Source: a virus
IMG/VR virus record: IMGVR_UViG_3300010158_000154
Coordinates: 1 to 39,492 of that record
DNA length: 39,492 bases
Strand: one strand, 5' to 3'
In this document: one piece after another, positions 1 to 39,492 of the stretch
Layout of the letters: each line of letters starts with the position of its first letter
How positions within the stretch are numbered: position 1 is the first letter of the stretch
The notes under the pieces: model-generated
Told to the model about the DNA's origin: nothing
What the model saw: the letters and a program-made list of their open reading frames with translations, nothing else
Databases searched by the model: none
Translations under genes and position numbers: made by a program

Positions 1-1539
1 GCGACCGACTCGAAAGACCCCCCGGCATTGGGGGTTGGCGGGGGCGATGCTATAGATACCCACCCTATTTTAATTCACGAAGAAAAACAGGCGACCCCCA
101 CCCCCGTGCCCCCCGTGGTCAAACCTGCCCTTGATCCAAAAAATATAAAAACTATGGAAGAGGCTTATGCTTTTTTCATTGAAGCCTACCGGAATAAACC
201 CGTCGAGTTCGTCGAGAATGTTTTGAAAGCTACGCCTCTGCCTTGGCAGCGGGAGTTTTTAATTGCGCTGGCGAGGGGCGAGCGGCGCATTTCAGTCCGT
301 GCAGGTCACGGAGTCGGCAAGTCTACGGTGTGTTCTTGGGCGTTAGTTTGGTTCATGCTAACACGTTATCCACAGAAATCGGTTGTTACTGCCCCCACTG
401 CTGGTCAGCTATTCGACGCATTGTTTTCTGAAGTAAAACGGTGGGTCAACGCCCTGCCCGAATATTTGAAAGACAATCTTGATGTATTCTCCGACCGCAT
501 CGTGCACAAACACGCACCGGAATCTTCGTTCATGTCGGCGCGTACTTCATCCGCCGATAGACCGGAAGCCCTAGCCGGTATTCATTCTGAGAACGTGCTT
601 ATTATTTGCGACGAGGCTTCGGCTATCCCCGAACCCGTATTTGAATCGGCAGCGGGTTCTATGTCGGGTCACTCTGCAACGACCGTGCTTATCGGGAACC
701 CCACCCGTAATACCGGCTTATTTTTTAAGACGCATCATCAGCTTAAATCCGATTGGTTTACGATGCACGTCTCTTGCCGCGACAACCCGCTTGTCTCGGA
801 AGATTTTATCGAACAGATCAAAGCCACATACGGTGAAGTCAGCAATGCGTTCCGTGTCCGCGTGCTTGGCGAGTTCTCCCTGCGCGAAGATGATGTCCTT
901 ATCGCGGCGGAGTTGGTTGAAGGAGCGATGGAGCGAGATGTTGTGCTCGACCGGCACGAGCCGATTGTGTACGGTATCGACGTGGCGCGGTTCGGCGATG
1001 ACCGGACTTGTATCGTCAAGCGGCAAGGGCAGATTGTTACGGAAATAAAAAGTTGGACCGGTGCCGATCTTATGGAAACGGTCGGAAGGATTGTGCATGA
1101 ATCCGAGATTGATAAGCCTTCTGAAATTTGCGTTGATAGTATCGGACTGGGGTCTGGTGTTGCTGACCGTCTACGCGAGCTTGGATATAACGTGCGCGAT
1201 GTTAATGTGTCTGAATCATCGGCGATGAACCCCCAGGCTGCCCGCCTCCGTGATGAACTTTGGCTGGCAGTGCGCGATTGGCTTAATCAGCGCACCTGCA
1301 AAATACCCCGCTCGGATGAGTTGAGGCAGGAACTTTGTGCACCGACTTATGGTTTTACCTCCAACGGAAAGATTAAGGTTGAAGGTAAATCCGAGATGAA
1401 GCGGCGCGGTATGCGGTCGCCTGACATCGCGGATGCTCTCTGCCTAACTTTCGCCAGCGGAGCGGCAATGGTAGGGGGCCGAGCGAGTCGATGGGTATCC
1501 GGCAAGTCCCTAAAACGCGCCATTGCGGGCGTGGTGTAA
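1..1539 (+). CDS. terL: Terminase large subunit (3' part; gene begins at 39334 across the circular junction)
   Basis: This is the ATPase and nuclease motor that packages DNA through the portal. The frame is open from base 1 and continuous with the ATG at 39334 once the 123-bp terminal repeat is collapsed, giving about 524 aa. The Walker A motif RAGHGVGKST lies near residues 112-121 of the full protein and the Walker B CDEAS near 215-219. The C-terminal RNase H-like nuclease shows GIDVARFGDD, then a VDSIG segment, then PDIADAL, which supply the expected acidic residues. The N-terminal roughly 60 residues are Pro-rich and encoded by dense G and C tracts. The TTG at 28 is in frame but is not the natural start. 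The small subunit lies directly upstream at 38937-39341. Confidence 0.93.
   Translation, partial: ATDSKDPPALGVGGGDAIDTHPILIHEEKQATPTPVPPVVKPALDPKNIKTMEEAYAFFIEAYRNKPVEFVENVLKATPLPWQREFLIALARGERRISVRAGHGVGKSTVCSWALVWFMLTRYPQKSVVTAPTAGQLFDALFSEVKRWVNALPEYLKDNLDVFSDRIVHKHAPESSFMSARTSSADRPEALAGIHSENVLIICDEASAIPEPVFESAAGSMSGHSATTVLIGNPTRNTGLFFKTHHQLKSDWFTMHVSCRDNPLVSEDFIEQIKATYGEVSNAFRVRVLGEFSLREDDVLIAAELVEGAMERDVVLDRHEPIVYGIDVARFGDDRTCIVKRQGQIVTEIKSWTGADLMETVGRIVHESEIDKPSEICVDSIGLGSGVADRLRELGYNVRDVNVSESSAMNPQAARLRDELWLAVRDWLNQRTCKIPRSDELRQELCAPTYGFTSNGKIKVEGKSEMKRRGMRSPDIADALCLTFASGAAMVGGRASRWVSGKSLKRAIAGVV
366..374 (+). promoter_or_regulatory. Perfect DnaA-box sequence
   Basis: TTATCCACA, the consensus DnaA box, inside the terminase gene. 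It is one of five perfect copies in the window, all reading TTATCCACA on the + strand. Its position in a coding region means function is uncertain. Confidence 0.3.
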
Positions 1540-1581
1540 TTCGGGTATATTCCGAGCAATTCCCTTTACAGGACCGATGCG

Positions 1582-1830
1582 ATGAAAAACAAATTCTCAA
1601 ACCTGCACGATGCGTTTGCTACTGCGAACTCTAACATTTCCATGACCCCGCAGGGGTCTGGCGGGTTTGATTTGCATCCTGATACTCTCGCGCCAAAGAA
1701 AGCGTCGATGAAGCCACAGTCACCTGCCCAGCACGCGGCGGTTACTAAAGCTGGTCGCACAAGTGCGGTCAAGCGTAAAGTTGCGGCAGGATTGCCGTTG
1801 ATCGGTTCCAAACCAGTTGTAGGAATGTAA
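1582..1830 (+). CDS. Hypothetical protein, 82 aa
   Basis: This small basic protein is not recognised. An AGGA Shine-Dalgarno precedes the ATG by about 8 nt. The C-terminal half is rich in Ala, Lys and Pro, and no membrane segment is visible. It is the first gene after terL and the first of several small basic proteins between terminase and portal, so it is probably transcribed with the late operon. It could be a minor virion or DNA-associated protein, which is inference from position only. Confidence 0.7.
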   Translation: MKNKFSNLHDAFATANSNISMTPQGSGGFDLHPDTLAPKKASMKPQSPAQHAAVTKAGRTSAVKRKVAAGLPLIGSKPVVGM

Positions 1831-1832
1831 TA

Positions 1833-2006
1833 ATGTTTAAAGAAAAAACCAAAATGCCAAAGACCCTTCATGGCGCGATGCACAAGAAGGGTGCGCCCGA
1901 TCCAGCAAACTTTGGTAAGGGCGAAGCGCAGATAAAACCAAAGGCTAGAAAAGATAATGGCGTAAAGCCAACGCAGTTTATGAAAGCATCCAAAAAAGGT
2001 ATGTGA
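1833..2006 (+). CDS. Small Lys-rich hypothetical protein, 57 aa
   Basis: The ATG at 1833 follows the previous stop by 2 nt, with AGGA about 8 nt upstream, and the reading frame ends in TGA at 2006. The product is strongly basic, with about a dozen lysines, no predicted membrane segment and a C-terminus ending KKGM. Short Lys-rich proteins of this kind recur here (see also 2371-2499 and 2847-2999). They could neutralise packaged DNA or be minor head components, but no function is established. Confidence 0.65.
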   Translation: MFKEKTKMPKTLHGAMHKKGAPDPANFGKGEAQIKPKARKDNGVKPTQFMKASKKGM

Positions 2007-2007
2007 G

Positions 2008-2361
2008 ATGATTGAAGACCTTGTTTCCCATGCTTTTGCGATTCGTAACGCTGCGCATCTTGCGCATTGGTCTACGAAATCTTTTTCCGAGCATATGGCA
2101 TTGGGAAGTTTCTACGACGAAGTGATTGAAAAAATCGACGGGATCGTAGAAGCATATCAAGGTTGGTTTGGTTTAATTGGCCCCGTGCCGCAGAAAACTA
2201 TGTCTAAAGACCACATCGCCAAACAAATTGGCGACGAAGCGATTTGGATTGCTGACAACCGTGCAAAGATAGCGCAAGGGATTACGCTGCTTCAAAACCT
2301 TATTGATGATTTGCTCGCGTTGTATTCATCGACCCATTATAAACTAGTCAACCTGAAATAA
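2008..2361 (+). CDS. Ferritin/Dps-like four-helix protein (DUF5856-like), 117 aa
   Basis: This all-alpha protein has the sequence pattern of the Dps/ferritin-like fold. An AHW motif (H20) is followed by H29, D44 and E48. The H29-D44-E48 spacings (15 and 4) match the H63-D78-E82 ferroxidase spacing of E. coli Dps, and AHW matches the Dps AHW at H51 with a three-residue shorter loop. The match continues through FYDE and the IDGIVEAY helix. Known relatives in phages are annotated as DUF5856; that name is recalled, not searched. An AAGGT sequence lies upstream of the ATG. The likely role is iron or oxidative protection, or DNA binding, but loss of the ferroxidase function is equally possible. Confidence 0.6.
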   Translation: MIEDLVSHAFAIRNAAHLAHWSTKSFSEHMALGSFYDEVIEKIDGIVEAYQGWFGLIGPVPQKTMSKDHIAKQIGDEAIWIADNRAKIAQGITLLQNLIDDLLALYSSTHYKLVNLK

Positions 2362-2370
2362 GGCAAACCC

Positions 2371-2499
2371 ATGCGTAAATATGCTCCTACAAAGTTTGAA
2401 AAGACCAAGGCCGATGTTAAGTCCGATAAGGGTATGAAAGAAGGCGGCAAAAAAGATATGGCTCGTGATAAAGCTATGATGAAGGGTAAAAAGAAATGA
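2371..2499 (+). CDS. Small Lys/Met-rich hypothetical protein, 42 aa
   Basis: The ATG is preceded by AAGG at about 8 nt, and the stop overlaps the next start as ATGA (2496-2499), indicating translational coupling. The peptide is extremely basic, with a KGKKK tail. Function is unknown. Like its neighbours, it may be a DNA-binding or head-associated peptide. Confidence 0.6.
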   Translation: MRKYAPTKFEKTKADVKSDKGMKEGGKKDMARDKAMMKGKKK

Positions 2500-2834
2500 G
2501 CAAGCTGCAAAGAGACGCTGCTGGTAATATTTATCCTGACATTATCGGAAAGTTTGGTACGTCCCAAACCATCACTGCCGGTGCCACTAGCACGCAGTCA
2601 ACCGCGTTTGGGCAGGAAACAACTCTTGTACGCGTAGCTACTACAAACCTGACTGGCGCAGGTGCGCATATTACTTTGGCTACAGGCACAAACCCAACGG
2701 CTACAACGAATGACGCAATGGTTCCTTGCGGTTTAATTACGTATGTGGTTGTTTCGCCTGGCGATAAAATTGCCGTGCTTCGCGGTGCAAGCACGAACAT
2801 TGATGTTAGCCTTACCGAAATCACCAACGTTTAA
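2496..2834 (+). CDS. Putative head decoration or minor structural protein, 112 aa
   Basis: The composition is rich in Thr, Ala, Gly and Val with alternating beta-type segments, typical of a small secreted-looking virion protein without a signal peptide. It is coupled by ATGA to the preceding basic peptide and lies just before the portal. No catalytic motif is visible. Position and composition suggest a capsid or tail accessory protein, but the family is not recognised. Confidence 0.55.
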   Translation: MSKLQRDAAGNIYPDIIGKFGTSQTITAGATSTQSTAFGQETTLVRVATTNLTGAGAHITLATGTNPTATTNDAMVPCGLITYVVVSPGDKIAVLRGASTNIDVSLTEITNV

Positions 2835-2846
2835 GAGTATTACATC

Positions 2847-2999
2847 ATGCCTTTGACTAAAAAAGGTGCTAAGATTCAATCGGCTATGAAAAAAGAATAC
2901 GGTGCCAAAAAAGGCGAATCCGTATTTTATGCTTCTATTAATGCGGGCAAGGTCAAAGGTGCCGAAGGCACCAAAGCCAAAGCAACACGGAAGAAATAA
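2847..2999 (+). CDS. Small basic phage protein, 50 aa
   Basis: The frame runs from the ATG at 2847 to TAA at 2999, whose last A is the first base of the portal ATG (TAATG overlap). The sequence starts MPLTKKG and contains GESVFYASINAGK, a pattern common to short phage proteins encoded beside portal genes. Function is unknown. The tight coupling to the portal gene suggests co-expression. Confidence 0.7.
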   Translation: MPLTKKGAKIQSAMKKEYGAKKGESVFYASINAGKVKGAEGTKAKATRKK

Positions 3000-5236
3000 T
3001 GGCGAGCAATTACGCAGGGATGTCGCAATCGTCGCAAGACGCATTGCTCGGCGAGGATTATACCGCGAAGCCAACGCAGTTTAACAACGAGCCTGATCCG
3101 CACGAGGAGATGTCTGAGTCGCAGTTTTCTGCGAGCGTAAAGTCGTCGATTGATGACGCTGTAGATTATATTGATGGTTTTGTTGCACCAGGCCGTGCGC
3201 AAGCTACGCAATATTATCGCGGTGATCCGCTTGGCAACGAAGAAGAAGGTCGTAGCCAAATTGTTATGACCGAAGTGCGCGATGTAGTGCAAGCGATGAT
3301 TCCATCATTGCTCCGCATTTTTACTGCTTCCGAGCAGGTTGTAGAGTACGCACCGCGTAACGAACGTACAATCGAGATCGCCGAGCAAGCCACGGATTAT
3401 GTAAACTTTGTATTTTATAACGATAACCCTGGCTTTAGCATTTTGCACAGTGCGTTTAAAGACGCGCTTGTGCGTAAGACCGGCATTATCAAATGGCGTT
3501 GGTCCGAAGATACTGAGATTAGCGAAGCCGAATATACCGGTTTGAACCAAGCCGAAGTTTCTATCTTAACGCAAGACGAAAGTTGCGAATTAGTTAAGAT
3601 GGAAGAGATCGTGCACCAGAAAGCCGTGATTGGACCGGATGGTCAACAGATCGCGCCTCCTGAAGTGAAGTTTAACGTTACAATCCGCCGTAAAGTTCCG
3701 CGCAATAAAGTTGTAATTGAGTCTGTTCCGCCAGAAGAGTTTTTGATTGCCCGCGAGGCACGGGATTTAGACACCGCTGCATATGTGGGGCATCGTTCGT
3801 TGCGTACGATGTCCGAACTTATTGCTATGGGCTACGAGCGCGAAGAGATTGAGAAGTACGCCGGTCAGGGCGATGTTTTCAGCATCAACTACGAAGCGCA
3901 AACTCGTAACCCCGCAATCATGTCGTTTATGATGCACGCGGATAATCCAGACCCCGCGATGCGCCGTATATTGTACGTCGAGTCATACGTTCGTATAGAT
4001 AAAGACGGTGACGGCATCGCTGAGTTGCGGAAAGTTTGCTCGCTCGGCAACGCGCATCATATCCTGCACGATGAAATTGCGACAGACGTACCATTCGCGT
4101 TTTTCTGCCCCGATCCAGAACCGCATATGATTATTGGTCAGTCTATTGCTGACCAAACTAGCGATTTGCAACGGATCAAGACATCCATTGTCCGCAACAC
4201 GCTAGATTCGCTTGCCCAGACAATCCATCCTCGCACCGTTGTGGTCGAGGGTCAGGTTAATATGGACGATGTGATGAACAACGAAACGGGCGCGATCATT
4301 CGTGCCCGTGCGCCTGGAATGGTGCAGCCTTTGGCTGAACCTTTCGTCGGGCAAAGTGCGATGCCATTGATTGCGTACATGGATGATGTCCGTGCGCAAC
4401 GGACTGGTATCTCGGCGGCTTCCCAAGGACTTAACCCAGACGTTCTGCAATCAACCACAGCCTCGGCGGTCAATGCCACGGTGCAAGGTGCGCAAGAACG
4501 TATTGAATTGGTTGCCCGTTTGTTTGCTGAGAATGGCATGAAACGGTTGTTTAAGGGTTTATTAAAACTTCTAATTCGTCACCAAGATCAACCCCGCATG
4601 GTTCGTTTGCGTGGCAAGTGGGTGCAGATCGACCCAAAATATTGGGACGCAGATATGGACGTGCAGGTCAATGTGGCGTTGGGTCACGGCACTGACAGCG
4701 AAAAGATGCAGTTCTTGATGATGGTTGCTCAAAAGCAAGAACAAATTATGCAAACTCTTGGTCCGTCGAATCCGTTAGTTGACGCAAGCCAATACCGCAA
4801 CACACTCGCACAAATCTGTACCCTTGCAGGGTTTAAAGACGCGAGCCGGTATTTCAAGCCGGTAGATATGCAAGTCGTGCAACAGATGTTGCAACAGCAA
4901 CAGCAGAATCAACCGCCTGATCCGAACATGATGCTTGTTCAGATTGAGCAACAGAAAGTTCAAGCCAAGACTCAAATTGATGCGGCAAAACTTCAAGCGG
5001 ATGCGCAAGACTCGATGCGCAAGAATCAACTTGAACAGCAGAAAATGCACTTGGATGCAATGGTTCGTATGGCTGACATCGAAGCCAAGTACGGTACACA
5101 AGTCAACATTGCTCACGTCGAAGCCATGATCGCCCGCGACCAAGAAATGTCTAAGGCGCAGATTGGCGCGAATGTCGATATGCACGGTCAGCTAGTCCAA
5201 GCATTATCCGCGCCGATGGGACCGCCTAATGCTTGA
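2999..5236 (+). CDS. Portal protein (head-to-tail connector), 745 aa
   Basis: The portal forms the dodecameric DNA channel at one capsid vertex and docks the terminase. The length, the acidic N-terminus, the VMTEVRDVVQAMIPSLLRIF segment near residues 87-106 and the position between terminase and scaffold fit the large portals of podoviruses. The last 130 residues contain a Gln-rich run and a long predicted coiled coil, as in portals with a C-terminal barrel. It starts at TAATG overlapping the previous stop. The following gene starts inside its last codons (ATGCTTGA). Identity rests on overall resemblance and synteny rather than on a catalytic motif. Confidence 0.9.
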   Translation: MASNYAGMSQSSQDALLGEDYTAKPTQFNNEPDPHEEMSESQFSASVKSSIDDAVDYIDGFVAPGRAQATQYYRGDPLGNEEEGRSQIVMTEVRDVVQAMIPSLLRIFTASEQVVEYAPRNERTIEIAEQATDYVNFVFYNDNPGFSILHSAFKDALVRKTGIIKWRWSEDTEISEAEYTGLNQAEVSILTQDESCELVKMEEIVHQKAVIGPDGQQIAPPEVKFNVTIRRKVPRNKVVIESVPPEEFLIAREARDLDTAAYVGHRSLRTMSELIAMGYEREEIEKYAGQGDVFSINYEAQTRNPAIMSFMMHADNPDPAMRRILYVESYVRIDKDGDGIAELRKVCSLGNAHHILHDEIATDVPFAFFCPDPEPHMIIGQSIADQTSDLQRIKTSIVRNTLDSLAQTIHPRTVVVEGQVNMDDVMNNETGAIIRARAPGMVQPLAEPFVGQSAMPLIAYMDDVRAQRTGISAASQGLNPDVLQSTTASAVNATVQGAQERIELVARLFAENGMKRLFKGLLKLLIRHQDQPRMVRLRGKWVQIDPKYWDADMDVQVNVALGHGTDSEKMQFLMMVAQKQEQIMQTLGPSNPLVDASQYRNTLAQICTLAGFKDASRYFKPVDMQVVQQMLQQQQQNQPPDPNMMLVQIEQQKVQAKTQIDAAKLQADAQDSMRKNQLEQQKMHLDAMVRMADIEAKYGTQVNIAHVEAMIARDQEMSKAQIGANVDMHGQLVQALSAPMGPPNA

Positions 5237-5474
5237 GCACGATCTAATTAACCAAGCGCAAGCCTTCGCAGATTCCGAAGCAGTAACCGAACTTCTTAAT
5301 CGTCTTGAACAGAAGTTCATTGAAGATTGGAAAGCTACTGTTCCGGTGGGCACGGACACACGGGAACACTTTTACCGTATGATCCTTGCAATTAACGCTC
5401 TTCGCGCCGAATTAAAAAACGTTGCCCAGAGTACCAAAATCAAAGATTGGAACCGCCGCTTGCGCGGGACATAA
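5229..5474 (+). CDS. Hypothetical protein between portal and scaffold, 81 aa
   Basis: This is a mostly alpha-helical, charged protein with no membrane segment. Its start overlaps the portal stop by 8 nt, so it is translationally coupled. Small genes in this place often encode head-assembly accessories, but the family is not recognised. Confidence 0.7.
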   Translation: MLEHDLINQAQAFADSEAVTELLNRLEQKFIEDWKATVPVGTDTREHFYRMILAINALRAELKNVAQSTKIKDWNRRLRGT

Positions 5475-5491
5475 CTTTAAGGTAAAAATCT

Positions 5492-6490
5492 ATGACCGAT
5501 ACGGCGATTACAGCCACCGGCCTCACGGGCGCTGCCCAATCATTCGAAGCGCTGCTTGCCGGGGGAAGCCCCGATCTCAACGCGCCAGAATACACGGAAG
5601 CGCCTACTGAAGCCCCTGCCCAAGAAGCAGAGGCGTTTGAGGGTGAAGTCAACGAGGATGAGACGGCGGATGCGCAAGCAGAAGTTGCCTCGGAAGATCA
5701 ACCCGCCGCTGAAGACGAAGATACTGATGGCTCCCAACCAGAAGTCCAGCTAGTCACCGTAACTATTAACGGCAAGACCGAGCAGATTCCCTTGGAAGAG
5801 GCAGTCAAAGGTTATCAGAGACAAGCGGATTATTCGCGGAAAACTTCCGCTTTGTCAGAAGAACGCAAGGCGTTTGAGGCAGAGCGGCAGACAGTAACAC
5901 AGGAACGTGCGCAGTACGCCCAACTTCTAACCGCGCTCCAACAGCAAGTTCAGGCCAACTTGCAACAGGAACCGGATTGGCAGAGGCTCTACGATACCGA
6001 TCCTTTAGAGTATGTGCGACAAAAAGACGTTTGGCGTGAACGACAAGACAAGCTGGCAGCAGCACAGTTTGAGTCGCAACGGCTAACGGCTTTACAGGCG
6101 CAAGAACAGCAAGCCTATCTTGCCAAGTTGGTACAAGAGAACCGTGCAAAACTCACGGAAGCTATTCCAGCCTGGAAAGATACGAAAAAATGGGAAGCAG
6201 ATCGTCCCAAGTTACTCGAATACGGGCAGAAGCTAGGCTTCTCCGCCGAGGAACTTAACCAGACGTATGATTCCCGCGCCGTGGTGGCTTTATACAAAGC
6301 CATGCAGTTTGATGCCTTAAACACAAATCGGCCACAACCGGTTACGAACAAAGGGCCAAAAACTGCATCTGCGGGGTCTGCTTCCAACGCACCTAAGTCC
6401 GCATCTGATGTTACCAAAGCGAAACAACGTCTCGCACAGTCTGGGAAAATCGGCGATGCCGCTTCCCTTTTTGAAGCTTTTTTGGATTAA
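5492..6490 (+). CDS. Capsid scaffolding protein, 332 aa
   Basis: It likely forms the internal scaffold on which the capsid shell assembles. The first roughly 90 residues are acidic and low in complexity (Glu, Ala and Asp rich). They are followed by a beta segment (LVTVTINGK), the QADYSRKT motif typical of phage scaffolds, and a long Gln-rich coiled coil (about residues 120-200). It lies between portal and major capsid genes, the usual place for this function. AAGG stands about 9 nt before the ATG. No protease domain is visible. Confidence 0.85.
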   Translation: MTDTAITATGLTGAAQSFEALLAGGSPDLNAPEYTEAPTEAPAQEAEAFEGEVNEDETADAQAEVASEDQPAAEDEDTDGSQPEVQLVTVTINGKTEQIPLEEAVKGYQRQADYSRKTSALSEERKAFEAERQTVTQERAQYAQLLTALQQQVQANLQQEPDWQRLYDTDPLEYVRQKDVWRERQDKLAAAQFESQRLTALQAQEQQAYLAKLVQENRAKLTEAIPAWKDTKKWEADRPKLLEYGQKLGFSAEELNQTYDSRAVVALYKAMQFDALNTNRPQPVTNKGPKTASAGSASNAPKSASDVTKAKQRLAQSGKIGDAASLFEAFLD

Positions 6491-6506
6491 CAGAAGGTAA
6501 ATAATC

Positions 6507-7496
6507 ATGGCTATCGCAACAAATACACTTACCCGTTATGACGGGTATCGCTCGGTTCGCGAAGACCTCGCGAACGTCATCTATAACATTTCGCCAGTTG
6601 ACGTTCCTTTCATGTCGAACGTTGGTCGCGAAAATGTAAAGAACACTTACTACGAGTGGCAGACCGACAACCTTGCAGCAGCTTCGTCTTCGAACGCACA
6701 GCTTGAAGGTAACGACTACAACGGCACCGCGACTTCGCGTACGCCTACGCAGCGTGTTGGTAACTACACGCAGATCAGTTCCAAGATCATCGAAACTTCG
6801 GGCACTCTCGAAGCAGTAGATAAGGCTGGTATGCGTTCGTATCTTGCCTACGAACTTGCTAAGGCAGCTTCGGAACTCAAGCGTGATATGGAATCGACGT
6901 TGACCGCTGGTCAGGTTTCGGTTGCAGGTAACAACACGACCGCCCGCGTAACCGCAGGTTTTGGTTCGTGGCTCATCACCAACAGCTATTCCGGCACGTC
7001 CGGTACGGCTCCTGTGATGTCCGGTGGTTCGGGTTCTCTCGATGGTACGCCCGCAACGGCTGCTGGCGCGGGTACCGCCCGTGCGTTCACTGAAACCTTG
7101 CTCAAGACCGCCGTACAGGGCGTTTGGACGCAGGGTGGTGATCCGAAGGTTCTGATGGTCGGCCCTTTCAACAAGACCGTTGTTTCCGGCTTCACCGGCA
7201 TCGCAACCCGCTTCCGTGACGTTCCTGCTGGCTCTCAAGCAGAAATCATCGGTGCAGCAGACGTGTACGTTTCCGACTTCGGTACCGTAAACGTTGTGCC
7301 TAACCGCTTCCAGCCTGAAGCCACTGCTTACGTCATGGACCCTGAGTACGCTTCGGTCGGCTATCTCCGCAACTTCCGCACGGAAGTTCTTGCGAAGACA
7401 GGCGATGCTGAAAAGCGTATGATTATCGTGGAATACGGTCTGAAAGTTCGTCAGCAGAAGTCACACGCTGCTGTCCGCGATCTTACCACTTCGTAA
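6507..7496 (+). CDS. Major capsid protein (SU10/DUF5309-type HK97 fold), 329 aa
   Basis: This is the main shell protein. The N-terminus (residues 1-60), with an aromatic RYDGYRSVREDL segment and SPVDVPFMSNVGR, is characteristic of the SU10-type capsid family (DUF5309). The middle is Gly, Ser and Thr rich, and the C-terminal part has the VNVVPNRF strand and an EYGLKV end. AGAAGG precedes the ATG by 9 nt. Codon choice (cgt, ggt, ttc, aac) is more biased than in neighbouring genes, as expected for the most highly expressed gene. A strong hairpin follows the stop. Confidence 0.9.
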   Translation: MAIATNTLTRYDGYRSVREDLANVIYNISPVDVPFMSNVGRENVKNTYYEWQTDNLAAASSSNAQLEGNDYNGTATSRTPTQRVGNYTQISSKIIETSGTLEAVDKAGMRSYLAYELAKAASELKRDMESTLTAGQVSVAGNNTTARVTAGFGSWLITNSYSGTSGTAPVMSGGSGSLDGTPATAAGAGTARAFTETLLKTAVQGVWTQGGDPKVLMVGPFNKTVVSGFTGIATRFRDVPAGSQAEIIGAADVYVSDFGTVNVVPNRFQPEATAYVMDPEYASVGYLRNFRTEVLAKTGDAEKRMIIVEYGLKVRQQKSHAAVRDLTTS

Positions 7497-7504
7497 TCTC
7501 TAAC

Positions 7505-7535
7505 GGGGGCGGTGTAAAAGCCGCCCCCACTACTT
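7505..7535 (+). terminator. Hairpin after the capsid gene (terminator or attenuator)
   Basis: A perfect 8-bp GC stem, GGGGGCGG (7505-7512) with CCGCCCCC (7521-7528), has an 8-nt loop and is followed by ACTACTTTT. The weak T run suggests partial termination, which would lower expression of downstream tail genes relative to capsid. Confidence 0.6.
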
Positions 7536-7545
7536 TTGGAATCCC

Positions 7546-7848
7546 ATGAAAAAACTTCTTGATATTGACCCGATCACCGGCATTCGTCACGTTTTCAACT
7601 ATGATGATATGACCGATGAAGCGACAATTACCGCCGAACAAGACGTTAGCGATATTATCGAGTCTAATAAGCGGGCATATAACGATGCGCCTGATAGGCA
7701 TGGAGAATGGTCGCGAGTAGCCCAAATTCCGATGGTCATTTACATGGACCTCAAGAAAAAAGGCATATTGGACGATCAAGTTGCTTTGAAACGGTGGTTA
7801 AATGACCCCGACAATAAATACTTCCGTACCAAATCTGGAACAATTTAA
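7546..7848 (+). CDS. Hypothetical head-tail region protein, 100 aa
   Basis: The product is charged and soluble, ends in a DPDNKYFRT segment and has no membrane segment. That C-terminal pattern is common in small phage proteins next to the capsid gene. TGGA stands about 7 nt before the ATG. The TAA stop overlaps the next ATG by 1 nt. The function is unknown; it may be a head-completion factor. Confidence 0.65.
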   Translation: MKKLLDIDPITGIRHVFNYDDMTDEATITAEQDVSDIIESNKRAYNDAPDRHGEWSRVAQIPMVIYMDLKKKGILDDQVALKRWLNDPDNKYFRTKSGTI

Positions 7849-8474
7849 TGGCTATTGCAACGTACACTGACTTACAAAGCGCAGCGGGTGACTGGCTCAA
7901 CCGTGCCGATCTTACGTCAGTGATTCCGACATTTATTTCGCTGGCAGAGGCGAAGTTTAATCGCGAATTGCGTACGCGGGACATGCTTTTGCGTTCCGAA
8001 GCCATTACTTCAAATGAATATGTATCTGTTCCAAGCGATTTCCTTGAGAATTATTCGCTAGAACTGAATATGACTCAAATCGGACCGCAACAGGCTTTAT
8101 CGTTTATCGGTCCGTTAGAAGCCAAAGTTTTAAAGGCTAACAAAATTACTGGTTTAGCCCGGTATTACACCATGATCGACGGTGCGTTTGAGATTCTACC
8201 CGCACCTGCGACCAATGCTGATATTATCCTTACGTATTATCAGCGGATTCCATCTCTTTCGGGTTCTGTAGCTACAAACTGGCTACTCACCAAATCTCCA
8301 GACCTATACCTTTATTCCACCCTGCTTGAAGCAGCACCTTATTTAAAAGACGATGCGCGTTTACAAATTTGGGCCGCAGCGCGTCAACAGGTTATGGACG
8401 CGATGGCGCTAGAAAGCGAACGGGCAATGCGTCCGTCTACCCAAATGGTCGCTCGTAAAAGAGGATTTTTCTGA
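7848..8474 (+). CDS. Head-tail adaptor protein, 208 aa
   Basis: It probably connects the portal to the tail. The N-terminal helical region (YTDLQSAAGDWLNRADL, then PTFISLAEAKFNREL) resembles the adaptor family that follows the capsid gene in podoviruses. The middle carries a beta segment and an ILTYYQRIP motif, and the C-terminus is a helix rich in Ala and Arg. It overlaps the previous stop and the next start by 1 nt each (TAATG and TGATG). The assignment rests on family resemblance and order. Confidence 0.75.
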   Translation: MAIATYTDLQSAAGDWLNRADLTSVIPTFISLAEAKFNRELRTRDMLLRSEAITSNEYVSVPSDFLENYSLELNMTQIGPQQALSFIGPLEAKVLKANKITGLARYYTMIDGAFEILPAPATNADIILTYYQRIPSLSGSVATNWLLTKSPDLYLYSTLLEAAPYLKDDARLQIWAAARQQVMDAMALESERAMRPSTQMVARKRGFF

Positions 8475-8854
8475 TGGCTTTTACTTCCTATACGGACAAC
8501 GCACTGCTTGGGCACTTGCTTGGTTCGACAACCTATACCAAGCCATCGGCATTGTACGTTGCGCTTTTTGTTGGCGACCCTGCAAGTGGTGGAACTGAAA
8601 TTTCAACTTCCGGTACGGCGTATACTCGTTTATCGGCAGCGTTTACAATTTCTAGCAACGTTGCCACTAACACTTCCACCCTGCAATGGACCGCCGCGAC
8701 AAGTTCGTGGGGTACAATTACTCATATCGCGATCTATGATGCGAGTACCGGTGGAAACCAACTTGTAACTGCCGCTCTAACAACTTCAAAAACCATCAAT
8801 ACAGGCGATGTGCTTCAAGTTTCGGCAAGCCAATTGTCTGTGACCCTAACCTAA
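8474..8854 (+). CDS. Tail structural protein (gp80-like fold suspected), 126 aa
   Basis: The pattern ALYVALFVGDPASGG, then YTRLSAAF, then WGTITHIAIYDA, then SKTINTGDVL matches a widespread family of small beta-rich phage tail proteins. It is coupled to the adaptor by TGATG. Its role is likely as a tail-tip or fibre-base structural component. No enzymatic residues are visible. Confidence 0.7.
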   Translation: MAFTSYTDNALLGHLLGSTTYTKPSALYVALFVGDPASGGTEISTSGTAYTRLSAAFTISSNVATNTSTLQWTAATSSWGTITHIAIYDASTGGNQLVTAALTTSKTINTGDVLQVSASQLSVTLT

Positions 8855-8869
8855 TAAGGAACTTTTAAA

Positions 8870-9280
8870 ATGGCTGTAACTTATGCTACTGTTGTTAAAA
8901 CAAACCGACTCCAGAACGTCATCGACGCTATTGGGTCAAAAACTTATGTTGTTGGATCGGGTACTTCAACCGCAGGGTCACTTGTAATTGGCACAAGTGC
9001 GCTTTCGGGTTCAACTGGTGTTCTCGCAACGATTACGCTTTCGGCAACCCCTGCGACCATCGTGAGCAACACGGTGTTAACACTTTCCGGTGTTCCTTTG
9101 TCAGCTACGGCTTCTGGTACCGGTACAGCGGCTCTTGCCGAAATTCGCAATTTCGCGGGTACAGTAATCGTGTCGGGCTTAACGGTCGGAACTTCTAGTA
9201 GCGATATTACCATCAACTCAACGGCGATCTCTTCCGGTCAGACCGTTCAGATTACGTCAGGCACGATTACACACGGATAA
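8870..9280 (+). CDS. Ser/Thr/Gly-rich structural protein, 136 aa
   Basis: This beta-strand-rich protein, made largely of Thr, Ser, Gly, Ala and Val, lies among tail-fibre genes and has AAGGA 8 nt before its ATG. It is probably a virion surface protein. The composition is like that of tail-fibre shafts, but no family is recognised. Confidence 0.55.
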   Translation: MAVTYATVVKTNRLQNVIDAIGSKTYVVGSGTSTAGSLVIGTSALSGSTGVLATITLSATPATIVSNTVLTLSGVPLSATASGTGTAALAEIRNFAGTVIVSGLTVGTSSSDITINSTAISSGQTVQITSGTITHG

Positions 9281-9284
9281 TATC

Positions 9285-9467
9285 ATGCGCTGCGCTATGA
9301 TCGACCTTAACACTAATATTATTGTTGGAGTCGCTATGGCTGACGCAACGATTGCTATCGCGCCAAACGGTACTTTTTTTGTCAACTTACCTGATGATTC
9401 ACCCGCAGGTATCGGTTGGATTTATAATACTGAAACTCAACAATTTACCGCCCCGGTATATGAGTAA
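9285..9467 (+). CDS. Small tail-associated protein, 60 aa
   Basis: It starts MRCAMIDL and contains GIGWIYNTETQQF, a pattern found in short proteins encoded just before phage fibre genes, including fibre-assembly factors. An internal ATG at 9297 is a possible alternative start. Its stop overlaps the next ATG (TAATG). Confidence 0.6.
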   Translation: MRCAMIDLNTNIIVGVAMADATIAIAPNGTFFVNLPDDSPAGIGWIYNTETQQFTAPVYE

Positions 9468-11551
9468 TGGCGACTAATGTCATCATTTTAAGTGGTGCTG
9501 GGGCTAACTCATGGACTGTTCCATCAGATTGGAACAACTCCAATAATACCATTGAAGCTATTGGCGGCGGCGGCGGTTCTGGTCGTAATTTTCAATATGG
9601 CGGCGGCGGCGGCGGTGCATATACAGTATTAACCAATTTTACTTTAACCCCCGGTGGCGGAGTTTTTTATTTTATCGGGGCTGGCGGACTTGGTGGTACT
9701 ACCGGAACGGCGGGATCGGATACTTGGTTAAATAAAACAACCAATGCCGCACCTACCTTATCCACAGATGGTATTTTAGCAAAAGGCGGTTCATCAACAA
9801 CTACAACTGCTGGTGGACTTGGCGGTTTAGCAGCAAACTGTATTCCGCTTGCTTCCGCATTTAGCGGCGGTGCCGGTGGTATTGGCGGCAATGGATCAGT
9901 TGGGTCTTATCCGGGCGGCGGCGGTGCGGCTGGACCCAGCGGCGCGGGCGCCGCCGGTGGAAATTCATTTACAACTAGTTTAGCTGGTTCTGGCGGTGGT
10001 GGCGGCGGAAATAACGGATCAGCCGGTGGGGCGGGAACCGCGACCGCGGGCGGCGCGGGCGGGGCGGGTGGCGGAGCATCAGGCGGTGCGGGCGGTATTG
10101 GAGCAGTTTCGGGAACTTCTACTGCGGCGGGTTCAGGAAAAGTTGGTACGGGCGGCGGCGGTGGCGGCGGAGCAAAAGACGGAAGCGCGGCGTCTAATGC
10201 TGGTTCGGGCTTGGGCGGCAACGGAAATCTTTGGACTTCTACAACTACTACTTCCACTACTGCTACTATAACCATTGCTACAAGTCTTTTTACCGTTGGA
10301 GCCGGTTTAATTCCCCCTGCGGGATCAAAAGTTGTATTTACAACTACTGGAACGCTTCCAACGAATATTACGTCGGGAGTAACTTATTACGTATTAAATT
10401 CTGTTTCCAATTCTCTTATTTCTAACGTAAATTTTCAAGTTTCTGCCACCGTTAATGGATCGGCCATTACATTAAGCGGTACACAATCGGGAACACATAC
10501 CGCTACTTTTACAGCGGTTGCGGGTCCAGGTGGTGGTTCTGGCGGAACATCGTCTAAAAGTAGTCCTTCTGGCGGTACTTCGCAAACGGGCGCGGCGGGA
10601 TTGTATGGGGCCGGTGGCGGCGCTTCTAACCAAACACCAAATTATGGGTCCGGCGCTCAAGGCGTTATCGTCATTACCTATACCCCTTCGGCGAGTACTA
10701 CGCTTTCATTAGCGGCGACCGAAGCAACCGATACTGCGGCAATCAGTGCGGCAATTACCGCAACAACTTCTCTCGCCGCAACTGAGGCAACCGATACTGC
10801 GGCAATTAACGCGGTTATCACTGCAACAACTTCTCTTGCTGCGACTGAAGCAACAGATGCCGCCGCGATCAGCGCGGGGATTACCGGAACAATTTCTTTT
10901 GCGGTTACCGAAGCAATTGATACGGCGGCAATTGCCGTAAATTCTAAAACCTCGGCTACCTTAAACGCTACCGAACCAACAGATACTAGCGCCGCGACCG
11001 TTGCTGTAATTTCTTCTATAAGTTTAGCCGTTACGGAACCAACTGATACCGCTGCTATCACCGCAGAAATAATCGCAACTACTTCGCTCGCGGCTACAGA
11101 ACCGACTGATACCGCTTCGATGGCGGTGGCGGTAATAATACCTCTTACTCTTGCGGCTACGGAACCAACTGATACTGCGGCTATTACAGCGTCAGAAATA
11201 GATAATTTCGCGCTCGCGGCTACAGAACCACAAGATACCGCTGCATTCAACCGCGTCAATTACATTAATATTTCGGCGGATGTTACTTCGCAATCTTCCG
11301 CAAGCGTTGCCGGAACAGCCATACGCCTTGCGTCTGCCGCCACAAATGTGGTATCTATTTCCTCACTTACAGCCGTTTTCGTTTCAAACGCAAGCGCGTC
11401 TGCTCCACAGTTTTCCTCGGCTACTTGCGTGGCTCGGTTACTGTGGGTACCCCCACAGGGGAACACAGATTCTTGGTCCCCGCAGACCAACGGTACCGAT
11501 AACTGGACTCCGTTGAGTAACGGAACCGATACGTGGCAAAAGGTTGCTTAA
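9467..11551 (+). CDS. Glycine-rich tail fibre with 21-residue repeats, 694 aa
   Basis: This probable receptor-contacting fibre has three regions. Residues about 30-240 are dominated by glycine runs, typical of the glycine-rich fibre domain. Residues about 240-410 are beta-rich. Residues 414-599 are nine tandem repeats, followed by a C-terminal domain that ends with three related Trp-containing motifs (TDSWSPQ, TDNWTP, TDTWQK). Repeats of this kind usually build an elongated stalk. The start overlaps the previous stop by 1 nt. Confidence 0.7.
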   Translation: MATNVIILSGAGANSWTVPSDWNNSNNTIEAIGGGGGSGRNFQYGGGGGGAYTVLTNFTLTPGGGVFYFIGAGGLGGTTGTAGSDTWLNKTTNAAPTLSTDGILAKGGSSTTTTAGGLGGLAANCIPLASAFSGGAGGIGGNGSVGSYPGGGGAAGPSGAGAAGGNSFTTSLAGSGGGGGGNNGSAGGAGTATAGGAGGAGGGASGGAGGIGAVSGTSTAAGSGKVGTGGGGGGGAKDGSAASNAGSGLGGNGNLWTSTTTTSTTATITIATSLFTVGAGLIPPAGSKVVFTTTGTLPTNITSGVTYYVLNSVSNSLISNVNFQVSATVNGSAITLSGTQSGTHTATFTAVAGPGGGSGGTSSKSSPSGGTSQTGAAGLYGAGGGASNQTPNYGSGAQGVIVITYTPSASTTLSLAATEATDTAAISAAITATTSLAATEATDTAAINAVITATTSLAATEATDAAAISAGITGTISFAVTEAIDTAAIAVNSKTSATLNATEPTDTSAATVAVISSISLAVTEPTDTAAITAEIIATTSLAATEPTDTASMAVAVIIPLTLAATEPTDTAAITASEIDNFALAATEPQDTAAFNRVNYINISADVTSQSSASVAGTAIRLASAATNVVSISSLTAVFVSNASASAPQFSSATCVARLLWVPPQGNTDSWSPQTNGTDNWTPLSNGTDTWQKVA
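9758..9766 (+). promoter_or_regulatory. Perfect DnaA-box sequence
   Basis: TTATCCACA inside the fibre gene, one of five perfect copies. Being in a late coding region makes an origin function less likely here. Confidence 0.25.
10706..11263 (+). repeat. Nine tandem 63-bp (21-residue) repeats in the tail fibre
   Basis: Eight complete 63-bp units and one partial unit (from 11210) share the protein pattern S-L-A-A-T-E-(A/P)-T-D-T-A-A-I followed by eight variable residues. The first three units are ATEATD type and the later ones mostly ATEPTD type. DNA identity between units is much lower than protein identity, so the duplications are old and under protein-level selection. Confidence 0.9.
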
Positions 11552-12697
11552 ATGGCGAATAGTTTTACGACCAACCTAAATTTGACAAAGCCCGAAGTCG
11601 GTGCCGATACCGATGCTTGGGGCGGTCATCTTAATACTGACCTTGATACCCTTGACGGCATTTTTGCTGCGGGTGGTACGGCGGTTGCGATTAATCATAC
11701 CGGTAAATCAGCAACCGTTACGGATAGCCTTTTTTACATTAAAGATAACGCCGATACGACTAAAATTGCGCAATTCGACGCTGCGTCGATTACTACCGGT
11801 ACAACTCGCACATATGTTCTGCCGGATGTGTCTGATACGTTAGTTACTCTCGGCGCGACACAGACGCTTACTGCTAAAACCCTTACAAGTCCTGTTGTTG
11901 GCACTGCGTTAATCGCGGGTACGGGTGACGGAACTGCAACGCTTTCTGCGGCGACCATTCGCGGTGCGTCAGGCACCGGTACTAATATCACGGGCACTGC
12001 GCTTGCTATACAAGCCGGAAACGGCACCGGTACGGGCGGATCGGGTCCAATCACGTTTACCACCGCCGTAGCCGGTACAACCGGTACGACCGCGAATACA
12101 CTTGCGGAAGTAATGCGTGTCACACCCGCCGGTAATGTTGGTATCGGCACGACCACACCTGCGGTTAAATTAGCAATCTCTTCGACCGATGCGGTGCTTT
12201 TACCCGTTGGAACAACCGCGCAACGTCCAACGGGCGCGGCGGGGTATCTACGATACAATTCTTCTAGCAGTGCATTTGAAGGCTATAACGGCACAGCTTG
12301 GGGCAGCATTGGTGGTGGTGGCGGTGCAACGGGTAGCGGTTCTGACTCGGTTTTTTATCTTAATTCAAAAACCGTCAATGCTTCTTACACGGTTCCTTCT
12401 GGGCAAAACGCGCATAGCGTGGGTCCAATCACTCTTGGTTCTGGGTTTACGGGAACCGGGTCGATTTCTGGTACAACTATGCAAATTACGTTTGTATCCT
12501 CTGGCGCGCTTTATATTGGTTCAACTATTTCAGGTGCCGGAATTACGCCAGGCACAACGATTATAGGATTTGGTACGGGTTCTGGGGGTAATGGTACTTA
12601 TACTCTTAGCGCGTCATACACAAGCATAGCTTCTGAAACAATCACCGCTTCTGTTACCGTAACAGTTCCAAGCGGTTCTAGGTGGGTGGTCCTCTAA
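11552..12697 (+). CDS. Tail fibre / receptor-binding protein, 381 aa
   Basis: The N-terminus (residues 4-35, with [18 protein letters not shown]) matches the anchoring region of a broad family of podovirus tail fibres. The rest is Gly/Thr/Ser-rich beta structure with a short glycine run near residue 255, like fibre shafts. The ATG follows the previous stop with no gap. The TAA stop overlaps the next ATG. Confidence 0.7.
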
Positions 12698-13173
12698 TGG
12701 CGAGCATTATCAACGCATCTACTTCGGCAGGTATTCAATTTTCAGGCGACACGTCTGGAGCCTTGCAATTCCAATCAAACGGCACTGCGACTGTTAATCT
12801 TGATTCAAACGGTAATTTAACTCTGCCGTCTACTGGTGGGATCGGCTACGGAACCGGTTCCGGTGGGACGATTACGCAATCAACGTCTAAAGCTACAGGC
12901 GTAACTCTTAACAAAATTACTGGGCAGATTACCTTAAACAGCGCGGCTTTATCCGCCGCAACGGTTGTATCGTTTGTTTTAACGAACTCTACAATTGCTG
13001 CTACAGACCTTATTGTTGTTAATCACGCCGCGACTGGAACTTTAGGTGGGTACGGGTTCGCAGTAGTTCCCGCTGCCGGTTCCGCTACAATTTATGTTCG
13101 TAACAACACTGCTGGGTCATTATCCGAAGCGATAGTAATTCAGTTTGCTGTCATTAAAACAGTAACAGCATAA
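12697..13173 (+). CDS. Tail fibre tip-like protein, 158 aa
   Basis: The start is set at the ATG overlapping the previous TAA (TAATG); five upstream codons are also open but have no ribosome site. The protein begins [12 protein letters not shown], contains a FSGDTSGAL segment also found at the start of the next gene, and is beta-rich throughout. It is probably a fibre or tip component; the family is not recognised. Confidence 0.6.
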   Translation: MASIINASTSAGIQFSGDTSGALQFQSNGTATVNLDSNGNLTLPSTGGIGYGTGSGGTITQSTSKATGVTLNKITGQITLNSAALSAATVVSFVLTNSTIAATDLIVVNHAATGTLGGYGFAVVPAAGSATIYVRNNTAGSLSEAIVIQFAVIKTVTA

Positions 13174-13184
13174 AGGGTTATTAA

Positions 13185-13820
13185 ATGTCTTCAGTAGTCA
13201 TTAGCGGCGATACCTCCGGTTCAATCACCCTCGCGGCCCCTGCGGTTGCGGGGTCGAATACGGTTACACTTCCCGCGATCACAGATACGTTAGTTGGTCT
13301 TACGGCAACGCAAACGCTTACGAATAAAACAATTCAGGGCGGTGCAATTACATCGGGTACGGCGCAAACTTCTACATCTGGTACATCCATCGACTTTACT
13401 GGTGTTCCGTCTTGGGTAAAACGCATTACGGTAATGTTTAACGGTGTGTCTACTAGTGGAACTTCAAATATACAAATTCAATTAGGTACTGGTGCAACAC
13501 CAACATATACAACTTCCGGTTATGGAAATATCTATAGTATTTTAGGTGCTACAACTACAACAACAACTTCCGCAACTTCTGGGTTTGTTTGTATTGTTCA
13601 ATCTGGTGCTACTGCTGTTTCTTCTGGTCAAGTTATTATTTCAAATATATCAGGAAATACTTGGGCTGAAAGTGGACAAGTTGGAGAAACAAACGGCACA
13701 CGAATTACAAGTAGCGCTGGCGCTATCGCGCTTGGCGCGGCGCTTACTGCTGTTCGTATCACAACAGTTAATGGCACAGATACTTTTGACGCAGGTTCCA
13801 TCAACATTATTTACGAGTGA
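13185..13820 (+). CDS. Tail fibre tip paralog A, 211 aa
   Basis: The N-terminus has GDTSGSITLAAP and a TDTLVGLTATQTLTNKT motif common in fibre heads. The middle (TSIDFTGVPSWVKRI) and the C-terminal TDTFDAGSINI end are shared with the next gene, so the two are tandem paralogs with divergent central sequences. AAGGG stands about 9 nt before the ATG. It is probably a receptor-binding tip. Confidence 0.65.
   Translation: MSSVVISGDTSGSITLAAPAVAGSNTVTLPAITDTLVGLTATQTLTNKTIQGGAITSGTAQTSTSGTSIDFTGVPSWVKRITVMFNGVSTSGTSNIQIQLGTGATPTYTTSGYGNIYSILGATTTTTTSATSGFVCIVQSGATAVSSGQVIISNISGNTWAESGQVGETNGTRITSSAGAIALGAALTAVRITTVNGTDTFDAGSINIIYE
13329..13462 (+). repeat. Direct repeat shared by fibre paralogs A and B (copy 1)
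   Basis: A 134-bp segment aligns without gaps to 13955-14088 in the next gene at roughly 80% identity by eye, covering the conserved FTG(V/I)PSWVKRI region. It marks gene duplication and a possible recombination site for tip exchange. Confidence 0.75.
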
Positions 13821-13828
13821 GATAATCC

Positions 13829-14416
13829 ATGAGCGTAGTAATTGACGGCACTGCCGGAATAACTTTCCCCGCTGGCGGAACTGGCAACCCAGCCGGTGTA
13901 GTAGTCGGTACGACCGATACACAGACCTTGAGTAGTAAAACCTTAACAGGAACTACAATTCAAGGCGGTGCGATTACATTAGGCACTGCACAGGCTTCCA
14001 CATCCGGTACATCCATCGACTTTACTGGTATTCCATCTTGGGTAAAACGTATTTCCATTATGTTTAATGGTGTTTCTACCAGTGGAACGTCTAGCTACCT
14101 TGTGCAGCTTGGCAGTTCATCAGGTGGCGTTGAAAATACGGGCTATATATCTGGGTGCCGTGCGGCTTCATCAACAGTTGGTTTTCTTTTTGTTGATGGT
14201 CCTACGGCGGCAAGTCTTTATTCCGGTATTGCTACTATAGATTTAACCGGAACAAATTTGTGGACTTTTTCTTCTACTGGGGTGTTAGTTGGTAGTGCGT
14301 TGTACGGGAGCGGCGGGTATAAAACTATTTCGTCAACTCTTGATCGCATACGAATTACTACGGCGGCGGGGACTGATACATTCGACGCTGGTTCCATTAA
14401 TATCCAATACGAATAA
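13829..14416 (+). CDS. Tail fibre tip paralog B, 195 aa
   Basis: A paralog of the preceding gene, sharing TSIDFTGIPSWVKRI near residues 62-76 and a TDTFDAGSINIQYE C-terminus, with different loops between. Two adjacent, diverged tip proteins suggest recognition of two receptors or a hetero-oligomeric tip. The gene lies 8 nt after its paralog. Confidence 0.65.
   Translation: MSVVIDGTAGITFPAGGTGNPAGVVVGTTDTQTLSSKTLTGTTIQGGAITLGTAQASTSGTSIDFTGIPSWVKRISIMFNGVSTSGTSSYLVQLGSSSGGVENTGYISGCRAASSTVGFLFVDGPTAASLYSGIATIDLTGTNLWTFSSTGVLVGSALYGSGGYKTISSTLDRIRITTAAGTDTFDAGSINIQYE
13955..14088 (+). repeat. Direct repeat shared by fibre paralogs A and B (copy 2)
   Basis: Second copy of the 134-bp segment described at 13329-13462. 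Confidence 0.75.
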
Positions 14417-14431
14417 ACCGAAAGCCTTTTG

Positions 14432-14881
14432 ATGCAAATCTCTGAAAATGGCGTTGCCTTAGTTAAGCATTTTGAAGGCTTTCAAGCCACCGCCTACCTA
14501 TGCCCGGCAAATGTTCCAACCATAGGTTACGGTCACACGAAGGGTGTCACAAGAGCCGATGTAGGTGTAAAGTTTGTCACCGAAGACACGGCATCGGAAA
14601 TGCTTGCCGATGATCTGGCAGAGTTTTCGCAACAGGTTGAAGCTGCGGTTACAGTTCCTTTAAACCAAGATCAATTTGACGAGCTTTGCTCGTTTACTTA
14701 TAACCTCGGTGCGCAAACGCTTCGGTCTAGTACTCTATTGTCACGATTGAATAGCGGCGCGTATGACGCGGTTCCTGACCAGTTAATGCGTTGGACGCAT
14801 GGGGGCGGTAAGGTTCTTGCGGGCTTAGTGCGTAGGCGTACAGCGGAAGCAAATTTATGGAATAGCGAGGCTTGGGCCTAA
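14432..14881 (+). CDS. Endolysin, GH24 lysozyme, 149 aa
   Basis: It cleaves the glycan strands of peptidoglycan to release progeny. The catalytic triad positions are E15 (HFEGF), C24 (AYLCP) and T30 (VPTIGYGH). The E-9-C-6-T spacing is that of T4-type E11/D20/T26, with Cys in place of Asp as in many phage lysozymes. There is no signal peptide or SAR helix, so it should depend on the holin at 23052. The ATG at 14432 is preferred over a TTG one codon upstream. The stop overlaps the next ATG. A place inside the tail cluster, far from the holin, is unusual. Confidence 0.92.
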   Translation: MQISENGVALVKHFEGFQATAYLCPANVPTIGYGHTKGVTRADVGVKFVTEDTASEMLADDLAEFSQQVEAAVTVPLNQDQFDELCSFTYNLGAQTLRSSTLLSRLNSGAYDAVPDQLMRWTHGGGKVLAGLVRRRTAEANLWNSEAWA

Positions 14882-16395
14882 TGCCATTAGTTCCCGTACA
14901 ATTACCCCCAGGATTAGAGCGGAATAATACCCCATACGATACGCCAAATTCTTGGTGGGATACTAATCTTATACGGTGGCAAAGCGGGTCGTTAATGCCC
15001 GTTAAAGGCAATTTGCGTTTGACATCGGCAACATCGCCGCTTAATTCCGCAGTGCGTAAAATTTACGTTTATCGTGATAACAATAATAGCCGTAGCGTTC
15101 TTATTGGGACAAATTCAAAATTATACGTTGATACTGGTACATATGTTGATATTACGCCTACCAGTTTCGTACCGTTGGATGCTGCTGGCGGTAATGGTGG
15201 GTACGGCACGTTTGAATACGGCAAGTACACCTATGGTAACGCCCGTCCATACCCCGCACCATTGTTTATACCGTTTGAGTTTTGGACTTTTGCAAACTGG
15301 GGTCAAGACGTTATTCTAACGGCTTCGAGTGACGGTCGTTTATTTTATTATACGACTACCACACCAACTACAAAACCTACGGTAATTTCTACTGCGCCGA
15401 CTGATAACCGTTCCGTGCTTGTTACCGAAGAACGTCATGTTATGGCAATCGGGCAAACAGGTGGTGGCGGTTCTTCTCGAAGAGTAGCTTGGTCTTCGCG
15501 TGAAGATTACACCGACTGGAATTATTCTAGCATAACCAACTCTGCCGGGTTCCAAGACCTTCCGACACGTACACCATTGCTTAAAGGTGTAAAAGTTCGC
15601 GAAGGCGTGTTGATCTTTTCGCTAACCGACATTTACCTCGCGCAATATGTCGGACAGCCGTATATTTACGGGTTCCAACGTATTTCCGATACAGAAATGC
15701 TGCATCCAGACGGCATTGCGACATTTAACGGTAAAGCTGTCTGGCTCTCAAATGCGGGTTTTCAAATCTATTCCGGCGGCTTTGTGCAACCGCTCGACTG
15801 CCCAATCCTTAACGATATTTTTGACGAGATGGACCCGTCTTACGGACCATTGCGTATGCACGCGTGTCATAACGGTGTTTTCCCAGAGATTTGGTTTTTT
15901 TACCCAACCGCGGGAAATAAAGAGGCGAACCGTTACGTTATCTGGAATTATCAAGAAAATTGGTGGGCACGCGGGTTTATGACACGCAGCGCGATGTCAC
16001 CCGCCGAAGTGTATAAATACCCTTATGCTGGTGATGGCGATGGCGTAATGTATCAACAAGAAACCGGCTATACCGATGCAGGTACTTCTCGCGTGGGTCA
16101 AGTTTACGCTGAAACCGGCGCATTAGGACTTGGAAACGGCGATCAAACGATTGAAGTTCGACAAGTTTTGCCAGCTACCGGAACCGGCGCAACTTCTTTG
16201 CAATTGAATTTTTATTCTCGTATGACTCCTGAAGGTGCGGAACGCACTTTTGGTCCGTATACTCCAAGAGCAGACGGATATACCGATGTTCGGGTAAGTG
16301 GACGCGAAACTCGTATCCGGTTCACCGCTTCGCAAGACGGGGATTTTGGCATAGGTAAAATGCGGTTTGACACGACAACGGGGAGCGGTCGATGA
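14881..16395 (+). CDS. Tail nozzle/hub-like protein, 504 aa
   Basis: This is a large beta-rich protein beginning MPLVPVQLPPG, with a WWDTNLIRWQSG segment near residues 25-36 and repeated Trp/Tyr-rich blade-like segments (WSSREDYTDW, FNGKAVWLSNAG). The pattern and length resemble the tail-tube or nozzle proteins of podoviruses with a beta-propeller core. It is coupled to the endolysin by TAATG. The assignment is from general resemblance. Confidence 0.65.
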   Translation: MPLVPVQLPPGLERNNTPYDTPNSWWDTNLIRWQSGSLMPVKGNLRLTSATSPLNSAVRKIYVYRDNNNSRSVLIGTNSKLYVDTGTYVDITPTSFVPLDAAGGNGGYGTFEYGKYTYGNARPYPAPLFIPFEFWTFANWGQDVILTASSDGRLFYYTTTTPTTKPTVISTAPTDNRSVLVTEERHVMAIGQTGGGGSSRRVAWSSREDYTDWNYSSITNSAGFQDLPTRTPLLKGVKVREGVLIFSLTDIYLAQYVGQPYIYGFQRISDTEMLHPDGIATFNGKAVWLSNAGFQIYSGGFVQPLDCPILNDIFDEMDPSYGPLRMHACHNGVFPEIWFFYPTAGNKEANRYVIWNYQENWWARGFMTRSAMSPAEVYKYPYAGDGDGVMYQQETGYTDAGTSRVGQVYAETGALGLGNGDQTIEVRQVLPATGTGATSLQLNFYSRMTPEGAERTFGPYTPRADGYTDVRVSGRETRIRFTASQDGDFGIGKMRFDTTTGSGR

Positions 16396-16613
16396 TTATT
16401 CAATTTCCTGTCCCGCCGGGCACAATTGGTCAAGCATTTATTATTCAGATTCTCGACATCATCCGCCGTTCGTTTGTGTCTCTTATTTCCAAAGATGAAG
16501 CTGCTCCAAGGATTCTTTTACAATCTCCGAATGGGACCGTATACGCGATAACGGTATCAGATATTGGGGTAGTTACAACGGCGGTAATTAGTGGTAAAAC
16601 AAGAGACATCTAA
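16392..16613 (+). CDS. Hypothetical protein, 73 aa
   Basis: It is coupled to the previous gene by an ATGA overlap. The protein starts MIIQFPVPPG and has a hydrophobic N-terminal half without a clear membrane helix. Proteins with this start are often found in podovirus tail clusters. Function is unknown. Confidence 0.6.
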   Translation: MIIQFPVPPGTIGQAFIIQILDIIRRSFVSLISKDEAAPRILLQSPNGTVYAITVSDIGVVTTAVISGKTRDI

Positions 16614-16980
16614 CGGTCTGCCACCGGACGAAATCATTCGGCGCATCGAAAAGGCGCTTGCGCATGGGGGTGATACCCATACATGGGATGATGTCCGACA
16701 CGGTTTGATTGAAGGCAAATTTCAAATATTCTGGAATGATTTCGGTGCGTGTATCACCGAAATCGTGGATGCGCCAAAGAAACGATACTTGAATTGTTTT
16801 GTGGTTGCGGGACAGCTTCCAGAAGTCATGGATTTGCAGAAAGATGTTGATACATTTGCGTTGGTGCACGGGTGCAGTTACATAATGACCAGTGCACGGA
16901 TGGGTTGGCAAAAAGTGTTACCAGATTACGGATGGAAGGCTACTAGAATGGTCTTTATCAAAGAAGTTGAAGGGTATTAA
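16591..16980 (+). CDS. Phage GNAT-like protein, 129 aa
   Basis: The fold pattern resembles small phage proteins of the GNAT acetyltransferase superfamily: a strand with WNDFGACITEIV, then NCFVVAGQLPEVMDL, then a helix, then GCSYIMTSARMGWQKVLPDY. A clear acetyl-CoA P-loop (Q/RxxGxG/A) is not visible, so it may be structural or inactive. It starts with GTG (16591), overlaps the previous gene by 23 nt and has a weak ribosome site. Such genes commonly sit among podovirus tail genes. Confidence 0.55.
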   Translation: MVKQETSNGLPPDEIIRRIEKALAHGGDTHTWDDVRHGLIEGKFQIFWNDFGACITEIVDAPKKRYLNCFVVAGQLPEVMDLQKDVDTFALVHGCSYIMTSARMGWQKVLPDYGWKATRMVFIKEVEGY

Positions 16981-16982
16981 TT

Positions 16983-18134
16983 ATGGGTAAGTCTAGCGGT
17001 TCACAGACTACAACACAGCAAACCCAACTGCCCCAATGGGTGCAGAATGCGGGGCAAAAGAACCTTAATGCTGCCTATCAGGTTTCAGGAAACATGATGG
17101 GGCCGTATTCGGGGCAACGTGTTGCGGGTATGACTTCTGGCGCTCAAGGCGATATTAACGCCATTCAAAATAACGTTGGCTCTACTAACCCAGCATTTGC
17201 GTATGCACAAGGCGCAGCGGGTGATTTGACTAATTATCAACCCGGTCAGGTAAACGCCGGTTCGCTTCCGCAAACTGACCTAAGCGGGTACATGAACCCG
17301 TACACGCAGAACGTCATCAACTCAGGTTTGCAATCTTTGGATATGCAACGCCAACAGGCTTTGAACGGTATTGGCGATCAAGCGATCCATACCGGTGCCT
17401 TTGGTGGTTCCCGTCAGGGTATTTCCGAAGGTATTACCAACGCGGGCGCTGCCATGCAAGCGGGCAACCTTGCGTCGAACTTGATGAACCAGAATTTCAT
17501 GCAAGCGCAAGGTGCAGCGCAGAATGACCTTAACCGTAATTTCCAAGGTCAAATAGCAAATCAGCAAGCCGGATTATCGGGTGCAGGTATGCGTTTGAAC
17601 GCGGCGAACTCGCTCGGTGCGCTTGCAGGGCAAGGACAAAGTGCTTTCCTTCAAGGAACGGGTGCGGCATTGGCTGGTCAAGGCGCGATCCAACAGCAGA
17701 ACCAAGCACAACTCGACGCACAAAGACAAGCGTACGGCGAACAACAGCAATTCCCATTGCAACAGTTGCAGATTCCGTTGCAAGCCTTGGGTATGACACC
17801 TTACGGTTCGACCACTACTTCTAGCACGCCTACAAGTGGCAGTTCATTCTTGTCGGGCTTTGGCGCGTTGCTTGGTGGTGTTGGGTCGCTCGCGCCGTTC
17901 TTCGGCGCATCAGACGAAAAAATGAAAACCGACATCGAAAAGATGGGCAAAGACCCTGCGTCCGGTTTGGATATGTATGCTTACCGCTATAAGGGCGATC
18001 CAAAGTCTTATCCAAAAGTTGTTGGACCGATGGCGCAGGACATCGAAAAGAAATATCCAGATCAAGTAGTCGATGTAGGCGGTCGCAAAGCTGTTAATCT
18101 GGGCTTTGGGCCAATGGCGAAGGCGTTTAAATAA
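16983..18134 (+). CDS. Virion protein with S74-type C-terminal chaperone segment, 383 aa
   Basis: Residues about 1-290 are Gln/Asn/Ala/Gly-rich, as in internal or ejected virion proteins. The end (about residues 310-383) carries SDEKMKTDI, then YRYKG, then PKVVGPMAQDIEKKYP, the signature of the S74 intramolecular chaperone/peptidase found at fibre C-termini. GAAGGG precedes the ATG. It is either a tail component needing trimerisation or an ejection protein with a borrowed chaperone end. Confidence 0.7.
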   Translation: MGKSSGSQTTTQQTQLPQWVQNAGQKNLNAAYQVSGNMMGPYSGQRVAGMTSGAQGDINAIQNNVGSTNPAFAYAQGAAGDLTNYQPGQVNAGSLPQTDLSGYMNPYTQNVINSGLQSLDMQRQQALNGIGDQAIHTGAFGGSRQGISEGITNAGAAMQAGNLASNLMNQNFMQAQGAAQNDLNRNFQGQIANQQAGLSGAGMRLNAANSLGALAGQGQSAFLQGTGAALAGQGAIQQQNQAQLDAQRQAYGEQQQFPLQQLQIPLQALGMTPYGSTTTSSTPTSGSSFLSGFGALLGGVGSLAPFFGASDEKMKTDIEKMGKDPASGLDMYAYRYKGDPKSYPKVVGPMAQDIEKKYPDQVVDVGGRKAVNLGFGPMAKAFK

Positions 18135-18790
18135 TGGACCAACGCGCACTTCAATATTACCAGTACCTAATTTCCAAAGGTGAATCACCGCAGGTCGCCG
18201 CGGCGATTGTGGGTAATATTGGTCAAGAAAGCGGATTTGATGCAAGTCGTGTTGGCGACAATGGTAATTCTATCGGGCTATTTCAATTCAATAAAAACGG
18301 TGAGCAACCTGCATTGCAAGCGTGGGCTGCGCAAAATAAACGTGATTTAAACGATCCTTATGCCCAATTAGATTTTGTGCGTTCTCAATTACAGTCGCCC
18401 GCTTACTCAAAAGTATACGGGCAAATGCAAGGCGCCCCAGATACAAGTGGGGCAACAAGCGCGTTTATGTTAGGTTACGAACGTCCTAACCCAAAATATG
18501 CTAATCTTGATGCACGTGTAGGATTTGCGAACCAATTTAATGGCGCACCTCCTGCGCAACCTACACCGCAATCGTCGGCACCGCCCGCGCCGCAAGCTAT
18601 GGCACCGACTACGCCGCAAGCACCTACGATAATGGGTCTTTTGCAAGACCCTAAGTTTCAAAAAGGTTTTTCTGGTTTAGCGTCTTTGCTTTCGCCACAG
18701 CCCGAACAACCGCCAGTTGCTTTATCAAACCCTTATCAGCACCGTCCTCAAATGTACGGTAATCAAATGTTTACAGGACTTTTCGGATGA
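18134..18790 (+). CDS. Virion-associated lysozyme (phage tail lysozyme family), 218 aa
   Basis: Residues about 5-135 match the phage tail lysozyme domain: AAAIVGNIGQESGF with catalytic Glu at 32, then NGNSIGLFQF, then PYAQLDFVRSQL. It should open a local hole in peptidoglycan during DNA entry. The C-terminal 80 residues are a Pro/Ala/Gln-rich linker. It is coupled upstream by TAATG and downstream by ATGA, within a run of ejection-type proteins. A role in lysis is less likely because a dedicated endolysin exists. Confidence 0.8.
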   Translation: MDQRALQYYQYLISKGESPQVAAAIVGNIGQESGFDASRVGDNGNSIGLFQFNKNGEQPALQAWAAQNKRDLNDPYAQLDFVRSQLQSPAYSKVYGQMQGAPDTSGATSAFMLGYERPNPKYANLDARVGFANQFNGAPPAQPTPQSSAPPAPQAMAPTTPQAPTIMGLLQDPKFQKGFSGLASLLSPQPEQPPVALSNPYQHRPQMYGNQMFTGLFG

Positions 18791-19347
18791 ACGAGATGTA
18801 TCCAGTAGGTTACGACCCATCAGCAGTTGTTGCCCAAGCGCAAACTTACGCGCCGCAAGTGCCCGCGCAATTTCCTCAAATGACACCCGGTTCATTTGCT
18901 TATCATGGACCAACGCACGCGGCGCTTTCGCAAGCGTTTCAAAATTCTTTGATGAACCAAGCGTATAACCCAGGCTTGCTTTCGGCTCCTTCGGCATCTC
19001 AAATGGGTATTTTATCAAATGATATGCCGCAAGCGACTCCAGTAAGTATGCCTAACACCGGTGGCGGTCCTTTAGGCGCAAACCAATATTATCGTTTGAC
19101 ACCTGAATTTTGGAATAGTGTTTATCAGGCTGCTGCGGCGGCGAAAGACCCTAATACCGCAATGGCGCAAACTGCTCCTAATGTAATGGGCAACGGTAAT
19201 GGCGGCCCTGCCGGTGGCGAATATTCAGGCAATCATGGGTATAGCCCCGATACCGGATATGGTGGGGGTCTAGGCGGTTTATTGGGCGGGATGCTTGGTA
19301 GGGGCGATACCGGATTAGGCGGGCAGCTTGGTCAAAGTATGTATTGA
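18787..19347 (+). CDS. Low-complexity virion protein, 186 aa
   Basis: The protein is rich in Pro, Gln, Ala, Asn and Gly, with a Gly-rich C-terminus containing GGGLGGLLGGMLG. It is coupled by ATGA to the virion lysozyme gene. It likely belongs to the ejected internal set, but no domain is recognised. Confidence 0.55.
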   Translation: MNEMYPVGYDPSAVVAQAQTYAPQVPAQFPQMTPGSFAYHGPTHAALSQAFQNSLMNQAYNPGLLSAPSASQMGILSNDMPQATPVSMPNTGGGPLGANQYYRLTPEFWNSVYQAAAAAKDPNTAMAQTAPNVMGNGNGGPAGGEYSGNHGYSPDTGYGGGLGGLLGGMLGRGDTGLGGQLGQSMY

Positions 19348-19360
19348 AGGATAAACTAAA

Positions 19361-21520
19361 ATGACTGATGTATCCTCTTCAACTTCCGATCAATCGTACT
19401 TGGATTGGCTCAAGCGAACGCTTGGTCTTTCCGCTGCGCAGCCGCAAGGCGATTTAAGTATGTCGCCATCGGCTTCGCCAGCCGCGCAACCGCAAGTTGC
19501 TCTTTCTCCGCAACAATCTCTTCTTACAAAACTTTTTTCTGGTTATTCAACCGCAGAAAGCGCATCGCCGGGCACAACTCTGCAATCGGATTATAACCCA
19601 GTAAATAACCCGCAATCAATGTGGGCGGATACTGAAACAAATGTTCCTAAAACTCCAGAACAATTAAAGCGTGAACTTGACCGTGCATATGAAGTAAGTC
19701 ATCAAAAATTAGGAAGTATGGGCGCAGAGCCAACAGACGCAATAACTCAAGCACAAAAGTTGTTGGCTAAACAAAATTCACAAACACCGATGAGTTCTTT
19801 GCCTTATGCTGTTAATCCGTCTGTTGGCGTAAGCGCGATGGATACGGCTCCGGCTATTCAAAGTGCACTTACATCAAATCTTGGTATTTCTTCACCAGAA
19901 TCGGCTCTTCAAACTGCATTAGGGCAATCTAATTATTCCCCAATGTCAAATATGCCTTACGCAACTCTTGGTGAAATAACTCCACCATCAGCCCCCGCGC
20001 AAATAAGCGCAACGCCAATGTTCGATTTGCGCGGAGCGGGAATACAGGCACCTGTTTCCGCTCCAGTTACTTCTACACCTGCTACAATGGCGGATAGTGG
20101 TACAACCCAAAGCGGCGCGGCTACGGGCGGTGCGGCGGGCGGTAATTTTTTGTCAAACATTTTTGGTGGTGGCGGTGATCCGCAAGCGATCAACCCAAGC
20201 ACCGGTTTGACCAACGCGCAAACGCGGTTGATGATGTTCAATAATATGGCGAACCTTGGGTTCAAGTTAGCCGCTGCTGGACAACAAATGACTCCTTCGC
20301 AACGTGCGCAAATTATCGGCAGTATGGGTGAAGGTTTAACTACGCCGCAAGCTATTTCGGCGATGCAGACGCAATTGCTTCAGCAACAAAAAATGTCGCG
20401 TGAAAACGCGCAACAAACCAATCTCGCCAAGATCATGCAGTCGCCAGAGTTCCAAACTCAATTCAAAGATATGTCGCCGCAGTATCAAGCACTCGCGAAA
20501 GCGGCAGCGGCTTCCGGCGACATCAATGGTGTTATGGGTCTTATTGAAAAGTCGCAACCACAATTTGCAAATGGCATGATTATCAACCGCCAAGCCGGGA
20601 TCGCAACTGATACAATCAGCAACCAAAGTTTTGATCTTAATACCGGTAAGCCAATTACTACGCCCGCCAACACTGCGGAAACTGGTAACGCAAAACCTCA
20701 AGATTATGCGCAATACGGCATTCCAAAAGATGTTCGTGTAAATTCGCAATATTTTGATAGCCTATCGGATGAATACAAACAACGCCTTTCCAAGGTTGCG
20801 GCGGGTTCGGATACTCTTTCTGGCGCTGCGCGTGGAAACGCCGGAATGATGCAACGTATGCAAATGGATATGTACCGCGCATTTCCTGATTATAATCCAC
20901 TCGAAGCGCAAAACCGCGCCGCAATCAGCAAAAGTTTTGCCAAGAGTGACAATCTTAAAAGCCTTTACGGGCAGAGCACAACGTTGGGTACATTTGCCCA
21001 ACATGAAGTTGGCGTATTGGATAAAGCTGAAAAACTTGGTAACGGACCGCTTCCAGCATTCGACGCGGTGCGCAACGAGTTTCTTAACGCAAGCGGCGAC
21101 CCGCGTGTCGCAAACTTTAATACCGAACTTCATATGCTCCAAGGTGAAGTTGGTAAAATGGTTCGCGCAGGTGTTCTTACCGATCAAGAACAGTCATCGC
21201 TAAATTCAAACATATCGGCTGCCAAATCGCCGGAACAAATTCGTGGAGTGCTTGACGCATACCATGAACTTGTAAACGGAAGGATTAACGCTGTCGATTC
21301 ATCTACCCAACGAGTGATGGGTGATTTTTATGATCCAAAAAAGCACAGCTTAATTACGCCAGAAACTCAGAAAATGTTTGACAAATATAACAGCAATGAT
21401 TGGGGCCGCCCAAAAACTCAAACTTCTTCTGGCGCACCGGCTGTCGGAGCGGTGCTTAAAGGTTACAAATTCAAAGGTGGAAATCCTGCTGACAAGAATA
21501 ATTGGGAACCGGCGCAATGA
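19361..21520 (+). CDS. Putative internal virion (ejection) protein, 719 aa
   Basis: The N-terminal 300 residues are Ser/Pro/Gln-rich and disordered, with a short Gly-rich stretch. The C-terminal half is helical with Gln-rich coiled segments. Its size, composition and position between the virion lysozyme and another large helical protein fit the internal core or ejection proteins of podoviruses. AAGGA stands before the ATG, and the stop is coupled to the next gene by ATGA. This is inferred from context. Confidence 0.6.
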   Translation: MTDVSSSTSDQSYLDWLKRTLGLSAAQPQGDLSMSPSASPAAQPQVALSPQQSLLTKLFSGYSTAESASPGTTLQSDYNPVNNPQSMWADTETNVPKTPEQLKRELDRAYEVSHQKLGSMGAEPTDAITQAQKLLAKQNSQTPMSSLPYAVNPSVGVSAMDTAPAIQSALTSNLGISSPESALQTALGQSNYSPMSNMPYATLGEITPPSAPAQISATPMFDLRGAGIQAPVSAPVTSTPATMADSGTTQSGAATGGAAGGNFLSNIFGGGGDPQAINPSTGLTNAQTRLMMFNNMANLGFKLAAAGQQMTPSQRAQIIGSMGEGLTTPQAISAMQTQLLQQQKMSRENAQQTNLAKIMQSPEFQTQFKDMSPQYQALAKAAAASGDINGVMGLIEKSQPQFANGMIINRQAGIATDTISNQSFDLNTGKPITTPANTAETGNAKPQDYAQYGIPKDVRVNSQYFDSLSDEYKQRLSKVAAGSDTLSGAARGNAGMMQRMQMDMYRAFPDYNPLEAQNRAAISKSFAKSDNLKSLYGQSTTLGTFAQHEVGVLDKAEKLGNGPLPAFDAVRNEFLNASGDPRVANFNTELHMLQGEVGKMVRAGVLTDQEQSSLNSNISAAKSPEQIRGVLDAYHELVNGRINAVDSSTQRVMGDFYDPKKHSLITPETQKMFDKYNSNDWGRPKTQTSSGAPAVGAVLKGYKFKGGNPADKNNWEPAQ

Positions 21521-23049
21521 GTGGTCCTTGGGAAGATTTTGCTCCTGCTACTAATACAAGTGGTCCTTGGAACGATTTCGTTCCTAAGAACAATCAAGCG
21601 AATCAACGTGTTCAAGCCCAAAATTGGTCAGACGTTCCAATCGCTGCGTTAAAAAACGCGCCAGCGAGCGCGATGGAGTTCGGTCAAAATTTAATTCAGC
21701 CGTTTATGCACCCGATTCAAACCGCCGAAAATATCGGTGCGTTGGGCAAAGGTCTTTATTCCAAAGCCGAAGGTGCTTTGGGCTATGAGCAGAACCCTGA
21801 ACAAAAGGCTCAAGTCGAAGCACCCGCAAATGCTGTCGGCGATTTTTTCGCACAACGTTACGGTGGTTTAGAAAACCTAAAGAAAACAATGTCGGAAGAC
21901 CCAATTGGTTTTCTCGGCGATGCGGCAACAATCTTAACCGGTGGTGAACTCGCTGCTGGTCGTGTGCCTGGCATTATTGGAGAAACCGCCCGCGCGGCAG
22001 GTACGGTAGGAAGTGCAATTGATCCTCTTACTAACGCCGCCCGCGTTGCAGGAGTAGGCGGGAAGGTTGCCGCCAAGAGCCTTGGCTTAACAACCGGTGT
22101 AGGCGGCGAAGCTGTCGAACAAGCTTTTAAAGCAGGGCGAAATGGTAGAACTGCGTTCCTAGAACAGATGCGCGGTGAAGGCGATGCTAGTAACCTTGTA
22201 GATATGGCGCTAAAACACGTTGAAGATTTACGCGCTACAAGACAAGCCGATTACCTCGCAAATACCACAGAACTTCGCGCAGGTGGCGGAGCGGGAAAAT
22301 TAAGTGTGGCTCCGATTGATAAGGCGTTTAATGACGCGGAGTCCGTGTTTAAACAAGGCAACTTTGTTAAGAATACCGCCGCACAAGCGGTGCATGAAGA
22401 AATCGGAAACGTAATCGCTGATTGGAAAGCCGCAAATCCAAAACCTACGCCTATGGATTACGATGCGCTTAAACAACGTATTGGCAGCATTGACGCGTCT
22501 AATCCTGCTGCAGAAGCCGTGCGTACGCAGGTTTATAACTCAATCCAAAAGCAACTCGCGATTCATACCCCGCAATATGCTAAAGCTATGCAAGGTTACG
22601 CAGACGCGTCAGATAATCTGATGCAACTCCGCAAAACCTTTTCGCTTGGAAAAAACGTATCGACTGATACCGCCTCTCGCAAAATCTTGTCAATTCTTCG
22701 CGACAACGTAAACACCAATTTCGGGCAGAGGGCGGCGTTGGGGCGACAGATCGCTGAGTCTAATCCTGATTTCTTTCCAGCTATCGCTGGACAAACGATG
22801 CGAAGCATAGAGCCAAGGGGATTGAGCCGTGTAGTTGCGGGTGAAGGCTTGTTGCATTTGTTAGGCAATCCGGCGGGACTACCAGGAGCCGCTGCGTATC
22901 TAGCCGCATCTTCGCCTCGTCTCGTAGGCGAAACCGCTTATAAAGCCGGTCAAGCCGCCAGTATGCTGCCATCGCCTACTACCTTAAATATGTTGCAACA
23001 AATTGGTCGTATAGATCGTAATCAGTTCCCTGGCTTATTAGGACAATAA
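21517..23049 (+). CDS. Putative internal virion (ejection) protein, 510 aa
   Basis: The start is set at the ATG in the ATGA overlap (21517); five upstream codons are open but unlikely. The N-terminus has two related motifs, SGPWEDFAP and SGPWNDFVP, seen at the start of many phage ejection proteins. The rest is long amphipathic helices with Ala/Gly-rich hydrophobic patches (about residues 135-185 and 440-500) that could insert into membranes. It is likely ejected with the DNA. Confidence 0.65.
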   Translation: MSGPWEDFAPATNTSGPWNDFVPKNNQANQRVQAQNWSDVPIAALKNAPASAMEFGQNLIQPFMHPIQTAENIGALGKGLYSKAEGALGYEQNPEQKAQVEAPANAVGDFFAQRYGGLENLKKTMSEDPIGFLGDAATILTGGELAAGRVPGIIGETARAAGTVGSAIDPLTNAARVAGVGGKVAAKSLGLTTGVGGEAVEQAFKAGRNGRTAFLEQMRGEGDASNLVDMALKHVEDLRATRQADYLANTTELRAGGGAGKLSVAPIDKAFNDAESVFKQGNFVKNTAAQAVHEEIGNVIADWKAANPKPTPMDYDALKQRIGSIDASNPAAEAVRTQVYNSIQKQLAIHTPQYAKAMQGYADASDNLMQLRKTFSLGKNVSTDTASRKILSILRDNVNTNFGQRAALGRQIAESNPDFFPAIAGQTMRSIEPRGLSRVVAGEGLLHLLGNPAGLPGAAAYLAASSPRLVGETAYKAGQAASMLPSPTTLNMLQQIGRIDRNQFPGLLGQ

Positions 23050-23051
23050 CC

Positions 23052-23456
23052 ATGAATCCTCTCGACCTTATTTCCGGCTTAACTCCGATTGTTTCAAAAG
23101 TGCTCGATTTAATTCCTGATGCAAATGCCAAGGCACGAGCCGAAGCACAGATGCAGACAGAATTGCTCAAGTACGCTGCCGAGCAATCGGCGCAACAGTC
23201 GGAAGTCAATAAGGTTGAGGCGGCTAACGCTAATGTATTCGTAAGTGGATGGCGACCTGCTATCGGCTGGACTTGCGCATTGGCGTTCATGTTCATGTAT
23301 GTCGTGGCTCCGCTCGCAACTTGGGTGGCGGCGTTTTTTAACCATATTGTTCCGATTCCGCAGTTCGATACTAATGCACTTATGTCTCTCACCACGGGTA
23401 TGCTAGGCCTTGGCGCGATGCGTTCCTTTGATAAAAAGCAAGGAACATCAAAATGA
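23052..23456 (+). CDS. Holin, GTA-type three-helix family, 134 aa
   Basis: It forms the membrane lesion that lets the endolysin reach the cell wall. The SGWRPAIGWTCALAF segment near residues 66-80 is the hallmark of the GTA_holin_3TM family, followed by a second hydrophobic helix (VVAPLATWVAAFF) and a third near residues 110-123. The N-terminal helix is charged. AGGA precedes the ATG, and ATGA couples it to the next gene. The family is best known from alphaproteobacterial gene-transfer agents, a weak hint to the host. Confidence 0.85.
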   Translation: MNPLDLISGLTPIVSKVLDLIPDANAKARAEAQMQTELLKYAAEQSAQQSEVNKVEAANANVFVSGWRPAIGWTCALAFMFMYVVAPLATWVAAFFNHIVPIPQFDTNALMSLTTGMLGLGAMRSFDKKQGTSK

Positions 23457-23662
23457 GTGATGATGTGCAGCGTGATCTAGGTCGTCTTGAGGCAGAAGTA
23501 TCTGCGTTAAAATTCAGCATGGATTTAATGCGGGCTGATCTTAAAGAAATTAAAGATGCTTTCCACGAGATGAAAGGCGGCACTCGCGTTTTTATGGGTG
23601 TTGCGGCTGTATTGGGGTCAATGGCTACGCTTGTGATTAATTGGTTCCTAGGTAAACACTAA
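23453..23662 (+). CDS. Small coiled-coil membrane protein (lysis accessory), 69 aa
   Basis: Residues 1-42 form a charged coiled coil and residues about 45-65 a membrane helix (VFMGVAAVLGSMATLVINWF), the organisation of XhlA-like hemolysin or holin-partner proteins. It overlaps the holin by ATGA and the next gene by TAATG. It may tune lysis timing. Confidence 0.7.
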   Translation: MSDDVQRDLGRLEAEVSALKFSMDLMRADLKEIKDAFHEMKGGTRVFMGVAAVLGSMATLVINWFLGKH

Positions 23663-24117
23663 TGGACCCGATTACGATCCTAATGGGGGCAAAGGCCGCA
23701 TTTACGGGGATTCAAACCGCCGTAAAATATGGCAAAGACTTGCAATCCATGATCGGGGACGTATCCAAATTATTGGGCGCTGCGGGACAATTGACCAAAA
23801 TTGCGGCGGCATCAAAAGGTACTTGGGGTAATACCGCCAGTGCCGAAGAACTTGCGTTAAAGGCGTTCACCGCCCGTAAGCAAGTTGAGCAAATGCAACA
23901 AGACGTAAAGAATATGATTACCGGCGAATACGGTCCAAGTGCTTGGGATGAAATTGTCGGTGAAATTAACCAAATAAAAAAAGAACAAAAACTTGCTGCT
24001 AAACACGCGGCGGAATCAAAAGCCGAACAGATTAAGCTAAACTTAGTAATTGGATTAGGGCTAACTGTCCTAATCCTTATCTTTACATTTATTAGTACGG
24101 TTATTTCTCTACATTAA
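23662..24117 (+). CDS. C-terminally anchored membrane protein, 151 aa
   Basis: A helical, Lys/Ala-rich body is followed by one clear C-terminal membrane helix (residues about 128-148, containing GLGLTVLILIFTFIS). It is the last gene of the late operon and sits with the holin, so it may help in lysis, possibly like a spanin or antiholin. No lipobox partner gene was found, and the function is not established. Confidence 0.6.
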   Translation: MDPITILMGAKAAFTGIQTAVKYGKDLQSMIGDVSKLLGAAGQLTKIAAASKGTWGNTASAEELALKAFTARKQVEQMQQDVKNMITGEYGPSAWDEIVGEINQIKKEQKLAAKHAAESKAEQIKLNLVIGLGLTVLILIFTFISTVISLH

Positions 24118-24220
24118 AAAACGCAATAATTACTTGCGCCAATGTATTGGCTTCGATCTCTCCTAATCCATACTCACGAAGAAGATTAACAAGCCGTTTA
24201 ACCCGCAGGTCATCCAACAT
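24101..24220 (-). CDS. Small hypothetical protein after the primase gene, 39 aa
   Basis: The ATG lies inside the primase-helicase stop region (11-nt overlap ending in TGA), the same kind of overlap used throughout this operon. The 39-residue product starts MLDDLRVKRL and ends FFNVEK, with helical, acidic and basic patches. Its end overlaps the tail of the convergent late operon by 17 bp. It is the last gene of the early - strand block, and its function is unknown. Confidence 0.55.
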   Translation of the reverse strand: MLDDLRVKRLVNLLREYGLGEIEANTLAQVIIAFFNVEK

Positions 24221-26648
24221 TGCTTAACTTCTTTTCTTTCTCGGCTTGATACCGTGCGCGGATTAGTTCTGCATCGCCTTCGGCAAGTACCTTTGTGCGA
24301 CACCAAACATTTTGGCTATTAGATTTTTCTCCGAGGCGAAGCATCTTCTCGCGATAATGCCAACCCGCGAACTTTAGCGCCTTTGATACCTGTGCTTGCG
24401 AACGCATAGTGTCTCGTATCCGAGCTGGGAAATTAAAGTCAGTTGAAATCTGGTCAAGAATATCCTTAATAACCACAACTGAACGACCAATAAGATAAGT
24501 GTCGCGCATCCACAACGTATAATATGGCTGGGACTCTTCAATCATCCGTTGCTTGGCTTCATTGAAACGAGGACGCGCATCTGGGTTAAAATGGGCGATG
24601 TCACGCTTCCGCAGCCAATTAAATACCTTTTGCCAGCCCATTTGCTTTTCATAGAACGTCTGGGATAAATGCTCGTAATAATCGTGATCACGGGGTTCTG
24701 CGTAAGAGTGCATGACAAAAAACCGGCGGTCATCAGCGGATAAGTTAAGCGCGTCTGAATGGTTGGAGAAGAAGATCAAATTGACTACGTTTGGAACTTC
24801 ATAAGGCTGCTCAAATTTCCGCTCAATCGTCACCGTGTCGGACACTGTACCGGCAATAACAGCTTTCATTCTCTCGTAAATGTCCGTGCGGTCAGTGCGA
24901 GAAACTTCTTCAACGATTACCAGTTCTTTTTCCCAGAAGTCGATGAAGTTTCCATTCAAACGTTCCGGCTGCACGGTCTGGGCGTTGGTACGTTCTCCCA
25001 ATCCTTTGACGATAGGACGCAAAAACAAATCCTTACCTACGCCCTGATTGCCGATGATAATCGGTGCCCAACGGATTTTACGACCGCGATACTGCGCAAC
25101 GTGCGCCAAGAAATCCAAAAGATATTCGCGATCTTCGACGTTTTCAAAAAGGTATTCGACGTGGTCGAGCCAAGGTCTAATATCGTCATCCGTTGCGACA
25201 AATACTGGCACATCTCGCGCCGTCCACTTGTTGAAGAAAAAGTTCGAAACACCGTTAAATTCCCATGTCACCATTTGCGGTTGACCGGGAAGATAGGTCA
25301 TACCACTAACGGTTTGAGCGCGGGTAGAGTTCAGCAATAAGTTCGACGCAGTTTTAATACCTGTCGCACCGGTTGGCGCGATCATTACACCCAAATGCGG
25401 TGCTTGGTTAAAAGCGGATACGTCATATTGAATTTTTGATTCCTTGTCGATCCAACGCTTTGCAAAGGGCCAATATACTACCCTGCGCGATAAGGCTTCC
25501 AAACGTTCTGCGTTCTCGTCTAACGCGGTTTGGGCTACTGTAATAACTTCTTCGGCGGACGCTACGCTATCTTTAAAATCTTCCTGCGCATCGCCTACAA
25601 ACCCGTATTTCCGAGCCATACCAAATAGCCGCTCCGGTCCGACACGCACATGCGTCAATGACCGAAGTACGCTATTAACGTAGTCTGGCTCCGCCCAATC
25701 TTGCGCGGTAGCCCATTGGATTACCTCGCTTACGACTTCAGGACGTTGACTATCACGACCTGCGGCTGCGCTAAACGCTGCCAATAACCCGACTAAATCT
25801 TCGCGCATAGGAAGTGTGTCTTCATTATTTGGAATTGCGCGGAGTGCATCCAACGCCGTTTCGACCGAAACAATTGGCTCCAAATCTTTTACCGCGTGAC
25901 CTATACCACCGGCAGATGGACGAAGGCGGATGTCGGTCGTAATCTTCCAGCCCCGCGCTAAAATTTCTCCCGCCAGTACGTCCATAAAGTTCCGCACGTC
26001 CTGCGCGGTAATCTTGGTTAAGCTGTCCGCGCTCCACGTTGCAAGGTCTGCTCCTTCTCGCCATTCGTACGACACGCCGCTAGGGTGCACGCCATTAATA
26101 AGATACTGTTGCCCCGCGCCAAGAATTTCGACCGCGTGTGTACGCGTGCCGTCCTCGAATACCAACCGCATCTTGCGGATCGGTTCTTCGCCTATCTTTC
26201 GGAACACTAGCAAAGCACGCGGCGCACCTGCTCGGACACGCACAGGGGCGTGACCAAGATGAAAGTTTGCCAAGCCTTCTACCAGATCACGCGCCTCTTC
26301 TGAGTCCACGTCAATATCGACTGCGGGCCAATTCTCGGCGCGAAGCCCTACGTTGTCGGTGGGCCACGACTGCGCGGCGTTGAGCAAATTGTCTGGCAAA
26401 CCCATCGTGGGCCATGCGCCGGTTAAGCCAAACCAAATGTTCGAGCGAAAGTCATACCGACCTGGAACTTTCCCAATTTGGGAACTATCGACCGCCGACT
26501 TCGGCGACAGAGCCGCGCCTGGCGGGATGATCGGCAACAAATCTTTTGCGGGTAATTGACCGCGCTGAATAAAAGGAAGTGTGGCTTTTGCAAAAGAAGG
26601 CTTGTGCGCTAATAAATTTTCTGACATATCTGCCTCGTTGTTACTCAT
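24210..26648 (-). CDS. Primase-polymerase / SF3-type helicase, 812 aa
   Basis: This is a replicative primase fused to a helicase. The N-terminal PrimPol-type domain has the metal-binding AVDIDVD (D111 and D113), and a following beta segment includes HAVEILGAGQQYLINGVHPSG. The C-terminal domain has a Walker A GNQGVGKD near residue 535, a Walker B-like LVIVEEVSR, and a sensor region FFSNHSDALNL ending in DDRRFF, typical of phage/plasmid superfamily 3 helicases. The start is fixed by GGAGAGAGACA before the ATG. It lies downstream of the polymerase block and should prime and unwind the phage genome. Confidence 0.85.
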   Translation of the reverse strand: MSNNEADMSENLLAHKPSFAKATLPFIQRGQLPAKDLLPIIPPGAALSPKSAVDSSQIGKVPGRYDFRSNIWFGLTGAWPTMGLPDNLLNAAQSWPTDNVGLRAENWPAVDIDVDSEEARDLVEGLANFHLGHAPVRVRAGAPRALLVFRKIGEEPIRKMRLVFEDGTRTHAVEILGAGQQYLINGVHPSGVSYEWREGADLATWSADSLTKITAQDVRNFMDVLAGEILARGWKITTDIRLRPSAGGIGHAVKDLEPIVSVETALDALRAIPNNEDTLPMREDLVGLLAAFSAAAGRDSQRPEVVSEVIQWATAQDWAEPDYVNSVLRSLTHVRVGPERLFGMARKYGFVGDAQEDFKDSVASAEEVITVAQTALDENAERLEALSRRVVYWPFAKRWIDKESKIQYDVSAFNQAPHLGVMIAPTGATGIKTASNLLLNSTRAQTVSGMTYLPGQPQMVTWEFNGVSNFFFNKWTARDVPVFVATDDDIRPWLDHVEYLFENVEDREYLLDFLAHVAQYRGRKIRWAPIIIGNQGVGKDLFLRPIVKGLGERTNAQTVQPERLNGNFIDFWEKELVIVEEVSRTDRTDIYERMKAVIAGTVSDTVTIERKFEQPYEVPNVVNLIFFSNHSDALNLSADDRRFFVMHSYAEPRDHDYYEHLSQTFYEKQMGWQKVFNWLRKRDIAHFNPDARPRFNEAKQRMIEESQPYYTLWMRDTYLIGRSVVVIKDILDQISTDFNFPARIRDTMRSQAQVSKALKFAGWHYREKMLRLGEKSNSQNVWCRTKVLAEGDAELIRARYQAEKEKKLSNVG

Positions 26649-26668
26649 TGTCTCTCTCCATCTCTGTG

Positions 26669-26701
26669 CCCCGGCAGTTGCTCCACTGCCGGGGTTTTTT
26701 T
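26669..26701 (+). terminator. Strong rho-independent terminator on the + strand
   Basis: A perfect 10-bp stem CCCCGGCAGT (26669-26678) / ACTGCCGGGG (26685-26694) with a 6-nt loop is followed by T7 (26695-26701). It works only on + strand transcripts. The early genes here are on the - strand, so it probably stops late read-through or an antisense RNA. On the - strand it is a hairpin in the leader of the primase gene. Confidence 0.85.
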
Positions 26702-26909
26702 ATGCGGATAGGGTAATTTTTAGATCAAGAACTTCAGCATACTTTAACGCCGTTGAAAACAACGTTGTGCCGATGTTACGCTTCCACCACCAATAAGCGC
26801 CAGGCGATTTCATACCGGCGCGGCGCGATAGTTCCCGTTCTGAAAACCCTTTTTCTACACGGGCGGCTTCGAGGGCCGCAAGTAAGGATTCCATGTTATC
26901 AATCTGCAT
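26700..26909 (-). CDS. Small HTH transcription regulator, 69 aa
   Basis: The helix-turn-helix pattern starts near residue 20 (EKGFSERELSRRAGM, then a GAYWWWKR recognition-like helix), as in Xre/Cro-type DNA-binding proteins. The C-terminus is a short helix and strand pair (ALKYAEVLDLKITL). The start is the ATG at 26909, which overlaps the DUF5664 stop by 11 nt; a more upstream ATG (26948) would overlap by 50 nt. It is a candidate for the operators at 36310-36346 or 38800-38824. Confidence 0.65.
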   Translation of the reverse strand: MQIDNMESLLAALEAARVEKGFSERELSRRAGMKSPGAYWWWKRNIGTTLFSTALKYAEVLDLKITLSA

Positions 26910-27231
26910 TGTCAGTCCCCGGCGTATGAGGGCGGTCATCTTGCCCAATTCCTCTGGTTTGATAAGCCGCCAAGAAGGCTAGGCAACATGCGGCATGATA
27001 CAAATGTGAGCAAGATGTTTCCTCGTCGTAATCTTCACCTGCCCACCACAAATTTAAGTGCCGCTGCAAAGCGGAGTAATACCGGCTCCAATCCGCACCG
27101 CGTGCCCAATTATTTGGAGCGTATTTTCTAGCGCCATATTCCAGAACTTCAGCCATGCCCCATAAAAATTCGGGTGGTATCAGATCAAAACGTGGTTTAT
27201 CCACATCGTTTTTTACAAAATTACTTTCCAT
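26899..27231 (-). CDS. dATP/dGTP diphosphohydrolase-like protein (DUF5664), 110 aa
   Basis: The sequence has the features of the all-alpha dATP/dGTP diphosphohydrolase N-terminal family (DUF5664): DKPRFDLIPPE, GARKYAPNNW, RYYSALQRHL and a C-terminal HLYHAACCLAFL. Such enzymes are related to MazG-type NTP pyrophosphatases and can reshape the dNTP pool. The start is the ATG at 27231 with AAGAAGG 8 nt upstream, overlapping the polymerase stop by 11 nt. Members occur in Z-genome (2-aminoadenine) phages, but no PurZ is present here. Specificity is unknown. Confidence 0.75.
   Translation of the reverse strand: MESNFVKNDVDKPRFDLIPPEFLWGMAEVLEYGARKYAPNNWARGADWSRYYSALQRHLNLWWAGEDYDEETSCSHLYHAACCLAFLAAYQTRGIGQDDRPHTPGTDNAD
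27197..27205 (+). promoter_or_regulatory. Perfect DnaA-box sequence
   Basis: TTATCCACA within the DUF5664 gene, one of three perfect copies in the replication region (27.2-31.0 kb). Confidence 0.35.
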
Positions 27232-29158
27232 ATCTAAAACCTTCTTTGGCTTCAGCGGCAATAGGAAAACCAGTCGCCCAATTTGGTATCCGGCACATTA
27301 TCTTTTTCATTTCCTCTTGAGTTCCAAATTTTTCAGGTAATTCGCAGATCACTTCATCGTGCACCGAGGCGATAACTCGGTAATCTGCTGCTTCTAACGC
27401 CATCATTGCTTCAGCGATAATATCTCGGCAAATCCCTTGCACAATATTCTCTGTCAGTTTTCCACCAAACGTCCGTTCTGGTCCCCATTTTTTTGTCATA
27501 GAGTTGACCGCCATATACTCGATAGCGGGTCTTGACCCAAACGGTCCGGCAAAAGAAACGATACGAGGCGAGCGATAAAACAATTTCCGTCCAGAAGGTA
27601 AACGGATTAAAAGCCAGTCGCCGTCAGAAAAGAACGACACACCTTGGTATTGCATCTCAATTCTAGGGTTCTGCACGGCGGATGTAGCTGCTTCATTTAG
27701 TTTATTCCACAACAACGGTATCTTCGAGTAATGCTCGCGATACGTGTTCACCGCTTTTTGCGCCAACTCTTCTGAAATATCCGTACCCATCGCCGCGCAG
27801 GATTGCCGAAATTTCTGCGCACCCATGCTATAGCCACAACCCAGAATAACTGTCTTTCCAAGGAAACGTTCTTTAGAGTCTTTGCCAATGTCCTGAGCCG
27901 AAACGTCAAAAATAGCGGCAGCCATTTCTTCGTAAACTTTACCGTTGTTGGCAAACTGGTTCACAAGGTTCTTCTGCCCCGCGAGCCAAGCTACGCCACG
28001 TGCTTCAATTGCGGCATAATCCGCCCAGATCAAACGGTGGTTAGGAGCGGCGCAAATCGTGCCACGAATCATTCTCGACAGTTGACCAAGTGTTTCTTTT
28101 GACACGGGGTGCAAATGGTCGCGGGACCAGTTCCAATCTTTGACCGTGTCTCGCGGAAGATTTTGCAACTGCACACCCGCACCCGACCACCTGCCAGTAC
28201 TCGCGCCGTGGTACATCAAATTCCCGCGTACCCGCCCGTCTGACGATACCCGGTCAACCATCGCCTGATATTTTGCAACGGATGATTTCCCGCCATCACG
28301 ACGAATTTTTAAAACTTCTTTTACATTGTGTGGCAGGTCTTGCTTCAACATATTCTCAATGGCTTTTTTATTAAGGCTTTCATCATCGCCTTCAAAAATA
28401 GAAAACCCTTGCGCCAGTAACCACTCTTTAAGCTGAAACATTTGACTCGCGCTTTTTACAGCGCCATTGGTCAGAACCTCTAAATTATGGTTTAAAACCC
28501 CCTGCGCCTCATTCGCGAGCGCGATTGCGTGTTGGGCAAAAGTATCGTCGATCCGAACACCACGATCATTCACCGCTTCGGTCAACCACCAAATCCTGCG
28601 TTCTTCATCAGACAACTGGCGTAATGTGTGGTCAAGTTCTCGCTCAACCTCTACGTCAGTGGCGCAGTACTCGGCGAGCCGTGTCATGCGGGTTTCGTCT
28701 TCCCACCATGTAATGCTTCCATCCGCCGCCACATTACGCGGACGGCACATGCGAAGCATCAACATCTTGCCTTCTTTATCTTTCAATACGTTTAGACCAA
28801 GAGCATCGGCAGCGCCTTCAAGAGAACGCGGTAGTGCTTGCCGTGCAGCCCTTGCCGCGGTATCGTCCCACCGGATCAATGCGGGCACAGGCCAGCCGTG
28901 CCGAGGACCAAGGATATACTCGAACATCGCCCGTTCGAATCCGGCGTTGTGCGCGACAACCGTTACTTTAGGATCGGCCAAAAGATCGGCCAAATCTTTC
29001 GGACATGGGTTCGGCGCAAACCAAGTTTTTACGGGTCCGTCATCCAACGCGTAACACGCCAAGATCACTTCGGTCGTTTGATCTTCGGCATAGCGGTACA
29101 CACCAGTCTTACGAAGATCGATGGTCGAACGAGTTTCAAAGTCAATATGAAGTCTCAT
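27221..29158 (-). CDS. DNA polymerase, family A, 645 aa
   Basis: This is the replicative DNA polymerase. The N-terminal 3'-5' exonuclease has D6 and E8 in HIDFETRS. The polymerase domain has motif A WADYAAIEARG, motif B as ERFLGKTVILGCGYSMG, and motif C SVHDEV near residue 600. This domain order is that of phage PolA-type enzymes without the 5' nuclease. The start is the ATG overlapping the methyltransferase stop (ATGA), with GGAG about 9 nt upstream; an ATG two codons earlier is possible. It is embedded in the modification and nucleotide cluster, so it will copy an altered template. Confidence 0.93.
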   Translation of the reverse strand: MRLHIDFETRSTIDLRKTGVYRYAEDQTTEVILACYALDDGPVKTWFAPNPCPKDLADLLADPKVTVVAHNAGFERAMFEYILGPRHGWPVPALIRWDDTAARAARQALPRSLEGAADALGLNVLKDKEGKMLMLRMCRPRNVAADGSITWWEDETRMTRLAEYCATDVEVERELDHTLRQLSDEERRIWWLTEAVNDRGVRIDDTFAQHAIALANEAQGVLNHNLEVLTNGAVKSASQMFQLKEWLLAQGFSIFEGDDESLNKKAIENMLKQDLPHNVKEVLKIRRDGGKSSVAKYQAMVDRVSSDGRVRGNLMYHGASTGRWSGAGVQLQNLPRDTVKDWNWSRDHLHPVSKETLGQLSRMIRGTICAAPNHRLIWADYAAIEARGVAWLAGQKNLVNQFANNGKVYEEMAAAIFDVSAQDIGKDSKERFLGKTVILGCGYSMGAQKFRQSCAAMGTDISEELAQKAVNTYREHYSKIPLLWNKLNEAATSAVQNPRIEMQYQGVSFFSDGDWLLIRLPSGRKLFYRSPRIVSFAGPFGSRPAIEYMAVNSMTKKWGPERTFGGKLTENIVQGICRDIIAEAMMALEAADYRVIASVHDEVICELPEKFGTQEEMKKIMCRIPNWATGFPIAAEAKEGFRYGK

Positions 29159-29745
29159 CCCCATTGCTCCGCCATAGCATTAGCAATCCCTTGAAAAGTT
29201 TTGCTTCTCAATTTCCAACGCTCTGCAGATGGTGGTAAATAATGCAATCTTTCTCTATCTCGTTTTGGTAATTCCATCATCTCATTTTTAACATTATGAG
29301 TAGGAACAAGCATAGAAAGATTTTTGAGCCAAAGACAAGTTGCTTTTTGCTCCATATGCCCAAACATCCAAGGTTGGATTACTTGAGTTTGTTTAATATT
29401 TCCAATACGATCTTTTGCATATTTGTGCATGATCGGATTTTCTACTGCTATTTTTGGTATATTTGCGTTTAACAACATTTTAAAAAAAGATGCGCCGTCA
29501 TCTAATTTATCCCATCGTGACGGGTCTTTATGAAGCCAAGTTACTCCGCTATTGGTAAGAAACGTGCAAGGGGGATGCGCTATCATCATATCCCAACCAT
29601 CGTTAATAATATCAAGCACATCCCCCTGATAATGCTTACCTGGTTTATCAGTAGGCAAAATATCGCAGGATGTTGCATCGTGGCCTTTAGCGGTAAAAGC
29701 ATCACGTACTGTTCCACTGTATTCACAAGCTATTAAAATACGCAT
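29155..29745 (-). CDS. DNA C5-cytosine methyltransferase-like protein, 196 aa
   Basis: The first third matches C5-methyltransferases: ACEYSGTVRDAF as the SAM site, a catalytic-type HPPC motif near residue 60, and an ENP motif (motif VI). The C-terminal TFQGIANAMA resembles the last helix of this fold. At 196 aa it lacks a full target-recognition domain. The ATG at 29745 is chosen; a TTG five codons upstream is less likely. It is coupled to the polymerase by ATGA and follows the transglycosylase by 5 nt, so it could methylate the phage genome or act on the modified base. Confidence 0.65.
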   Translation of the reverse strand: MRILIACEYSGTVRDAFTAKGHDATSCDILPTDKPGKHYQGDVLDIINDGWDMMIAHPPCTFLTNSGVTWLHKDPSRWDKLDDGASFFKMLLNANIPKIAVENPIMHKYAKDRIGNIKQTQVIQPWMFGHMEQKATCLWLKNLSMLVPTHNVKNEMMELPKRDRERLHYLPPSAERWKLRSKTFQGIANAMAEQWG

Positions 29746-29750
29746 AATAA

Positions 29751-29759
29751 TTATCCACA
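29751..29759 (+). promoter_or_regulatory. Perfect DnaA-box sequence
   Basis: TTATCCACA overlapping the transglycosylase stop codon. One of three perfect copies clustered in the replication region. Confidence 0.35.
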
Positions 29760-30449
29760 AATAAGTTTTCCGTATGGTGTATAAAATTCATTTGGGTTTA
29801 TCCAAAACGGTGGTGATTGGATAATATCGATTTCATCAGACATTTTTCTTGGGCATTTTTCCACTGATTTAAAATTACGCGCAACGTTAACGCTATCCGC
29901 GCTGGCGAATGGCCATCTTTTCCCAACAACAGCTAGACCGCGAAGCATGTGTATCCAAGGCAAATGCCGGTGTCTTTTTGACAATGCTTCAAAAGCTGCT
30001 TCGCATCGGCCGTTCCATTCATCTGAACCTACTCGCCAATATTCGGCAGAAGATCCGAAACAAATGCGTGGGTAAGTATCCGCAAGTTCCAACAAATATT
30101 CTATCGGTAAACCCATATGCCAAACAGGAGAAGATAATTCTTTTGGAAAAGGCCATTGTTTTAACAACTCTCGTTGCTGATCCGCATCGCCACCAATAAC
30201 GTCGAGGCATACCGCCCAATGTGGATGGCAAAGACGATCTTCAAGCCATGCATAAAGTCGATCAACGTCGATTGATTTTCCTTTAGTAAAGTTAGAAAAC
30301 GCACCGTTGTCCCACATAATCGATTGCGCGTTGTGTACGCACCAATCTGCATCGGCGGGGTGGGCAAAGCTGACACAGAAATTTTTTCCAGCCAACTTTG
30401 TTAATTCACGCCGTGGTGTAAGGGGAGTTCCATGATAATGAATAGTCAT
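29751..30449 (-). CDS. dpdA: DpdA-like DNA 7-deazaguanine transglycosylase, 232 aa
   Basis: This protein would exchange a guanine in DNA for a 7-deazaguanine base. It shows the TIM-barrel TGT pattern: MWDNGAFSNF aligns with the general-acid DSGGFQ motif (D47), and SADSVNVARN (D185) aligns with the nucleophile region, preceded by GLAVVGKRWPF as in DpdA proteins. It is shorter than tRNA TGT enzymes, as expected for phage DpdA. The start is the ATG at 30449 in an ATGA overlap with the transporter gene, with AGGA 8 nt upstream. The coupled transporter and methyltransferase support a DNA-modification role. The symbol is tentative. Confidence 0.75.
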   Translation of the reverse strand: MTIHYHGTPLTPRRELTKLAGKNFCVSFAHPADADWCVHNAQSIMWDNGAFSNFTKGKSIDVDRLYAWLEDRLCHPHWAVCLDVIGGDADQQRELLKQWPFPKELSSPVWHMGLPIEYLLELADTYPRICFGSSAEYWRVGSDEWNGRCEAAFEALSKRHRHLPWIHMLRGLAVVGKRWPFASADSVNVARNFKSVEKCPRKMSDEIDIIQSPPFWINPNEFYTPYGKLICG

Positions 30450-30970
30450 ATTTTTTTCCTGTAATAAGAAATAATCGACATTACGCTTACGGCAAAAATA
30501 ATAGCCCAAATTTTTCCTATAATTTGGCCCGTTAAAAAATCCAAAGAGCCAAAAGCAAACCAAAGGAAAGCCGCGCTATCAATTACTGAGCCAACAACGG
30601 AACTCGCAATTACCGCAAGAATAAACCCGCGCCGACGAAGGGGGGTGTAAATAGCAAAATCTGCAAGTTCGGAAAGCGTAAACGCCACCGTGCTGGCGAA
30701 AGCCAACGCCGGGTGCGCAATAAAAAACGACACTGCTGCACCGGCTGCTACGCAGGTCAAAGACCAAATCGGTCCTTTTTCGCGTTGGACAAGATCGCGC
30801 AAAACAAGAGCAAATCCAATCATCAATACACCGCTCGGCGCAGTGAGTCCCAGTCCAACCGGAACCAAACAAGGTCCGTTTGGAACGCAAAAAGTTCCTA
30901 TGTTTTCGATTAGCCAATTAGCGACGGGTATTGTCGCAATATAAGAAAAAGTTAAAAGATACGGTAGCAC
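30446..30970 (-). CDS. Queuosine-precursor transporter (VUT/YhhQ family), 174 aa
   Basis: This inner-membrane importer of preQ0/preQ1 has about six hydrophobic segments and the family motifs APSGVLMIGFALVLRD and ELADFAIYTPLRRRG. It is shorter than typical YhhQ (about 220 aa), like the shortened phage forms. The start is GTG at 30970 with GGAG about 8 nt upstream, and the stop overlaps the transglycosylase ATG (ATGA). With no queC, queD, queE or queF in the window, the transporter points to salvage of a host or environmental precursor. A terminator separates it from the ssDNA-binding gene. Confidence 0.85.
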   Translation of the reverse strand: MLPYLLTFSYIATIPVANWLIENIGTFCVPNGPCLVPVGLGLTAPSGVLMIGFALVLRDLVQREKGPIWSLTCVAAGAAVSFFIAHPALAFASTVAFTLSELADFAIYTPLRRRGFILAVIASSVVGSVIDSAAFLWFAFGSLDFLTGQIIGKIWAIIFAVSVMSIISYYRKKI

Positions 30971-30986
30971 GTTTTATTCTCCAAAG

Positions 30987-30995
30987 TTATCCACA
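30987..30995 (+). promoter_or_regulatory. Perfect DnaA-box sequence in an intergenic region
   Basis: TTATCCACA just upstream of the transporter start and beside the terminator. This is the best placed of the five copies for a real regulatory or origin role. Confidence 0.4.
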
Positions 30996-30997
30996 GG

Positions 30998-31025
30998 AAA
31001 AGGTGGGGCGGCACAAAGCCGCCCC
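30998..31025 (-). terminator. Rho-independent terminator after the ssDNA-binding gene
   Basis: A perfect 8-bp stem GGGGCGGC (31005-31012) / GCCGCCCC (31018-31025) with a 5-nt loop is followed on the - strand by ACCTTTT. It should stop or reduce transcription before the modification cassette, so yhhQ may have its own promoter or depend on read-through. Confidence 0.75.
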
Positions 31026-31033
31026 TTCGGGCA

Positions 31034-31609
31034 TCAATCGTCCCATGTCGAGTCGAGGCTAATGCCCGAACCCGAACCTGATGGAGCAGCGCCAAGTTCT
31101 TCAGCAATGACATCAAAGTCATCCTGCGCCCGACCCGCGCCGGAGAAGGCGGAATCGTGCTTGAGCAACTGCACGTTCTGTAAACCGAATCCTACGCCTT
31201 TGAGCACGTTATCATATGCAAACGCTCTCGCGGTTACACGGCACCAACGCCCTGCGTACGCTTCTTTCTCGTCCGTAACGGGATCAGTCGCCGCGTTCAC
31301 GCAACCAGGCTGAGACTTCGACTTAAGCGAGATAAACTTCCAACCCGCCTCATAACCTGCCAGATGCGCTTTGTCTTCCGCAGAACGAATTACCTGCTTC
31401 GGACCATTAAAGTTACCCTTAGGCCATTTTGCTTTATCTGGTCCCCACTTTTCGATGGCAACTTCTTCAAGTGCTTTTACCAACGGCTTCGTATCATAGT
31501 CGGGTGGCAACAGGATCGTAATCCCGTATTTGCCGCCCATGTCTTCGCGCTGCGGGTGAAAGATTGCAGGAAACGAAAGCCGACCCGGTCCAATAGTAAT
31601 CTTCGTCAT
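31034..31609 (-). CDS. Single-stranded DNA-binding protein, DUF2815 family, 191 aa
   Basis: The sequence (TKITIGPGRLSFPAIF, YGITILLP, WGPDKAKWPKGN) is characteristic of DUF2815, the phage ssDNA-binding family. The C-terminus is acidic and Gly/Ser-rich, as in SSB tails that recruit partners. GGAG stands 8 nt before the ATG. The usual order helicase, DUF2800 nuclease, DUF2815, polymerase is kept here. It should coat single strands during replication or recombination. Confidence 0.85.
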   Translation of the reverse strand: MTKITIGPGRLSFPAIFHPQREDMGGKYGITILLPPDYDTKPLVKALEEVAIEKWGPDKAKWPKGNFNGPKQVIRSAEDKAHLAGYEAGWKFISLKSKSQPGCVNAATDPVTDEKEAYAGRWCRVTARAFAYDNVLKGVGFGLQNVQLLKHDSAFSGAGRAQDDFDVIAEELGAAPSGSGSGISLDSTWDD

Positions 31610-31654
31610 TGTACTGCTCCATAAATAAATTCGATAGTCATGCTGTTTTACCTT

Positions 31655-32053
31655 TTAGTCCGCGAAGTCTAATTTGGCGGATGCAGTCGCGGAAACCTGC
31701 TTGTCCGTCTCGCGGGTCAAATTAACCCCCGTACTTTCAGAAGTGATGAGATCAAATAAATCAAACTGTAACCCTTGCTTCTTCGCCAGCTTCTCGACTT
31801 GTGACGGCGACAATAAATCTTCCGTTACAAAACCCGATAGTCCTTCCGAAGCAAGACGCTGTTTAACAATCCTCTCATCTTTCCATTTTCGTGTGCCGCG
31901 CTTCGGCACCAATTTCCAACCGGGCACGGTATCGCCCGCTTCAATTAACTCTTGTGCATAAGCACGGACTGCCTTCAGCCAAGTCTCAATCACATCGGCT
32001 TTATCAAGCAGTTCGGCTATGTAGTCATTCGACAAACTTTCAGGCGACTGCAT
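31655..32053 (-). CDS. C-terminal half of a DUF2800 nuclease, encoded as a separate gene, 132 aa
   Basis: The sequence (LDKADVIETWLKAVRAYAQELIEAG, here in parts, then WKLVPKRGTRKW) is what follows the nuclease domain in intact DUF2800 proteins. Here it begins at its own ATG, 14 nt inside the end of the preceding gene and in another frame, with AAGGA 9-10 nt upstream. It may bind the N-terminal half to restore the full protein. Confidence 0.7.
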   Translation of the reverse strand: MQSPESLSNDYIAELLDKADVIETWLKAVRAYAQELIEAGDTVPGWKLVPKRGTRKWKDERIVKQRLASEGLSGFVTEDLLSPSQVEKLAKKQGLQFDLFDLITSESTGVNLTRETDKQVSATASAKLDFAD

Positions 32054-32738
32054 CGAAATCCATCCTTGCTAAACGCATTACCTCGTCCCGAAGTGTCGAA
32101 CAGGTAGCGCGTGCCAAACAAAACTTGCAGTGGCTTCCCGCCGCAAACGGAGGATTGTCGCTTTCTGCCAATTTAGCGGCGGCGATTAATTCTGCGCCAA
32201 GGTCCGCCAATTCCAAAACGTCTACTACCCTTCGCTTTATGCCGCCAAGACGCGGTTGAACAATAATGATTTCAACCGAATCCCATTCCCATTTATCAAG
32301 CGAAGCCATCGCGCCAAGTGCGTAAAAGCCAAGCTGCGGGTTAATCTTTCCGGCATAATCCACTTCGACCGCAACGCCACGACCTGCTTTAAGGTCTATG
32401 ACTTTGAGCACATTGCCACAATTAATCACCGCGTCCGCCGTACCCCAAAACTCTGGATGGTGAGGCAGCTTAAATTTCTGCTCAACAAATAACTCGCCGC
32501 CTTTAGCTTCGTTTCGCACTGTTTGAACATACATATCGACAACGTCTTGTTGCTCGTCCGTTAAATCGTACGGGTTCTCAAGATCAAGAAGCATGTTTGC
32601 CGCGACTTCGTGAAGCATTGTCCCTTCCGCCGCGAACGGCGAAGATGGGTTCGGAAGCATATGTGTCACTGACACAGAGCCAGGGCAGCGCATCCAACGA
32701 TGCGAGGCACTCGCGCCAAATCGTGAATGCCCGCTCAT
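32040..32738 (-). CDS. DUF2800 PD-(D/E)XK exonuclease-like protein (N-terminal half), 232 aa
   Basis: This is the nuclease half of the DUF2800 family. It shows SASHRWMRCPGS, FAAEGTMLHEVAA, the nuclease core FWGTADAVI and VIDLKAGRG (an acidic residue then K motif), and a Cys-rich FCLARATC end resembling the iron-sulfur cluster region of RecB/Cas4-like nucleases. The start is the ATG in the ATGA overlap with the previous gene; an upstream ATG 10 codons earlier is unlikely. It ends where intact family members continue for about 130 residues (see next gene). Confidence 0.8.
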   Translation of the reverse strand: MSGHSRFGASASHRWMRCPGSVSVTHMLPNPSSPFAAEGTMLHEVAANMLLDLENPYDLTDEQQDVVDMYVQTVRNEAKGGELFVEQKFKLPHHPEFWGTADAVINCGNVLKVIDLKAGRGVAVEVDYAGKINPQLGFYALGAMASLDKWEWDSVEIIIVQPRLGGIKRRVVDVLELADLGAELIAAAKLAESDNPPFAAGSHCKFCLARATCSTLRDEVMRLARMDFDAVA

Positions 32739-33070
32739 CTGGATATCTCGTATAAAAATTTTTCCCACTCAAATTCGTTAATCGCATTGACAGCGGCTTC
32801 GCTAATTTGGGGCCATGTATCAATCGGCGCGTCAAACAACGTGACTTCGCCAGTCACTTCGTAAATCAGCTTCTCGATCATCAAATGATTCCCCCCGTGC
32901 ACCGTATCGGCGTAATCGCCGAGTATGCCTTCCATGTCACGGCGCGTAATCCGTAACTTCTTCGCAACCGTCAAAGCGGCGGCATCGTCGGTAATGTCCG
33001 TTATCAAATCCTGAATGCGCTCCAGTAAACTAAATAACTCTTTGACTTGATATTCCGTCTTCACGCTCAT
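32735..33070 (-). CDS. Hypothetical helical protein, 111 aa
   Basis: Both ends are ATGA overlaps, to the SNF2 helicase upstream and the DUF2800 gene downstream. It is predicted to be mostly alpha-helical and acidic, with no membrane helix. Its position in the replication operon suggests an accessory to helicase or nuclease. Function is unknown. Confidence 0.65.
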   Translation of the reverse strand: MSVKTEYQVKELFSLLERIQDLITDITDDAAALTVAKKLRITRRDMEGILGDYADTVHGGNHLMIEKLIYEVTGEVTLFDAPIDTWPQISEAAVNAINEFEWEKFLYEISR

Positions 33071-34392
33071 CCGATTGCTCCATCAATGATTCGTTGTTTC
33101 CGTATTAGCGCACTAGTTATACGTTCGTCAATAGAGTTTTCCAAACAAACGAACGATGCCCAAACTTTTTTCTTCTGCCCCGCGCGATAGGCACGGGCGA
33201 TAGCTTGCTCATTCGACGCAGGGGTCCAAGCTGGCTCAACAATAATAATTCGCTCCGCCGCCTGTAAGTTTAACCCAGTACCTGCCGCCATAATTTGTGC
33301 AACCAACACACGACAATTTTTGTCACCCGTAAATTGCTTTACCACTGCATCGCGTTTTGTCTGCGCCATACCTCCGGTGTAATGTGCGACACCGCCTTTG
33401 AACGTTTGCAACGGGGTAAGCTGCTCGACTAATGCCTGACCGACATCTTTGTGGTGGTAGAACAAAATCGTTTTGCCGCCACCGCTTTCGGCTTCCGTCC
33501 GCACGATGTCCGCGCAATGCGCCGCCTTTAACATTCCGATCCTACGCCGTAGAGTCGCCAATGGTGCCATCAACTCACCTAGACGCTCGGTCTGATTGGT
33601 GTCCAACAACCGCTCAAGTTCTTGCATCGCTTCTGGGGGGATGCCGTCAAGGTCAATATCCCTAGCGGGAACCCACAGTTGCGTGATTAGCAATGGTGGC
33701 AGATCGAGGATAGTATCTTTCTTCGCCCGCGATACGAACGGTGCAAGCATTGCCTTCAGGACGTCTAGGTTTTTGCCGCCCGTCACCACTGGCCCATAAG
33801 GCGTTTGCCGAGTGTGGCAAAACTTGTCGATCCATTGCGATTTCTTTTCGACCTCAAGCAACTCCAGTACCCGTGGCAAAAGCCGGGACACATGCGGCCA
33901 AAAATCGCTCGGATCGTTCACAATCGGCGTGCCGGTCGCAACCCACACCCGTTTGGCCCGCCGGATCAACGCACCTGGCGAATCTCGCCGAGAACCATAT
34001 ATCGCTCTTGTCCGTTTAGCGGCGGTGTTCTTGAGCAAATGCCCTTCGTCGAGGATCAACGTATCCCACTCTAACTGGAACAACTGCTTCCAGAGTTTCT
34101 GGTCAATCAGGTGATCGTATGAACAGATCACCAGCTTCGCCTGAGACGCGACTTTGTCTTTGCCGTATTGTATCACTTGGATGTCTTTGCAATCGTAACA
34201 CCCGAACACTTGCGCTTCTTTTGACACCTGCGTCCTAATAGCAGGAGGACCAAGATAAAGTGTGCGGCCACCGCGCTGACTCGCCGCTTGTAAAAGCGGC
34301 AGAGTCTTTCCGGCACCGGCATCCCATATCAATAAGAAGTTACCTGCCAGTAACTTCGGTACGACTTCCGCTTGGTGCGACCATGCGATCAT
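33067..34392 (-). CDS. SNF2-family helicase (phage DEAD-like), 441 aa
   Basis: This DNA-dependent ATPase/translocase of superfamily 2 shows motif I DAGAGKT (residues 24-30), motif II DEGH (115-118), motif III VATGTP, and the C-terminal lobe with AAGTGLNLQAA and motif VI EQAIARAYRAGQKK. It starts at an ATG overlapping the previous stop by 1 nt (TGATG). In phages this helicase regularly accompanies DUF2800, DUF2815 and PolA, as here, and probably assists replication or recombination. Confidence 0.9.
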   Translation of the reverse strand: MIAWSHQAEVVPKLLAGNFLLIWDAGAGKTLPLLQAASQRGGRTLYLGPPAIRTQVSKEAQVFGCYDCKDIQVIQYGKDKVASQAKLVICSYDHLIDQKLWKQLFQLEWDTLILDEGHLLKNTAAKRTRAIYGSRRDSPGALIRRAKRVWVATGTPIVNDPSDFWPHVSRLLPRVLELLEVEKKSQWIDKFCHTRQTPYGPVVTGGKNLDVLKAMLAPFVSRAKKDTILDLPPLLITQLWVPARDIDLDGIPPEAMQELERLLDTNQTERLGELMAPLATLRRRIGMLKAAHCADIVRTEAESGGGKTILFYHHKDVGQALVEQLTPLQTFKGGVAHYTGGMAQTKRDAVVKQFTGDKNCRVLVAQIMAAGTGLNLQAAERIIIVEPAWTPASNEQAIARAYRAGQKKKVWASFVCLENSIDERITSALIRKQRIIDGAIG

Positions 34393-34607
34393 CAGTGTAC
34401 CGCCGGGCTTTCGTCCGCCAAATCGTCAATCAAACTCGCCATTGCTTCGTTCAGCATTAGCAACATCCCATACGGCGACATACCGGAGATAAGATGCAGA
34501 TCGTTTAATTCTTTTCCGCCTTCCGCAGCGGGGGTAACTCCCACAATTACAAAATCTATAAAGCCAAACTGCTCTTGCAGTCGTTCCAGAAAATCATTTT
34601 CGTCCAT
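34392..34607 (-). CDS. Small hypothetical protein, 71 aa
   Basis: The ATG has AGGA about 9-10 nt upstream and overlaps the previous gene by 14 nt; the stop is fused to the helicase start. The product is acidic and helical, with a middle hydrophobic stretch (FIDFVIVGV). Function is unknown. Confidence 0.6.
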   Translation of the reverse strand: MDENDFLERLQEQFGFIDFVIVGVTPAAEGGKELNDLHLISGMSPYGMLLMLNEAMASLIDDLADESPAVH

Positions 34608-34818
34608 CTTGAAGTTCCTTTCTTAAAGCTATCGTTTCAGACAGCCGTGAAGTGGCGAGCCACTGATAGAACTCTCGGTACTTCTGTTCTTTTTGCAACT
34701 CTAAGATGACATCCTTCGCCCGCAGAAGCGCGTCATGCGCCTCGCCTAACTGCGCCTCTAGTTCTTTTATCCTACGGATGTTCTCGACCGAACCGAATTG
34801 CAGGACTTTCGCGGTCAT
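34594..34818 (-). CDS. Coiled-coil protein, 74 aa
   Basis: The start is the ATG overlapping the DnaA-like gene stop (ATGA, 34815-34818). Residues about 12-50 form a charged coiled coil (IRRIKELEAQLGEAHDALL region). Because it is coupled to the DnaA-like gene, it could be its partner. Function is unknown. Confidence 0.6.
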   Translation of the reverse strand: MTAKVLQFGSVENIRRIKELEAQLGEAHDALLRAKDVILELQKEQKYREFYQWLATSRLSETIALRKELQDGRK

Positions 34819-35312
34819 TTGGGTTGCCGTGCCAAATGACGCGGAACGCCTTGCAAGACACAAGTATGGTCACGGTTGCCGATGATCTGGCTTGTCCTCG
34901 GCGCAGAAAACTTGAACTTCTTGTACAACCACCAATACGCCTCCTGCCTGGCGACCATGATTTGATTCTTACGGCTCGGACCTAAAATCTCCTGCACCGT
35001 GACCTTGTGCTTCTCGGCAATCAACCGCACCATCCGCAACGCCGTCTTCTCCGACTTTGGCACCTCGCCCGCCTCGATCCGAAGCCAGTATTCTTCCGGT
35101 GAGACAAGCACGCGTTCTGCAACCACTGGAGCAGGTGCGTCAAGCACGCCTTCCATATACTGCGGCGGGGCAACCACCGCGGGGGCTGAAGGTCGTTGGA
35201 ACCCCGTTGCAACTGGCACAACCGGATAAACGTAGCGGCGCGAGCCTATGCGATGCGCAACTGCTTGGTAATGAGCGTAAAGGTCTTCGGCGGTTTGAAA
35301 TTCGAGTGTCAT
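34815..35312 (-). CDS. DnaA domain IV-like DNA-binding protein, 165 aa
   Basis: Residues about 90-160 match DnaA domain IV: a HKVTVQEILGPSR helix, an ARQEAYWWLY helix (residues 121-130) and IGNRDHTCVLQG (residues 144-155), the counterpart of the GRDHTTV signature that contacts the DnaA box. The first 90 residues are Pro/Val-rich and carry no AAA+ motor. Phage proteins of this kind probably bind DnaA boxes or compete with host DnaA. Both ends are ATGA overlaps. Five perfect TTATCCACA boxes in this genome support a role in origin control. Confidence 0.75.
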   Translation of the reverse strand: MTLEFQTAEDLYAHYQAVAHRIGSRRYVYPVVPVATGFQRPSAPAVVAPPQYMEGVLDAPAPVVAERVLVSPEEYWLRIEAGEVPKSEKTALRMVRLIAEKHKVTVQEILGPSRKNQIMVARQEAYWWLYKKFKFSAPRTSQIIGNRDHTCVLQGVPRHLARQPK

Positions 35313-35548
35313 GCTGTTTGGTTCTTCCGTGATTTTCTGGTGTTGGTTTCAATAACAGGGGCAACTTCGATGACCGACACCGGTACAGGAGCGGCTTCCC
35401 AGTGCCCGCACCAATCGTCGCGTGAAGTGCGGGGCCAGCCGTGGCCCACCGGCGGATTGGCTCGGCAGATGCCGTACGGGTCCGATGCGTGGTGATCCCA
35501 ATACAGGCACCGTGGGCAAGTGTTAGAAGGATTGGAGGGCGTGGTCAT
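35309..35548 (-). CDS. Small four-cysteine protein, probable zinc ribbon-like, 79 aa
   Basis: The product has C11, C14, C28 and C47 (CPRC, then GICRANPP, then DDWCGHW), a pattern typical of a metal-binding small phage protein. The start is set at the ATG at 35548; an ATG three codons earlier is possible. It overlaps the upstream gene by 26 nt and is coupled to the DnaA-like gene by ATGA. Function is unknown. Confidence 0.6.
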   Translation of the reverse strand: MTTPSNPSNTCPRCLYWDHHASDPYGICRANPPVGHGWPRTSRDDWCGHWEAAPVPVSVIEVAPVIETNTRKSRKNQTA

Positions 35549-35843
35549 AAGCTGCATCCGTTATAATTGAGGGTTGTAGTTCAAGGTAGGCTTTGACCTG
35601 TTCGTAAACGGCATCAGGTGCAGGGTCAACTGGTTCTCCATCGGATAAATAGACATCCAGTTCATCAAACCCTTCAAAGTCCCAGTCTACATCCCACCCG
35701 CGTTCGTCGCGCTCGCAGGTGTAGGAAATCCAAATCCTACCATCCGCAACGGCGTATTCGGAGCCTAGCAACACTGGCACATCGGAAAAACGGTAGCCCA
35801 TGTCGCCGGATATATGAGTCGTCGGTTTTGGTCTGTTACACAT
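35523..35843 (-). CDS. Hypothetical protein, 106 aa
   Basis: The start is the ATG that overlaps the previous stop by 1 nt (TGATG). The central part is acidic and Trp/Tyr-rich (ISYTCERDERGWDVDWDFEGF), with no membrane segment. Function is unknown. Upstream in-frame codons also exist but lack a ribosome site. Confidence 0.55.
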   Translation of the reverse strand: MCNRPKPTTHISGDMGYRFSDVPVLLGSEYAVADGRIWISYTCERDERGWDVDWDFEGFDELDVYLSDGEPVDPAPDAVYEQVKAYLELQPSIITDAAYDHALQSF

Positions 35844-35959
35844 CACCACTGCACCTCGCCGTTGATAACAATATGCTCCCGCGTACGGTCGCCGTTCTCG
35901 TCTTCCCAAATTGCCCACACATTATCAGGTTCGTACTCATATCGAATAAGGGTTTTCAT
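35843..35959 (-). CDS. Small hypothetical protein, 38 aa
   Basis: The gene runs from ATG at 35959 (ATGA overlap with the upstream stop) to TGA, which is fused to the next start (TGATG). Coupling at both ends is good evidence that it is translated. The peptide starts MKTLIRYEYE and is acidic, with a beta-hairpin-like middle. Function is unknown. Confidence 0.6.
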   Translation of the reverse strand: MKTLIRYEYEPDNVWAIWEDENGDRTREHIVINGEVQW

Positions 35960-36165
35960 GGTTTCTCTCGCTCAATGCGTTTGAGTTCTTGTTCTAGCAG
36001 CCAGGCTTTATCCTCTAACGCTTTGTTCTCGGCGGTCAGACGGTCAATCGCACAGCGCAGTTCGAGAATATGGCTTATGGTAGTGGTATCCGCGTGGCGG
36101 GGATCACGCGAATCGCCTAATAGGCGCTTGCTCGCAAAGCCACCTAACGATCGTCCAGTAATCAT
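35956..36165 (-). CDS. Coiled-coil protein, first gene of the early operon, 69 aa
   Basis: The ATG has a strong AGGAG 7 nt upstream. Residues about 30-65 form a heptad coiled coil rich in Leu and Glu (LTAENKALEDKAWLLEQELK region). The basic N-terminus (GRSLGGFASKR) could bind nucleic acid. The gene is preceded by a leader with an 8-bp hairpin. Function is unknown. Confidence 0.65.
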   Translation of the reverse strand: MITGRSLGGFASKRLLGDSRDPRHADTTTISHILELRCAIDRLTAENKALEDKAWLLEQELKRIEREKP

Positions 36166-36188
36166 GCTCTTGCTCCTGTTTGAAAAGA

Positions 36189-36212
36189 CCCGATGCTTTT
36201 TAAGGCATCGGG
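36189..36212 (-). other. Leader hairpin of the early - strand operon
   Basis: CCCGATGC (36189-36196) and GCATCGGG (36205-36212) form a perfect 8-bp stem with an 8-nt loop; on the - strand TCTTTTC follows. It lies between the predicted promoter and the first gene, so it may act as an attenuator or as an mRNA-protecting stem. Confidence 0.5.
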
Positions 36213-36269
36213 TGAGTTAGGGAGGAAAACAGAGTTCGGTCCGCTGGCGGGATTGCCTTGGACATCTTG

Positions 36270-36299
36270 GTTATAGGCGACTTGTTTAATAGGATGCAA
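36270..36299 (-). promoter_or_regulatory. Candidate sigma70 promoter of the early - strand operon
   Basis: On the - strand, TTGCAT (36299-36294) is followed after 18 nt by TATAAC (36275-36270). The -10 is good and the -35 is weak. It would start transcription about 95 nt before the first early gene. Confidence 0.35.
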
Positions 36300-36309
36300 G
36301 GACTGTTTG

Positions 36310-36346
36310 CTTGCAATTTGGCAAGTAGCATTTGCACAGGTGCAAA
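36310..36346 (+). promoter_or_regulatory. Operator-like palindromes
   Basis: TTTGCAC-AG-GTGCAAA (36331-36346) is a 7-bp inverted repeat with a 2-nt centre, and CTTGC-N6-GCAAG (36310-36325) lies just beside it. Both sit next to the early promoter candidate, which is typical of repressor sites. The small HTH protein at 26700 is a candidate binder. Confidence 0.45.
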
Positions 36347-36391
36347 CGGTGTTTTGCGCAGGGGGTTAAAATTGAAAGGGCAACGCAAGAG

Positions 36392-36434
36392 CATGGAAGG
36401 GGGATTATATTCCTACCCTTCCATGTTTTCTTTA
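36392..36434 (+). terminator. Terminator-like hairpin on the + strand
   Basis: CATGGAAGGG (36392-36401) and CCCTTCCATG (36416-36425) form a perfect 10-bp stem with a 14-nt loop, followed by TTTTCTTTAAT. No + strand gene lies immediately upstream, so it may end a short regulatory RNA or stop antisense transcription from the early promoter region. Confidence 0.6.
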
Positions 36435-36457
36435 ATAATTTCAAAGGGTTAGATAGG

Positions 36458-36487
36458 TTGAAAGGGCTGGAAGACCTTTTATATAAA
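36458..36487 (+). promoter_or_regulatory. Candidate sigma70 promoter toward the resolvase
   Basis: TTGAAA (36458-36463), an 18-nt spacer and TATAAA (36482-36487) on the + strand, in an AT-rich stretch. It would transcribe through the GACGTR array into the RuvC-like gene. Confidence 0.45.
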
Positions 36488-36578
36488 GTTTAGTAATATT
36501 ATAGGTTTTCTGTTTTATAGGTTGTTATGACGTGGTGCTGATTATACGAGGGATTTGCGTTTTTTGCCCTTCCAGCCC

Positions 36579-36602
36579 TTCCAAACGGTTAAGTGTTTGG
36601 AA
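36579..36602 (+). other. Perfect inverted repeat in the control region
   Basis: TTCCAAAC (36579-36586) and GTTTGGAA (36595-36602) form an 8-bp inverted repeat with an 8-nt centre. It lacks a T run, so it may be an operator or an origin-associated hairpin. Confidence 0.4.
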
Positions 36603-36656
36603 TCATTGCGTAAAGTGCTGTCAGAGCAGTTGTTTTTCTGGAAGGGCGTGAAAGAG

Positions 36657-36767
36657 ATGTGTTCGGGTACACTAGACGTGGACGTAAAAGGCATAAACGC
36701 GGACGTGGACGCGCCGTTTTTGCCAGACGTGGACGTGGACGTGCGTTTAATCGACAAGTGGACGTAG
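36657..36767 (+). CDS. Possible 36-aa peptide with Asp-Val repeats
   Basis: An ATG at 36657 opens a frame through the first half of the GACGTR array, giving DVDVK, DVDAPF and DVDVDVRL segments before TAG. The ribosome site (GAAGGG) is 11 nt away. It may be only a by-product of the DNA repeats. Confidence 0.25.
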   Translation: MCSGTLDVDVKGINADVDAPFLPDVDVDVRLIDKWT

Positions 36768-36829
36768 ACGTGCTATTTGGCGCACGTGGACGTAGACGTG
36801 GTGGTTCTTTCCAAGGAGACGTAGACGTG
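36675..36829 (+). repeat. Array of GACGTR dimers (iteron-like)
   Basis: Six clusters of two or three GACGTG/GACGTA hexamers start at 36675, 36702, 36726, 36761, 36789 and 36818, with 24-35 nt between starts. The last three contain identical GACGTAGACGTG. The array crosses reading frames and ends on the GTG start of the resolvase. A seventh GACGTAGACGTG copy lies at 39303-39314 in the small terminase gene. Confidence 0.8.
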
Positions 36830-37312
36830 AGGGTAATAGGTATCGACCCAGGGTTATCGGGTGCGCTCGCCGTAGTAAGCGGGCAGCCCGGTGCGTTCAC
36901 CGTAGAGTGCGTGCACGACCTGCCGACGTATTCCGAAACGACCACGACCGGCAAAGTGCGGAGGCATGTCGATCCTGTCGCATTCGCTGCGCTGCTCGAC
37001 GAGATCGGTCCTGTGGATCGCGTGGTATGCGAAAGGATGATCGCTCCTCCTGCCATCTCTGGGATGTCTGCATTCTCGATGGGCGCGACGATGGCAACAA
37101 TTATCGCAGTGCTCCGAATGGCTGGGCTCCGTGGCTATAAGCTGGTGGTGTCGAGTGTCTGGAAACGTGCTCTCGATGTGCCAGCCGATAAGGAAGCAGC
37201 ACGAAAGCACGCGATCATGCTGTTCGCGTCAGATGACCATTGGAAACTAAAAAAGGACCACAACAGAGCAGAGGCTGCGCTGATCGCGGCCTATGCCGTG
37301 CTGTCGTCCTAA
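36827..37312 (+). CDS. RuvC-like Holliday junction resolvase, 161 aa
   Basis: This RNase H-fold endonuclease resolves branched DNA before packaging. The RuvC acidic residues are visible: D7 in GIDPG, E69 in CERM, then D144 and E149 in KKDHNRAEAALIA, the last being Glu where many have Asp. The GTG start at 36827 has a perfect AAGGAG 8 nt upstream, so the longer Arg-rich frame from 36659 is not the start. The gene is isolated on the + strand between - strand clusters, and its start lies on the GACGTR array, which could regulate it. Confidence 0.85.
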   Translation: MRVIGIDPGLSGALAVVSGQPGAFTVECVHDLPTYSETTTTGKVRRHVDPVAFAALLDEIGPVDRVVCERMIAPPAISGMSAFSMGATMATIIAVLRMAGLRGYKLVVSSVWKRALDVPADKEAARKHAIMLFASDDHWKLKKDHNRAEAALIAAYAVLSS

Positions 37313-37405
37313 TTAAGATAGTCCCACTGCCCAAGCTGCTATCGCTGCCAAAAACAGGCCAAGGCAAGCCAGCTCCAAAACGTCCTCTATAATCACTCGC
37401 ACCAT
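37313..37405 (-). CDS. Small single-helix membrane protein, 30 aa
   Basis: An ATG at 37405 with AAAGGAGG 7 nt upstream encodes a 30-residue peptide with one membrane helix (LELACLGLFLAAIAAWAVGL). The stop abuts the resolvase stop in convergent orientation. The excellent ribosome site makes translation likely. It may be a small regulator, superinfection-exclusion or toxin-like peptide; function is unknown. It is preceded by the structured leader at 37413-37483. Confidence 0.6.
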   Translation of the reverse strand: MVRVIIEDVLELACLGLFLAAIAAWAVGLS

Positions 37406-37412
37406 CACGCTG

Positions 37413-37483
37413 CCTCCTTTTTGATTGTCCACGATGGCAATCAGCGAACAGCACAGGCAGAACCCATGCTGTCTGGCTGATTG
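37413..37483 (-). other. Structured leader copy 1 with alternative CAATC/GATTG pairing
   Basis: On the - strand, CAATC (arm 1, in CAATCAGC 37483-37476), GATTGCC (arm 2, in GCTGATTG 37445-37438) and CAATC (arm 3, 37427-37423) lie upstream of AAAGGAGG (37420-37413). Arm 2 can pair with arm 1 (8 bp) or with arm 3. Arm 3 is 2 nt from the Shine-Dalgarno. The same arms with the same spacing occur at 38541-38606. Confidence 0.6.
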
Positions 37484-37870
37484 TCACCAAAAACAGGCAG
37501 CACGCTGGTATTGGTTCTTAATGTGCAGGATCACAGATGGTCCTCTTGGATCGGGCTGAAACTCGATTTCTAAGCGTTTGAACGTTTCAGCATCCAGCAA
37601 AAACTCGATAGCACGCGATGCGCGATCCTCTGCTTTCTGCCTTGCCTTTTCATTTCTTGCCTGATCCTGTTCATCCCATTTGGCATGACCATCTGGACCG
37701 GTCACACCATTGCATTCCTGCTCTGCCAAATTAGAAAGACGCATGGCAGCAGCTCGCAGTTCTGCGAGATGGTGGCGCAATGTCTGGTAATTGGTCACTC
37801 CGACATCGAGAATGTCAGTCAAACGAAAAAATGTCTTTTTCGTATCGTCAAAACTAATGCGTCTGCTCAT
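37484..37870 (-). CDS. Hypothetical protein, 128 aa
   Basis: It has AAGGAGG 7 nt before its ATG. The N-terminus is basic (MSRRISFDDTKKTFF), a Leu-rich helix and a charged, Glu/Arg-rich helix follow, and the C-terminus has a beta strand pair. No motif is recognised. Its stop touches the structured leader of the next gene. Confidence 0.65.
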   Translation of the reverse strand: MSRRISFDDTKKTFFRLTDILDVGVTNYQTLRHHLAELRAAAMRLSNLAEQECNGVTGPDGHAKWDEQDQARNEKARQKAEDRASRAIEFLLDAETFKRLEIEFQPDPRGPSVILHIKNQYQRAACFW

Positions 37871-37882
37871 TTCCTGTCCTCC

Positions 37883-38338
37883 TTAAACTACTGCCCAGAT
37901 TTCTGTCAGAATGCCGGCATTGGCAGCATACAAAGTGGCATTGCCATGATCGTTTACGTGCAGAACTTCACCAGAAAAATCTTCTGGAACTTCGCTGGTG
38001 TCTGAAACTTTAAGCCCGTCAAACTCCTGCACCAAATCCTCCGACAGCCAGAACCCATAATCCGAACCATCTCCGGAATGCGATCCGAAATAGGCATAGG
38101 AAGGAGCGAGACTGTTCAAAGCATCAAACAGATAATTAAGAACTTCTTGGGCATCGTCCTCGTTTAAATAATAGTTTCCATCCTCGTCCATCAGCAAAGC
38201 ATTCGCACGAGATATAAGGACATCAAACCCTGCCTCATCTCCTGCGAGATATTCCAGTTCATTGGCGAATGCCGGGATCAAATCTTTTGTTCTCATTGTC
38301 CCATGCGAGATGGTGCCGAATTGTGCTTTATGTTTCAT
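37883..38338 (-). CDS. Hypothetical acidic protein, 151 aa
   Basis: AAAGGAG stands 9 nt before the ATG, and it is coupled to the upstream gene by ATGA. The C-terminal half (YFGSHSGDGSDYGFWLSE, then SGEVLHVNDHGNATLY) is a recurring pattern in small plasmid and phage proteins of unknown function. Acidic throughout, so DNA-mimic behaviour is conceivable but unproven. Confidence 0.65.
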   Translation of the reverse strand: MKHKAQFGTISHGTMRTKDLIPAFANELEYLAGDEAGFDVLISRANALLMDEDGNYYLNEDDAQEVLNYLFDALNSLAPSYAYFGSHSGDGSDYGFWLSEDLVQEFDGLKVSDTSEVPEDFSGEVLHVNDHGNATLYAANAGILTEIWAVV

Positions 38339-38532
38339 TGTCTTTTCTCCTTTGCGATATCCGATAAGATTTGATTGGCGTAATCAGCGACGTCATGGTG
38401 TTTTAAATACCAGCCGGTGCGGTGAGCGTTTGGCATGACACCGTAAAAATGCACCTCGTTTGACGCCGTAATACGGTATTTTTCAGCGCCGACGCGCAGC
38501 ATCTCTGTTTTGATAATTGATCGTATATTCAT
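38335..38532 (-). CDS. Hypothetical protein, 65 aa
   Basis: It has a strong AAAGGAG before the ATG and an ATGA overlap with the next gene. A strand-turn-strand pattern (KYRITASNEVHFYGVMPN) is followed by a helix. Function is unknown. It is preceded by the second copy of the structured leader. Confidence 0.65.
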   Translation of the reverse strand: MNIRSIIKTEMLRVGAEKYRITASNEVHFYGVMPNAHRTGWYLKHHDVADYANQILSDIAKEKRQ

Positions 38533-38540
38533 TGTCTTCT

Positions 38541-38606
38541 CTCCTTTGCGATTGCTTCCAACGGCAATCTATGAACCGGCACTAATTAAATGCCGGTCTA
38601 AGATTG
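38541..38606 (-). other. Structured leader copy 2 with alternative CAATC/GATTG pairing
   Basis: On the - strand, CAATC (arm 1, 38606-38602), GATTGCC (arm 2, around 38569-38563) and CAATC (arm 3, 38554-38550) precede AAAGGAG (38547-38541). As in copy 1, arms 2 and 3 are 10 nt apart and arm 3 is 2 nt from the Shine-Dalgarno. Between arms 1 and 2 there is also a 7-bp ACCGGCA/TGCCGGT hairpin (38575-38597). Confidence 0.6.
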
Positions 38607-38613
38607 TCACTAA

Positions 38614-38778
38614 TCAAAAGTTGTGAGGTGTTATGTTACGATCCTTACAGATCCGTTTTGCTTCGATTTTTCCGGAAACCCTAATCTTTTCGCCATTGTT
38701 GAACTCTGCGCCGTTGCAAGCCTGCGCCACGATTGTCAATTGAAACCCGCCACGCACTTTGTGATAATATGCAACCAT
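38614..38778 (-). CDS. Hypothetical protein, 54 aa
   Basis: The frame from ATG at 38778 to TGA at 38614 has AGGG about 10 nt upstream. It starts MVAYYHKVRGG and has a basic beta-rich C-terminal part (KIRVSGKIEAKRICKDR). It is the first gene of this - strand cluster. Function is unknown. Confidence 0.5.
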   Translation of the reverse strand: MVAYYHKVRGGFQLTIVAQACNGAEFNNGEKIRVSGKIEAKRICKDRNITPHNF

Positions 38779-38799
38779 TTTCTTAATCCCTTTTTTGTT

Positions 38800-38824
38800 T
38801 CGCGTGCATCGTGCTCGCGTGCAT
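38800..38824 (+). promoter_or_regulatory. Direct repeat, possible operator
   Basis: TCGCGTGCAT occurs at 38800-38809 and 38815-38824, 15 nt apart, between the divergent - strand cluster and the late genes. A regulator binding site is plausible. Confidence 0.4.
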
Positions 38825-38870
38825 TATGATTATCAACTAGTCCGACAAGATGCAACAGGAAAAATGCTTC

Positions 38871-38899
38871 TTGCTCAATTTATTTTTAAGCGATATTTA
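38871..38899 (+). promoter_or_regulatory. Candidate promoter for the late + strand operon
   Basis: TTGCTC (38871-38876), a 17-nt spacer and TATTTA (38894-38899) in an AT-rich stretch, about 40 nt before the small terminase start. The match is weak. A TTTCG-N4-CGAAA inverted repeat (38900-38913) follows and could be a control site. Confidence 0.3.
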
Positions 38900-38936
38900 T
38901 TTCGCAAACGAAACAATAATTTAGGGCAATGGTTCA

Positions 38937-39341
38937 GTGGCTTGGGTAAAGGGACAATCTGGCAATCCATCCGGACACGTTGCAAAGCGTGCCGCCATGC
39001 TTCGACGCCTGGAGGGATTAACCTTCAAAGCTGTCGACGTTCTCGAAGATATCCTGCTCGACAAGACGGCGTCACACAGTGAACGCCTGGCAGCTGCAAA
39101 GGAAGTTTTCGATCGAGCGATAGGGCGCGCCAAGCAGCAAGCCACTATCGAAGTGACGCATAACGCTTCGCCTCATCTCTCGGCACTGATAGGGCTGGCA
39201 AGCATGACGACCATCGAGGGATCGCTCGCTGATCGGGGGGATCCACCGGTTCAGTCACTAGCAGATCAGTCAGCTAACGTGCTGATAACGTTAGACAATT
39301 CGGACGTAGACGTGGACATGGGGACCGATGACAATGGCTAA
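38937..39341 (+). CDS. terS: Terminase small subunit-like protein (DUF5681 start), 134 aa
   Basis: It probably recognises the packaging site and loads the large subunit. The N-terminus (WVKGQSGNPSGH) is the DUF5681 signature, and the next 70 residues are helical and basic. The acidic C-terminus ends DVDVDMGTDDNG and is encoded by a GACGTAGACGTG copy. The start is GTG at 38937; no ATG exists in frame after the upstream stop except an internal one. It overlaps the terL start by 8 nt (ATGGCTAA). Confidence 0.75.
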   Translation: MAWVKGQSGNPSGHVAKRAAMLRRLEGLTFKAVDVLEDILLDKTASHSERLAAAKEVFDRAIGRAKQQATIEVTHNASPHLSALIGLASMTTIEGSLADRGDPPVQSLADQSANVLITLDNSDVDVDMGTDDNG

Positions 39342-39492
39342 GCAGGCTTCCAAGACGCAAAGCAAGCGGGCGACCGACTCGAAAGACCCCCCGGCATTGG
39401 GGGTTGGCGGGGGCGATGCTATAGATACCCACCCTATTTTAATTCACGAAGAAAAACAGGCGACCCCCACCCCCGTGCCCCCCGTGGTCAAA
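39334..39492 (+). CDS. terL: Terminase large subunit (5' part, continues at base 1 of the circle)
   Basis: The true ATG at 39334 overlaps the small-subunit stop. The first 12 codons are unique and give MAKQASKTQSKR. From 39370 the sequence repeats bases 1-123, so the reading frame joins the open frame at base 1. The annotated gene is 39334-39369 plus 1-1539. Confidence 0.9.
   Translation, partial: MAKQASKTQSKRATDSKDPPALGVGGGDAIDTHPILIHEEKQATPTPVPPVVK
39370..39492 (+). repeat. 123-bp terminal overlap with bases 1-123 (circular assembly)
   Basis: Bases 39370-39492 are identical to 1-123. The join restores one uninterrupted terL frame, so the overlap is an assembly redundancy of a circular or circularly permuted molecule rather than a physical direct repeat in the virion. 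Confidence 0.9.

Follow-up and report, generated by a model that had tools for sequence, protein, structure and literature searches.

A transporter and a short DpdA-like enzyme of uncultured phages as a likely two-gene module that salvages a 7-deazaguanine for DNA modification

The locus and its surroundings

How could a phage without any gene for making a 7-deazaguanine come to carry such a base in its DNA? This question is raised by three consecutive genes on the minus strand of the IMG/VR record IMGVR_UViG_3300010158_000154 (positions 1 to 39,492, the whole stretch analysed here and hereafter called the window). The record is probably a complete phage genome, because it has a terminal direct repeat of 123 nt; no near-identical phages were found in GenBank. 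The original prediction joined the three genes in a single modification cassette made of a precursor importer, a DpdA-like transglycosylase and a methyltransferase-like protein. The genes themselves proved to be real and correctly placed, and the locus is organized as follows:

30446..30970, minus strand: VUT/YhhQ-type membrane protein, putative preQ0/preQ1 importer (174 aa; PF02592, PHROG 4899, linkage to DpdA)
29751..30449, minus strand: short DpdA-like transglycosylase, a predicted TGT-type alpha/beta barrel with D47, D83 and D185 (232 aa; PHROG 887)
30446..30449, minus strand: ATGA overlap of the VUT stop and the DpdA start, read from the sequence
29155..29745, minus strand: C5-methyltransferase-like protein, judged to lie outside the salvage module (196 aa; PHROG 757, fold matches)
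29165..31033, no strand assigned: accessory block flanked by SSB and DNA polymerase (close relatives lack it here; GC content)

The VUT gene starts with GTG, with a GGAG Shine-Dalgarno motif 8 nt upstream. Its ATGA coupling to the DpdA-like gene was confirmed in the sequence, as was the 5-nt gap before the methyltransferase-like ORF, while the ATGA coupling of the latter to the DNA polymerase is present if the second ATG of the polymerase is its start codon. ATGA-type VUT/DpdA overlaps recur in the loci L014, L018, L033, L059, L063 and L065 and in phage Sadiya. In agreement with the prediction that biosynthesis genes are lacking, the whole record yielded no QueD, QueC, QueF, FolE or radical-SAM (QueE-type) gene, and scanning the window against Rfam for a preQ1 riboswitch gave zero matches to any family.

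In the closest relatives (L210, L211 and L212), SSB directly precedes the DNA polymerase and all three genes are absent. The GC content of the block ranges from 0.386 to 0.453, against about 0.50 in the surroundings, with 0.386 for the methyltransferase-like gene versus 0.436 and 0.453 for the other two genes. The salvage module would be cargo at the SSB/DNA-polymerase junction.

The transporter and its linkage to DpdA-like genes

The window VUT matched Pfam PF02592 (Vut_1) with 39.1 bits, above the curated cut-off of 27.2, as well as PHROG 4899 (4e-37). Its matches to the two queuosine-precursor transporter models fell below the cut-off, both for TIGR00697 (32.9 bits, 5e-8, equivalog cut-off 50.95) and for PRK11212. 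We consider this protein to be a putative queuosine-precursor (preQ0/preQ1) importer. In E. coli, YhhQ is required for the use of externally supplied preQ0/preQ1 (PMC5372724). The earlier argument that the base must come from host pools overlooked this likely role of the transporter.

To evaluate gene neighbourhoods, we compared 68 uncultured-virus loci encoding the DpdA-like family with a background of 80 methyltransferase loci. A VUT gene was located near the DpdA-like gene in 64 of the 68 loci, against none of the 80 background loci, a linkage far beyond chance that bears out the predicted pairing of a precursor importer with a TGT/DpdA-like enzyme. VUT was mostly adjacent to DpdA or overlapped it, both gene orders occurred, and the tree forced at least five changes of this order. 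QueD was present in place of VUT in L066 and in the Bradyrhizobium prophage L158, and QueC was inserted between VUT and DpdA in four loci (L023, L030, L034 and L074). The VUT and DpdA-like genes form a genuine two-gene unit, probably mobile and recurrent in many uncultured phages. Cultured phages carry the pair as well, among them Pseudanabaena phage Pam5, Rhizobium phage RHph_N3_2 and Escherichia phage Sadiya.

In each of the two loci returned by a search with a single VUT query, VUT adjoins a TGT-like gene. Phage VUTs also adjoin two further TGT-like families, PHROG 1279 and PHROG 15826, in actinophages and the Sinorhizobium phage phiLM21. Counting against the salvage reading, VUT does not adjoin any TGT-like gene in phages RHph_X3_2 and Erebus.

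The DpdA-like enzyme

The 232-aa protein matched PHROG 887 (“queuine tRNA-ribosyltransferase”, 9e-42), which also includes the DpdA of Pantoea phage MED16. The HMM built on the window family recovered MED16 DpdA with 197 bits and gp032 of Salmonella phage 7-11 with 147 bits; judged from these scores, the protein is homologous to the DpdA of phages whose DNA carries 7-deazaguanine. Both aspartates proposed as catalytic, D47 in DNGAF and D185 in ADSVN, turned out to be invariant across 27 divergent relatives, together with N48, G49, D83, H111 and G132.

The predicted model is an alpha/beta barrel, taken here as TGT-type; the fold comparison gave scores for PdxJ and epimerase barrels that equal those of TGT. 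The top VIA-align match was Cap10 (9NTN), with a Z of 14.3 over 216 residues, which exceeds TGT and PdxJ by 1-2.5, a gap that is not decisive; the DNA preQ0 insertase DpdA (7UI4) gave a Z of 11.8. The best viral-model matches were phage queuine tRNA-ribosyltransferases (probability 1.00). Direct profile comparison of the family with bacterial or host TGT was not significant, nor was any match to PDB sequences, and no match to PF01702 (bacterial TGT) was obtained at E up to 1. The C-terminal zinc site of bacterial TGT consists of three Cys and one His; a conserved Cys/His cluster of this type was absent across 33 sequences of the family. The kinship with TGT therefore rests on the PHROG assignment, the fold, the motifs and the published HHpred match of the homologous MED16 DpdA to Thermotoga maritima TGT (E 1e-9).

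The two members of this family with published LC-MS data are phages 7-11 and MED16. The DNA of phage 7-11 contains a little dADG (PMC6884629), and in that of MED16 dADG amounts to about 0.13% of G, with no noticeable effect on the restriction enzymes tested (PMC8306585), so that restriction resistance was over-stated in the original prediction. The very low level of dADG in both phages counts against DNA modification by salvage, and the mark may have a host source.

The methyltransferase-like neighbour

The third protein matched PHROG 757 (“DNA methyltransferase”, 5e-59). Its fold matched M.HaeIII and DNMT3, with a Rossmann core carrying the PPC and ENV/ENP motifs of C5-methyltransferases; C60 of HPPC and E102-N103-P104 were invariant in 22 relatives. 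At 196 aa it aligns end to end with larger enzymes such as M.HaeIII (324 aa), and a separate target-recognition domain is not evident. With 506 viral-contig matches and 150 phage records, the family is a common stand-alone phage gene.

The search for triplets did not favour the proposed three-gene cassette: the methyltransferase-like family occurred near only one of the 68 DpdA loci (L035, 2.4 kb from DpdA), a linkage not beyond chance, and phages with other VUT/TGT-like pairs carry unrelated methyltransferases (PHROG 799). We rejected the cassette on these neighbourhood counts and because other pairs have methyltransferases of different families nearby. The three genes are tightly packed and jointly absent from close relatives, and L035 has the same methyltransferase family nearby; given the 1/68 association, the PHROG 799 enzymes and the distinct GC content, we nevertheless find it very improbable that the methyltransferase has cytosine or the newly inserted base as its substrate within one modification system. 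The gene probably encodes a separate orphan m5C-type enzyme, an unrelated neighbour of the salvage pair.

Proposed function and alternatives

We consider it likely, on the basis of the genes, that the pair is a salvage module for 7-deazaguanine DNA modification. This reading draws on the gene identities, their linkage, the order swaps, the QueD and QueC changes, the absence in relatives and the conserved residues, from which we infer the transport substrate, DNA as the target, the identity of the base and a benefit to the phage. During infection, VUT would sit in the host inner membrane and take up a queuosine-pathway base from outside, be it preQ0, preQ1 or a relative. Through the two-aspartate chemistry by which enzymes of the TGT superfamily exchange bases, the small DpdA-like enzyme would then replace selected guanines in DNA by this base or by one derived from it, for example 7-amido-7-deazaguanine (ADG), and insertion would be sparse. 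With external import, the phage would therefore need neither FolE, QueD, QueE and QueC of its own nor synthesis of the base by the host. Among hosts whose loci bear VUT, three of seven lacked full-length QueC, versus none of 14 hosts without VUT, a weak signal; QueC was present in most hosts examined, where import is not strictly needed, which argues against salvage.

The imported base might instead be placed in host or phage tRNA, tuning translation during infection. Such a role would fit the ancestral substrate of the TGT superfamily, the queuosine function of bacterial VUT and the PHROG label of the family, but TGT was already matched in all 21 host genomes examined (one by fragments only), the 232-aa protein lacks any equivalent of the C-terminal region that holds the zinc site in bacterial TGT, and in the relatives 7-11 and MED16 the mark was found in DNA; we regard this role as unlikely. 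We see similarly little probability in a compact Cap10-type counterpart that, rather than acting on bulk DNA, would put 7-amido-7-deazaguanine, salvaged from the environment via VUT, on protein or tRNA. A narrower version, in which the enzyme acts like Cap10 of type IV CBASS and binds or attaches this base on protein, perhaps blocking a defence system, appears very unlikely: Cap10 is the top fold match and some loci encode a QueC-family protein, as CBASS does with Cap9 (PMC11996544), but the Z gaps are not decisive, a linked target protein is absent, and the sequence is closest to the DpdAs of phages with dADG in their DNA.

Least probable of all, and by our estimate highly implausible, is an unrelated alpha/beta-barrel enzyme wrongly labelled DpdA. 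The best fold matches include PdxJ and ribulose-phosphate epimerases, and the direct sequence match to TGT is not significant; against this stand the five residues D47, D83, H111, G132 and D185 conserved in all 27 divergent members, the swaps with QueD and QueC, the viral-model matches and the HHpred result for MED16.

If the preferred reading of DNA modification by salvage is true, modification hinges on external preQ0/preQ1 and therefore on the community of microbes that surrounds the host. The near-fixed importer-transglycosylase pair, with QueD replacing or QueC joining it, gives one subclade an answer that is concrete and can be tested, and this two-gene system is small enough for transplant into laboratory E. 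coli.

Comparison with known systems

By HMM, the window enzyme belongs to the same family as the “singleton” phage DpdA (third group of Hutinet et al., 2019), which includes 7-11 and also MED16. Like the window phage, these two lack preQ0 biosynthesis genes, but neither has a VUT beside DpdA, which sets them apart from the window enzyme with its VUT partner. Pantoea phage Vid5 also encodes a VUT (Vut_1 transporter), for which preQ0 salvage has been hypothesized (PMC6266253); unlike the window phage, it adds a biosynthesis cluster and contains 7.55% dG+. In the actinophages Bhagsy (gp54-55), Aoka (gp38-40) and ReqiPine5 (gp04-03), VUT adjoins a “DpdA-like tRNA-guanine transglycosylase”, as in the window, although this transglycosylase belongs to PHROG 15826, which the HMM of the window family matches only marginally.

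Cap10 shares the TGT-family fold of the window model but is the larger protein, with 326 residues in the entry, and the N-terminus of the protein that it binds is deazaguanylated; CBASS genes were not seen in the window. The DpdA of bacterial dpd islands (dpdA-K) is likewise a transglycosylase for 7-deazaguanine in DNA and resembles the window model in fold, but with 413 residues in 7UI4 it exceeds the window enzyme in size and acts together with DpdB and DpdC, neither of which was seen in the window. About 9% of these islands carry YhhQ (PMC11888242).

Gene content of the window and the DpdA-like enzyme

The window, which spans a whole IMG/VR virus record, carries a direct terminal repeat of 123 nt and is therefore probably a complete phage genome of ~39.4 kb. 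The ORFs for VUT (a YhhQ-type putative preQ0/preQ1 importer), the DpdA-like transglycosylase and the C5-methyltransferase (MTase)-like protein all lie between SSB and a family-A DNA polymerase, and re-reading of the sequence confirmed the originally described couplings between these genes.

Genes at and around the three-ORF block of the window
31034-31609, minus strand, SSB of the Gp2.5/Enc34 type, flanking the block
30446-30970, minus strand, VUT, passing the Pfam Vut_1 cut-off
29751-30449, minus strand, DpdA-like protein, 232 aa, PHROG 887 ("queuine tRNA-ribosyltransferase")
29155-29745, minus strand, MTase-like protein, 196 aa, PHROG 757
27221-29164, minus strand, family-A DNA polymerase, flanking the block
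26899-27261, after the polymerase, protein with a dATP/dGTP diphosphohydrolase N-terminal domain (PF18909, 120 bits)

The DpdA-like protein matched no Pfam family above cut-off. Its family match to the DpdA of Pantoea phage MED16 (197 bits) and to gp032 of Salmonella phage 7-11 (147 bits) indicates clear homology at the sequence level to enzymes of phages with measured DNA modification, and D47-N-G, D83, H111, G132 and D185 were invariant in a 27-member alignment including MED16 DpdA. The AlphaFold model (33-sequence alignment, pLDDT 84, pTM 0.82) is an alpha/beta barrel, for which Foldseek retrieved phage "queuine tRNA-ribosyltransferases" among viral models at probability 1.00 and weak matches in the PDB (best E 0.046, PdxJ). 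With VIA-align, Cap10 came first (Z 14.3); TGT (12-13) and the DpdA structure 7UI4 (11.8) also matched, but PdxJ (13.4) and epimerases (about 12) scored no differently, so that kinship with TGT is not proven by the modeled fold on its own.

Linkage of VUT and DpdA

Scanning the DpdA-like protein against 2.9 million viral contigs yielded 68 loci. VUT was present in 64 of them versus none of 80 background loci of the MTase-like gene from the same collection (Fisher value 1e-37, indicative only because many locus rows are near-copies), and the association was spread over deep branches in a tree of 87 distinct DpdA sequences. The four loci without VUT comprise two truncated at the contig start (L067, L069), L066, where QueD takes its place, and L038, where a small QueF-like ORF is all that remains. 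VUT preceded DpdA in 57 loci and followed it in seven, the latter order being commoner among prophages; the starred branches of the DpdA tree require this state to have changed five or more times, as expected if function, rather than one frozen arrangement, holds the two genes adjacent.

The proposed three-gene cassette was thus recovered as a pair, since the MTase-like gene was found near a single DpdA locus of the 68 (L035, the two genes about 1.8 kb apart). The model of this protein matches the C5-cytosine methyltransferases M.HaeIII and DNMT3 and its PPC and ENP motifs are kept; the family is widespread in phages, with matches in 150 GenBank phage records and 506 stretches of viral contigs. 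GC content was 0.386 for the MTase-like gene, 0.436 for DpdA and 0.453 for VUT, all below the flanks (~0.50). The sole DpdA-type match among the 80 MTase-like loci was a more distant protein (L086 1108-1788, 60 bits), about 4 kb from the MTase-like gene.

Partner replacements and inserted ORFs

QueD adjoins DpdA in L066 (PF01242, 1e-28) and in a Bradyrhizobium prophage (L158; PF01242, 8e-31), a related QueD copy seems to be present in another frame in L160, and a PTPS-like ORF precedes DpdA in Caulobacter phage DMCA. In L023, QueC (PF06508, 2e-42) separates VUT from DpdA, and three other loci have near-identical ORFs there; this insertion, exactly between the two genes, is the gain of one biosynthesis step by an otherwise salvage-type module. 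VUT also adjoins other TGT-like genes, of PHROG 1279 in Sinorhizobium phage phiLM21 and of PHROG 15826 in mycobacteriophage Bhagsy, Rhodococcus phage ReqiPine5, Arthrobacter phage Aoka and contig L216. There was no TGT-like gene beside VUT in RHph_X3_2 and Erebus, both with weak DpdA-family matches elsewhere in their genomes. Taken together, the QueD/QueC swaps and the other TGT-like partners place the VUT-DpdA pair in 7-deazaguanine metabolism.

ORFs between VUT and DpdA
QueC: L023 5456-6004; L030 949-1497; L034 2823-3371; L074 5453-6001
PHROG 37496: L008 5753-6004; L015 5747-6004; L016 5759-6001; L017 5714-6004; L027 5744-6001; L035 6711-6956; L038 4861-5103; L166 1501-1746; L001 3771-4004

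The conserved PHROG 37496 ORF (77-96 aa, no assigned function) keeps QueF-like Y, C-P, Y, E, [HQ]-E and H positions and, with an hhalign E of 0.0075 and a probability of 5% against QueF, may represent a miniature T-fold protein of the QueF kind and, if so, would point to conversion of preQ0 to preQ1. At the same position, gp39 of Aoka (L218 2932-3261, 109 aa), annotated as hypothetical only, scores above the Pfam QueF cut-off (29.6 versus 27.3 bits) and has the QueF-type C-x6-D and HE. An Agrobacterium prophage (L156 6689-6934, weak PHROG 9572 match) and Pseudanabaena phage Pam5 (L002 4681-4941) carry a second, different small ORF between their DpdA and VUT genes.

Hosts, predicted chemistry and novelty

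The nearest prophage relatives are from Alphaproteobacteria. Among 21 bacterial genomes with relatives of the window DpdA, full-length QueC was missing in 3/7 with a VUT-bearing locus versus 0/14 without VUT (p 0.026), a contrast that is only suggestive because the lineages are related and one of the three genomes is from a metagenome whose assembly is fragmented. TGT was matched in all 21 (in G046 by fragments only); the phage enzyme thus fills no tRNA gap in these hosts.

Most likely, VUT would bring bases of the preQ0/preQ1 type into infected cells, where the transglycosylase would exchange them into DNA; we infer what is imported, that DNA is the target and that 7-amido-7-deazaguanine is the base inserted. 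Levels of dADG, the deoxynucleoside of this last base, are 50 per million nt in phage 7-11 (PMC6884629); in MED16 they reach 354 per million, corresponding to about 0.13% of G (PMC8306585). These low values, from the most closely related chemistry that has been measured, lead one to expect sparse dADG rather than wholesale guanine replacement. Resistance to restriction, the purpose originally suggested, is unsupported by the MED16 digest, in which restriction enzymes were, according to the authors, not noticeably affected by dADG (PMC8306585). If the mark is sparse and site-specific, it could have a role in packaging, in regulation or in evading certain defences.

Earlier publications already cover phage VUT proteins, the idea of salvage and DpdA in the absence of biosynthesis genes, and a 2019 survey described YhhQ as uncorrelated with any phage group; we did not find, in the part of the literature that was searchable, a prior report that VUT and DpdA are paired almost obligatorily, that the pair has been rearranged repeatedly or that QueD/QueC swaps occur.

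Mobility of the block

Five contigs (L210-L214) encode a polymerase 71-92% identical to that of the window. The polymerase directly follows SSB in L210, L211 and L212, one unrelated ORF separates them in L214, and the junction lies outside contig L213. Given that VUT, DpdA and the MTase-like gene are absent from this junction in all four relatives covering it, the three genes are, judging from this comparison, accessory cargo in the window phage. The PF18909 nucleotide-pool gene is present too in relatives without the VUT-DpdA pair, and an ORF of 58-64 aa just upstream of SSB in relatives (L210 4213-4389, L211 406-591) is missing in the window (31609-31655).

What the first reader, a model, noticed from the sequence alone, without database searches (positions are those of the whole stretch)
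36675..36829. GACGTR hexamer array upstream of the RuvC-like gene
Six clusters of GACGTG/GACGTA dimers or trimers recur every 24-35 nt up to the GTG start codon, in mixed frames, so coding does not explain them. They follow an AT-rich stretch with hairpins. This looks like an iteron-type origin or an operator array. A seventh copy lies about 20-30 nt before the terL start, so a packaging role is also possible.
Basis: seen in the sequence. Interest (0 to 1): 0.7.

Follow-up and report, generated by a model that had tools for sequence, protein, structure and literature searches.

The report
Repeat array before phage ruvC gene
A phage genome carries six evenly spaced copies of a short DNA word just before its Holliday-junction resolvase gene and one more just before its DNA-packaging motor gene; relatives keep the pattern or swap in a different word at the same places, which points to a docking array for a phage DNA-binding protein that has not been described.

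Summary
The array is real: 12 GACGTR hexamers in six clusters at 36675-36829, cluster ends 27-30 nt apart (shuffles reach at most 5 in such a stretch). The window is a circularly closed phage genome related to Sinorhizobium phage phiM5. Eight other phages carry GACGTR arrays in the ruvC region: seven just upstream of ruvC, one just downstream. Several keep a 29-nt period with unrelated spacers. Stop codons break the RuvC frame in two relatives, so a coding tract is not the explanation. In the window the double hexamer occurs at only one other place, the end of terS just before terL; several relatives share that copy. A sister clade has a different motif (CCCAAAATGGGGC) upstream of ruvC and, clearly in one contig, at terS/terL too. 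The array is separable from the AT-rich region, which holds its own repeats and is the better origin candidate. Best reading: a direct-repeat operator array for a phage DNA-binding protein, possibly a 69-aa HipB-fold HTH protein, linking ruvC and terminase expression. Packaging and origin roles remain open.

The parts
36675..36686 (+). repeat unit 1 (GACGTGGACGTA)
36696..36713 (+). repeat unit 2 (AACGCGGACGTGGACGCG)
36726..36743 (+). repeat unit 3 (GACGTGGACGTGGACGTG)
36755..36772 (+). repeat unit 4 (CAAGTGGACGTAGACGTG)
36783..36800 (+). repeat unit 5 (CACGTGGACGTAGACGTG)
36818..36829 (+). repeat unit 6 (GACGTAGACGTG), overlaps the ruvC GTG start; the AAGGAG Shine-Dalgarno-like site is 36813-36818
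36827..37312 (+). RuvC-like Holliday junction resolvase (161 aa)
   Evidence: phrog_1770 E 5e-19; alignment A1
39303..39320 (+). second site: GACGTAGACGTGGACATG at the 3' end of terS, just before terL
38937..39341 (+). putative terS (KGQSGNPSG near its N terminus); called small terminase from its place before terL and its conservation; only family hits are of unknown function
1..1539 (+). terL; begins at about 39335 and runs across the contig joint (123-nt terminal overlap)
26703..26909 (-). candidate reader: 69-aa XRE-type HTH protein with a HipB-like predicted fold (role inferred)
36374..36648 (.). separate repeat region (GGAAGGG/GAAAGGGC direct and inverted copies, AT-rich, perfect 10-bp inverted repeat 36392-36425): better candidate for a replication origin

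Best explanation
The array is a cluster of direct-repeat binding sites (operator or iteron-like) for a phage-encoded, sequence-specific DNA-binding protein. The protein would bind the roughly 18-bp units RACGTRGACGTRGACGTR, which repeat about every 29 bp in the promoter/leader of ruvC, and a single unit at the terS/terL junction. In this way it would couple expression of the resolvase and of the terminase/late operon, two functions that process replicated DNA for packaging. Shown by sequence: the array, its spacing, its polarity, its recurrence, the second site in part of the family, and replacement by another motif in a sister clade.
For: GACGTR arrays lie upstream of ruvC in the window and in L008, L055, L009/L075, L010/L011, L079, L093/L061 and MW202496; in L058 they lie just downstream of ruvC. 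The 29-nt end-to-end step recurs, in L079 with spacers unrelated to the window's. L009 and L010 differ by one 29-nt unit. In each record all exact double hexamers lie on one strand, with 0 in the reversed-pattern control. Similarity between the ruvC-upstream region and the terS/terL junction stands out in the window (z 5.3), L008 (5.4), L055 (6.0) and L085 (3.6). L079, L091 and, weakly, L087 have a copy in the gap after terS. L092 of the sister clade has CCCAAAATGGGGC repeats upstream of ruvC and at the terS/terL junction, there 19 nt apart and so out of codon register (z 7.1). RNA folding gives no consistent signal, which favours DNA. HTH gene: present in the three GACGTR-array records that cover its locus (window, MW202496, G013) and in G007 of the other clade, absent from phiM5 and MW202879, only weakly matched in MW202711. 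Predicted HipB fold, TM 0.86. Residues at the start of the recognition helix differ between the clades (KSP.. against MSHGS).
Against: No binding or expression data exist. The HTH correlation rests on seven records and is confounded by kinship. The two-site pattern is not significant in MW202496, L079, L093, L086, L087, L091 or phiM5 and is weak in L089, L075 and L016. In the window clade the terS copy is always in the same codon phase (D/N-V repeats), so coding may contribute. L058 has arrays in other intergenic places. Most relatives are contig fragments. ACGT is itself palindromic, so dyad symmetry of the unit comes for free and is not independent support for an HTH dimer. No sigma-70-like promoter was found by consensus in the window region.
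Confidence: 0.5

Rival explanations
1. Packaging element: the repeats and the terS/terL copy are recognition sites for the terminase or for processing of concatemers at the terminal repeat.
For: The second site lies at the terS/terL junction, which in the related phage phiM5 lies in its 357-bp direct terminal repeat. Both sites lie between the ruvC promoter region and terL, all copies share polarity, and resolvase plus terminase form a plausible packaging set.
Against: L058 has an unrelated TerS (Terminase_2 family; no match to the window TerS) yet keeps GACGTR arrays. L086, L087 and L091 have a window-type TerS without the ruvC array. phiM5 lacks the motif. The array lies about 2.5 kb from the terS/terL junction. 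The termini of the window phage are not known.
Confidence: 0.17
2. Replication origin iterons bound by an initiator.
For: Direct repeats at a near-constant spacing lie next to an AT-rich region between a leftward replication operon and rightward genes. Cumulative GC skew is lowest near by (35160 in the window; 30313 in MW202496, array at 31.7 kb). Other tandem repeats take its place in sister phages.
Against: The array travels with ruvC, not with the AT-rich region: a gap of some 650-900 nt in L010 and L075, and a gene between in MW202496. A separate repeat family sits upstream in each phage looked at. phiM5, L091 and L087 have no array. The skew minimum also follows from gene orientation, and in phiM5 it does not lie near ruvC. 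No DnaA box with at most 1 mismatch lies near by.
Confidence: 0.15
3. RNA-level leader element of ruvC mRNA (for example CsrA-like GGA motifs or translational control).
For: In the window and L008 the last copy overlaps the start codon and abuts the ribosome-binding site; all copies are in the sense orientation; ACGUGGACGU resembles a GGA loop motif (from memory).
Against: The fold is no more stable than shuffles in four of five phages (z 0.10, 1.74, 1.17, 0.95; -2.16 in L008). Distance to the start codon varies from 0 to about 70 nt. L058 arrays lie between convergent genes and upstream of an oppositely oriented gene.
Confidence: 0.08
4. Neutral simple-sequence repeat spread by slippage and recombination, with no function.
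For: Units vary in number (14 contiguous hexamers in L093). L008 and L055 share a near-identical tract of about 210 nt across the array inside 60-75% identical flanks, a sign of recent exchange. GACGTR tracts also occur in unrelated phage contigs. L091, close to L093 upstream, lacks it.
Against: A 29-nt spacing with unrelated spacers, a matching second site in several phages, and another motif at the same two places in L092 are not expected of slippage.
Confidence: 0.1

Closest known systems
Iterons of plasmid and phage origins (general knowledge)
   Same: Short direct repeats, all in one orientation, at near-regular spacing next to an AT-rich region
   Different: Linked to ruvC rather than to the initiator gene or the AT-rich region; a matching copy at terS/terL; no initiator shown
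pSM19035 omega/ParB heptad arrays (parS; PMC9499535)
   Same: Many short repeats of one word read by a small DNA-binding protein; there at least four contiguous repeats are needed for full activity
   Different: Unspaced heptads and a ribbon-helix-helix protein; here hexamers in clusters of two or three spaced about 29 nt, and no ribbon-helix-helix domain among the window proteins scanned with Pfam
Phage P1 pac hexanucleotides (from memory, not tested)
   Same: Repeated hexamers ending in R, near a terminase gene
   Different: P1 repeats lie around a cut site in the small-terminase gene; here most repeats are about 2.5 kb away and no cut is known
HipB and its operators (fold match)
   Same: The candidate reader has the HipB fold (TM 0.86); HipB binds several operators in one promoter (entries 4yg1, 5k98)
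   Different: 23-25% identity; no HipA-like partner was looked for; binding to GACGTR is untested
Sinorhizobium phage phiM5
   Same: Same gene order (leftward replication operon, ruvC, terS, terL) and homologous TerL, portal, PolA, Prim-Pol and RuvC
   Different: No GACGTR array and no detectable homologue of the HTH protein

Membership tests
iteron-type replication origin | directly repeated sites at regular spacing | tested here: met
   27-30 nt steps, 29 nt in relatives
iteron-type replication origin | linked to an AT-rich unwinding region | tested here: not met
   adjacent in the window but separated in L010, L075 and MW202496
iteron-type replication origin | cognate initiator binds and starts replication | not testable with these tools
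   needs footprinting and origin mapping
operator array of a phage regulator | same motif at more than one promoter-proximal place in the genome | tested here: inconclusive
   ruvC and terS/terL sites share the motif clearly in W, L008, L055, L085 and L092, weakly or not in the other ten tested
operator array of a phage regulator | a regulator gene that goes with the motif | tested here: inconclusive
   HTH gene matches arrays in seven informative records; recognition helix differs by clade; few lineages
operator array of a phage regulator | specific binding and effect on transcription | not testable with these tools
   needs EMSA, footprinting and reporter assays
pac/packaging site read by TerS | motif follows the TerS type | tested here: not met
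   L058 has an unrelated TerS with the same motif; L086, L087 and L091 have window-type TerS without the ruvC array
pac/packaging site read by TerS | genome termini at or near the site | tested here: inconclusive
   in phiM5 the terminal repeat ends just before terL; termini of the window phage unknown
coding low-complexity tract | open frame kept across relatives | tested here: not met
   stops in the RuvC frame in L009 and L010; clusters in two phases

The most novel reading that the evidence does not exclude
A two-site DNA system in a phiM5-like phage lineage: a small HipB-fold protein reads a clade-specific word in an array of about 29-bp pitch at ruvC and at the terS/terL junction inside the terminal repeat, and so couples resolution of replicated DNA to terminase expression or end formation; sister phages have swapped the word at both places together.
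Probability: 0.2. Interest if true: 0.7.

Novelty: new variant of a known kind. Interest (0 to 1): 0.45.

Why it matters
If the two sites are read by one protein, they would mark an undescribed control point that ties branch resolution to packaging in a family of small phages. The change of the word between sister clades would be a natural experiment on how a DNA-binding protein and its sites change together. In practice it also suggests that a published genome (MW202496) annotates part of such an array as a gene (UOF77936.1).

Tried and rejected
Coding explanation: rejected by in-frame stops in L009/L010 and mixed phases. RNA structure: no consistent excess stability. CsrA-like GGA motif: a lead only, supported by neither structure nor position. 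TerS as reader: disfavoured by L058. DnaA-domain protein at 34815-35312 as reader: seen in only some array phages, and no DnaA box with at most 1 mismatch lies near by. blastn of the region against phage records found nothing, so relatives were found through proteins and DNA patterns. The genome-contig scan with RuvC gave only distant relatives (at most 40% identity), so no host is named. Contigs with HTH homologues showed neither motif and no match to RuvC, TerS or TerL, so they could not extend the correlation. Further TerS relatives: L140 and L141 have degenerate tail copies, L144 has none. Literature searches found no description of the array.

Full report
Observation. The array is as described. 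Twelve GACGTR hexamers on the + strand lie in 36675-36829, in six clusters ending 27, 30, 29, 28 and 29 nt apart. Shuffles of the same stretch give at most 5 members of any such hexamer family, and shuffles of the whole window at most 3 in 150 nt. The last cluster runs into the GTG start of ruvC at 36827. Exact double hexamers occur in the window only here and at 39303-39314, never on the other strand.

Setting. The window is a single virus record whose first and last 123 bases are identical, so it closes into a circle with terS (38937-39341) followed by terL across the joint. Leftward genes from 36165 down to 24210 include a DnaA-domain protein, a helicase, DUF2800, a DUF2815-like protein, PolA and a Prim-Pol/DUF5906 primase; rightward genes are ruvC, then terS, terL and structural genes (some names by similarity to annotated phiM5 and MW202496 genes). 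The closest named relatives are MW202496 (metagenomic, complete, TerL 82-86% identical), MW202711 and Sinorhizobium phage phiM5 (TerL 74%), which has 357-bp terminal repeats ending just before terL.

Relatives. RuvC relatives with the array just upstream are L008, L055, L009/L075, L010/L011 (two contigs of the same or nearly the same phage), L079, L093/L061 and MW202496. L058, a relative by TerL and portal, has two arrays downstream of its ruvC. The 29-nt step recurs in L075, L011, L079 and L058; L008 and L055 show 36, 22, 35 and 29, which differ from 29 by about one hexamer. L079 keeps exactly 29 six times with spacers unlike the window's. Autocorrelation gives 29 nt as the strongest or second period in the window, L075, L011 and L079. 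L009 and L010 differ by one unit. In L009 and L010 the RuvC frame is closed by stops just upstream. L086, L087, L091 and phiM5 have no array there.

Second site. A RACGTR repeat lies at the 3' end of terS in the window, L008, L055, L075, L085 and L058, and in weaker form in L086, L140, L141 and MW202496. It is in the same codon phase each time, so coding may contribute. In L079 and L091 a double hexamer, and in L087 a weak copy, lies in the gap after terS instead. A local-alignment test of the region before ruvC against the terS/terL junction, ranked against the rest of each record, is strong in the window, L008, L055, L085 and L092, and weak or not significant in ten others. This sharing is therefore a property of part of the family.

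Another word in a sister clade. L092 has seven 14-nt copies built on CCCAAAATGGGGC before ruvC and four copies 19 nt apart at the terS/terL junction; exact CCAAAATGGGGC occurs nowhere else in its record. L016 has one or two copies at each place. L089 has 26-nt repeats with a related core before ruvC and only weak resemblance at the junction (z 2.3). The joint change of the word at both places in L092 is the best single argument that both are read by one protein, but it rests on one clear contig.

What reads it. Among the window proteins compared, the 69-aa HTH protein at 26703-26909 is the one whose presence matches arrays in the records that cover its locus. Its predicted structure (pLDDT 92) is closest to HipB (TM 0.86; best E 0.005). 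The start of the recognition helix differs between clades. This is a lead, not proof: seven records, related by descent. TerS is disfavoured because L058 has an unrelated TerS.

Origin and packaging. The AT-rich region at 36374-36648 has its own GGAAGGG-type repeats (5 of 6 GGAAGGG copies in the window lie there) and is separated from the array in L010 and L075; in MW202496 a gene stands between comparable repeats and the array. It is the better origin candidate. The terS/terL copy lies in the region that corresponds to the terminal repeat of phiM5 (inference from gene order), so a packaging role is not excluded.

Exchange. L008 and L055 are nearly identical over about 210 nt covering the array and the first part of ruvC, while flanks are 60-75% identical. 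This looks like recent recombination, so identity of the spacers in that pair is not evidence of constraint.

Verdict. A real, conserved direct-repeat array of the operator/iteron kind; a new variant of a known kind; reader and function unproven.

Noticed in passing
L053, L054, L056, L059, L065, L067, L068, L077, L082: Contigs of another phage type, several with a Gp37/68-like gene shared with HMO-2011-like phages, carry non-coding GACGTR tracts in an intergenic region before a rightward gene; no window protein matched the seven of them that were tested.
   Followed up: partly
window 36374-36648: Separate family of GGAAGGG/GAAAGGGC direct and inverted repeats with a perfect 10-bp inverted repeat in AT-rich DNA; relatives have GTTACG-, GCTACA- or TAGACA-type repeats at a like position.
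   Followed up: partly
window 34815-35312 (-): Phage protein with a DnaA C-terminal DNA-binding domain (PF08299, E 8e-11) but no close DnaA boxes near the array.
   Followed up: no
L008:257-470 and the matching stretch of L055: Near-identical tract over the array and 5' ruvC within diverged flanks, a likely recombination tract.
   Followed up: partly
L107:5632-5805 (MW202496.1, UOF77936.1): The public record annotates a hypothetical protein across the array; probably not a gene.
   Followed up: no
L124:3473-3677: HTH homologue that leaves the frame after about 20 residues in the contig although the match is 94% identical.
   Followed up: no
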